This document shows, piece by piece, positions 1-37,122 of a DNA stretch of 37,122 nt; the stretch's first letter is position 1, and each line of letters begins with the position of its first letter. Position numbers and translations under genes: made by a program. The stretch is from a virus. Under the pieces are notes generated by a model. That model did not search any database and had not been told where the DNA came from. It saw nothing but the letters and a program-made list of their open reading frames with translations. The stretch covers positions 1 to 37,122 of IMG/VR virus record IMGVR_UViG_3300047172_000295; one strand, given 5' to 3'.

Positions 1-210
1 TCATAATTTATCCAGCGCCTCCCGCGCTTTTTTCTTCACACATTTCGGGCACGTCGGACGATGAGACAAATGCCAGCCTTGGTATTCCAAGAGCGATTGA
101 AAATGTTCCCGGTCGCCGGTCATCGCCACCTCTTCATAACAGATCACGCACCGCACCCGCATCAGCGGGTTGGCTAAATCGGTTTCCTGCGTTTTAGTAA
201 GCGCGCTCAT
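1..210 (-). CDS. Small zinc-ribbon-like protein, early operon
   Basis: This is a 69-residue protein whose stop codon is the first three bases of the window. It has two Cys-x2-Cys pairs, CVIC near residue 23 and CPKC near residue 56, which is the spacing of a small zinc ribbon. The ATG at 210 was chosen because it overlaps the stop of the upstream gene as ATGA; a longer in-frame extension to 288 is low-complexity and Arg-rich. It is the last visible gene of the leftward operon. Function is unknown; such proteins in phage early regions often bind nucleic acid or a host protein, but nothing here shows which. Confidence 0.7.
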   Translation of the reverse strand: MSALTKTQETDLANPLMRVRCVICYEEVAMTGDREHFQSLLEYQGWHLSHRPTCPKCVKKKAREALDKL

Positions 211-629
211 GGTTGAAATTTTTGCAACACGATCGCGCCGCCGCGCCGCCGCAAATCCTTCTGCACCTGCTCGGCGTGGGCTTCGCAATAACGGAAATTA
301 TTCCGGCTGACGAACGCCGCCGGCGCGTTGCAATGCTGCTGCACGCCGTCCAGCTTGACGAAGTATTCGCAGGCGTCCACATCAGCCTCGGCGATGACCG
401 GCGAGGCCACGGCGCGGCCGGGATAATTACTGCCGATCATCGGCCCATATTTGTGCCACATGGCCTCGGCAGATTTACGCCGGCCAACGGTGAACCAGCG
501 GTCGCCGCTGCTGTGAGCAAAGCTCGACATGAAATCTTTCTCCCAATCCGTTAAATTCAAATCGCTCGCGTTCAACGCCACGAGGAACGCGGCGCGCTGG
601 GTATCGGTGATGGTCGCGTCGAAGATCAT
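207..629 (-). CDS. Hypothetical early protein (140 aa)
   Basis: I do not recognise this 140-residue protein. It begins MIFDATIT and its C-terminal third carries three spaced cysteines and a CEAH motif, so metal binding is possible. The ATG at 629 overlaps the stop of the 46-codon gene upstream (ATGA), and its own stop overlaps the next start in the same way; an ATG two codons earlier is the alternative. Trp- and Asp-rich segments in the N-terminal half look like a folded globular protein. It has no signal peptide or membrane segment, so it is probably cytoplasmic. Confidence 0.65.
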   Translation of the reverse strand: MIFDATITDTQRAAFLVALNASDLNLTDWEKDFMSSFAHSSGDRWFTVGRRKSAEAMWHKYGPMIGSNYPGRAVASPVIAEADVDACEYFVKLDGVQQHCNAPAAFVSRNNFRYCEAHAEQVQKDLRRRGGAIVLQKFQP

Positions 630-766
630 GAACACTCTTTCTTCAGCGAGTCATACCGCGCCGCAAACCAATCCTCCGCGCGCTCCAGCGAACAGAGGCA
701 GCAGATCAGTCCGCACAACGCGATCAGGATCAGGCCGGGCGCGTGGATGATTTTTTTGAGCCTCAT
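626..766 (-). CDS. Small membrane protein (46 aa)
   Basis: This short gene encodes MRLKKIIHAPG followed by a hydrophobic Cys-rich segment (about residues 11-27) and a charged tail ending KKECS. It looks like a single-pass inner-membrane protein with a positive N-terminus inside. Support is a purine-rich site (GGAGAA) just before the ATG at 766 and a 4-nt ATGA overlap with the next gene. The same DNA is open in a second frame as the C-terminus of the gene ending at 651; the composition of this 46-residue reading is more protein-like. Function is unknown. Confidence 0.55.
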   Translation of the reverse strand: MRLKKIIHAPGLILIALCGLICCLCSLERAEDWFAARYDSLKKECS

Positions 767-1043
767 ATTTTCTCCGCTCGTAAATCTTGGTGTGCTTGTG
801 GACGACGCATTCGATCAGGCGTTGCTTCTCCATGAAGTCGAGACAGTCCTCGACCTGGTATTCATTCGGCACGAACAGCGGCCAGCGGCGCTGGAGCGCG
901 ATGCTGATCTGTGTGCGTGAGAAGCGGCCTGGCCAGCCGTGAACAATCCGGCGGATCGCGCCCGCGACTCCGCCGAATTGAAACACGAGGACGTGGATCG
1001 CCGCGAGACGGCTGCTTTCGAGTTCCTCCATGACGCGTCGCAA
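651..1043 (-). CDS. Winged-helix-like early protein
   Basis: The open frame gives up to 130 residues. Residues about 25-90 read as helix, helix, then a short wing (RTQISIALQRR, VEDCLDFMEKQRLIE, KIYERRK), which suggests a winged-helix DNA-binding domain; this is inference from pattern. The start is uncertain: TTG at 1043 lies just behind the upstream stop (1045-1047), and ATG at 1031 is the alternative. The last 35-40 residues overlap the 46-codon membrane protein in another frame and look like translated noise, so the functional domain may end near residue 90. An ATG at 1048 opens an Arg/Ser-rich frame that I take as a shadow. Confidence 0.5.
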   Translation of the reverse strand: MRRVMEELESSRLAAIHVLVFQFGGVAGAIRRIVHGWPGRFSRTQISIALQRRWPLFVPNEYQVEDCLDFMEKQRLIECVVHKHTKIYERRKYEAQKNHPRARPDPDRVVRTDLLPLFAGARGGLVCGAV

Positions 1044-1044
1044 C

Positions 1045-1785
1045 TCATTTTGTCTTTGAAGGCGAGTCGCTGATCACGGGCGCTTCGGATAAAAGTTGAA
1101 GCACTTTTTCGGACGCGATTTTGTAAGGGTCAAGCCGGGCAAGCAGGTCAAGCCGGGCAAGCAGGTCAAGCCGGTCAAGCCGGGCAAGCCGGTCAAGCCG
1201 GTCAAGCCGGTCAAGCCGGGCAAGCAGGTCAAGCCGGTCAAGCCGGGCAAATCTTTCAATAAACGGCTGCCTGACGGCATCCCACTCTTCCTTTTTGAAG
1301 GGTTTATCATCCAAAAAAGCAGCGATAAAATTTCCGAAATCCTTGAAGGCGGCTTTGTCTTCTGGCGACTTCCAGATTTTCCAAAAACCGATTTTTTCAT
1401 CAATCAAAGTCCATACAAAAAACCTTGCATTGACCTGGCTCAAATCCGCGCCGACCGGGATCGCGTTCAGAAACCGACCGGGCCACGTCATGGCCGACTT
1501 GGAATCCATCCGCTCAAACAAACCGTCTTCCAGATAAGCGAGAGCAATGGGAATGCCGAGTTCGGTTTCGTAGGCTTGGTGGTTTCCAAAGCCGATATTT
1601 TTTCCGAGGCGCACATTGAGGGAATGGATTGAGCAGCCGACCGCGCAGCCATGGAACTTGTCGCCCTCTTCCATGCCGTAGGTTCCCTTGACGATCTGAT
1701 CCGCTGCGCGATGTTTTTCGATCTCTTCCAGCATCATCGCTTTCAATGCCGGGTCGCCGTTAAACGCTATCATTTTTTTATTCAT
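1045..1785 (-). CDS. Hypothetical protein with Leu-Asp-Arg tandem repeat
   Basis: This is a 246-residue protein of unknown function. Residues 1-170 look globular, with a Cys pair (GCAVGC) near residue 47 and several Trp residues. Residues about 179-219 are a tract of 3-residue units (RLD, RLA, LLA, LLD), encoded by a 9-bp tandem repeat. The tract should be helical and amphipathic and may self-associate. The start is the ATG at 1785, with MIAFNGDP four codons later as an alternative. The globular part resembles conserved hypothetical proteins of phages and bacteria, from memory only. It lies in the leftward early operon between two small proteins. Confidence 0.7.
   Translation of the reverse strand: MNKKMIAFNGDPALKAMMLEEIEKHRAADQIVKGTYGMEEGDKFHGCAVGCSIHSLNVRLGKNIGFGNHQAYETELGIPIALAYLEDGLFERMDSKSAMTWPGRFLNAIPVGADLSQVNARFFVWTLIDEKIGFWKIWKSPEDKAAFKDFGNFIAAFLDDKPFKKEEWDAVRQPFIERFARLDRLDLLARLDRLDRLDRLARLDRLDLLARLDLLARLDPYKIASEKVLQLLSEAPVISDSPSKTK
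1129..1250. repeat. 9-bp tandem repeat inside a gene, 13 full units
   Basis: Thirteen complete 9-bp units run from 1129 to 1245 without interruption, with a partial unit after them. Three unit types occur: GTCAAGCCG, GGCAAGCAG and GGCAAGCCG. Because the unit is three codons, gain or loss of units keeps the gene (246 aa, reverse strand) in frame. Confidence 0.95.
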
Positions 1786-1824
1786 AGTTTTTGTTGATGG
1801 TTGAGGTTGAAAATTATTCTCGTT

Positions 1825-2040
1825 TTAGACGCCGCTCTCCATGCAGTCTGGGCAATAGTCACCGCCGTTGACCCGACCCCAGCCAACCTTCTTGGCATCG
1901 GCGCGGAGCAACCTGGAGTCGTTGCCTTTGATAAAAATTTGTTTAATGGAAAAGCCGTCCAAGGTGGCAAGGTCGGGGAAACAAACGTCGCCATTGCCGT
2001 GCTCATTGTCGCAAAATAAAATGGAACACTTGTTGATCAC
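1825..2040 (-). CDS. Small Cys-rich protein (71 aa)
   Basis: The 71-residue product has Cys at both ends, including CFPD and a closing CPDC motif, typical of a small zinc-binding fold. It starts with GTG at 2040, chosen because GTGA overlaps the stop of the Gam-like gene by four bases. A competing reverse-strand frame (1782-2006) has shadow-like composition. There is a gap of about 40 nt to the next gene, with no obvious site in it. Function unknown; position next to Gam suggests an early accessory role. Confidence 0.65.
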   Translation of the reverse strand: MINKCSILFCDNEHGNGDVCFPDLATLDGFSIKQIFIKGNDSRLLRADAKKVGWGRVNGGDYCPDCMESGV

Positions 2041-2600
2041 GACTGCACCTCCACTTCCACCGCGTCTTTGAGCAGCGCGGCCACGGCCTTCTCGATCTCG
2101 CTGTCGGTCGGTTTAATCACCACCACGTCGCCGGTGGATTCCACGCGGCAGCCGAGTTTCTTTAGCTCCGCGCCGTCCAAATCTTCCAGCGCCTTGGCGA
2201 TCGGTTTCTTCGTCGTCTTGATGAGCAGATCCGCCTGCGGCTTGGTGAACAGTTTCTCGATGCGCTCGACCACGGCGGCGTCATCGTCCCAATCAATGCC
2301 GCCGCTGCCCTTGCGGAAGCCGACCTTGACGCCGTGGAAAATCTGCGTCTTGGGTTTGTCGAACAGCGCGGGCGCGCCGGCGATGGCCGTGTGCAGCGTG
2401 AGCTTGGCGGCGGCCGCATCCGCCACGGCGGCGCGGAGGCGTGGCAGAAATTTTTTGAGCAGCGCGGCCTGCTCGGCTTGCAGATCGGACATCACGCTCA
2501 CGAGCCGGTCATGCTTGGTGGCGAAGGCTTGGGTGAGCAGTTCAATGTCCGTGAGGTTGGTGGTGGCGCGGCCACCGGCGTTTTCAGTTGTGCTGATCAT
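2037..2600 (-). CDS. gam: Gam-like host-nuclease inhibitor
   Basis: The 187-residue protein has the layout of the Mu Gam family: an N-terminal coiled coil (about 15-85), then a segment around FHGVKVGFRKGSGGIDW (about 105-120) where Gam has its glycine/tryptophan strand, then a helix and a closing strand VVVIKP. Family knowledge: Mu Gam binds double-stranded DNA ends and blocks host exonucleases, and it is related to Ku. Length fits the family. The ATG at 2600 follows a short A/T-rich gap; the stop is coupled (GTGA) to the next gene. The match is by pattern, not by search. Confidence 0.72.
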   Translation of the reverse strand: MISTTENAGGRATTNLTDIELLTQAFATKHDRLVSVMSDLQAEQAALLKKFLPRLRAAVADAAAAKLTLHTAIAGAPALFDKPKTQIFHGVKVGFRKGSGGIDWDDDAAVVERIEKLFTKPQADLLIKTTKKPIAKALEDLDGAELKKLGCRVESTGDVVVIKPTDSEIEKAVAALLKDAVEVEVQS

Positions 2601-2626
2601 AATTTTATTATTTGGCGGGTTGATGG

Positions 2627-2884
2627 TTAAGCGAGCGGGGTAAAAACTGCGTCGAGAATTTTCTGACGAGCTGGCGATTTTTCACTGATGCGTTCCTTGC
2701 CGAATGATCCTTCGAGTCCGGGAACGATGTTGAACTCTGATTGGCATTTTTCATTCGCGCACTGGATGTTGACGTTCATGCCGCCGTGCGGTCCTTCGAG
2801 AAAACGCGGTGAGCCGCAGTCGGGACAGATGCCGGAGTCGAGGTGCATGACTTCGGCGGGGGTGAGCTTGGGATAATCTTTCAT
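2627..2884 (-). CDS. Zinc-ribbon protein (85 aa)
   Basis: The start at 2884 (MKDYPKLT) gives 85 residues with CPDCG near residue 20 and CANEKC near residue 42, a clear zinc-ribbon pattern. An upstream extension to 2950 is Arg-rich noise. The ATG overlaps the stop of the 42-codon membrane protein gene (ATGA). The C-terminus is basic and Ser/Lys-rich. It is part of the early operon; similar ribbons bind nucleic acids or proteins, and no more can be said here. Confidence 0.72.
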   Translation of the reverse strand: MKDYPKLTPAEVMHLDSGICPDCGSPRFLEGPHGGMNVNIQCANEKCQSEFNIVPGLEGSFGKERISEKSPARQKILDAVFTPLA

Positions 2885-3009
2885 AAAAAAATCAGGGCGA
2901 CGACGAGCGCGGCGGCGCAGATGAGGATGCACGCGGCGTCGAACGCCCATTGCTTGCGCGTGCCCAGGTCGCGCAGGTTGCCGATGGGATGGGGGAAAAT
3001 GGATTTCAC
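2881..3009 (-). CDS. Small membrane protein (42 aa)
   Basis: This gene starts with GTG at 3009, which overlaps the upstream stop as GTGA, and stops as ATGA over the next gene. It encodes a soluble stretch (KSIFPHPIGNLRDLGTRK) and then a single strongly hydrophobic helix from about residue 25 to the C-terminus. That is a tail-anchored small membrane protein. Both four-base overlaps and the good hydrophobic helix support it, though it is short. Function unknown. Confidence 0.6.
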   Translation of the reverse strand: MKSIFPHPIGNLRDLGTRKQWAFDAACILICAAALVVALIFL

Positions 3010-3290
3010 GATTTCACCTCCGGTTTGGCGAGCGTCAAATCTTCGAGGCCGCGCAGGCAGACGGCGATGACTTGCAAGAGTTCGGACTGGATGGCCTCGA
3101 CGCGGACGCGCTTGCGATACGCCTCGACCTTGACCTCGGTGAATTCCTCGTCGAGCACGCCGACGAGATGGTTGTAATCCGCCAGCGGCTGGGGATGTTT
3201 CGCGCGCGCCTCGGCTAGTGCGGCCTTGGCGGCGGTGAGCAGGAAATCCGTGGTGCCGACCTGCGGCGCGATTTTGGAAAGGCGGCTCAT
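3006..3290 (-). CDS. Hypothetical early protein (94 aa)
   Basis: The ATG at 3290 (MSRLSKIAP) overlaps the upstream stop as ATGA; the longer frame to 3392 adds only Arg-rich shadow. The product is mainly helical: a basic N-terminus, an Ala-rich helix (about 18-32) and a long helical segment with valine and leucine spacing (about 45-85). No recognised motif. It is probably a small cytoplasmic protein; a DNA-binding role would be a guess. Confidence 0.65.
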   Translation of the reverse strand: MSRLSKIAPQVGTTDFLLTAAKAALAEARAKHPQPLADYNHLVGVLDEEFTEVKVEAYRKRVRVEAIQSELLQVIAVCLRGLEDLTLAKPEVKS

Positions 3291-3511
3291 TTCGCCCTCC
3301 GTTCCTTGATGGCCAGGCACGCGGCGCAGTTGACTGGCCCGATGTCTGATTGCCAGGCGGGGGCGGATTTGGCCATGTGACCACCGCCGCACAGCGGCGT
3401 GCCGTCCGCGCGCACGGCGTGAACTTTGTGATGTTTAGTTTTGCAGACGCCTCGCGCCGGCATCAGCAACAACTGCCGGGCCGTGGGTGAAATGGCTTCG
3501 AGTAGAGTCAT
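3287..3511 (-). CDS. Small Cys-containing protein (74 aa)
   Basis: The 74-residue protein holds Cys residues at about 23, 41, 62 and 65 (CAAC) and several His residues, so it may bind zinc. The ATG at 3511 overlaps the stop of the 56-codon gene upstream, and its own stop overlaps the next start. No family is recognised. It belongs to the microgene run between MuB and Gam. Confidence 0.65.
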   Translation of the reverse strand: MTLLEAISPTARQLLLMPARGVCKTKHHKVHAVRADGTPLCGGGHMAKSAPAWQSDIGPVNCAACLAIKERRAK

Positions 3512-3678
3512 GACGGCCTCCCGTCGAGTTCAAGACTGACGATTTTCTCGCAGGCTTCATTTTTCACGCCAACGAAGTCGGCGGTTTTATCGTCGCATTC
3601 CGGGATGACCAGCAAGGCTTGCACCGTGAAATGTCCCGGCCATTTTTGCAGGTCGGCGATTAACTCTTCGACGGTCAT
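3508..3678 (-). CDS. Microgene (56 aa)
   Basis: A 56-codon gene begins with ATG at 3678 behind a GGGAGG site seven bases upstream and stops as ATGA over the next start. The product (MTVEELIADLQKWPG at the start) resembles the opening of many small phage proteins that begin with a helix and then a strand, LLVIPECDD. The pattern 'EELIxxLQKWPxxxxV' is common in conserved hypothetical proteins, from memory. Function unknown. Confidence 0.65.
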   Translation of the reverse strand: MTVEELIADLQKWPGHFTVQALLVIPECDDKTADFVGVKNEACEKIVSLELDGRPS

Positions 3679-3905
3679 AACGCCTCCCGGATCTCGCGCC
3701 CGGCGGCGCGGTGTTCGCGGCGGCGCGAGAATTTCTTCTCCGCTTTGCCAGGCGAATTCCCGCCGTGGTCGGAGATGTATTTCATCCGCAGCGCGCAGGC
3801 GGCGGCGTCGTTGTGGGTTTTGCGTTTCGCCACGCGCGTGCCGTTTTCCAAAACGAAGAAGGCGTGCTCGGTGTGCTCCACCGAAAAAGTTTTTGTATCG
3901 CTCAT
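3675..3905 (-). CDS. Small basic protein (76 aa)
   Basis: The 76-residue product starts at ATG 3905 and stops as ATGA over the next gene. The first half alternates strand-like residues (AFFVLENGTRVAKR); the second half is strongly basic. It is the first of the microgene run downstream of the MuB-like gene, separated from it by about 35 nt. No family recognised. Confidence 0.6.
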   Translation of the reverse strand: MSDTKTFSVEHTEHAFFVLENGTRVAKRKTHNDAAACALRMKYISDHGGNSPGKAEKKFSRRREHRAAGREIREAL

Positions 3906-3940
3906 AATTAAGTCACGTTAACTACGGTTTAGGCGGGGGG

Positions 3941-4888
3941 TTAATTGAGCTGCCAGTCGCGCAGCAGCTTCGTGTGCGCGGAGCGGACGGCTTGGGTGTG
4001 GGTGATGGGTTTCTTCGCGCCGCTGCGGATCTCCTCCGCCAGCTTGAACTGTTTATACACGGCGCGGTAACAGCCCTCGTGCGAGACGATCTGCTCGCCG
4101 AGATCGCAGATGGTTTCGATCTCACCATTGAGTTCCGGCATCAGCGAGGTCGCCAGGTGCGTGATGAGGACGCGCTCGTTCGCCGGCTTGATCTCGTTCC
4201 AGAGCTGGATGCGGCTGAAGCGTTGCGTGTCGGACATGAGCAGCTCGTGCAGCGCGTGCGTGCCGACCAGCGCGATGGGGATGAGCGTGGCTTCCCAAAA
4301 ATCCACGACCCATTGCAGCGCGGCCTTGGTGAGCTTGTGCGCGTCGCCGATGATGAGCAGCCGGTCGCTGCCGGTGAGCTTGGTGACGAGAAACTCCGCA
4401 TACTTGGTCTGCTTGTCCCAGCCGGCGGAACCGACCGCCTTGAACAGCGCGCCTTCGAGCGATTTCTTGTCGCAGTTCCACGCGCGCACTTGGAAGTGGA
4501 TGGCCGTGGGATTTTCCTTGAGATACAACTCCTCGCCGCGCGTCTTGCCGCCGCCGCTCGGCAGCACGATGCAGCCGATCTCGTTCATCTTGCGCAAAAT
4601 TTCTAGCGCGCTGGCAATGGCCTTGGTCTCGTCGGTGGCGATGGTCTCCACGCCGCTGGCCTTGCGCCGCGCCTGGTTGCGGAAAAAATCCTCCAGCTTG
4701 CGCTCGAACATGGCGAGGTCGCCGTTGAATTCCTTGCCGCTGCAATACTGGCTGACGTAGCTGGAGTTGACGCCGAGCGCCTTCGCCATCTTGTTGTTGC
4801 TGAAGTTATCCTTGAGCGGCCCGGCTCGCAGTTCGAGCAGGCGCTGGCGCAAGGCCTCGTTAAACTTTACAGGTGTCGCGTTTTCCAT
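3941..4888 (-). CDS. B: MuB-like transposition ATPase
   Basis: The 315-residue protein matches the Mu B layout: an N-terminal helix-turn-helix (about 28-48, KMAKALGVNSSYVSQY), then an AAA+ ATPase core with Walker A LPSGGGKT (about 109-116) and Walker B LLIIGDAH (Asp182). Family knowledge: B binds DNA with ATP, selects target DNA and activates the A transposase. The start at 4888 is preceded by a strong GGAGGAAAA site; the open frame upstream to 5107 is noise and overlaps the neighbouring gene. Its Walker A has the compact SGGGKT form. It is encoded two genes after A, with a small winged-helix-like gene between. Confidence 0.9.
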   Translation of the reverse strand: MENATPVKFNEALRQRLLELRAGPLKDNFSNNKMAKALGVNSSYVSQYCSGKEFNGDLAMFERKLEDFFRNQARRKASGVETIATDETKAIASALEILRKMNEIGCIVLPSGGGKTRGEELYLKENPTAIHFQVRAWNCDKKSLEGALFKAVGSAGWDKQTKYAEFLVTKLTGSDRLLIIGDAHKLTKAALQWVVDFWEATLIPIALVGTHALHELLMSDTQRFSRIQLWNEIKPANERVLITHLATSLMPELNGEIETICDLGEQIVSHEGCYRAVYKQFKLAEEIRSGAKKPITHTQAVRSAHTKLLRDWQLN

Positions 4889-4919
4889 TTTTCCTCCGGT
4901 GTGTTTTTGGTTGTGGTTT

Positions 4920-5351
4920 TCAGACGTAACTAACTTGCCGGGGCAGCTCCATCCCCAGCTCCATCTGCGGCGCGGCGTCGGCCGTGTTCCGCCGCAGAAA
5001 ACTTTCCGCGATCGCGCGGGTGACGAGTTTGTATTTGTCCACGGGCCGCGTCTTGGCGTCGCCGCGCTTTGACTTCTCGCTGTCGGCGTAAAATTTGTCG
5101 CCGACAAAAATCCCGACCGGCTGGATGACGTGCGCGTTTTTCAGTTTGGTGATGACGCTGCCGGGCACGCCCGGCCCGATGTGCCGGCCATTCACGATGC
5201 GCTCGGCGTCGGTCACGCAGTCCGTCGTGAAATAATCGTTGCCCGCGTTCAGCCGGCGCAGCGCGTGGGTGATGAGCGCGATGGCGAACGCCTTCATCTC
5301 GACATCCTTCCAGATGTCTTGCTGATCCACGGCTGGTGCGGGTGCGGGCAT
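4920..5351 (-). CDS. Winged-helix-like protein between A and B
   Basis: This 143-residue protein lies three bases after the transposase stop and 31 bases before the B start. Its middle reads as a winged-helix domain: helices at about 20-35 and 45-55, a PGVPGSVITKLKNAHVIQPVG stretch (recognition helix then wing), and then basic residues. Family knowledge: small winged-helix proteins of this pattern are common in phage replication modules. I infer DNA binding linked to transposition, but Mu itself has no gene between A and B, so the role is open. Confidence 0.65.
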   Translation of the reverse strand: MPAPAPAVDQQDIWKDVEMKAFAIALITHALRRLNAGNDYFTTDCVTDAERIVNGRHIGPGVPGSVITKLKNAHVIQPVGIFVGDKFYADSEKSKRGDAKTRPVDKYKLVTRAIAESFLRRNTADAAPQMELGMELPRQVSYV

Positions 5352-5354
5352 AAA

Positions 5355-7601
5355 TCAGAGTTCCAAGGCCTCGTTGGCGATGCGCTGGTCCTCGTCGCGG
5401 GCGCGCGTGCGTTTTTGGGTTTCTTTTTTCTGCGACTTGACGGAAAGCAATCCGCTGGCGACGGGCGTGCTATCAATTGTTCCCAGCGCATCCGGCACGT
5501 CGGCGGTGACTGTGAATTGTTCGAGCGCGGCATTGTGCTCGCGCATGGCGGCGAGGCTGGCGATCTCCGGCGCGGCCAGTTCGGTCGCGGTAGCCGTGGC
5601 GGCGGCGCGGGCGGCGTGGGTGTAACGCATGGCCTCGGCGAGCGCCGCGTGGTCGAGATACTCGGTGCGGCCGCGCAGATACCAGGTGCCGTAAAAACGT
5701 CCGTCGCCGGAAGTGACGTGCAGGAACTGCGGATCGTCCGGCGAGAAATAGCACAGGCACTTGGTGTCCGGCGCCAGCGCGAGGCCGGGCGGACATTTGT
5801 AGGTGAGCAATTTTTCCTCGTGCGTCAGCTTGATCTCGCCGCTGACCTCGACGAGGCGCTGGCGGACGGTGTGTTCGAGAAAGGTTTTGATGATGTCCGG
5901 CGAGCAGCGATCCCACTTGGCCACGGACTTGATCAAGCGCATGGCGCGTTCGACGGGCATCTCTTTGCGCTTGCGCAGCGGCAGCGCGGAATGATCCGCC
6001 ACGTCCGCGACGTTTTTCCAAGCGCCATCCACAAAGACTTCGAGCACGTCGGCAAAATCTTCGAGCGCGTGTTCCTTGCGGAAATTCTGCTCGACGCAAA
6101 ATTGCTTGAAGAGGTCGCGCGCGATCGCCGGCGTCGGCAACGGATACTTCACCTGCTCGCGCAAGTGCGGCGGCAGCGACTGTGCGTTGAGATAAATCTC
6201 CCGCGCCTCGGCCACGCGCGCATTCAGTTCCGCCGGGCGAATGTCCCAGCGGTTGCCGGTCTGCCCGCCGATCCAACTGCCCTGCGTGTGGAACAAACGG
6301 TTGTGCGATTCGTGACTCGCCTTGCCGCGCGAATTGCCCTTTTTCTTTTCCGCATAACCGCGCACGGACTTGTCGCCGATCATCGAGGTGTAATGGACCT
6401 TGATGCGGTTGTCGAACAGCTCGCCGAGCGCCAGCTTGACGGCCTCGGCGAGCGTCGCGGTGCCCCGTTCAACAACCCAATGCACGGTGTAACCGACCGG
6501 CAACGGGTAAGTCTGCAAAAGATAACCGGCCAGCTCCTTCATCTGCTGCGCGCCCAGGTGCGTGGCCTTGCCGTCCTCGCGCACCGTGGCCGGCAGCATC
6601 ACGAAGCCGAGCACCATCGCCGTGGCCTCGTCGCGCGCTACGAGCACCCACATCTCCTCGGCCTGACCGGTCGCGGTGTTGAACACGAGCCAGTCGGTGC
6701 GCACATCATCGAAGGTGATTTTTTCGAGGAACCGCAAATTTTTCCGCGTGCCGAGCACCTGCGGCAAGTGCTGCATGGCCGCGCTGGTGGAATCGTGCAG
6801 CAATGCGCGCGTGGCGGCGGTGAAGCGGGCGCGTTTTTTGATCTGCGTGAGAATGTTCGAGTAGCTCCAGCCGGTCGGGAAATTTTCGCGGTCACGTTTC
6901 GCCCAAATTTTTTCGTAGCCGGCCACGATCTCTTCGTCGCCGTTTTCGTTGCGGCCGGTCTGCCACTGGCGCTTGATGGAAAACAAAGCCTGGCGTTTGC
7001 CATCGGCGCGCTTGAACTGGCCGAACCGCTGCTCGCACAAAACGAGAAACGCCTCCGGCAATCCCTGCGGCTGGCCGGCCTGCCACAACGGCCCGGCCTT
7101 GGCGCGGTTCACGAGCGCGACCCAATCTTTTGAGGTGAACCACAGATCGAATTTCGCGCGGAAGGTTTTCAGCTTCCAACTCCATTTGGAGAAGATGCGC
7201 AACGCCGCGCCGCACGCGGCCTGCACGGAAAGTTTTTTCACGACCAGGCTGCGGACAAATTCGCACGCACGCACGAGCGCCTTGACCTCGGCCTGCACTT
7301 TGGCCGGCAGCGTGATGAGCAGCGGTTCCTCGCCGACAAAACTCGGCTGCGCGGTGCGCGTGCGCAGATACGCCGGCACGTCGGCGACGGGCTGCACCGG
7401 CTGCGCGTCCAGCGCGGTGATGACCAGGCCGCTGCCATGTGGAACAATTGAATCATCCGGCGACGCGACCTTTATCAGGCTTTGCGCAAGTGCCTTGTTC
7501 GGGGACTGACTAACGACTTGCGCCGGTTCGCCACTTTCGCCCCTGCCGTTGTCTTGCGCTTCGGCGTGCGCCGGATGAAAACTAGAAAAGTCGGAGATCA
7601 T
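5355..7601 (-). CDS. A: MuA-like DDE transposase
   Basis: The 748-residue protein is the strand-transfer enzyme that replicates the phage by transposition. The catalytic RNase H-fold core is visible: Asp298/Asp299 in TFDDVRTD, Glu378 in WVVERGTATL, and Glu431 in GKASHESHNRL. The spacing (about 80 and 53) matches MuA, where the residues are D269, D336 and E392. The second acidic residue is therefore Glu instead of Asp, in the place of the usual DNGT-type motif. The ATG at 7601 is coupled to the upstream gene (ATGA); the 83-residue extension to 7850 is noise. The N-terminal part is shorter than in MuA and shows no clear end-binding domain. Confidence 0.9.
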   Translation of the reverse strand: MISDFSSFHPAHAEAQDNGRGESGEPAQVVSQSPNKALAQSLIKVASPDDSIVPHGSGLVITALDAQPVQPVADVPAYLRTRTAQPSFVGEEPLLITLPAKVQAEVKALVRACEFVRSLVVKKLSVQAACGAALRIFSKWSWKLKTFRAKFDLWFTSKDWVALVNRAKAGPLWQAGQPQGLPEAFLVLCEQRFGQFKRADGKRQALFSIKRQWQTGRNENGDEEIVAGYEKIWAKRDRENFPTGWSYSNILTQIKKRARFTAATRALLHDSTSAAMQHLPQVLGTRKNLRFLEKITFDDVRTDWLVFNTATGQAEEMWVLVARDEATAMVLGFVMLPATVREDGKATHLGAQQMKELAGYLLQTYPLPVGYTVHWVVERGTATLAEAVKLALGELFDNRIKVHYTSMIGDKSVRGYAEKKKGNSRGKASHESHNRLFHTQGSWIGGQTGNRWDIRPAELNARVAEAREIYLNAQSLPPHLREQVKYPLPTPAIARDLFKQFCVEQNFRKEHALEDFADVLEVFVDGAWKNVADVADHSALPLRKRKEMPVERAMRLIKSVAKWDRCSPDIIKTFLEHTVRQRLVEVSGEIKLTHEEKLLTYKCPPGLALAPDTKCLCYFSPDDPQFLHVTSGDGRFYGTWYLRGRTEYLDHAALAEAMRYTHAARAAATATATELAAPEIASLAAMREHNAALEQFTVTADVPDALGTIDSTPVASGLLSVKSQKKETQKRTRARDEDQRIANEALEL

Positions 7602-7870
7602 GTTTTTAGAAATGATTGGAGACCTTGTGCGCGCTTGATGTGCGCCTCGACGATTTTGCGACCTTCTTCGATGTAGGCATCCACCTCGCGTTTTTTTGGG
7701 AGCACCGAAGAACCGGCTTGAAGTTTCAACAGTTTGTTGCCGACAAATTTCGTGCAACGCTTGGTCATCGCAACGTGGTGATTGACGAGCGCGTGAACTT
7801 CGGCGGCTGACAGTGCGACCGTGTAAGGTCGTTCGGCTGCCGGCTCCCAACCTGAAATTTTTTTACTCAT
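7598..7870 (-). CDS. Hypothetical protein upstream of A (90 aa)
   Basis: The 90-residue product (start ATG 7870, MSKKISGWEP) is helical and basic, with a conserved-looking EVHALVNHHVAM segment and a C-terminal helix rich in Lys and Glu. It is coupled by ATGA on both sides, to the DUF3102-like gene and to the transposase. No family recognised. Tight coupling suggests it is made together with the transposase; an accessory role in transposition is possible but not shown. Confidence 0.65.
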   Translation of the reverse strand: MSKKISGWEPAAERPYTVALSAAEVHALVNHHVAMTKRCTKFVGNKLLKLQAGSSVLPKKREVDAYIEEGRKIVEAHIKRAQGLQSFLKT

Positions 7871-8649
7871 TGCGCACCTCCGTTGCCCTTGCGCGCTTCC
7901 ATGAGCCGCTGGATGAAGCCGCTGGCGGTCTGGCAGGCCACTTGCAGTTTCGCCAGCAGTTTGCCGTCCATCATGCCGAGGTTTTTCGCGTCGGCATGGT
8001 CGCGGAGCCATTCGGTGGTCGCGGTGGTTTCCTCGGCCAGCGTGTGCAACCGTTCCTCCTCCTCGCGTTGCGCGGCCAGCTCGCGCATCTCTTTCGTCAG
8101 GCCGGAGGAACCGGGCAAGCGGCCGCGCTTTGGTTGCGTCGGATTTTCTTCATCCACCTGCTTCAATTCCAAAAACAGTTGCCGGTAACTTTTGCCCGCG
8201 ATCTCGGCGTCAATCTTTTCGCGGACGGCCAGTAATTCCGCCGGGACTTTTTTCAGCGGCAGCGCGAGCACTTCATGAAGTTTATATTCGAGCCGTTGCT
8301 TCAAGGTAATGCCGAGAACATCACCGACGCCGGCGGCAACCTGTTTCCAGCGGCGCACCGTGCGCCATTCGCGGTTACAGTGCGACTCCACCCACGGGCC
8401 GAGCATTCCGTGCGGCAAATCTTCCGCCAGGCATTCGAGGAAGAAACCGGCTTTCAGAATTCTGACAACACCTGATTCGGCATCCTTGATCAGTTTGTTG
8501 AGTTGTTTTGCAGCCTTGGCGTCATTGCCATGTTTCAATGTCGGAACTTTGACGATGGCGACTGCTGGCGCGGATGCGGCGATGACAAAGCGGTCTCGGT
8601 GAGACCGATTTGGCGACGGTCTTGGTTCTTTAATTTTGTGATAACTCAT
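7867..8649 (-). CDS. DUF3102-like protein
   Basis: The 260-residue protein has a segment at about 55-105 (ILKAGFFLECLAEDLPHG, then WVESHCNREWRTVRRW) that resembles the DUF3102 family, in which a long helix is followed by a short HTH-like unit. The middle is long and helical, with a Glu-rich coiled coil at about 175-205. Family knowledge: DUF3102 proteins occur in phages and plasmids, usually with an unknown role in DNA metabolism. The ATG at 8649 overlaps the next gene upstream by 20 bases. Cytoplasmic; function unknown. Confidence 0.65.
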   Translation of the reverse strand: MSYHKIKEPRPSPNRSHRDRFVIAASAPAVAIVKVPTLKHGNDAKAAKQLNKLIKDAESGVVRILKAGFFLECLAEDLPHGMLGPWVESHCNREWRTVRRWKQVAAGVGDVLGITLKQRLEYKLHEVLALPLKKVPAELLAVREKIDAEIAGKSYRQLFLELKQVDEENPTQPKRGRLPGSSGLTKEMRELAAQREEEERLHTLAEETTATTEWLRDHADAKNLGMMDGKLLAKLQVACQTASGFIQRLMEARKGNGGAQ

Positions 8650-8953
8650 AATGGCAGGCGGTAAATTCTTCGCGGGCGCGGATGATTCCGTCTTCGATCA
8701 GGGCGCGGTCAATTTGGCTGCGCTGGCAAAAATGCTCGAAGTCTGTTTCGTTCAGCAATGACTTGGCGCTGTAGTAGAGTGCGTCGAGCATTCCATTGAC
8801 GTAGCGGATTTCACCCGCCAACTTCGTTAATTCCTCGCCGTCCCACGCCGCGCCTTCGCCGCACAACTTTTCCGACTTGATCAGCAGCGCGCCAAATTTC
8901 ACGGCCAGCGCATTGGCATCGCCCGCAAGTTGGAATGTGGCGGGATTGCTCAT
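8630..8953 (-). CDS. Hypothetical protein (107 aa)
   Basis: A 107-residue helical protein with start ATG 8953, which overlaps the upstream stop (ATGA). It ends 20 bases inside the next gene. Leucine and alanine helices cover about residues 10-35 and 45-75, with Cys at 31, 76 and 100. I do not recognise it. The organisation (small helical protein before a DUF3102-like gene) gives no function. Confidence 0.65.
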   Translation of the reverse strand: MSNPATFQLAGDANALAVKFGALLIKSEKLCGEGAAWDGEELTKLAGEIRYVNGMLDALYYSAKSLLNETDFEHFCQRSQIDRALIEDGIIRAREEFTACHYELSQN

Positions 8954-9192
8954 GAGTTGTGCCGGTGATAACTGCGGATGCGCGGCGTGCCACGCGCGGT
9001 GAGTCCCTCGGCTAAAAGTTTTTCCCGGCGTTCCCGCTGGTATTCTTTATGGGTCAGTGCGTGTGGCCGCGTTTTGCGCGGTGTGCCGTTTTTGGTGTAG
9101 CCATACTTCGGGGTTGGCGGCGGCAGCACATAGCCGCGCGCGCGGCAGAGATCCATGTTGGGCAACTCGATGATGACTTTGGCTTCGCTCAC
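8950..9192 (-). CDS. Small basic protein (80 aa)
   Basis: The GTG at 9192 overlaps the upstream stop (GTGA) and gives 80 residues; a longer frame to 9474 is an Arg/Pro-rich shadow. The C-terminal half is strongly basic (HKEYQRERREKLLAEGL), a shape common in small proteins with a CxxC-free HNH-like or AP2-like basic helix. The PTPKYGYTKNGTPRK part is Pro/Gly-rich. I infer nucleic-acid binding from charge only. Confidence 0.6.
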   Translation of the reverse strand: MSEAKVIIELPNMDLCRARGYVLPPPTPKYGYTKNGTPRKTRPHALTHKEYQRERREKLLAEGLTARGTPRIRSYHRHNS

Positions 9193-9710
9193 AGCATCCG
9201 TCCTTTCAAAAACTTTTCGTAAGACTCGCGGCAGATCGTCCACGAGCCGCCGGGGCCGGGCTGTGATTTCTTGAGCGCCACAAGGTGGCCGGCGAGGATG
9301 AGGTTCTCGACGTGGCCGCGATCGCACAGCAGCGCGCGGCGCACTTCGAGGCCGGTGACGATGGGTTTCTGGTGCGGCACCACGAGCCGGAAGATCTGCG
9401 GCCATTCCAGCTCGTGATACTTTTGCCCGCCGGTCGCGCGAAAAAATTCGATGCTCTTGGTCAGCACGCGCCACTCCGGCTTGGTCTCCGTGGACACCGC
9501 GATGTTGAAGCCGAGTAAAAAATGCGACTCAATCAGATCGCGCACGGTGGTGGCATCCAGCGCAAATTTTTTCAGGTCGCGCTGCACCGTCTTGATGTCG
9601 CTCAACGGCGCGAACACCGGATCGCGCAGGTCGAGCGCGTCTTGCAGCGCGAAGGTGCGGCGCACGCTCGGCGGCAAAAATTGAAACGGTTTTTCAGTGG
9701 TGGCGGTCAT
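9189..9710 (-). CDS. Early regulator-like protein with C-terminal HTH
   Basis: The 173-residue protein ends in a segment (about 120-170) with the look of an excisionase or MerR-type winged helix: VRRALLCDRGHVENLILAG, a turn, then WTICRESYEKFL. The N-terminal 110 residues have no recognised motif. The ATG at 9710 is followed by a stop coupled as GTGA. In phages this type of domain binds DNA in recombination or regulation; here the role is inferred from the domain only. Confidence 0.6.
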   Translation of the reverse strand: MTATTEKPFQFLPPSVRRTFALQDALDLRDPVFAPLSDIKTVQRDLKKFALDATTVRDLIESHFLLGFNIAVSTETKPEWRVLTKSIEFFRATGGQKYHELEWPQIFRLVVPHQKPIVTGLEVRRALLCDRGHVENLILAGHLVALKKSQPGPGGSWTICRESYEKFLKGRML

Positions 9711-9783
9711 GCGCAGGGCAATGGGGTGAACACCTGATCAGTAGAACACCCCACTGGCGCGGCGACCGGTGGCGCGCAAACTG

Positions 9784-10026
9784 TCAGGCTGGAGGTGTGG
9801 GGTTGCATTTTTTCAGGGTCATTTCCAACGCGAGGCGGACGTGCGTGGCATCCTGCGGCCGGCTCTCGACCTTGAGGCCTTCGCTGTGGCCCCAGACCTC
9901 GCCCGCCGCGTTGCAGAAACCCGCGCCGAGCACTTTGCGGCCAGCGGCCTCCACGCGGTGCGGGATCGCCTCGTTGAACAAAACGGCGCAATCAAAGCCT
10001 TCGTGCTGGATGACGATGTATTTCAT
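9784..10026 (-). CDS. Hypothetical protein (80 aa)
   Basis: The 80-residue product begins MKYIVIQHEGF and has a strand-rich pattern (residues 2-8, 12-17, 45-55) followed by a C-terminal helix, as in small cytoplasmic alpha/beta proteins. The ATG is at 10026. It is 73 nt before the next early gene. A forward-strand frame over the same bases (9769-10029) is a shadow. Unknown function. Confidence 0.6.
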   Translation of the reverse strand: MKYIVIQHEGFDCAVLFNEAIPHRVEAAGRKVLGAGFCNAAGEVWGHSEGLKVESRPQDATHVRLALEMTLKKCNPTPPA

Positions 10027-10062
10027 TGAGCGCCTCTGGTGTGGGAATTAGAATTGGCGGTG

Positions 10063-10371
10063 ATGAACTTTCTGCATGGAACGACTGCCGAAGAGATTGA
10101 TGGAAAAGTGGCCTTGATTGTTTTGAACAGCCGCACCGAAATAGTCCAAACCATCACAGCGGAAATTTTTCTACAAGCGGGGCGGCTGATGATTGACTGC
10201 ATTCCCGTCCTGCGGCGGAAACACATCGCGGCGGTTCCCGATGACGCCATCATCACGCGCGCCGTCTCGGATAAATTCCGCGAGAAATTCGCGGTCATCA
10301 TCGCGCCGGAAAGTGAAGCGGCAAAATTCATATATCAGATGGTGGCGTTGAAGCTGGTTTCTCTGAATTAA
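10063..10371 (+). CDS. Hypothetical forward-strand protein inside the early operon (102 aa)
   Basis: The forward frame from ATG 10063 gives 102 residues with a balanced composition and clear alternation of strands and helices; GGCGG lies just before the ATG. A GTG at 10039 would add eight residues. Reverse-strand frames over the same DNA are Ser/Arg-rich noise. The gene opposes the leftward operon on both sides and its last 44 bases overlap the 3' end of a 49-codon reverse gene. I do not recognise the family. Confidence 0.6.
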   Translation: MNFLHGTTAEEIDGKVALIVLNSRTEIVQTITAEIFLQAGRLMIDCIPVLRRKHIAAVPDDAIITRAVSDKFREKFAVIIAPESEAAKFIYQMVALKLVSLN

Positions 10372-10477
10372 GCAAGTGCGGCGGGACGCCAAAGGCTTCG
10401 ATAATTTCCGCCCGGTTCACTAACTGCATTTGCAGGTGCTTGGCGTCTTCGGCACTGATTTCAGGTTCAGCCTTCAT
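10328..10477 (-). CDS. Microgene coupled to RHH regulator (49 aa)
   Basis: The ATG at 10477 overlaps the stop of the RHH regulator as ATGA. A GGAGACC site lies just upstream. The 49-residue product (MKAEPEISAEDAKHLQMQL) is acidic and helical, with AEIIEAFGVPPHLL near residue 23-36 and a Pro/Ser-rich end. The FGVPP pattern is seen in portal proteins, but at this length I take that as chance. It may be a partner of the regulator. Its 3' end overlaps the convergent gene by 44 bases. Confidence 0.6.
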   Translation of the reverse strand: MKAEPEISAEDAKHLQMQLVNRAEIIEAFGVPPHLLNSEKPASTPPSDI

Positions 10478-10662
10478 ACGGTCTCCTTTGTGTCGGGTGC
10501 GAGAATTATCCGACCCGATTCGATTTCCTGAAGCTGGTTCAAAATGGAGAAGCGGATTACCGAGCTGGCGTTCGACCCAAGTTTTTTCGCAGCGCGGCGA
10601 ATGCGAAGCTGCGTCGCATCATCAAGTCTCACCGGAACTGGCACTGTTGAACTTCGTTTCAT
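10474..10662 (-). CDS. Ribbon-helix-helix regulator, leftward
   Basis: The 62-residue protein has the RHH layout: a basic strand (VPVPVRLD, about 7-14), helix 1 (QLRIRRAAKKLG, about 18-29), the turn residues, and helix 2 (ASSVIRFSILNQLQEIE, about 32-48). RHH dimers place the strand pair in the DNA major groove. It is the first gene of the leftward early operon, and its promoter contains a palindrome that fits an RHH operator, so autoregulation is likely. The start at 10662 leaves only a few bases of leader; a longer frame to 10824 runs through the promoter. It takes the place of Mu Ner or c, which belong to other fold families. Confidence 0.8.
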   Translation of the reverse strand: MKRSSTVPVPVRLDDATQLRIRRAAKKLGSNASSVIRFSILNQLQEIESGRIILAPDTKETV

Positions 10663-10670
10663 TTTTACGG

Positions 10671-10698
10671 AGTGTATATCAATGATATACGATGTCAA
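10671..10698 (-). promoter_or_regulatory. Early leftward promoter
   Basis: On the reverse strand there is TTGACA (10698-10693), a 16-nt spacer and TACACT (10676-10671). The first transcribed base would fall only a few nt before the ATG at 10662, so the leader would be very short. The perfect palindrome described separately fills the spacer. The -35 is a full match to the sigma-70 consensus and the -10 matches four of six. Placed by eye. Confidence 0.55.
10674..10690. promoter_or_regulatory. RHH operator, GTATATC-N3-GATATAC
   Basis: A perfect inverted repeat of two 7-bp half-sites (10674-10680 and 10684-10690) with a 3-bp centre lies between the -35 and -10 of the leftward promoter. A third GATATAC half-site is at 10731-10737. 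RHH proteins bind such short inverted or tandem half-sites as dimers of dimers. The bound protein is not known; both flanking RHH proteins are candidates. Confidence 0.65.
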
Positions 10699-10709
10699 CC
10701 AAAAATCTT

Positions 10710-10738
10710 TTGATTCGCGGTCGGGTGCGTGATATACG
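10710..10738 (+). promoter_or_regulatory. Rightward promoter of the second RHH gene
   Basis: Forward strand: TTGATT (10710-10715), 17-nt spacer, TATACG (10733-10738). A GATATAC half-site (10731-10737) lies on the -10. The start site would fall at about 10745, which is the first base of the GTG codon, so the message could be leaderless. Matches are four or five of six per box, so this is moderate evidence. Confidence 0.45.
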
Positions 10739-10744
10739 TTGCGC

Positions 10745-11113
10745 GTGCCGACAAAACCTATCCCGGTCAGGATTCCAGAAGAATGGTTGCCGAGGCTTGA
10801 TGCCGCCGCAAAACGTCTTGGCACAAATCGCGCGCGGCTGATCGCTTTTTGCGCGCAGACCTTTGCGGAAAGTTTTGAGCGGTTGGGCGTATCTTCAATG
10901 CCGCCGAACTGGGAAGATATTTTTGCCGGGATGGATGGCCGAACATCGGCGTCAAAAAATTATGCCTTGGGCGACAAGCCTAATTCCAAAGTCTCCCGCC
11001 ACGCGGAGTTTTTGGCGGCGAGCGGCGGGAAGCCAACTTCTTATCGGAAGCCAGCTTCAAAAAAATCTGCAACTGGAAAACGTCCCGCTCCAGTTCCGGT
11101 AAAAGCTCCCTGA
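10745..11113 (+). CDS. Ribbon-helix-helix regulator, rightward
   Basis: The protein has an N-terminal RHH-like unit similar in order to its divergent neighbour: strand KPIPVRIP, helix 1 (WLPRLDAAAKRLG), helix 2 (RARLIAFCAQTFAESFERLG). A C-terminal extension of about 70 residues is basic and low in complexity. There is no Shine-Dalgarno site. GTG 10745 gives 122 residues and TTG 10739 gives 124; an in-frame stop lies at 10730-10732, so no earlier start is possible. Context suggests it opposes the leftward regulator at shared half-sites, as cI and Cro do. The 3' part is overlapped by an antisense frame. Confidence 0.7.
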   Translation: MPTKPIPVRIPEEWLPRLDAAAKRLGTNRARLIAFCAQTFAESFERLGVSSMPPNWEDIFAGMDGRTSASKNYALGDKPNSKVSRHAEFLAASGGKPTSYRKPASKKSATGKRPAPVPVKAP

Positions 11114-11180
11114 TTTCTTTGAGTGTCAAATGTGCAATTTTATTCCGCAATTCTGGATTCAAAATTTTACGCGCGTTCAT
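10980..11180 (-). CDS. Possible antisense small gene (66 aa)
   Basis: The ATG at 11180 opens a 66-residue frame (MNARKILNPELRN) with two plausible helices (LTLKEIRELLPELERD, then VFQLQIFLKLAS) and an Arg/Pro-rich C-terminus. It runs antisense to the last 134 bases of the rightward RHH gene. The first 40 residues look like real protein; the end looks like a shadow. It could be a small regulator of the opposing gene, or a chance frame. Confidence 0.4.
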   Translation of the reverse strand: MNARKILNPELRNKIAHLTLKEIRELLPELERDVFQLQIFLKLASDKKLASRRSPPKTPRGGRLWN

Positions 11181-11259
11181 GGTAATCCCTTTTGTGAACG
11201 TCGGGTGAGGAACCGGATTTGACTTTGCACCCGCGCAAAAAAGTTTCAAGATAATTCTT

Positions 11260-11892
11260 ATGAAAACCGCAGCCGCCATTTTGTTGCTCGCCGTTTTTGC
11301 CGCGAGTGCCCAAACAAACCTGTTCATCAGCTTCACGAATAACTCTGGAATTTTTGTCACGAACGCGGAGGTGACGAAAATCTTTCCCAATAAAATCATT
11401 TATCATACGGATGCCGGCGGCGGCATGATTGCGATATCTAAACTGCCTCCAGAAATTCAAACACGACTTGGTTTCGACACCAACGCGGCGGCGGCGGCGG
11501 ATGAAGTGGATAAACAAAAAAAGGAAGCTGATCAGCAGCGGCAAGCTGAACTCCAACTGGCGTCACGAACTGCCGCAAACCGGGAAGCGATTAAACAGAA
11601 CATTCTCTCGCAGGGTGTAGAAATGAGCGGCGATGTGATCCAGAAGGTTAAAGAGGGATTGCTGGTGAGCTGGCCTGGCACAACGGAAGATCCTCCGACA
11701 ATGCCATCCACCACCATCCTGTTGGTTGATTATCCCAAGTTTGATTCCACCGCCTCGGAAGACACCGTGGAGGTTTCAAAAATCTATCCGGTTGGGCTTT
11801 ACGTTTACACGACAGTTAATGGTTCAGAGAAAACCGTGCGCAAATGGACTTGCGATCTTGAGCGCGCAGTTGATGCCGCGTTGCTGAAATAA
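11260..11892 (+). CDS. Secreted protein, likely moron
   Basis: The 210-residue protein opens with a clean Sec signal peptide (MKTAAAILLLAVFAASA|Q). The mature part starts with a short strand-rich domain (about 20-70, with NAEVTKIFPNKIIYHT), then a charged coiled coil (about 80-115), then a second strand-rich domain. Proteins with this opening are common in Verrucomicrobiota, from memory. A rho-independent terminator follows and it has its own intergenic leader, so it looks like an independent cargo gene that alters the host envelope during lysogeny. No enzymatic motif is seen. Confidence 0.75.
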   Translation: MKTAAAILLLAVFAASAQTNLFISFTNNSGIFVTNAEVTKIFPNKIIYHTDAGGGMIAISKLPPEIQTRLGFDTNAAAAADEVDKQKKEADQQRQAELQLASRTAANREAIKQNILSQGVEMSGDVIQKVKEGLLVSWPGTTEDPPTMPSTTILLVDYPKFDSTASEDTVEVSKIYPVGLYVYTTVNGSEKTVRKWTCDLERAVDAALLK

Positions 11893-11960
11893 TTCCCGCA
11901 CTCAACCCCTTTCAATAATTTTCTCGACGGACGGGCGGCGGTTCTGATTTGATTGCCGTC

Positions 11961-11992
11961 ACGGAGCGCGCGACCCGCCGCTCCGTTTTTTT
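11961..11992 (+). terminator. Rho-independent terminator
   Basis: A perfect 8-bp stem (ACGGAGCG with CGCTCCGT) encloses a 10-base GC-rich loop and is followed by seven T residues. It closes the transcription unit of the secreted protein 68 bases after its stop. Confidence 0.85.
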
Positions 11993-12112
11993 CTTCCCCC
12001 GAAAGTATTTTCCAGAAATCCACCGAGTCCGCGACCATCGCGATGACAGGATTTTAGAATCTGCCAAAGTCGTGCCCGTGAACAGCGCGACATCCGTTCA
12101 AATCAAAACTCT

Positions 12113-12180
12113 CCGACCTTTCGGGCAATCCTCCGGTGAGCGGTCGCGCGCTTGCTTCACGCCCGTTAGGTCGGTCTTTT
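12113..12180 (+). other. Long-range inverted repeat, terminator-like, before the lysis region
   Basis: Arms CCGACCT-TT-CGGGC (12113-12126) and GCCCG-TT-AGGTCGG (12161-12174) pair as 5 and 7 bp around a symmetric TT/TT internal loop, with a 34-base apical region and TCTTTT after the stem. It lies 40 bases before the lipoprotein start. It could be a terminator, an antitermination site or a small structured RNA. The rest of 11,893-12,220 shows no convincing gene. Confidence 0.55.
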
Positions 12181-12220
12181 CACCCGTCCGTTAACCAACT
12201 AAAAACCACCCGTTAAAACT

Positions 12221-12619
12221 ATGAAAAATAAAAGCACACTCCTCAAAGTCTCACTCCTGGCCGGCGTTCTAGCCATGGGGTGTTTTACCCAGGGCTGCAC
12301 GTCCGTCATAAACACGCCGCAGGGTAAGATCGTCAGCGTCACGGAACGTGGCGTCGGTTTTGTGGTCGGCGAATCCACCACCACGCAGACGCCGGAAGTG
12401 AAGTTCGGCTTCTTCAGCTCCGCCGTCGTGATCGAGCCGACCTCGACGGAAACGAACGGCGTGATCAACTCGCCGAACTTCGCGAACACGTTTGACTTCG
12501 ACCAGACGGGCGCGTTGCAGCTCGGCATCGGCGAAAACATTTCGTCGGGCAATTACCAGACGAGCAAGCCGGGCCAGACGAACAGTGCCATCGCCACGCA
12601 GCCGATCCTGCCGAAGTAA
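12221..12619 (+). CDS. Lipoprotein in lysis position
   Basis: The 132-residue protein begins with a lipoprotein signal (MKNKSTLLKVSLLAGVLAMG) and a Cys at 26 after TQG, so signal peptidase II processing is likely. The mature part has a Gly/Val-rich strand segment, FFSS, and an Asn/Ser-rich tail. It has no Shine-Dalgarno site but an A-rich leader. In Mu the equivalent place holds lysis genes, including an Rz1-like outer-membrane lipoprotein; here the protein is much longer than Rz1, so a spanin role is only a guess. Alternatives are a moron or a surface-exclusion lipoprotein. Confidence 0.75.
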   Translation: MKNKSTLLKVSLLAGVLAMGCFTQGCTSVINTPQGKIVSVTERGVGFVVGESTTTQTPEVKFGFFSSAVVIEPTSTETNGVINSPNFANTFDFDQTGALQLGIGENISSGNYQTSKPGQTNSAIATQPILPK

Positions 12620-12654
12620 GCAACTGCGTTGCGACCTCCGATTAAAACTCAATC

Positions 12655-12909
12655 GTGAAGAACGATTCTAAAACCAAAATGACCGCCGGTGGGGTGGGGC
12701 CTGTAACCCCGAACCTAGGAGCCTCACCGGCGGCAACCGTTGTGGATGGCGATTTCACGCTGACGATTGATTTCCTCACGCGCCGGGTGCGCACGTTGAT
12801 CCGCAAGGTCGGTTCGCAGCCAGCGACCGAGGCACAGCAGCGCGAGGGCAAGGAATTGTGGGGCCGGCTGGAGGCGTTGAAACGCGAAAGCGCAAAATAC
12901 CACGGATGA
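12655..12909 (+). CDS. Small basic protein before lipase (84 aa)
   Basis: The gene gives 84 residues from GTG 12655, or 76 from ATG 12679. A Gly/Pro-rich start is followed by FTLTIDFLTRRVRTLIRKVG and a Lys/Glu-rich helix. The stop overlaps the lipase start (ATGA), so they are coupled. A stable hairpin at 12683-12733 covers the early codons. No signal peptide, no membrane helix and no known family. Confidence 0.6.
   Translation: MKNDSKTKMTAGGVGPVTPNLGASPAATVVDGDFTLTIDFLTRRVRTLIRKVGSQPATEAQQREGKELWGRLEALKRESAKYHG
12683..12733 (+). other. Hairpin over the early codons of the gene before lipase
   Basis: CCGCCGGTG (12683-12691) and CACCGGCGG (12725-12733) form a perfect 9-bp stem; inside it GGGG and CCCC can pair again around cctgtaa. 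It sits a few codons after the likely start and may limit translation of the lipase operon, or just reflect Gly/Pro codons. Confidence 0.45.
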
Positions 12910-13703
12910 AACCAGACCTGAAAAATTTTAACTGGCCGCTCGCGCGCAAGCTCGCTGATTTTTCAGCGCGGGCGTATCGCGAGGCCACCGCCACGGACAA
13001 GGCCACTGACGCATCGGCGCTGGTGGCCGTGGACGGCGGCAATGTGGTGGTGGCGTTCAAGGGCAGTTCCACGCCGGAAGATTTTTTGCAGGACGCAAAA
13101 TTTCTGCGCCGCAAAATCTGCTGGTGGGATGAAGGCAAGTCAGTCGAGGCGCACGCCGGTTTCCTTGAAGATTTTAACGCGCTAAACATTGCGGTCTTTA
13201 GCCAGGTGAAAACATGGCTGGCGAGTTTGTCGGCCGGCGGCAATGTGTCGCCGAAGATTTATATCACCGGCCATTCGCTCGGCGGCGGGATCGCGATTCT
13301 GTGCGCGTTGGAATTTGCACGCATGAATCTGCGCGTGGCGGCGGTGATCACGTTCGGCCAGCCGCGCGTCGGCAACGCTGATTTCAAAAGCATCTACAAC
13401 CGCGAGCCGGTGTTGGGTCTAGTTGATGATCGCCGGTTGGGTGACATCACCTATCACGTCATCAACGCCGATGATCCGGTGCCGCTGTTGCCGCCGCTGC
13501 TCGCCGGCTATCGCGACGAAGGGAATGAAATTTTCCTGCCACCAAAATCCGCGCCGGTGCTGAATCCAGCCATCGGTTTCCAACTGATCAGTGATTTGCT
13601 CGGCGCGCTGGATGCGTGGCGGAAACGCCAGCTCGCGTTCGTGCCGCACCATTTCATCAAGGCGTATCTGGAAAGGATCCAACTCCATGACCGCCGTGAT
13701 TGA
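12906..13703 (+). CDS. Class 3 lipase
   Basis: The 265-residue protein is an alpha/beta-hydrolase of the fungal-type lipase (class 3) family. It has GHSLGGG with the nucleophile Ser124, then FGQPRVGN, the acidic residue in INADDPVP (Asp189/190) and a late His in VPHHF (248/249), in the family order. VVVAFKGS (about 48-54) is the typical strand before the oxyanion loop. There is no signal peptide, so it would stay in the cytoplasm until a holin or membrane rupture lets it act on membrane lipids. It starts as ATGA over the previous gene. No known endolysin is visible in this window, so the lipase may be part of the lysis set. Confidence 0.88.
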   Translation: MKPDLKNFNWPLARKLADFSARAYREATATDKATDASALVAVDGGNVVVAFKGSSTPEDFLQDAKFLRRKICWWDEGKSVEAHAGFLEDFNALNIAVFSQVKTWLASLSAGGNVSPKIYITGHSLGGGIAILCALEFARMNLRVAAVITFGQPRVGNADFKSIYNREPVLGLVDDRRLGDITYHVINADDPVPLLPPLLAGYRDEGNEIFLPPKSAPVLNPAIGFQLISDLLGALDAWRKRQLAFVPHHFIKAYLERIQLHDRRD

Positions 13704-13917
13704 CACGAACCAACTCAACCAGGTCTTTGTGGACGGCCACCAGGTCGCGGCGCAGTTGCAAACCAACTGGCCAGCCATCTGCGCGGGCGCGCTGTGGGTG
13801 CGGACAGAGTTGAAGGCGTTCAACGCCTGGGCGCGGGGCGTCGTGGAATACAGCATCGCGCACGGCGGCGTGCTGCAAATGGGCATCAAGTTTTTTTGGA
13901 ATCCACCCGCGAAATAA
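13687..13917 (+). CDS. Small amphipathic protein after lipase (76 aa)
   Basis: Starting from ATG 13687, 17 bases inside the lipase gene, this is a 76-residue protein with a Trp/Ala-rich middle (ICAGALWV) and a C-terminal aromatic stretch (IKFFW). The middle is amphipathic rather than a clear transmembrane helix. In a lysis gene set a small protein of this place could be a holin-like partner, but hydrophobicity is too low for a firm call. Confidence 0.55.
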   Translation: MTAVIDTNQLNQVFVDGHQVAAQLQTNWPAICAGALWVRTELKAFNAWARGVVEYSIAHGGVLQMGIKFFWNPPAK

Positions 13918-13922
13918 TTTTT

Positions 13923-14300
13923 ATGTTATCCGAAGTCACCAATTTTTCACCGCCGGAACAAATCGCCGCCTGGCTCGCGTGCGCGGCGTTCGCGATCTGG
14001 TTTCTCTTACTGGTGGACAAAGGCATCGCGCGGATGCGCGGGGCCAGCCCGGAGCCGCCGAACGGCGAGCTGAAGCAATCCATCAAGCAGCTCAACGCGC
14101 GGATGAAGGTGCTGGAAGACTGGCGGGCGCAGCTCACGGGCAAGATGGAAATCGACAAGCTGCAAATCCTCGAAGCCGGCAGCAAGCGCGGGAAAGAAAT
14201 CTACGAGCATATTAACGAAGTGCGGAAGGAGTTGTCAGAAAAACTTGACGGGGTGCAATCGAGGATTCTCGCCGATCTGGCGAACGCGAAAAAATTATGA
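13923..14300 (+). CDS. Membrane-anchored coiled-coil protein, Mu gp25-like position
   Basis: The 125-residue protein has one N-terminal membrane helix (about 14-36, IAAWLACAAFAIWFLLL) and then a long charged coiled coil (about 55-120). This is the shape of the DUF2730 family (Mu gp25) and also of Rz-type spanins. The place, two genes before the DUF3486 gene, favours DUF2730. The ATG at 13923 follows the previous stop after a few bases; the stop is coupled as ATGA. Confidence 0.65.
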   Translation: MLSEVTNFSPPEQIAAWLACAAFAIWFLLLVDKGIARMRGASPEPPNGELKQSIKQLNARMKVLEDWRAQLTGKMEIDKLQILEAGSKRGKEIYEHINEVRKELSEKLDGVQSRILADLANAKKL

Positions 14301-14554
14301 TTGACCAGGACATCAAAAAATTTGTGCTGCGGCGGCTGCTGCAAAAAAACGGTGAGCCGGCCACGGCCACGGAATTGAAGCTGGCGATCCGCTCGGCGTT
14401 CAACGCCGCGTTCTCGGAGTCCGATCTGGACAACTACATCGCGCAGTTGGAAGCCGACAATTATCTCGCCGGCACGAACGATGATCTGAACGGGATGCTG
14501 TGGACGCTGACGCCCAAGGGAAAAATCCGGGCGCAATCTTTATTCAAAGCGTGA
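14297..14554 (+). CDS. Winged-helix protein, VpaChn25_0724-like
   Basis: The 85-residue protein shows the winged-helix order: helix 1 (KKFVLRRLLQ), helix 2 (TATELKLAIRSAF), helix 3 (ESDLDNYIAQLEADNYL), then the wing (MLWTLTPKGK). The order and place match the small winged-helix proteins that sit just before DUF3486 in many Mu-like phages (VpaChn25_0724 family, from memory). Start ATG is coupled to the upstream gene, stop lies directly before the next ATG. It probably binds DNA near packaging, which is inference. Confidence 0.65.
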   Translation: MIDQDIKKFVLRRLLQKNGEPATATELKLAIRSAFNAAFSESDLDNYIAQLEADNYLAGTNDDLNGMLWTLTPKGKIRAQSLFKA

Positions 14555-15292
14555 ATGAAAAAAACCTCATCAACCGCCGCCGCCTGGGAGGAAGATTCCT
14601 TCTGGCGCGAAGTGGTCGCCGTCTTGACGCATGGGCAAAAGCTGCGCGGCGAGCATTATCTGCAAAATCTTTCCGCCGAGGATTTGGAATCGTTGCGGGT
14701 GGCGTTGTCCTGTGCGGGCACGTTGGCGCAGCAGCGGGAAATCTGCCCCAAGCGGAAGGGCGGGGCGACGGACGGTTCGCTGCCGCCGGTGTCGCTGCTG
14801 TCGCAGATTTCGCAGGCGGTGCGCGAGGTGACGACGTTGCGCGCGTTGCAACGGCAGGACTTGATCAGCGCGGCGACGAAGGATCGTTGCGGCTCGCTGG
14901 GGCTGGATCCGCAACTGACGAACGCCGTGGTGCGGATTGTCGGCGAGGAGGCGTTGCGGCAGCAGGCGGACAATCAGGTCGGCAATTTTGCGATCTCGGC
15001 GGCGAATGTGTTGCTGATGGCCGAGGGGATGCGCACGAAGGGAAAACAGGAGGAGATAAAAATCGAGCTGAAAAAAGTCGCACAGAAACGCCAGCAAGAA
15101 CATCTGAACCTGGAGCGCGAGAAGTTTCTAGTGGACTCGGACATTTATTTCGAGCGGTTGCTGAAGAAGGCGGCGGAGGTCAATGCCGGCAGCTTGAGCA
15201 ATGCGGACAAGATCGCGGCGATGCGCAAAGAGGCGTTCAAGGCCGTGGACGAATTGCAGCAGAGCGGCAAGGTGAAAATTCCCAAGGCATGA
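14555..15292 (+). CDS. Small terminase subunit (DUF3486, Mu gp27-like)
   Basis: The 245-residue protein lies directly before the large terminase and has the DUF3486 features: an N-terminal part with predicted helices, a central helical block, and a long basic coiled coil (about 165-200, KQEEIKIELKKVAQKRQQEH). In Mu this protein binds the packaging site and recruits the large subunit. Stop and next start overlap as ATGA. Confidence 0.72.
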   Translation: MKKTSSTAAAWEEDSFWREVVAVLTHGQKLRGEHYLQNLSAEDLESLRVALSCAGTLAQQREICPKRKGGATDGSLPPVSLLSQISQAVREVTTLRALQRQDLISAATKDRCGSLGLDPQLTNAVVRIVGEEALRQQADNQVGNFAISAANVLLMAEGMRTKGKQEEIKIELKKVAQKRQQEHLNLEREKFLVDSDIYFERLLKKAAEVNAGSLSNADKIAAMRKEAFKAVDELQQSGKVKIPKA

Positions 15293-16884
15293 AACGCGAA
15301 CGCCGTCCCTACCAAAACGTCGCGCTCGTGGCCGTGCGCGAGACGCGGCAGATCGCGCTCTACTGGGCGCGGCGCTGCCGCAAGTCCACGACGCTGGGCG
15401 ACATCGCGTTTGATGAGATGTCGAAAGACTCCGGCCGCATGGTCATCGCGGCGTCGGCGTCGCTGCTGCTGGGCAAGGAACTGGTCGGGGTCACGTTGAG
15501 CGCGGCCGAGCAGGCAATGATCGTGGCGAACGAAGCCGCCGCCGTGCGCACGGTGTTTGAGAATGGCGCAAAGGAAAACGACCTCGCATTCAAGGTGGCG
15601 GACTCGGCGAAGGATAAGTTGCTGACGGGCTTGACGCCGGAAGATTTTGCGGAGCTTTACCAAAGCAGCCGGATGGAGCTGCGGCTGTATTTCGACAAGA
15701 CGCATTTTTCGCGGCTGCAAATCATCGCGCCGAATCCGGCGACGGCGCGGAGCTGGCGCGCGACGGTGCTGCGCGACGAGGCGGGTTTCACGAATGCGAA
15801 TTTCGAGAACGAGCTGCGCATCGCCACCGATCCGATGATGCGCGACACGCCGGACTTGAAAATCATCTACGCCTCGAATCTTTCCGGCAATGACCGGCAT
15901 CCGTATTTCGAGATGACGATGCCGCGCGAGATCACGGCGGAAACCGAGGATCAACAATTTCCCGCCAACCCGGACGGCCATCTGTATATCGGCCAGCAGG
16001 GAATCCTGGTGCATCGCGTGGCGCTGAAGGATGCCTACGCGGCCGGGCACGCGCTGTTCGATGATCACAGCCAGAAGATGTCTTACGAGCAGTGCCAGAA
16101 ATTTCCGCAGTTCAAATCCGGCTGGGATGAAACCTACGCGCTCAACCACAAGTCGTGCGGGGCGGCGGCGATTGATCTGATCGCTCTGCTCTCGGCGCAA
16201 CGGCGCGGCATCGGCCAGTGCAACTTCACTTACGTCGAGAGCGAGACGGATTTTCGCCGGGCGCTGGAGCTGCTCGCCAAAACTTTGAAGAGCGGTCCGG
16301 TGGGCGTCGGCTTCGATGTCGCCAGCACGACGAGCGAGAAAAGCAATCCGAGCAGTATCACCGTCACGGAGAATGTCGGCGGCGAGCGGTTCCAGCGCGC
16401 GGTGATCGTTTTCAAATCCAAGAAGCGGGCGGTGATGAGCGATTACCTGGTGCGCGCCGTCCGCGTGGTGCGCGAACGCAAAGAGGGCGGCCCGGCCCGG
16501 CGGCTGTGCATTGATGCCAGCAACGAACGGTTAGCCGCTGAAGAGACCAAGGATGATCTCGCGCGTTATTTGCCGGTGCAGCTTGTGCTGGGCGGTTCGA
16601 CGGTCGAGCCGAAACCGACCGGCTACACCAATGAGGTCAACTATAAGACTTACCAGGGCGACTTGTATTGCGCCGCCGTGAACGAAGGCCGGACGGTTTT
16701 GCCGCCAGACGATTACATCAAGCAGGATCAGCGGCTGCCGATCAAGAATAACGGCAAGTATGAATGCCCGGTGGATAACGACGGCCGCCATGGCGACACG
16801 TTTGATTCGGGCAAGCAGGCGGAGTTTGCCCTGATTTCCAACGGCAACCAGTGGGGCGGTGGGAAAGGCGGCATACTAATATGA
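15289..16884 (+). CDS. Large terminase subunit (Mu gp28-like)
   Basis: The 531-residue protein packages DNA. The ATPase part has a deviant Walker A, WARRCRKSTT (about 26-35), and a Walker B, VLRDEAGF, with Asp163 and Glu164. The nuclease half shows the three acidic sites expected of a terminase RNase H-fold: Asp343 in GFDVAST, Asp409 in CIDASNE and Asp503 in HGDTFDSG. Length fits the family. The ATG at 15289 overlaps the previous stop; an open frame upstream to 14500 is not real. Stop overlaps the next small ORF. Confidence 0.9.
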   Translation: MKRERRPYQNVALVAVRETRQIALYWARRCRKSTTLGDIAFDEMSKDSGRMVIAASASLLLGKELVGVTLSAAEQAMIVANEAAAVRTVFENGAKENDLAFKVADSAKDKLLTGLTPEDFAELYQSSRMELRLYFDKTHFSRLQIIAPNPATARSWRATVLRDEAGFTNANFENELRIATDPMMRDTPDLKIIYASNLSGNDRHPYFEMTMPREITAETEDQQFPANPDGHLYIGQQGILVHRVALKDAYAAGHALFDDHSQKMSYEQCQKFPQFKSGWDETYALNHKSCGAAAIDLIALLSAQRRGIGQCNFTYVESETDFRRALELLAKTLKSGPVGVGFDVASTTSEKSNPSSITVTENVGGERFQRAVIVFKSKKRAVMSDYLVRAVRVVRERKEGGPARRLCIDASNERLAAEETKDDLARYLPVQLVLGGSTVEPKPTGYTNEVNYKTYQGDLYCAAVNEGRTVLPPDDYIKQDQRLPIKNNGKYECPVDNDGRHGDTFDSGKQAEFALISNGNQWGGGKGGILI

Positions 16885-17078
16885 GTAACTGCGTTACGGC
16901 CATCCTTCCGCAAGCCGCCCAAATTGCCCGCTGGCGCGCCGCTGGCTGGCTTTGGCCGCATTCCGGTGGCTCACGGCAACCTCGCCGCGCCAGCGGGCAA
17001 GCGCAGGCCGTTAACGCCCCGTTAATTTTTCCGTCCCCGAAGTCATTGGCGGTCGGTTTTAAGGAGGTGGCCGGATGA
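16881..17078 (+). CDS. Doubtful small ORF over a palindromic element
   Basis: A 65-codon frame fills the space between terminase and portal and overlaps both as ATGA. The product is Pro/Arg/Ala-rich, and most of it is encoded by the inverted repeat at 16891-17017. Its composition is unlike a folded protein. The portal has its own strong ribosome site inside the 3' end of this frame, so the ORF is not needed for coupling. I list it because of the two overlaps, at low confidence. Confidence 0.3.
   Translation: MSNCVTAILPQAAQIARWRAAGWLWPHSGGSRQPRRASGQAQAVNAPLIFPSPKSLAVGFKEVAG
16891..17017. repeat. Imperfect inverted repeat element between terminase and portal
   Basis: Outer arms GCGTTACGGCC (16891-16901) and GGCCGTTAACGC (17006-17017) pair with one bulge; inner arms TTGCCCGCTGGCGCG (16922-16936) and its exact complement (16986-17000) pair perfectly. 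The whole is a 127-bp hairpin-forming element. A 13-bp piece at its right edge (17009-17021) recurs in inverted form at 26938-26950. Confidence 0.75.
17061..17067 (+). promoter_or_regulatory. Strong ribosome-binding site of the portal gene
   Basis: AAGGAGG lies seven bases before the ATG at 17075. It is one of the few strong Shine-Dalgarno sites in the late region and fixes the portal start. Confidence 0.8.
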
Positions 17079-19372
17079 ATCCCGACTTCGCCACCAAGAT
17101 CGCCAATTTCACGCGCACCCAGAATGCGATGCGGGAATGGCATCGCATCGCCGCCGAAAGCGGGATCATCAGCAAGGATGTCTCGGATGCCACGATCGGC
17201 ACCGGGGCGTTCACGCAGGGCGTGCCGGCCTTCTGGTTCGCACGCGGGCTGGATGGCGGCGGTGCGGAAGGCATGAATGCGCCTTACGCCTCTAGTGCGT
17301 GGGTGCGGCGCGCCATTAAATATGTCTCCGGCCCGATCTCGGCGGTTGACCTGGTGTTTTCCAATCCCACGAGCAGCGCGGCGGTGCGCCGGCACAAAGG
17401 CCGGGGCGCGCGGTTGTTCACGGCGCGCGGCATTGTCCAGCGCGATCCGAAAAGCGAAGTCGAGTTGCCGCAGATCCGCGAATGGCTCAAGGAACCGATG
17501 GCGGGTCTGACCTACGAGGATTTCGTCGAGGCGTCCATCGGCTGGTATAAACTGGCGGAATGTTTTTGGGTGATGGCCGATGACGACGCGCGCGTGCCGT
17601 TCCCGGAAGTGAAGACGAATCCCTACGCGCCCATTATCGTCGCCCGGCCGGACCGGATGCGCCCGACCGTCCAGCAAAATAAAATCGTCGCGTGGAATTT
17701 CACCGACGCGGGTGGCAAGGTTTGGGAACTCGATCCCGAACAAGTGGTGCGGCTCTTTGGTTGGAATCCTTACGACCCGCATCGCGGCCTGGGCGATTAC
17801 GCCAGCGCGCAGCTCGCCGCCGAGACGCATCATCTCGGCAGCAAGTTCAAACGCAACCTGACCGCCGACAACGACACCGCGCCGATCATCAGCGCGAAGA
17901 ACGGCACGCCGAGCGACACGCAGATCGAGCAGATCAAGATGTCCATCATGGAACGGCGCGCGGCCCGGATGCGCGGCAACTCCAAGGCACTCTTCCTGCC
18001 GGGTGAAGTGGACGTGCATGATCCGAAAATACTTTCCGTGGACGCGGCGTTCATTGCCGGGATGCTGGAAGACCGGCATGAAATTTTCACGGCGTTCGGC
18101 GTGCCGCCGAGCCTGGCGGATGTGAAGGCCAGTTATTCCATCGGGCAGGCGAGCGACTGGTTCGCGCTCATCTTCAACACCTGCATCCCGGAGGGAAATA
18201 AATTTTGCGCGGCGCTGGAGCAATTGATTTTCCGCCTGACGAAGCAGCGCGTGGAAGTCGGTTTGAACTGGGATGAACACTACGTCATGCAACAGGTCCG
18301 CAGTGAGCGGATGAAGGATGCTGATAGCTTGTTCAGCAAGGGAATGCCGATGAAGGTGGTCAGTGAATATCTGAATCTCGGCCTGCCAGAATATGACGAG
18401 TGGGATCAGGGTTATATCCCGATCAACCTCACGCCGGTCAGCGCGGCGCAGAATGAAGCGGCGCAGACGGTGCCCGAACCGCAGCCGACTGATTTCAACG
18501 AGCCGTCAGCGCCGACCAGCGATGATGAAAAAAATCCGGCGAAGATGATTGCCCGCGCCTTTGCGTTGCGCGCGCTGCCGGTGACGAAGTCGGATTCCAA
18601 AAATAAAAAAATCTGGGAGCAGCACATGAAGCTGCGCGGCGCGGCCATCAAGCAATTTCAATCCAAGGCGTCGAAGGTGTTCATGCAGTATCGGATCACG
18701 GCGCTCAAGCACCTGGCGAATGCGAACGTCGGTAAATCGGTGGTCGCGAAATCGCTCGTGGAGGTTTTGTTCAACGCGGCCGGGTTTGGCGCGGACCTGA
18801 AAAAGAATCTCAACCCCGTCACGCAATCCGTGCTGCAACGGGCCGGCGAGGAATTGTTCGCGGAGATCGGGCGCGCGGATGATCCGTGGAAAATCGCGCC
18901 GCCGGCTGCGCTGAAATTCATCGGTTCGCGCGACAAGCTGCTGGAGTCGGTCGGCGAGACGGCCCAGGGCCAGTTGAACACGGCGTTGCAAGCCGGCCTG
19001 GAAAAGGGCGAGACCACCGAGCAGCTCGCCGGGCGCGTCAAGGGCGTCTTCAACAACCTGCAAAATTTCGAGGCGCGCCGGATCGCGATGACGGAGACGA
19101 GTGCGGCCTACGGTTTCTCCCGGCACCAGGCGATGACCGATGCGGGCATCGAGTTCAAGGGCTGGCTTTCCAGCCATGGCCCGACCGTGCGCGAGGCGCA
19201 CGCGCAGGCCGAGGAAGATTATGCCGACAGCCCGATCCCGCTGGAGGATCCGTTCATCGTGGACGGCGAGGAGCTGATGTATCCGGGCGACGAAGCGGGT
19301 TCGCCCGGCAACGTGATCAACTGCCACTGCATCCAGATCGCGGTGGCCAAACCAGAAGGAGACGACCAATGA
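17075..19372 (+). CDS. Portal protein fused to MuF-like head protein
   Basis: The 765-residue protein joins two head proteins that are usually separate. Residues about 60-450 resemble the HK97/SPP1-type portal family, with the segment FGVPPSLADV near 345 and IGQASDWFALIFNTCIPE after it. A Pro/Asn-rich linker follows (about 460-500). Residues about 520-765 are a Mu F / SPP1 gp7-like domain, with RIAMTETSAAYGFSRHQA, the GPTVREAH motif, and a closing INCHC where the family has its zinc-like cysteines. Portal forms the DNA entry vertex; MuF-type proteins enter the prohead with it. A strong SD site precedes the ATG. Confidence 0.88.
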   Translation: MNPDFATKIANFTRTQNAMREWHRIAAESGIISKDVSDATIGTGAFTQGVPAFWFARGLDGGGAEGMNAPYASSAWVRRAIKYVSGPISAVDLVFSNPTSSAAVRRHKGRGARLFTARGIVQRDPKSEVELPQIREWLKEPMAGLTYEDFVEASIGWYKLAECFWVMADDDARVPFPEVKTNPYAPIIVARPDRMRPTVQQNKIVAWNFTDAGGKVWELDPEQVVRLFGWNPYDPHRGLGDYASAQLAAETHHLGSKFKRNLTADNDTAPIISAKNGTPSDTQIEQIKMSIMERRAARMRGNSKALFLPGEVDVHDPKILSVDAAFIAGMLEDRHEIFTAFGVPPSLADVKASYSIGQASDWFALIFNTCIPEGNKFCAALEQLIFRLTKQRVEVGLNWDEHYVMQQVRSERMKDADSLFSKGMPMKVVSEYLNLGLPEYDEWDQGYIPINLTPVSAAQNEAAQTVPEPQPTDFNEPSAPTSDDEKNPAKMIARAFALRALPVTKSDSKNKKIWEQHMKLRGAAIKQFQSKASKVFMQYRITALKHLANANVGKSVVAKSLVEVLFNAAGFGADLKKNLNPVTQSVLQRAGEELFAEIGRADDPWKIAPPAALKFIGSRDKLLESVGETAQGQLNTALQAGLEKGETTEQLAGRVKGVFNNLQNFEARRIAMTETSAAYGFSRHQAMTDAGIEFKGWLSSHGPTVREAHAQAEEDYADSPIPLEDPFIVDGEELMYPGDEAGSPGNVINCHCIQIAVAKPEGDDQ

Positions 19373-19563
19373 GCAAGAAATTTGAAAAGGCATTGCGCCC
19401 GGACATCAAGGTGCAGCGCACGGGACTGTTTGGCTTCGGCAAAAAAATCGAGGTCAGCGGCGGCGGCGTGAAATACACCGTGGACCGGCGCGGCGCGAAC
19501 GAAGAGACCGCCGCCGCGATCAATAGCCGCATCCCGATGACCGTGATGAGAAAACCCGCATGA
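19369..19563 (+). CDS. Small basic protein in head module (64 aa)
   Basis: ATG 19369 overlaps the portal-MuF stop, and the stop overlaps the next start. The 64-residue product is basic at the N-terminus, with GLFGFGKKIEVSGGGVKYTV in strand-like form and a helix near the end. Unknown; a small head-decorating or scaffold-like protein is possible from position only. Confidence 0.65.
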   Translation: MSKKFEKALRPDIKVQRTGLFGFGKKIEVSGGGVKYTVDRRGANEETAAAINSRIPMTVMRKPA

Positions 19564-19838
19564 GCAAAAAAAATAAAATCTATTCGGACGCCGGCTCTCT
19601 CACGGCCGTGCGCCGCGAGCTGATGAATGCGAAGTATGCCGACGTGGTCGCGGTGCAGATGTCGCTCAAGAATTTCTGGCGGCCGCTGGTGCTCTGGCGC
19701 GCGGTGAAATTTATTTTCCACAACCAGAAGCGGCAGCGTCTGCTCGCGAAAATGTCCCGCGCCAAAATGGGCTTCAACTGGCGCGACGCCCGGCCGCTCA
19801 AGCTGCAACGCAAACTCGGACTCAAACCGCAATTATGA
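19560..19838 (+). CDS. Basic helical protein before protease (92 aa)
   Basis: A 92-residue, Arg/Lys-rich protein with two long helices (about 12-35 and 40-80). Both ends are coupled by ATGA, to the previous gene and to the protease. Basic helical proteins in this place may bind DNA or the scaffold inside the prohead; this is inference. Confidence 0.6.
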   Translation: MSKKNKIYSDAGSLTAVRRELMNAKYADVVAVQMSLKNFWRPLVLWRAVKFIFHNQKRQRLLAKMSRAKMGFNWRDARPLKLQRKLGLKPQL

Positions 19839-20521
19839 AAACACTCCGCCGCGAAATCCATCCGCAGATCAAGGTGCTCGACGCCGCCCAGGGCATCGTT
19901 GAATACGTCGCCAGCAACGAGACGATTGACTCCTATCAGGAGATCGTCCGCGCTGACGGCTGGAAGTTCAACCGCTTCCAAAAGAACGCGCCGTTCGTGG
20001 ACTCGCACAATTACAAATCCATTGATTGCCTGCTGGGCAAGGTGCTCGACTTCACGGTGCAGGGGAAAAACCTTATTGAGACGGTGAAGTGGGCGATTGA
20101 CGTGCCGAGCAATGTCACCGCGCAAAAAGGTTTTCAGATGACGCAGGGCGGCTACCTCAAGGCCGTGAGCGTCGGATTTTTTCCGACGCGTTTCGTGACC
20201 AAGTGGGATAACGATCCCACGGAGTTCAACGAGCAGATGGACGAACTGGGCTTGAAAAATTCCGATAACGTCCGCTGCATTTATCTGGAGCAGGAACAGA
20301 TCGAACTCTCCGCGTGCGTCATCGGCGCGAATCCCGACGCCGTCGCCCGCGCCTACAAGGCCGGCATCCTGGACGATGCCTGGCTCGAAAAAATTTCCAC
20401 CGAAGTTGCCAGACGCAAAATCGCCGACTCGACCGACATTCCCGCTGATGTCGAGAAGGCCCGCCAGCGGGTGCGGACGGCCACCTTGATGGAGTTCAAA
20501 ACCAAAATCAAACGTCTCTAA
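19835..20521 (+). CDS. HK97-type prohead protease
   Basis: The 228-residue protein is a serine protease of the HK97 gp4 family (S78). FVDSHNY carries the catalytic His58 and AVSVGFFP carries Ser112. The N-terminal strands and the QIELSACVIGAN motif near 150 are typical. It cleaves the N-terminal delta domain of the capsid protein during head maturation. It lies directly before the capsid gene, as in HK97-type modules. Here its substrate seems to start with a membrane helix, so cleavage would also free the capsid from the membrane. Confidence 0.88.
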   Translation: MKTLRREIHPQIKVLDAAQGIVEYVASNETIDSYQEIVRADGWKFNRFQKNAPFVDSHNYKSIDCLLGKVLDFTVQGKNLIETVKWAIDVPSNVTAQKGFQMTQGGYLKAVSVGFFPTRFVTKWDNDPTEFNEQMDELGLKNSDNVRCIYLEQEQIELSACVIGANPDAVARAYKAGILDDAWLEKISTEVARRKIADSTDIPADVEKARQRVRTATLMEFKTKIKRL

Positions 20522-20533
20522 AAAAACACCGTT

Positions 20534-22036
20534 ATGAATCCGAAATACAAACATCTGCGAAAAATCGCGTGGCCCGTCCTGGCACTCGCCGCGCTCCCGT
20601 TGATCATGCTCATCGCCGTCATGGCGCTGGCCTTGTCCATCCCCGTCGCCAAGGGCATGACGTGCGCGATCGCGCCGCTGGTCATTCCCAAAGGCAAGGC
20701 ACTCTCCGACGAAGAGTTTCAGGCCACTCTTTTCACCGGCGTCAACTCGCTGATCGAAGAGCAGGGACAGTTCAGATCCGCCCAGCAGAAAATCCTCGAC
20801 GATCTCGGCCGCGCCGACAAGGAAGTGAAATCCGCGCTGGAAGATTTGACGAAGGTCAAAAACCAGACCAACACCACGCACGAGCAGTTCACCAAGGCGA
20901 TGGAAAAGGTGCAGCGCCAGATCGCGCTGAACGCCAAGTCCAGCTTCCGCTCGCCGGTGCAGCGCGCGCTGGCGAATGAAGAAGTGCGGTTCGCACTGAA
21001 TGCGATGGCGCGGTGCGTGCTCGGCCAGCACAAGGATTCGCCGAAGGTGGATCCCGCGTTCGTGAAATATGTGGACGAACAAAACGCCAAGGCGAAGGCG
21101 CTCACCGGCGTGGACGCCGGCCTGGGTCAGGCCACGGTGCCCACGGAAACTTTCAATGAGATTTATGATCTCTTGTTGGAATATGGTGATTACACCACGC
21201 TCGGCGTGCATCGCGTTGGCGCGCGTTTGAACGTGCTGCCCGTCGCCACCGCGCGTCCGCAGTTCTACTGGATCGGTTCGCAGTCCACCTTGGCGGAAGG
21301 TTCCACCATCACCAGCGGCGTCTTCGCCGGCGGTCAGGTGCTCAACGTCATCAACACCTGCGCGGTGCTGATGTATGTCGCCCGCGAACTGCTCCAGGAT
21401 TCCACGGTGGATCTCGCGCCGTATGTCTTGCACCAGATGATCGAGTCAGCTAACTGGGGCTTGGACACCGCCGCCTTCATCGGCACCGGCAACCAGGACA
21501 CCACCAACGCCGGCTACGTCGGCATCTTCAACGCCGCGCTCGCCAACACCAACCAGGCTTACACGGCCGGTGCGGGCCGCACGCAGGTCAGCAAGCTCAC
21601 CCTCGATGACTTCGTGAATACTATGCTCACGGTCTCGGCGCAGGTCTTGAACCGCAAACCAATGTGGTGGGCGCACACGCAGAACATCGCGCGCGCCGCG
21701 CTCATCCGTGATAACAACGGCCGCCCGATCTTCCAGACGTGGCAGGAAGTGCCCAACCCCGGCACCATCGGTTCCATCCTCGGCCATCCCGTGCATCCCA
21801 CGGCCATCGCGCCCAGCGTGGACGGTCCCAACACCACGCCGTTTGTGTTCGGCGATCCGCAAGGCCAGGACGTGGCCATCCGCGAAGACCTGGAACTCGC
21901 GACCAGCGATGACATCGGCTTTCCGCAGAACCTGCGCGCCTTCCGCGCGCTGGTCCGTGGCGGCGTGAAGATAAAGACGCTGCCGGCCAGCACCACGCTC
22001 AAACCCTTCGCCGTGCTGAACACGGCGGCGGTATAA
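20534..22036 (+). CDS. Major capsid protein with N-terminal membrane segment
   Basis: The 500-residue protein is of the HK97 capsid family: a helical delta-like domain (about 55-135), then the fold with the PxFYWIGSQS strand, GNAxxGIFN-type segment (near 320) and the C-terminal FRALVRGGVKIKTLP strand. What is unusual is residues 11-38, a continuous hydrophobic helix after a basic N-terminus (KYKHLRK), which looks like a membrane anchor or uncleaved signal. The ATG at 20534 has no SD site but an A-rich leader (AAACACCGTTATG). A hairpin follows the stop. The delta domain with the membrane part would be removed by the neighbouring protease. Confidence 0.9.
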   Translation: MNPKYKHLRKIAWPVLALAALPLIMLIAVMALALSIPVAKGMTCAIAPLVIPKGKALSDEEFQATLFTGVNSLIEEQGQFRSAQQKILDDLGRADKEVKSALEDLTKVKNQTNTTHEQFTKAMEKVQRQIALNAKSSFRSPVQRALANEEVRFALNAMARCVLGQHKDSPKVDPAFVKYVDEQNAKAKALTGVDAGLGQATVPTETFNEIYDLLLEYGDYTTLGVHRVGARLNVLPVATARPQFYWIGSQSTLAEGSTITSGVFAGGQVLNVINTCAVLMYVARELLQDSTVDLAPYVLHQMIESANWGLDTAAFIGTGNQDTTNAGYVGIFNAALANTNQAYTAGAGRTQVSKLTLDDFVNTMLTVSAQVLNRKPMWWAHTQNIARAALIRDNNGRPIFQTWQEVPNPGTIGSILGHPVHPTAIAPSVDGPNTTPFVFGDPQGQDVAIREDLELATSDDIGFPQNLRAFRALVRGGVKIKTLPASTTLKPFAVLNTAAV

Positions 22037-22049
22037 GCGAAAACATTGT

Positions 22050-22076
22050 GGGCGCGGGATGATGAGTCCCGCGCCC
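22050..22076 (+). terminator. Strong hairpin after capsid gene
   Basis: GGGCGCGGGA and TCCCGCGCCC form a perfect 10-bp stem with a 7-base loop (TGATGAG), 13 bases after the capsid stop. There is no T tract, so it may protect the 3' end of an abundant capsid message, or act as a partial terminator, rather than end transcription fully. Confidence 0.6.
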
Positions 22077-22106
22077 GAAACCAACTAAATTAAAAAATTA
22101 TTTATT

Positions 22107-22976
22107 ATGAGAACTGAAAATGAAATCAAAGCGCTGCCCCTCGAAGAGAAACAAAAACTCGTCGTCGAACTGCGCGCCGTGAAAACCGGCGACAAGGCTT
22201 ACGCCAACGCGAAGGCCATCATCGAACTCATCACCGCGAGCAAGGGCTGGAAAGAGCCGGCGCTCGTCGAGGTGACGAACATCGCCGATCACGACGTGCC
22301 GGTGGACGGCGCGGTCATCGCCAAAGGCGCCACGGGAAAAGTTTTCCCCTGGCAGTTGAGCGCATTGCCGCGTTTCCTTGAACCGGTCGCGAAGGCGGCG
22401 GCGCTGCTGCTGTTCTGCCTGTTGTTCGGCCTGGGCATCCCGGCCTCCGCGCAGGTGCAAAACTACGTCACGGGTTCCGCTGGCACCTACAACGTGGTGA
22501 ACATCGCCGGACTCAATGGCGGCACAAACAACATCATCGGCACGAACAGCACGTTCGCGACGCCGACGTATACCACTAACTATGTGGTCGCCCCTAATTG
22601 GGTGGTGAGCAACGGCGTCACGACGGTGACGTTTACGACCAACGTGCAGAGCGTGGCCACGAACACGCCCGGCGTTGTCAGCCTGGTCAACTCGGATTCG
22701 GCGGACATCTTCTGGGGTTTTCAACTCACTGGCGCTGGCACTGGCACTGCCACCGCGACGTATGACTACTCCGACGATCTGGTGAACTGGCGGCTGGCTG
22801 CCATCACGGCCACGCTGGCTGCGAATGGCACGACGTTCGTCGGCACCAACATCAGCCTGTCGCTCTTCACGCCGGGCTACATCCGGTTGAATACGATCAG
22901 CTATCCCAGCGTGACCGCCATTCAAACCAACGTGGTGCAAGAACTGGCGAAGAAGCCCGGTCGCACCGGCCCGTAA
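22107..22976 (+). CDS. Head protein with internal signal-like segment and secreted-type domain
   Basis: The 289-residue protein has two parts. Residues 1-94 look cytoplasmic: a helical start (EIKALPLEEKQKLVVELR) and a strand domain (VEVTNIADHDVPVDGAVIAKG) like small head proteins in this place of Mu-like modules. Residues 95-112 are a hydrophobic helix (KAAALLLFCLLFGLGIP), followed by ASA|Q at 113-116. The rest is Asn/Thr-rich and strand-forming. A signal peptidase site inside a chain is unusual for a virion protein. The leader is A/T-rich with no SD. Confidence 0.7.
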   Translation: MRTENEIKALPLEEKQKLVVELRAVKTGDKAYANAKAIIELITASKGWKEPALVEVTNIADHDVPVDGAVIAKGATGKVFPWQLSALPRFLEPVAKAAALLLFCLLFGLGIPASAQVQNYVTGSAGTYNVVNIAGLNGGTNNIIGTNSTFATPTYTTNYVVAPNWVVSNGVTTVTFTTNVQSVATNTPGVVSLVNSDSADIFWGFQLTGAGTGTATATYDYSDDLVNWRLAAITATLAANGTTFVGTNISLSLFTPGYIRLNTISYPSVTAIQTNVVQELAKKPGRTGP

Positions 22977-22995
22977 TTAAGCCACCGATAATCGT

Positions 22996-23145
22996 ATGTT
23001 AAACCAGCCGCCACGAGACCGGATGATCCGACCGAACAACCGCGAGGTTGTGACCAAGCCGGTGCCGCGTCCCGTGGCGGCCTTTAATGCCGACCCGAAG
23101 CCGTGCCTCATCACCAAACCCTCGCCACCGCCGCTTAAAAAATGA
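22996..23145 (+). CDS. Pro-rich microgene (49 aa)
   Basis: ATG 22996 opens 49 codons that end as ATGA over the next gene. The product is Pro/Arg-rich with no fold seen (MLNQPPRDRMIRPNN at the start). The coupling supports it. It may be a short linker-type head protein; function unknown. Confidence 0.6.
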   Translation: MLNQPPRDRMIRPNNREVVTKPVPRPVAAFNADPKPCLITKPSPPPLKK

Positions 23146-23816
23146 ACGCCGGATTTTCCAATCTCGACTATCTGAAGAAGCAACTGCTCGCGCCGGCATT
23201 GCGCGCGACCCTGACGTATGATGACCAGCTCGTGGCGCTCGGCCTCGGCGTGGTGGGAATGTTCGAGCGTTTTTGCAATCGCGATTTCACTTACGCAGCC
23301 GGCGTGCAGGAGATCACGCAGGGCGACCGCTCATTTTGGTTCACGCGCCGCACGCCCGTCACCCAGTTCACGAATGTTGAACTCCGATTTTTTACCGCCG
23401 ACACCTGGACCAGCATCATGGGCCAGCCGCTCGCAAGTGATGAAGAAAAAGGTTTGATCCATTTTGGTTACACGCTCGGCCGCGCGCCCATGCAGGTGCG
23501 CATCACTTACAATGGCGGTTACATCTGGGAGCAGCTTGAACCCAGCGACCCCGGCTTTCCCTCGCTGATTCCATCTGACATCACCAACAACGCCGCCGGG
23601 CTGAATCCGCTCAAATTTAATTTACCCGCAGAATTGCTCTATGCCTGGGTGCTTCAATGCAAACACATCTGGCAGACCATTGATCCGCGTGGCGTCAAGA
23701 TTGTCGGCGAAGGCGATAAGAACCGCGTCGTGCCGCAGCAGGTGTTCGGCGACATGGACATGATCCCGCAGGTGCTGGGCATCTTGAAACCGTTCATCCG
23801 TTATCAGATCACATGA
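23142..23816 (+). CDS. Head-tail connector (gp6-like)
   Basis: The 224-residue protein starts with the helices that are typical of HK97 gp6-type connectors (LKKQLLAPALRAT, then LVALGLGVVGMFERFCNRDF) and continues with strands and a Tyr/Trp-rich middle. The connector family forms the ring below the portal. The start overlaps the previous stop, and the stop overlaps the next start. Assignment rests on place and on the helical start. Confidence 0.72.
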   Translation: MNAGFSNLDYLKKQLLAPALRATLTYDDQLVALGLGVVGMFERFCNRDFTYAAGVQEITQGDRSFWFTRRTPVTQFTNVELRFFTADTWTSIMGQPLASDEEKGLIHFGYTLGRAPMQVRITYNGGYIWEQLEPSDPGFPSLIPSDITNNAAGLNPLKFNLPAELLYAWVLQCKHIWQTIDPRGVKIVGEGDKNRVVPQQVFGDMDMIPQVLGILKPFIRYQIT

Positions 23817-24382
23817 GCCAGGCCTTCAACATCGAGATCAACGGCGACTTGTTGGACGCGATCCCGCGCATCAAGGATCAGGCCGGCTTTGCCCGCGCCT
23901 GCGCGCGCACGATGGATTTTCAAAATCAACTCACGGTCGCACAGATCCAGGCGCAGCATCTTTCCGGGCCGACGACGGATTCCAGTTTGAGCGTGCGCAC
24001 GAACCGGCTGCGCGGTTCGGTGAACGCGAGCAAAGCCATCATCCTCGGCACCGGCGTGGCCAGCACCATCGGCAGCAATGTGGTCTATGCGCCGATCCAC
24101 GAATTCGGCGGCGTCATCCAGCGCACGGTCAAGGCCGGCTCGGTGAAGCTGCGCACGAACAAGCGTGGCGAGATTTTGCGCGGCGGCAAAAACGGTCAGC
24201 TCGCGATCTTCGCCGGCCGCCACCACAAGTTGTTCAAGGAAGTGAAATTCGCGGGCGGCAAAAGTTACACCATCACCATCCCGGCGCGCGCGCCCTTCGG
24301 CCACGGCATCGCCGACCGCCAGCCGGAATACACCGCCGCATTTGAAGCGGTCACGAAAGATTTTCTGGAGGGTAAAAACTGA
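23813..24382 (+). CDS. Tail-completion / virion morphogenesis protein
   Basis: The 189-residue protein has the APIHEFGGVI motif (about 97-106) and IPARAPFGHGIA near residue 160, which are features of the phage virion morphogenesis family (Mu gpG, P2 gpS; PF05069 and HK97 gp10-like). Such proteins end the neck and join head and tail. Coupled at both ends. It is slightly longer than usual because of a basic insert, about 110-145. Confidence 0.78.
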   Translation: MSQAFNIEINGDLLDAIPRIKDQAGFARACARTMDFQNQLTVAQIQAQHLSGPTTDSSLSVRTNRLRGSVNASKAIILGTGVASTIGSNVVYAPIHEFGGVIQRTVKAGSVKLRTNKRGEILRGGKNGQLAIFAGRHHKLFKEVKFAGGKSYTITIPARAPFGHGIADRQPEYTAAFEAVTKDFLEGKN

Positions 24383-25137
24383 TGAGCGACACCCTCACAG
24401 ATTTCAAGCAGCTCCAGCGCGACGCCTCGTTCGCCTATTCCAGCGACAGCCGGTTGCAGACGGTGAACATCATCACGCGCGAACAATTGCTCGCGGACAA
24501 ATCGCGGCTGCCGGACGAAACGCTTTCCATCGAGGTGCTCGGCTATATCACGCCGCGCAACGGCAAGCAGGGCGTGTGCGTCATCGTCGAGAAGCCGCGC
24601 TTCGAGGTTTTGAATCCGCAGGCACCGGGGCCGCAGGGCGACATCATCATTGAGTCGCTCATCCTGGAAGACCAGCTCACGAACATGGATCCCACGGAAG
24701 GCACCGGCCTCGCTGCTGATTACATCGCGCAAGTCTGTCTGGAGATCGGCCACGGCTGGAATCTGAATTTTCAATCCGACTTCGTGGCGGATCGCAACGC
24801 GATGGTGGAAGCCAAGGAATGGCAGCCGTTGCGCGCCTACAAGGTGCAGCATCGCATGGTGCTGTCGCGCGCACAGACCACGCGCGTGACCACGCCGACG
24901 CTCACGCAGGATTCGCCGAACCCCGGCATGATCACGCTGACCAACGATCCGAACACGCCGGACGCGCAAATTTATTACACCACGGACGGCGACACGCCCG
25001 CGCCCGATCAGGCGAATGCCACGCTTTACGAGGGCGCGTTCGTCGCGCCGGCCGGCAGTTATCTTTTGCGCTGGGCGGCGTTCAAGCCCGGCTACCTGCT
25101 CTCCGCCATCGCCCAAGTCAACATCAACAACCAATAA
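24382..25137 (+). CDS. Tail terminator-like protein with chitobiase-type C-terminal domain
   Basis: The 251-residue protein has an N-terminal neck or tail part (about 1-165) and a separate C-terminal domain (about 172-250). The C-terminal domain has IYYTTDGDTPAP, then LYEGAFVAPAGSYLLRWAAFKPGYLLS, which matches the pattern of the CHB_HEX_C_1 family (chitobiase/hexosaminidase C-terminal). Such domains occur in secreted bacterial enzymes and may decorate the neck. The start codon overlaps the previous stop by one base. The N-terminal assignment rests on position. Confidence 0.65.
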   Translation: MSDTLTDFKQLQRDASFAYSSDSRLQTVNIITREQLLADKSRLPDETLSIEVLGYITPRNGKQGVCVIVEKPRFEVLNPQAPGPQGDIIIESLILEDQLTNMDPTEGTGLAADYIAQVCLEIGHGWNLNFQSDFVADRNAMVEAKEWQPLRAYKVQHRMVLSRAQTTRVTTPTLTQDSPNPGMITLTNDPNTPDAQIYYTTDGDTPAPDQANATLYEGAFVAPAGSYLLRWAAFKPGYLLSAIAQVNINNQ

Positions 25138-25149
25138 CCAAACACCATT

Positions 25150-26097
25150 ATGAGTCTATCCATCTCCCGCGCGAACCTGCCCGGTGCCGGCGCGCCCAAA
25201 ATCACTTACGCCGGCGCGACCCTCTGGACGCGCGCCGACCTGATGATCCCGCTGAAGCAGACGCTCAAGCAACAGGTCAGCTCGATGTATGGCCCCGTCA
25301 CCTGGACGCGTGACGGCCGCAGCATCGAGTTCGAGATCCCGATCTACGGCTTCTGGAATTCGCTCGGCGTGCTGTTTCCTTCTTACTTGCTCGCCGGCAT
25401 CCACGGCGCGCGCATCTTCGGCACGACCGACACGCCGATGACGATTGTCGCGCGCAACGGCGATCAGATCGTTTTGAACAACGTCCAGCTCGTCGCCGTC
25501 ACCAACCTCAAGCTCAAGGCTAACGAACAGATTTTTTCCGGCAACGCCAAGTTCGTCGCGCTCATCGGCAACAACCTTTCGCCGGCCAGCGCGAACAGTT
25601 ATTACACCATCTCCACCGGTGTGGCGTATGCCGAGGGCAATTTTCCGCAGAACAATTTCAAGTCGCTCGCATGGACGGGCGCGTGGGGATCGCGCGCCGG
25701 CTTCACCAACATCCTCACGCAGGACGGCTGGGATGTGGACTGGCAGATCAAGTTCATGTCGCCCGACGATCTCGTGGACGGCATTGGCCCGGTGGATAAA
25801 TTTTTCGATTCCTGTATGCCGAAGATTTCCGCCATCGTCGTCGGCCCCACGCTGCCGCAGATGGACACCAACGTGGATTTCCAGGGCGCGAACGCGGCGG
25901 TGGGCGCGGACATCGCCGCCGACTCCGCGCCGCTGGTCCTCACGGACGGCACCAGCACCATCACGCTGGCCGTGGCGTCCATGATCGAAACCGGCGTGGT
26001 CTTCGCCCCTGGCAAAAAACGCATCGCCAAGACGACGTGGCAGGGAACGCTTTCATTCTCCGGCGGCGCGCCAAACGCGGTCGCCAGCGTCTCGTGA
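25150..26097 (+). CDS. Probable major tail tube protein
   Basis: The 315-residue protein stands after the neck genes, where the tube protein is expected. It is strand-rich with a Gly/Trp segment (GAWGSRAGFTN), and a C-terminal Ig-like pattern (TSTITLAVASMIETG). The ATG has an A-rich leader (AAACACCATTATG) like that of the capsid gene, so high expression is plausible. No sheath gene follows, so a non-contractile tail is likely. Recognition is by position and composition, not by motif. Confidence 0.6.
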   Translation: MSLSISRANLPGAGAPKITYAGATLWTRADLMIPLKQTLKQQVSSMYGPVTWTRDGRSIEFEIPIYGFWNSLGVLFPSYLLAGIHGARIFGTTDTPMTIVARNGDQIVLNNVQLVAVTNLKLKANEQIFSGNAKFVALIGNNLSPASANSYYTISTGVAYAEGNFPQNNFKSLAWTGAWGSRAGFTNILTQDGWDVDWQIKFMSPDDLVDGIGPVDKFFDSCMPKISAIVVGPTLPQMDTNVDFQGANAAVGADIAADSAPLVLTDGTSTITLAVASMIETGVVFAPGKKRIAKTTWQGTLSFSGGAPNAVASVS

Positions 26098-26136
26098 TTT
26101 CGTAGTCAACCATTAACCATCAACCAAAAATAAAAC

Positions 26137-26814
26137 ATGAAAACCAGCATCCTCCTCATCTCTGACGCCGCGCCCGGCTTGCCGCCGGTGGCCAAACCCG
26201 CGACCACGCCGCTGGCCGCAACACCTCCGCCCGCGCCGGTGCTTACCTGCGATCCCGCGCAGATCGCCGCCAACCTCCAGACCGACATCGCCGCTCTGGA
26301 AAAAGACGCGGCGCAATTGCCACCGCTCCTGGGCTTCGCGCTCAACTCGCTGCGCGGCGCGTTGTCGTCCGTCAACGGCCATCTCGCGGCTGTGAAAAAA
26401 GCCGCCGCGCTGCTGCTGCTGCTCACGCTGCTCACCCCGACCTCACACGCGCAGTTTTTTAATGGCGGTGTCACCGTCACCGGCACCAGCAACCAGCCGG
26501 TGCTGGTGAGCTTTGTCCCGATCACCAACACGGCGTCGTCCTCGCTCATCTCGCGGACGGCACAGATCCAGAACCTCGTGAGCAATGAGACTTTCGTGCT
26601 CCAATACGGCTATCAATGGGCCGGCTTGGGCGGCACCAACCTTTACATCGTGAACACGCTGGTGACCAACTTCAACGGCGCGGGCCTGACCAATGGCAGC
26701 ACCGTGCTCGTGCCGGTGCCATCAGTGTTTAACACCGTGCCCATCCAGCCCTGGGGACAGGCCATCTGCACGAACAACGCTGGCAACGTCACCAACGTCA
26801 TCAGCGTGCAGTAA
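26137..26814 (+). CDS. Tail protein with internal signal-like segment
   Basis: The 225-residue protein has a Pro/Ala-rich start, a helical segment (about 40-85), then KKAAALLLLLTLLTPTSHA|Q (about 87-106), then an Asn/Thr/Val-rich strand domain. The membrane part resembles that of the 289-residue protein encoded after the capsid, with the same KAAALLL start. Place between tube and tape measure is usual for tail-assembly chaperones; I see no chaperone motif. The internal cleavage site suggests export of the C-terminal half. Leader A-rich, no SD. Confidence 0.6.
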   Translation: MKTSILLISDAAPGLPPVAKPATTPLAATPPPAPVLTCDPAQIAANLQTDIAALEKDAAQLPPLLGFALNSLRGALSSVNGHLAAVKKAAALLLLLTLLTPTSHAQFFNGGVTVTGTSNQPVLVSFVPITNTASSSLISRTAQIQNLVSNETFVLQYGYQWAGLGGTNLYIVNTLVTNFNGAGLTNGSTVLVPVPSVFNTVPIQPWGQAICTNNAGNVTNVISVQ

Positions 26815-27207
26815 ATGAATCTGATCTGGACAGCCACCGGCGGCGCACCCGTCACGCTCGGCGATGATTCGGTCAAGCAGACCATCACCGTCGAGCAGCT
26901 TGACGCCCCGGCGGTCGTCCAGAAGCTGCTGTTTTTTCGGGGCGTTAACGCCCAGTTAGTGGCCCGTGGCGGCGACGAAGGCGTCTTCGTCGCCGTCGTG
27001 CAGCCGCCGCTCGCCACGTCAGACCAGGCGTCCACTTACATTAAAAACGAACTGGCCCGGAAAGGTCAGGCCGGCACGCTCGCGTGGGGACGCGTGGGCA
27101 CCATCTTTAATTTCACTGGCGTGGTCATCCGCCGCGTGACCGTCGCCGAGCTGAACGGCGCGCGGTTGCGGATCCGTTACACGTTCGGCTTTGCCGCCAT
27201 GGCTTGA
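26815..27207 (+). CDS. Tail-associated protein (130 aa)
   Basis: The 130-residue protein follows directly after the previous stop. It has strands and two helices (QTITVEQLDAPAVVQ; YIKNELARKG) and ends in RLRIRYTFGFAAMA. Place suggests a tail component. A perfect 14-bp palindrome (GGGCGTTAACGCCC at 26940-26953) lies inside it. Family unknown. Confidence 0.6.
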   Translation: MNLIWTATGGAPVTLGDDSVKQTITVEQLDAPAVVQKLLFFRGVNAQLVARGGDEGVFVAVVQPPLATSDQASTYIKNELARKGQAGTLAWGRVGTIFNFTGVVIRRVTVAELNGARLRIRYTFGFAAMA

Positions 27208-27209
27208 TT

Positions 27210-28376
27210 ATGAAACTAAAAAAAAATCTGTTCGTGCTTATTAAATCGCTCTTTGCCTTCATCGCGCTCGGCGCGTTCACGGTCGGTTGCACCTTCGCCG
27301 CCGCGCTGCTGCTGCGTTGCTGCACCCTGGCGTGGCGCGCGGGCTGGAAATTATTTCTCGTGCTGATGATTGGCGCGCTGGCCGCGTCGGCGCAGGCGAC
27401 GCCCGTGCTGTTCAGCAGCGCGTCGTTTGGCCTCGGCGTCAGCAATGTCCGCATCCTCGTCACCGCCGACCAGACGCCTTACCCGCCGATCGCCGGCACG
27501 AACAACCTGACGCGGCTGCAATTTTATTTGCAACCGGTGAATGGCCAGGTCATCACCAACCTAGTGCCGTGGGGTTACACTTATCAATACGAAGGCTGGC
27601 CGCGCAGCGTGCATATCGTGGTGCCCAACACGACGAACATTGTCAGCGCCGCGTCACTCGTCAACACCAACGCCTACTCGCCGGTGGTGCTTTATTCCGG
27701 CACCACCTTCCCGCTCACCGTCAGCAACACGACCTGGTATTTCGATGCGCTCGGCGGCTACCGGTTCACCAACAATGTGACGGGCGCAAACGGGTTTCTC
27801 GGCTTCGACGGCCACTTCAGTTTCACTGATCAAAGCAACAACGTCGTGACGTTCACCACGAGCGGTTTTTCTTGGAATGGAAATTATTTGCGCGCGCCGG
27901 TTGGTTTTACCGGCACGTTCACCAATGTCGCGCCGAACACGACCAATGTTCTGACCACCACAAATTATTCCTGCAAAATTACCGGGACGAACGGCTCATT
28001 CACTTACGGCGTCGGGCCGAGCATCACAGTGCGTTCAAATTATATTGTCAGTGGCAGCAGCATCGCGGATGGCAATTATGCCTGGAACGGCAGCTACTGG
28101 ATCATCGCGGGCAGTCCCTTCAATCCGGCGCTGAATCAAAACGGCACAAGCTGGCAAATCACCGGCACCGCCGGCTCGCCGGTTTGCACATCTTCGCTTG
28201 GCACATTTACCGCGCCGCCCGATTCGCCGCAACCGTGGACAGGATCGGGCTGGACGGGCGGCGGCGGTGTTTTGCCGTTCACGATTTCCAGCTACACCTA
28301 CACGACGAACGTCCTCGCGCACATCAACACCACCACGTTCACCAACGGCGTTTGCACCACCAACATTTTCCAATGA
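27210..28376 (+). CDS. Large protein with two N-terminal membrane helices and signal-type site
   Basis: The 388-residue protein starts with a hydrophobic Cys-containing stretch (about 8-40), then a second hydrophobic helix (about 47-60) that ends in ASA|Q (59-62). The mature part is Asn/Thr-rich and strand-forming. The last part (about 252-360) is a domain that is nearly repeated in the next gene. ATG 27210 was preferred to TTG 27204, which lies in the previous stop. It may sit in the envelope or be exported. The family is not recognised. Confidence 0.6.
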   Translation: MKLKKNLFVLIKSLFAFIALGAFTVGCTFAAALLLRCCTLAWRAGWKLFLVLMIGALAASAQATPVLFSSASFGLGVSNVRILVTADQTPYPPIAGTNNLTRLQFYLQPVNGQVITNLVPWGYTYQYEGWPRSVHIVVPNTTNIVSAASLVNTNAYSPVVLYSGTTFPLTVSNTTWYFDALGGYRFTNNVTGANGFLGFDGHFSFTDQSNNVVTFTTSGFSWNGNYLRAPVGFTGTFTNVAPNTTNVLTTTNYSCKITGTNGSFTYGVGPSITVRSNYIVSGSSIADGNYAWNGSYWIIAGSPFNPALNQNGTSWQITGTAGSPVCTSSLGTFTAPPDSPQPWTGSGWTGGGGVLPFTISSYTYTTNVLAHINTTTFTNGVCTTNIFQ

Positions 28377-28762
28377 AAAATTTTCTTTTAACTTTTTGCC
28401 TGCTCGCAACCGTGGCCACCAGCCGCGCTCAAACCAATTATGCCTGCACCATCACCGGCAGCGGCGGCACGTTCACTTACGGCGTCGGGCCGAGCATCAC
28501 GGTGTCGTCGAATTATGTTGTCAGCGGCAGCGGCATTGCCGATGGCAATTATGCTTGGAACGGTAGCTACTGGATCATCGCCGGCAGTCCTTACAATCCG
28601 CAACTGAATCAAAATGGAACCAGTTGGACGCTCACCGGCACCAATGGCACGCCAGTTTGCACCAGCTCACTCGGCACATTCACCGCGCCGCCCGATTCGC
28701 CGCAAGTGTGGACAGGATCGGGCTGGACGGGCGGTGGCGGAGTATTGCCCTGGACGGTGATT
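27963..28762 (+). repeat. Duplicated domain, two copies of about 325 bp
   Basis: The block 27963-28289 (C-terminal domain of the 388-residue protein) and the block 28436-28762 (whole mature domain start of the next protein) are close copies. At protein level about 84% of 108 positions match by eye, including WNGSYWIIAGSP and SLGTFTAPPDSPQ. The DNA differs mainly at third codon positions, so the copies have been kept under selection after duplication. Confidence 0.8.
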
Positions 28763-28909
28763 CGCAGCGTCGGTGTGGACGTGGTGACGTTCACCAGCAC
28801 GAATGCCACGACCGGCTGGCAACCGGTGGCCACGAATCATTTTTCGATTCCCGGCACGCAGCCGCAGCAATTTTTCCGCGCCGTCCTAACCATCACGCCA
28901 CCGCAATGA
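28373..28909 (+). CDS. Secreted protein, paralog of the preceding C-terminal domain
   Basis: The 178-residue protein begins with an ordinary Sec signal peptide (MKNFLLTFCLLATVATSRA|Q). The next 108 residues copy the C-terminal domain of the gene before it. A second strand part (about 130-178) ends in PQQFFRAVLTITPPQ, an ending pattern seen in Verrucomicrobiota secreted proteins, from memory. Start and stop are coupled to the neighbours by ATGA. It is probably exported rather than in the virion. Confidence 0.7.
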   Translation: MKNFLLTFCLLATVATSRAQTNYACTITGSGGTFTYGVGPSITVSSNYVVSGSGIADGNYAWNGSYWIIAGSPYNPQLNQNGTSWTLTGTNGTPVCTSSLGTFTAPPDSPQVWTGSGWTGGGGVLPWTVIRSVGVDVVTFTSTNATTGWQPVATNHFSIPGTQPQQFFRAVLTITPPQ

Positions 28910-29076
28910 ACCTCGATGATTTTCTCACCGCACTCACTGCCGAGCGCGCCGCCGAGCTGGCGCACTTGCGCTGGGAGAATGCCATCCTGACCAAAATCCG
29001 GGACGCCGGCTGGCCGCTTGTCGTGGAATTTGCCGACAGGAAATTTGCCCCGCCGGAAACCACCACCGCCCACTAA
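28906..29076 (+). CDS. Microgene before tape measure (56 aa)
   Basis: A 56-codon gene with ATG 28906 in an ATGA overlap, ending directly before the tape measure start. The product is acidic and helical (MNLDDFLTALTAERAAELAHL) with a short Pro-rich end. It may be a small tail-assembly chaperone; only place and helicity support that. Confidence 0.6.
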   Translation: MNLDDFLTALTAERAAELAHLRWENAILTKIRDAGWPLVVEFADRKFAPPETTTAH

Positions 29077-30576
29077 ATGGATCTGGAATATAAAATCACC
29101 ACCACGGCGGACTTGACGGGCGCAGAACGCGCCGCTGACTCATTGGAGCAACTGAAACTCCGGCTGGCGCAATTAAACGAGGAACAGCGCATCGCGAATT
29201 TTCAAGGGATCACGGCGGTCGGTTTAGATCAAGAAATCGCCGAGGCCAAAACCCGGCTGGCCGCCGCGTTGCGATCGGAAGTGGTGCCTGCTGTCGAGCT
29301 GGAAAATCTAAGCCATCGCGAAACGCGCCGCGTGCTCGATGCGATCGGCAATGTGGCGGCTCCCGGTGCTGGCCGCGCCCTGGGTGAACTGGCGTATGGT
29401 CCGGTCGGCGCGGCGCTGGCGCTCGCCGGGGCGTTTGAATATCTGCGCAGTAAAATTGATAAGGTGGCCAAACAGGAAGAGGACTTAAACGAGCAGGAAC
29501 TTTCCGAGCATCAGAAAAACATTGAGGCATTGCAGACGGCGTGGGACAACACGCAAAAAGCCCTCGGCGATTATTACGCTGCCCTCGCCACAGCCGGCGA
29601 CGAAAAAGACCCGACCAAAAAGCAGTTGGATAACATCAAGGCGGTCACGGACGCGCAGATCGAATCCAGTAAAAAAATCATTGAGGCTTTGGGTAAACAG
29701 GAAGTCGCCTATTTGCGGGCGCATGGTGGTAGCCCGGATCAAATTGCTGACGCCGAGGCGCGGACGCAAAGTCAGGTTCGCGGACTTGACGCCGACAAGG
29801 CCAATGCGGATGGTCCGGCGTTGTTGCAGTTAGAGCAGCAAAAACGCCTCGCGCAGGATGCCCAATTGCAGCGCGACGCGATCGCCGCCGAGCAGCAAGC
29901 GGCAGCGGCCAAAGCCGCCAATGATAAAAACGCGCGCGAATTAGCGGGAGTGAATGACCAGCTTGATCCAAGCACCAAGCCAGGCAAGGCGCTCAAAGAA
30001 AAACAGGAAGCGGCGGCGACGGCGCTGAAAAATGCGCAAGAGATGCCTGACCAGGTCGCTGATGTTTCACCAGCCGGCGGAGTTATTTTAAGAGACAACA
30101 CGGCCGCGAAAGCCGCCGCCATCGCGAAGGCACAGGAAGATATTGCAGTGGCGGCGGCGGAAACAGCGCGTTTAGTGGAGCGCCAAAAACAGCTTCAAGA
30201 CAATGAATTCGCGCTTCAAGAAAAAGAAAAAGAAACCGCCAAACGCGCGTCCGATGCTAATGCCACGAGCACGACGAATCGTGCGCGGCTGAAAGAATTG
30301 CCGGGTGACATCAACCAGGCTCAACAGGTTCAAGGCATCAACCAAACCGGCGATGCGATCGTGGATAAAATCAACGAGCGCGATGCTACGACCGGCCAGA
30401 CGCTGGGTGCAATGGGCGCGGCCGCGCATCTGAACCAAAGCCAGATCATTGAGATCGCTCGCGAGTTGCTCGCGGGACAATTAACCCACGCCCAGGAGAT
30501 TGCGGGACTAAAAGCTCTGGCCGCGCAACTTCAACAAAAAAACGCGCAGCTATCGAGCGCAGTTGACACCCACTGA
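29077..30576 (+). CDS. Short tape measure protein
   Basis: The 499-residue protein is almost all helical coiled coil: Ala/Gln/Glu/Lys-rich stretches with a small Gly/Ala hydrophobic patch (about 98-120, GRALGELAYGPVGAALALAGAF), as in tape measure proteins. Family knowledge: about 1.5 angstrom of tail per residue, so roughly 75 nm here, a short tail. Place before the large hub and fibre proteins supports it. No peptidase domain is seen. Confidence 0.72.
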   Translation: MDLEYKITTTADLTGAERAADSLEQLKLRLAQLNEEQRIANFQGITAVGLDQEIAEAKTRLAAALRSEVVPAVELENLSHRETRRVLDAIGNVAAPGAGRALGELAYGPVGAALALAGAFEYLRSKIDKVAKQEEDLNEQELSEHQKNIEALQTAWDNTQKALGDYYAALATAGDEKDPTKKQLDNIKAVTDAQIESSKKIIEALGKQEVAYLRAHGGSPDQIADAEARTQSQVRGLDADKANADGPALLQLEQQKRLAQDAQLQRDAIAAEQQAAAAKAANDKNARELAGVNDQLDPSTKPGKALKEKQEAAATALKNAQEMPDQVADVSPAGGVILRDNTAAKAAAIAKAQEDIAVAAAETARLVERQKQLQDNEFALQEKEKETAKRASDANATSTTNRARLKELPGDINQAQQVQGINQTGDAIVDKINERDATTGQTLGAMGAAAHLNQSQIIEIARELLAGQLTHAQEIAGLKALAAQLQQKNAQLSSAVDTH

Positions 30577-30578
30577 CT

Positions 30579-33113
30579 ATGCCGAGCGTCGTCATCCCTT
30601 TCACCATCTACAGCGGCGGCGTGGAAAAATCCCTCGCCGGCTGGGGACTGGATGACCTGCAATTTTCCGACAATGACCTCGCGCCCAGCACGGTGGAGTT
30701 CACCGCCGCCGGGCGCGCGGTGGATGCGACGGATCTCTTCGCCTACGGTTCGCGCGTCACGATTTTTCAGAACCGGAATTTTGACGGCGCTAATTATTCC
30801 GGCGGGTCGTGCTGGTTTGACGGCCGCGTGGAACCGTGGGAACGCAACGGCACGAACGGCTCGGAAGATTGCATCGGCCGGCTGGTGAACGCGTGGTGGT
30901 ATTTCGAGCGCCTGCAATACAAGATGCAGTTCATCCGCACTTACGCGGCCGGCGCGACGGTGACTTACACCACCAACCGCGTGGTGCTCGGCGTGAGCAT
31001 CAATGCCACGGGCACGGGCTGGGTGGTGTTGAACACGGGCCAGCAGATTGCGGCGGCGGTGAACTGGGCCATCAGCCAGGGCGCGCCGGTGCAGCTCGGC
31101 GCGATGGCCCCGTGGGCGCCGGTCATCAGCGATTTCCAGAAGTGCATCAAGGTCTCGCAGGTGATTCAAAAAATGTGGCAGATCGAATCCGACTTCGTGG
31201 CGTTGTGGGATTATTCCACGGTCGGCAACAACCCGGCCGCGCTCGGCACGCCGACGATCCATTTCAAAAAATGCAGCGCGGCGAACTGCAACCCGGCCGT
31301 CAGTGCGAGCGGCCTGACGTTGACGCCGCTGACGATCAACCTCGACGCCGGCAACTGGCTTTCCAAATTCAAGATCAAGCCGCGCCCGGACTGGATCAAG
31401 AGTTACGTCTTCATCAATTACGATGAGATCAACACGTTCGGCAACGAATCGTTTTTGTCCATCGGTTCGGACCAGTGGCCGGCCGTGCTGCCGGCGGACA
31501 CCGAAAGCAAGTTCAACGGCGTGGATCTGTATTATGATCTGGCTGGCTACAAGCAGACGCCGCAAAACCAGTCAGGCCATATCACGAGCGCGCCGTTCGA
31601 CATCACGAATCTGGCGACGTGGCAGAAATGGAAATCCGAATTGCTCGCGCCGACCGTCGCGTCGTCCGTGATCGTCGGTGCGGCCACGACGCCGGCTGCC
31701 ACGACGTTGCACCCCGCGCCGACGCTGGTCACCAAGGAAGTGGACGCGAGCGGCAATCCGGTGGCCTATAATAATTACAATCTTTACGAGCTGCTCGACG
31801 GCAACTGGGCGGACTGGATGGCGGATCCGCTGGCGATGGCCTCGGCCAATATGCCGACGATCTCCGCGCAAAAGGTGAAGGCGACGGCGTGGGTGTTCAT
31901 CACGTTCAGCAACGGCACGAAAACCTACAAGCAGATCACGAAGGAGTTCACGGCCATCAGCTACAACACCGCGTTCGCCGATCTCACCATCAACACGCAG
32001 ACCGTCACCACGACGCAGTATTCCGAGGTGCAGCCGGTCGGCTTGGCGAAGATCATGTATAACGCGTGGCGTTCGCTCGCGGTCGAGGGAATTTTTTCCA
32101 CGCTGGAAACGGAAATCGGCGCGACGAATCCGCAGGTCACGCGCGCGAACTGTTTGAACTTCACCAGCGCCGGCGTCGCGCCCTTTGCGGGCGGCGGCAC
32201 GATCATGGACTGGTCCGCCGTGAACGCGCCCGTGCGCCGCGTGAGTGGCAGCGCGGTGAAGGGAACCTGCACGGTCGAGTTCGGCGCGCCGCTGCACCTG
32301 ACGGCGAATGCGCTCGTAGATCTGGTGCGCGCCTCGCGCGTGCGCGTGACGAGTGTGAACCTGGCGTATCTGTTCGGCGGCCAGTTGAATGATGGTGTCA
32401 GCACGATCAAGCACGTCCGCAAGACGCACGCCCACGCGGCCGAGCATGGCGCGGATGAACCGGCGTGCCACGTCGTCGCCGGGCCGGACGCGATTGATCC
32501 CACGCGCACGCAGGTGATAAAGAGCGACAGCTCCACGGGTTTGGTGACCGTGCTGCAGCAGCCCACGGCCGGCGGCGCGGCTTACACGACCGGGTTGATT
32601 GCGCCGGAATTCAGCGGGGCTGGTTCGCCGTCCGCGACCACGCTGGCGGCCAGCGCATCCTATCTGATCGGCTGCAAATACTTTGACACGACCGGCAACG
32701 CGCTCTGGCGTTGTTCGGGCAATGGCAGCAATTCCACGTCAACATGGGTGCAGATCGGGAGCAGTGGATCGGGCGGAACGACCTTCGCGGATTTTTACAC
32801 GAGCGCCAGCACTTATCTCGCCGGCAGCATCGTGCAGGTGCTGACGGCCACCACGATTGGTTCCGGCGCGAACGCGGTCACGATCCAGCCGGGCACTTAT
32901 GTTTTGCGCCAGGGCTTGACCACGGTCGGCGGCACGCCGGGCGTGACGGCCGGTGTCACGACCAACATGATCCCGCAGTATCCGTATCCGGTGACACCCG
33001 ACACCAATGGCGTGACGATCTACTGGATGTGCATCTCGCTCGGCATCAGCGTGGCCAACGTCTGCGCTTCCGGCTCGCAGCAAATTTACATCAACGCTTC
33101 CGGCTCGTTCTGA
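30579..33113 (+). CDS. Large tail-tip or hub protein
   Basis: The 844-residue protein stands after the tape measure. Its first half is strand-rich, with IPFTIYSGGVEKSLAGW near the start and many Trp/Tyr; the second half has low-complexity Thr/Val-rich strands and a short stretch KHVRKTHAHAAEHGAD near 620. The C-terminal 200 residues look like a fibre-type shaft (Ser/Thr/Gly). It likely forms the tail tip or hub that contacts the host. No enzymatic motif is seen. Confidence 0.62.
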   Translation: MPSVVIPFTIYSGGVEKSLAGWGLDDLQFSDNDLAPSTVEFTAAGRAVDATDLFAYGSRVTIFQNRNFDGANYSGGSCWFDGRVEPWERNGTNGSEDCIGRLVNAWWYFERLQYKMQFIRTYAAGATVTYTTNRVVLGVSINATGTGWVVLNTGQQIAAAVNWAISQGAPVQLGAMAPWAPVISDFQKCIKVSQVIQKMWQIESDFVALWDYSTVGNNPAALGTPTIHFKKCSAANCNPAVSASGLTLTPLTINLDAGNWLSKFKIKPRPDWIKSYVFINYDEINTFGNESFLSIGSDQWPAVLPADTESKFNGVDLYYDLAGYKQTPQNQSGHITSAPFDITNLATWQKWKSELLAPTVASSVIVGAATTPAATTLHPAPTLVTKEVDASGNPVAYNNYNLYELLDGNWADWMADPLAMASANMPTISAQKVKATAWVFITFSNGTKTYKQITKEFTAISYNTAFADLTINTQTVTTTQYSEVQPVGLAKIMYNAWRSLAVEGIFSTLETEIGATNPQVTRANCLNFTSAGVAPFAGGGTIMDWSAVNAPVRRVSGSAVKGTCTVEFGAPLHLTANALVDLVRASRVRVTSVNLAYLFGGQLNDGVSTIKHVRKTHAHAAEHGADEPACHVVAGPDAIDPTRTQVIKSDSSTGLVTVLQQPTAGGAAYTTGLIAPEFSGAGSPSATTLAASASYLIGCKYFDTTGNALWRCSGNGSNSTSTWVQIGSSGSGGTTFADFYTSASTYLAGSIVQVLTATTIGSGANAVTIQPGTYVLRQGLTTVGGTPGVTAGVTTNMIPQYPYPVTPDTNGVTIYWMCISLGISVANVCASGSQQIYINASGSF

Positions 33114-33116
33114 TTT

Positions 33117-35432
33117 ATGCCCGCTCCGGCCAATGACAATTTCGCGAACGCGACGGTCATCACCGGCGCATCGGGCAGCACCACGGGAACAACGCTGCTG
33201 GCCACGGCGGAAACCGGGGAGCCAGGCCACGCGAACTACACGCCCGGCCCGATCATGCCGCAGGCGGCCGTCACCATCGCGGCGGCGAATTCCGTCTGGT
33301 TCAAATGGACGTGCCCGGCGTCTGGCACTTATTTCTTTTCCACGCGCGACACCAGCGGCGCGCTCGCCACAAATTATTTATCAACGTGCCAGGTGTTCAC
33401 CGGCGCGGCCGTCAACGCGCTGACGTATATCACGAGCGTGATGAATCAATCGGTCGGCGACGGGCAGGGCGCGGACAATGGCGCGAGCATCGCGTTCAAG
33501 GCCGTCAACGGCACGGTGTATCACATCCAGATTGACGGCCGTCAGGGACAGACCGGCAATTTCAAATTGAGCTGGGGCTTGTTCGTGGAGGCGCGGCTCG
33601 GCGGTTGCGGTGGTTGCCCGATTGATCTGGTGAGTGAGTATTGTCTCGCGTCCTGGGAAGTTCCCGATGTCACCAATGATGCGTCGCATTCGTTCGGCAC
33701 GTTCCCCGCCAACGCCGGCTATTACATCGTGAAGTATTGCGGCGGCACCAACGGCACGGCGACCTATCCATTTTTTCCGGGCTTCGTTTGTTTCAGCGGC
33801 ACCTACGAGCTGGTGAATGGCAGTTCGCCGATTGCTTACACGGGTGGCGGTGGCACGGCCTACGCGAGCGGCGTGGTGGTTTACAATAATGGCGGCGATC
33901 TGTGGATTAGTGTAGCCGCCGTGCCGGCGACGTCGCCGGTCGGGCCGAGCGGTTCGACCTATTGGAGTTTCACGTCACACAATTCTGGATCATTCCTACC
34001 ATTTAGTGGTGGCTATTCTCCGGGCACTTCTTATGTGATCGGCAACACTGCGTGGCACGCGACGAGCAGCACGACGTGGGACACCTACACAGCCATCGCG
34101 GATGTGCCGGCGACCGTGCCCGGAACAAACACCGCCTACTGGCGGGGCGGCCAGTCGTTCGGCATCGAGGGCACGAATGCTTGTGGCAACGTCATAGATT
34201 CACCGTGCGGAATGTGTTCGCAGAGCGCGAAAATAAATCACCTCGGCGGCGCGCTCGGCATGGTCTATCCGAAGCGCGTCATCAGCGGCGGCACGAATGC
34301 CAACAACCCATCGGTGCAGCTCGTTTACAATCCGTTCCTGATCTCGATGCTGAACAACTCGCAGGGCTTCTTATTGAACTATGGTCACTATCCCACGAAT
34401 CCGAGCCAGAAAATCGACCTTTACATCACCAACACGTCGGCGTTTCAGTTTGAGAATTGCACCATCATCATGCGCGCGACCGGTGGCGTCTCGTCGCCGA
34501 GCGGCCCCATCACCGGCCAAACCCTCACGGCTAATTCCACTACGGCCGTCGAATTTACCTTCATGGCCGACTCCACCGCTGGCCTCGTCACCGTCACGAT
34601 TGAGATTTGGCGCAACGGCGTCTTCGTCGGCACGCTCGCCTATCCGCTTTATCCGATCTACGCCGTGACGCTGACGACCGCCAATTCACCGAAGCGCACC
34701 TGCACCGGATTTATTTATTACGAACAGACCTACACACTCGCGTGCTTGTGGCCGCCTGGTTCTGGAATGCTCGATCCGTGGGGCACAACTATTTTGGGTG
34801 TGAATCCCGCCGGCGGCTTGCCCTACTGTTCGACCATCGTTCCCATCTTCACCATTCCCGGCGGCACGCCAAATCTTTACGAATATGCTTTGGGCGGCGG
34901 CACGGCCACGTCGGCGGTGAATGCGTCCTGCAATTCATCTGGTGTTTTGTCGGTGGTCGCGAACACGCTGTTCCCGGACGGCTTCGGCGGCACCCTGGCT
35001 TATGTGGGTCAGCAGATTTATTTTTATGGTAGCGGCTTTTACACCATCACGGCCATTGATGGTTCGGGCAACATCACCTGCACCAGTGGCGCGCGCGCGT
35101 CCACCTCGGTTTACATCACGCTGTCGTCGTGCCAGAAGCTGAACGGCATCAACGCCACAAATTACAACGGGCAGCTCATCACGTTTACCATCAAGCCCGG
35201 CCTTCAGCCCGGTCCGGTGCCTCTCGTCGTGCCGGTGCAAATTACGTTCGGGTTTCAAACCGGGCCGACAACCATCCTTCCACTGCCCACCTACAACGGC
35301 ACGCTGAACATCCCCGATGTCAACGGCAACACTGTGCAAGTGGTCGGTGCCGGCAGTGGTGCCGGCGCTGGCTCTGGATTGGGCGCCGGCGGCAACAGCG
35401 CCGGCGGCGGTGCCGGCGGAGGTGGCCTATGA
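33117..35432 (+). CDS. Cys-containing tail protein with PPC-like start and Gly-rich end
   Basis: The 771-residue protein begins NDNFANATVITGASGS, followed by VWFKWTCPASGTYFFSTRDT, the pattern of the PPC-like / Calx-type domain found in many secreted Verrucomicrobiota and cyanobacterial proteins. After it, Cys-rich strands (GGCGGCP) and repeated Tyr/Ser/Gly strands follow. The C-terminus is a Gly/Ala/Ser-rich tract. It may be a receptor-binding tail protein assembled from host-type domains. No signal peptide is present, so unlike its neighbours it is probably a virion protein. Confidence 0.62.
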   Translation: MPAPANDNFANATVITGASGSTTGTTLLATAETGEPGHANYTPGPIMPQAAVTIAAANSVWFKWTCPASGTYFFSTRDTSGALATNYLSTCQVFTGAAVNALTYITSVMNQSVGDGQGADNGASIAFKAVNGTVYHIQIDGRQGQTGNFKLSWGLFVEARLGGCGGCPIDLVSEYCLASWEVPDVTNDASHSFGTFPANAGYYIVKYCGGTNGTATYPFFPGFVCFSGTYELVNGSSPIAYTGGGGTAYASGVVVYNNGGDLWISVAAVPATSPVGPSGSTYWSFTSHNSGSFLPFSGGYSPGTSYVIGNTAWHATSSTTWDTYTAIADVPATVPGTNTAYWRGGQSFGIEGTNACGNVIDSPCGMCSQSAKINHLGGALGMVYPKRVISGGTNANNPSVQLVYNPFLISMLNNSQGFLLNYGHYPTNPSQKIDLYITNTSAFQFENCTIIMRATGGVSSPSGPITGQTLTANSTTAVEFTFMADSTAGLVTVTIEIWRNGVFVGTLAYPLYPIYAVTLTTANSPKRTCTGFIYYEQTYTLACLWPPGSGMLDPWGTTILGVNPAGGLPYCSTIVPIFTIPGGTPNLYEYALGGGTATSAVNASCNSSGVLSVVANTLFPDGFGGTLAYVGQQIYFYGSGFYTITAIDGSGNITCTSGARASTSVYITLSSCQKLNGINATNYNGQLITFTIKPGLQPGPVPLVVPVQITFGFQTGPTTILPLPTYNGTLNIPDVNGNTVQVVGAGSGAGAGSGLGAGGNSAGGGAGGGGL

Positions 35433-35713
35433 AGATTGAACTCGCCGAGCTGATGAAAAACCATTGCGCCTGGCACAAGATGCTGGTCGCCGGAAAGCTC
35501 GTGAATGGGTCAATCGTGATTGATGACGAAACCGGCCAAAAAATCATTGATGAGTGCGCGCGCGTTCGTGGCCTCGGCGACATCATCCACACCGTCGCCG
35601 ATCCCATCGCGCGCGTGATTGATTTTGCGTTCGGAACCGATCTGAAGAATTGCAATTCCTGCGCCGAGCGGCGCGACCACCTCAACGCCCAATACCCCAT
35701 TAAAAAAATATGA
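35429..35713 (+). CDS. Small cytoplasmic protein near the distal end (94 aa)
   Basis: The 94-residue protein starts as ATGA over the previous stop and ends as ATGA over the next start. It is helical and acidic/basic mixed, with CARVRGLGDIIHTV and a CNSCAERR pair near 76-79, which may bind metal. Unknown; it may be a chaperone for the large fibre protein, by place. Confidence 0.6.
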   Translation: MKIELAELMKNHCAWHKMLVAGKLVNGSIVIDDETGQKIIDECARVRGLGDIIHTVADPIARVIDFAFGTDLKNCNSCAERRDHLNAQYPIKKI

Positions 35714-37122
35714 AAACTCTGAACCTCATCCTGCTCGCCGTCGTCGCGTTCGCGCTCACCGCGACCGCGCAGATCACCAACGTCACCACGTCCACGCCGA
35801 CGCTCACCAACACCACCACGAGCAGCGGCTGGATCACGATTCCTGGCGTCGGCACGAACATGGCTTACAGCGTGACGTTCTCGAACAATGTCGTCTATGG
35901 CGATCTGTTGCCCATCGCCTTTGGTAAAGTGAACGCCAATTTTAGTTTCGTCGAATCGCAGATCACATCCGCGCAGACCAATCCGCCGGTGTTCACGGCC
36001 GCCGCCACGGCCAGCACCAATCCGCCCAGCGTCACGCTCACCGGCGTCACGAACGGCGTCGCTTATTACATCGTCACCATTCCCGCCGGCAGCACCGGCG
36101 CGACCGGTGCCACGGGTGCGCCCGGCACGAATTATGTGACGATGACACTTTTGACGAATTGCGTTTTCACTTCCACGGAATCCACGCTCACAAACGTCAA
36201 TCCGCTCACCTGCAACGGCTCGAATTACATCGGGTATTTCTCGCAGCTCTACGACTTCGCATTGGTCACGCCGAACACCTCGGTCGGCATGACGCTGGCC
36301 ACCAACCTGAATGAGAATCTTTACGCGAGCTACGACAACACGAATTGGTTTCAAGTGACCAACTCGCCATGCGTGCTGACGAACCCGGTTTATGTCACCG
36401 TGGCGGGCGACAACAACACCAATTACAGCGGCAGCCTGACGCTCTATTCCGTGGATCACCCGGAGCTTTACGGCCGCACGAACAATTTCGCCGGCCAGCG
36501 GATGCAATTTGCCGATCCGATCCTGCCGCTGGACGCGGTGAATTTGGAGACGGCGCAATACCTCATCGCCAACGCCGTTGGCTCGATCTGGTCAACGTCC
36601 GTGGACACGAATGGCACCGTGCATTACAGCTACGCACCGCAGGGTCAATTGAACTTCGATCTGACCGCGAACAAGACAACGTATTCGCCCTTCGTGCAGA
36701 TTCTAAATTCGGGGACAAATTGGGTGCTGGGCGTGACCAATTTGAACGTGGGCTATCAGATGCAATTCAGCACGAATCTGACCTACACTTACGGCTGGAC
36801 GACCTTCACCGGCTACACCTCGACCACGAACATTTACAACGCCACGAACGTGGTGACTTTCACCGTGCCGAAATACCTGCTGAACTCGGCTCCTTACGCC
36901 TTCTTCCGCTGCGTGACATTCAGCGTGGCCACCGCCAGCGTGACGCCGCCCTTTAAGACGCTCAATGGCCTCATCAGCCCGTCGAACTCCTGGGCAACGG
37001 TCTATGCCACCGTGACGAACCAGCTCGCGCCCGGCGCATTCGCCAATTTCGTGAACAGCAACGGCGTGGGGGAATACAAGATATGGAACAATGCCGGCAC
37101 CTTCGTGGTCACGCCGCAGTAG
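35710..37122 (+). CDS. Secreted Asn/Thr-rich protein with short collagen-like tract
   Basis: The 470-residue protein begins with a Sec signal peptide (MKTLNLILLAVVAFALTATA|Q). The mature part is Thr/Asn/Val-rich strands; at about residue 127-141 there are five Gly-x-y triplets (GSTGATGATGAPGTN). The C-terminal part has aromatic strands. The stop is the last codon of the window. It could be a surface adhesin of the lysogen or a fibre that is exported before assembly. No homolog is recognised. Confidence 0.65.
   Translation: MKTLNLILLAVVAFALTATAQITNVTTSTPTLTNTTTSSGWITIPGVGTNMAYSVTFSNNVVYGDLLPIAFGKVNANFSFVESQITSAQTNPPVFTAAATASTNPPSVTLTGVTNGVAYYIVTIPAGSTGATGATGAPGTNYVTMTLLTNCVFTSTESTLTNVNPLTCNGSNYIGYFSQLYDFALVTPNTSVGMTLATNLNENLYASYDNTNWFQVTNSPCVLTNPVYVTVAGDNNTNYSGSLTLYSVDHPELYGRTNNFAGQRMQFADPILPLDAVNLETAQYLIANAVGSIWSTSVDTNGTVHYSYAPQGQLNFDLTANKTTYSPFVQILNSGTNWVLGVTNLNVGYQMQFSTNLTYTYGWTTFTGYTSTTNIYNATNVVTFTVPKYLLNSAPYAFFRCVTFSVATASVTPPFKTLNGLISPSNSWATVYATVTNQLAPGAFANFVNSNGVGEYKIWNNAGTFVVTPQ

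Follow-up and report, generated by a model that had tools for sequence, protein, structure and literature searches.

The DNA analysed here (the window) spans all 37,122 bases of a virus record in IMG/VR; it is a siphophage-type record of Verrucomicrobiota subdivision 3, and the phage is probably Mu-like. Its minus-strand left arm reads like the early region of a Mu-like phage, with a large protein that, judged by eye, is a candidate MuA-like transposase, and with a sub-threshold match to Gam. On the right arm are genes for the portal, head protease, HK97-type capsid, connector and tail.

The capsid gene was found in 14 viral contigs, and the sample was extended by L026, L027–L029 and two distant prophages, L045 (G336) and L046 (G448), with kinship established via the capsid protein and whole-genome profile searches. 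Close capsid relatives (L027, L028 and L029) come from Verrucomicrobiota assemblies, two of which are named as subdivision 3. Host genes, lpxC/fabZ and pntA among them, are found close to L029 on its 80-kb contig, so that this relative, at least, is an integrated prophage of a lipopolysaccharide-bearing bacterium. Scans of the viral contigs with g22107, g26137, g27210 and the stand-alone protein of G421 gave no matches; the alignment of the g22107 back half is too variable for use as a scan query.

The features of the late region discussed below are as follows, with genes named by their first position and a slash marking the predicted cleavage site.

20534–22036, plus strand: HK97-type major capsid protein (PF05065, E=3e-25; phrog_10, E=2.9e-27)
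22048–22076, plus strand: strong RNA hairpin in the gap between the capsid gene and g22107 (MFE −25.5 kcal/mol)
22107–22388, plus strand: g22107 front domain, residues 1–94, predicted as three helices and a small β part
22395–22451, plus strand: g22107 internal signal-peptide-like helix, residues 97–115, site ASA/Q
22452–22973, plus strand: g22107 back half, predicted β-sandwich of jelly-roll type (AF2, Foldseek, VIA), presumed exported
22996–23145, plus strand: small conserved gene (MLNQPPRDRM...)
26137–26394, plus strand: g26137 front part, residues 1–86, with leader MKTSILLISDAAPG
26395–26451, plus strand: g26137 internal signal-peptide-like helix, site SHA/Q
26452–26811, plus strand: g26137 back half, presumed exported
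27210–27392, plus strand: g27210 leader with a hydrophobic segment, an R-GW motif and a signal-peptide-like helix, site ASA/Q
27393–28373, plus strand: g27210 fibre-like part, putatively exported
28373–28909, plus strand: g28373, putative exported protein with an ordinary signal peptide
35710–37122, plus strand: fibre-like protein with an ordinary signal peptide, MKTLNLILLAVVAFALTATA/Q, reaching the end of the record; a counterpart is present in L047

Two-part genes and an unusual leader

In g22107, residues 1–96 are followed by VAKAAALLLFCLLFGLGIPASA/Q, with the site after residue 115; the back half is Asn/Thr-rich, strand-rich by prediction, and ends in a basic tail (KKPGRTGP). Modelled alone with AF2, the front domain reaches a pLDDT of 91.6 and a pTM of 0.74 and is predicted to be an autonomous fold, for which Foldseek returned no match in the PDB at E≤0.001. 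The predicted fold of the back half is of the common jelly-roll type. Its best VIA match, the PBSX exported protein XepA (Z 9.2), is tied with CBM16, TNF-like and birnavirus VP2 folds, and no function is therefore drawn from it. Nothing significant was found in Pfam or PHROG families for g22107, its relatives or g26137, nor was there any hit below E=0.18 in a PDB sequence search with the g22107 family profile.

The g26137 protein is built in the same order, with residues 1–86 followed by KKAAALLLLLTLLTPTSHA/Q, a site after residue 105 and an Asn/Thr-rich back half. A full-length homologue in L029 (15490–16140) contains the leader, front part, helix (reading KGLSALLVLL), site (PARA/Q) and back half, and L006 encodes the back half alone (blastp E=6e-10), behind a plain N-terminal signal peptide, MKTKTKHLAALILTVACGLWTLDCHA/Q. 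The leader MKTSILLISDAAPG resembles the N-termini of those capsid proteins that have no hydrophobic stretch (L009, L015, L026, L029 and L047), as well as that of the L047 front-domain protein. A loose version of the leader pattern occurs in 9 of 3,793 Met-started frames of the clade, all of capsid, g26137-type or L047 front-domain kinds, and in 0 of 1,496 Met-started frames of Mu, lambda, D3112 and HK97, counts that are descriptive because the pattern was written after these sequences had been viewed. Homology between the g26137 front part and the equally placed small genes of L005, L028, L046 and L014 is not demonstrable.

The first-pass annotation had grouped g22107, g26137 and g27210 as three late proteins with a front part, an internal hydrophobic helix ending in a signal-peptidase-like site and a strand-rich Asn/Thr domain, and had proposed that host signal peptidase could split each chain into an inner and an exported part. 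The layout is confirmed for the first two genes, and for these two alone the proposed split is well supported. In g27210, the approximately 47 residues before the helix are hydrophobic (8–36) and thus constitute a double-hydrophobic leader, not a folded front part. This type of leader is also found in L027 and L029, whilst the L006 counterpart has a plain signal peptide, and g27210 reads as a single exported protein of the ordinary fibre-like kind, with one more hydrophobic segment acquired in its leader. The neighbouring g28373 is a copy of the C-terminal domain of g27210 (~110 residues), with the same Cys pair. The KAAALLL helix start that had been remarked as common to two of the genes is conserved within neither family, its counterparts among the g22107 relatives being KVAALIA, KSAALWL and KAAAMLL, and looks like composition, not descent.

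Conservation of the g22107 layout and its separate halves

The plan of g22107 comprises a folded domain of ~94 residues, a spacer of 0–60 residues, a signal-peptide-like helix, a small-x-Ala site and a β-sandwich. It is kept in 16 distinct sequences, with the window and each set of near-identical contigs counted once; in the 14 capsid-bearing contigs, the next gene, wherever it is readable, is a g22107 homologue of this plan. L045 and L046, which sit on deep branches of the capsid tree, have it too. Together with the L029 homologue of g26137, these sequences bear out the expectation that homologues would show the same two-part layout.

Across the 14 aligned sequences the front domain is 52–80% identical to that of the window. 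The helix is 33–60% identical to the window's, with a core that is always uncharged and Ala always at position −1 of the site. The elements of a signal peptide, namely a positive n-region, an uncharged core of ~10–15 residues and small residues at −3 and −1, are present in g26137 and in 15 of 15 g22107 family members, in which the site falls after residue 111–174 and is N-terminal only in stand-alone homologues. Signal peptides were judged with a home-made score, on which all 15 scored members of the family, relatives that are not independent of one another, reach at least 6, as against 38 of 1500 shuffled copies. When neutral drift was simulated down to the helix identities seen, the chance that a given member still passes was only 2–21%; given the shared ancestry of the sequences, the product of these probabilities cannot be read as a p-value. 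Position +1 is occupied by Q, T, A or F in every aligned member, and with no Cys there sorting as a lipoprotein was rejected.

Each half of g22107 has been found as a separate protein, although the front half is so with security only in L050 (G549), judging from sequence. There it is a complete free gene of 95 amino acids, 42% identical to the front domain (hhalign E=5e-26), that stops exactly at the residue from which the helix begins in the fused members. The L050 element is reduced and keeps its capsid gene, here fused to the protease, and some of its genes look like transposition genes. In L047 (G543), the gene after the capsid gene encodes a 76-amino-acid protein that resembles the β part of the front domain in short motifs and position only (hhalign E=0.0055, probability 3%) and is probably the front half alone; the capsid proteins of L047 and of the fused L046 are sisters (support 100/99). 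The second half is missing from both L047 and L050 and is thus not needed for the role of the front part. Homologues in which the helix is not conserved had been named as grounds for abandoning the scheme; the two that exist are these, and since each is without the entire second half they point to modularity and do not count against it.

The back half stands alone in three prophages of other capsid families, G421, G426 and G619 (profile E 5e-6 to 2e-9), each copy opening with an ordinary signal peptide at its N-terminus, such as MKRILLLSLALSALLLMSARA/Q. The gene lies just behind the capsid gene, which is phrog_247 in G426, phrog_283 in G619 and, in G421, an evident homologue of phrog_247, read in two frames. 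When fused and stand-alone proteins are aligned together, the internal helix of the former lines up with the N-terminal signal peptides of the latter, and the basic C-terminal tail is common to both; this correspondence is the strongest evidence for reading the internal helix as a signal peptide. Among 313 genomes from the host order and 388 from the phylum, the back half turned up almost only in such prophages, the sole other match being a fragment within a very long frame in G763 (E=4e-5).

In G421 and G426, the ATG of the back-half gene overlaps the stop of a 70-amino-acid gene by 4 nt, which is the arrangement of translationally coupled partners.

Signal peptide, anchor or internal start

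The layout could also describe a type II membrane protein that stays uncut, with the helix as signal anchor. Its front domain would then lie on the inner side and its β-sandwich on the outer, and it would tether heads or sites of assembly to the inner membrane. Such a tether would require translation in frame as one chain, as is kept, and a hydrophobic N-terminus is also seen in many capsid proteins of the clade, including that of the window (residues ~12–40) and those of L002, L003, L005, L006, L008, L014, L027, L028 and L046. The hydrophobic core, however, is short for an anchor (about 10–15 residues), and the Ala at −1 and small or neutral residue at −3, neither of which an anchor needs, are kept in every scored member despite drift of the helix. 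With ordinary signal peptides on the stand-alone versions as well, a signal anchor appears fairly unlikely.

A second alternative is that the exported protein is a nested gene with its own start near the helix, so that two products are made. Some members could have such a start: an ATG stands just before the g22107 helix in L002 and L010, and an in-frame GTG just before that of g26137 (26392), and initiation at these codons would give perfect ordinary signal peptides. The separate back-half genes of G421 and G426, overlapping the stop of a small gene, are in keeping with this. However, L006 and L027 lack any ATG, GTG or TTG in the stretch from the conserved W82 of the front domain to the helix, and an internal start was therefore rejected as the general explanation. 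At least 10 different lengths, from 21 to 83 residues, separate the domain from the site, and none of them shifts the frame or brings in a stop, whereas the frame between the halves could change freely if the second were started separately. The start-free intervals and the retained frame thus argue that the halves of g22107 are made as one chain, and we consider internal initiation improbable.

It is also conceivable that the protein is never exported, the helix being a hydrophobic stalk buried within the head or tail and its likeness to a signal peptide incidental. The gene adjoins that of the capsid in phages with several capsid families, and jelly-roll folds are common among virion decorations and fibres. 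Against this stand the retained −3/−1 site and the plain signal peptides of the stand-alone homologues and of most fibre-like late proteins of the clade (28373, 35710 and counterparts in L005, L006, L009, L028, L046 and L047), whereas the same detector found none on the fibre genes or the capsid neighbours of Mu, lambda, D3112 and HK97. That detector did pick up lambda lom, the gene of a known outer-membrane protein, as a clear signal peptide. Incidental likeness is accordingly very improbable. A recent or neutral fusion through a lost stop codon, devoid of functional meaning, is scarcely credible overall: in-frame joining of a small front part to a signal-peptide protein does recur in the clade (g26137; L006, 12324–12995; L014, 15468–17996), and this reading may apply to g26137 and the single cases, but it is disfavoured for g22107, where the fusion is kept in 16 distinct sequences across deep capsid divergence.

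A putative two-part precursor

With the layout kept, the helix aligning on true signal peptides, the −3/−1 residues conserved and the frame maintained, the proposed splitting of the chain is strengthened for g22107 and g26137. We favour the reading, at a probability of about 0.6, that g22107 and, independently, g26137 each encode a two-part precursor whose second part is exported by means of an internal signal peptide. The mode would most likely be Sec export from that signal peptide with a signal peptidase cut, and one gene would then probably supply both the inside and the outside of the host membrane.

In this scheme the ribosome makes one chain, as the start-free intervals of two relatives and the frame kept across spacers show at the DNA level, and the front domain, given its autonomous predicted fold and free-standing form, would fold in the cytoplasm. 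The internal signal peptide would then insert and the β-sandwich be translocated, as its homology to stand-alone secreted versions suggests; the second part of the precursor may once have been a separate Sec-exported protein. Host signal peptidase I would cut after the small-x-Ala site, as suggested by the retention of that site and by how short the hydrophobic core is. Left with the used signal peptide as its membrane tail, the front part would stay inside and join head assembly, whilst the β-sandwich would act in the periplasm or on the cell surface, possibly as a receptor- or glycan-binding head or as a subunit that joins virions at lysis.

Retention of the inner part with the virion is suggested by its place beside the capsid gene and by the free form in a reduced element that keeps its capsid gene; for g26137, the leader common to capsid proteins also points this way. 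From gene position, the front domain would be structural. As for the β-sandwich, its occurrence beside the capsid gene in phages whose capsids belong to different families suggests that its task is linked to the head or to the expression level of the head. A bolder version, which we hold to be unlikely, is a pre-exported outer coat, in which Sec-exported β-sandwich subunits and fibres would join DNA-filled heads and tails at lysis. The exported parts would fold in the oxidising periplasm, the front halves would mark docking sites, and lysis would mix the compartments, giving particles built from both sides of the host membrane.

The closest likeness to a two-part precursor is found in animal viruses. 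In the polyproteins of flavivirus (C-prM) and togavirus (capsid-E2), the chain runs from a cytoplasmic capsid-side domain into an internal signal peptide, which host signal peptidase cuts, and g22107 is proposed to share the order of capsid-side domain, internal signal peptide and next protein across the membrane; as in such viral precursors, putative structural and exported domains lie in one open reading frame around an internal signal peptide. In contrast, those viruses are enveloped and bud, whilst here the virus is a tailed DNA phage without an envelope, its host is a bacterium with Sec and LepB, and the cleavage is predicted. Among phage proteins, lambda Lom, spanins, SAR endolysins and superinfection-exclusion lipoproteins use host Sec, as g22107 is proposed to, but they are products of lysis or conversion genes and have no fused cytoplasmic structural domain.

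The NtraC model of long, two-domain signal peptides concerns vertebrate precursors with signal peptides of at least 40 residues (PMC2447879). Like these, g22107 has a long N-region before the hydrophobic core that may have a task of its own; here, however, the N-region is a complete domain, folded by prediction, that also exists as a separate gene. Phage DGR target proteins are without signal peptides (PMC6199706), and two Bacteroides phages have one or two signal peptides per genome (PMC5723332). A search of the open-access literature found no tailed-phage precedent for a precursor with an internal signal peptide. To our knowledge, a single chain serving inside and outside, common in animal viruses, has not been described for tailed phages, whose virion proteins, on the accepted view, are synthesised and put together in the cytoplasm. 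In the present clade, capsid-adjacent genes and most fibre-like genes carry Sec signals. Either surface proteins would be placed in step with head production, or outer virion parts would be routed via the periplasm. Annotation that relies on an N-terminal signal peptide alone overlooks exported proteins of this kind.

In position, directly after the major capsid gene, g22107 matches Mu gp35 and HI1506. Membership of the FluMu_N family was rejected: no PF17891 match over the cut-off was found in 8 genomes or records, and the best score in the window (12.6 bits) was off target and on the other strand. Several relatives have other hairpins at the spot equivalent to the hairpin of the window, between the capsid gene and the g22107 homologue, and in L006 the small MLNQPPRDRM... 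gene is joined in frame to another signal-peptide protein.

The capsid gene region

The major capsid protein of the window opens with a hydrophobic stretch of 25–40 residues (20534–20660; example PVLALAALPLIMLIAVMALALSIP), and a hydrophobic capsid N-terminus is also found at the related viral and prophage loci L002, L003, L005, L006, L008, L014, L027, L028 and L046. The stretches of L014 and L046 are similar, although the capsid proteins themselves are distant. In other relatives, the capsid proteins carry a short MKxILLIxDxAAG leader in place of the hydrophobic stretch. The hydrophobic N-terminus possibly points to head assembly in association with the membrane.

A strong hairpin (22048–22076) lies between the capsid gene and g22107, the two-part gene that follows it. 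Hairpins of differing sequence occupy the same place in many relatives (including L002, L003, L006, L008 and L027–L029); L005, L014 and L015 have none in this interval.

Leaders and predicted exported parts of late proteins

A MKKILLIADSAAG-type N-terminal leader occurs on both capsid proteins and other late proteins, may be a signal for prohead targeting or maturation, and can be borne by two genes of a single phage:

L029: 9950 and 15490
L047: 3808 and 5182 (minus)
window: 26137

The 842-residue protein encoded at L014:15468–17996 has a 74-residue front part containing a repeated VMPKDVPL(E/D)QQK motif, followed by a signal-peptide-like helix and a long Asn/Thr-rich part of exported type. 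The body of g28373, a predicted exported protein, repeats the C-terminal domain of its fibre-like neighbour g27210 (28440–28770 and 27960–28300, respectively). Both copies conserve two cysteines separated by about 70 residues, a pair that would be consistent with an oxidising compartment as the place of folding.

Possible reduced Mu-like elements and a lipase gene

Three elements resemble reduced Mu-like phages:

L050 (G549:C75)
L051 (G552:C37)
L052 (G477:C40)

All three carry capsid and transposition-type genes, with few further tail genes recognised; the capsid of L050 is fused to a protease, and L050 and L051 encode a tape-measure-like protein. They could be satellites or domesticated particles.

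Ahead of the structural genes, the window encodes a class 3 lipase, possibly a lysis or membrane-damaging enzyme:

12906–13703: gene matching PF01764 at E=2e-25

Frames resembling it, with an HSLGGG motif, are present in L009 and L027.
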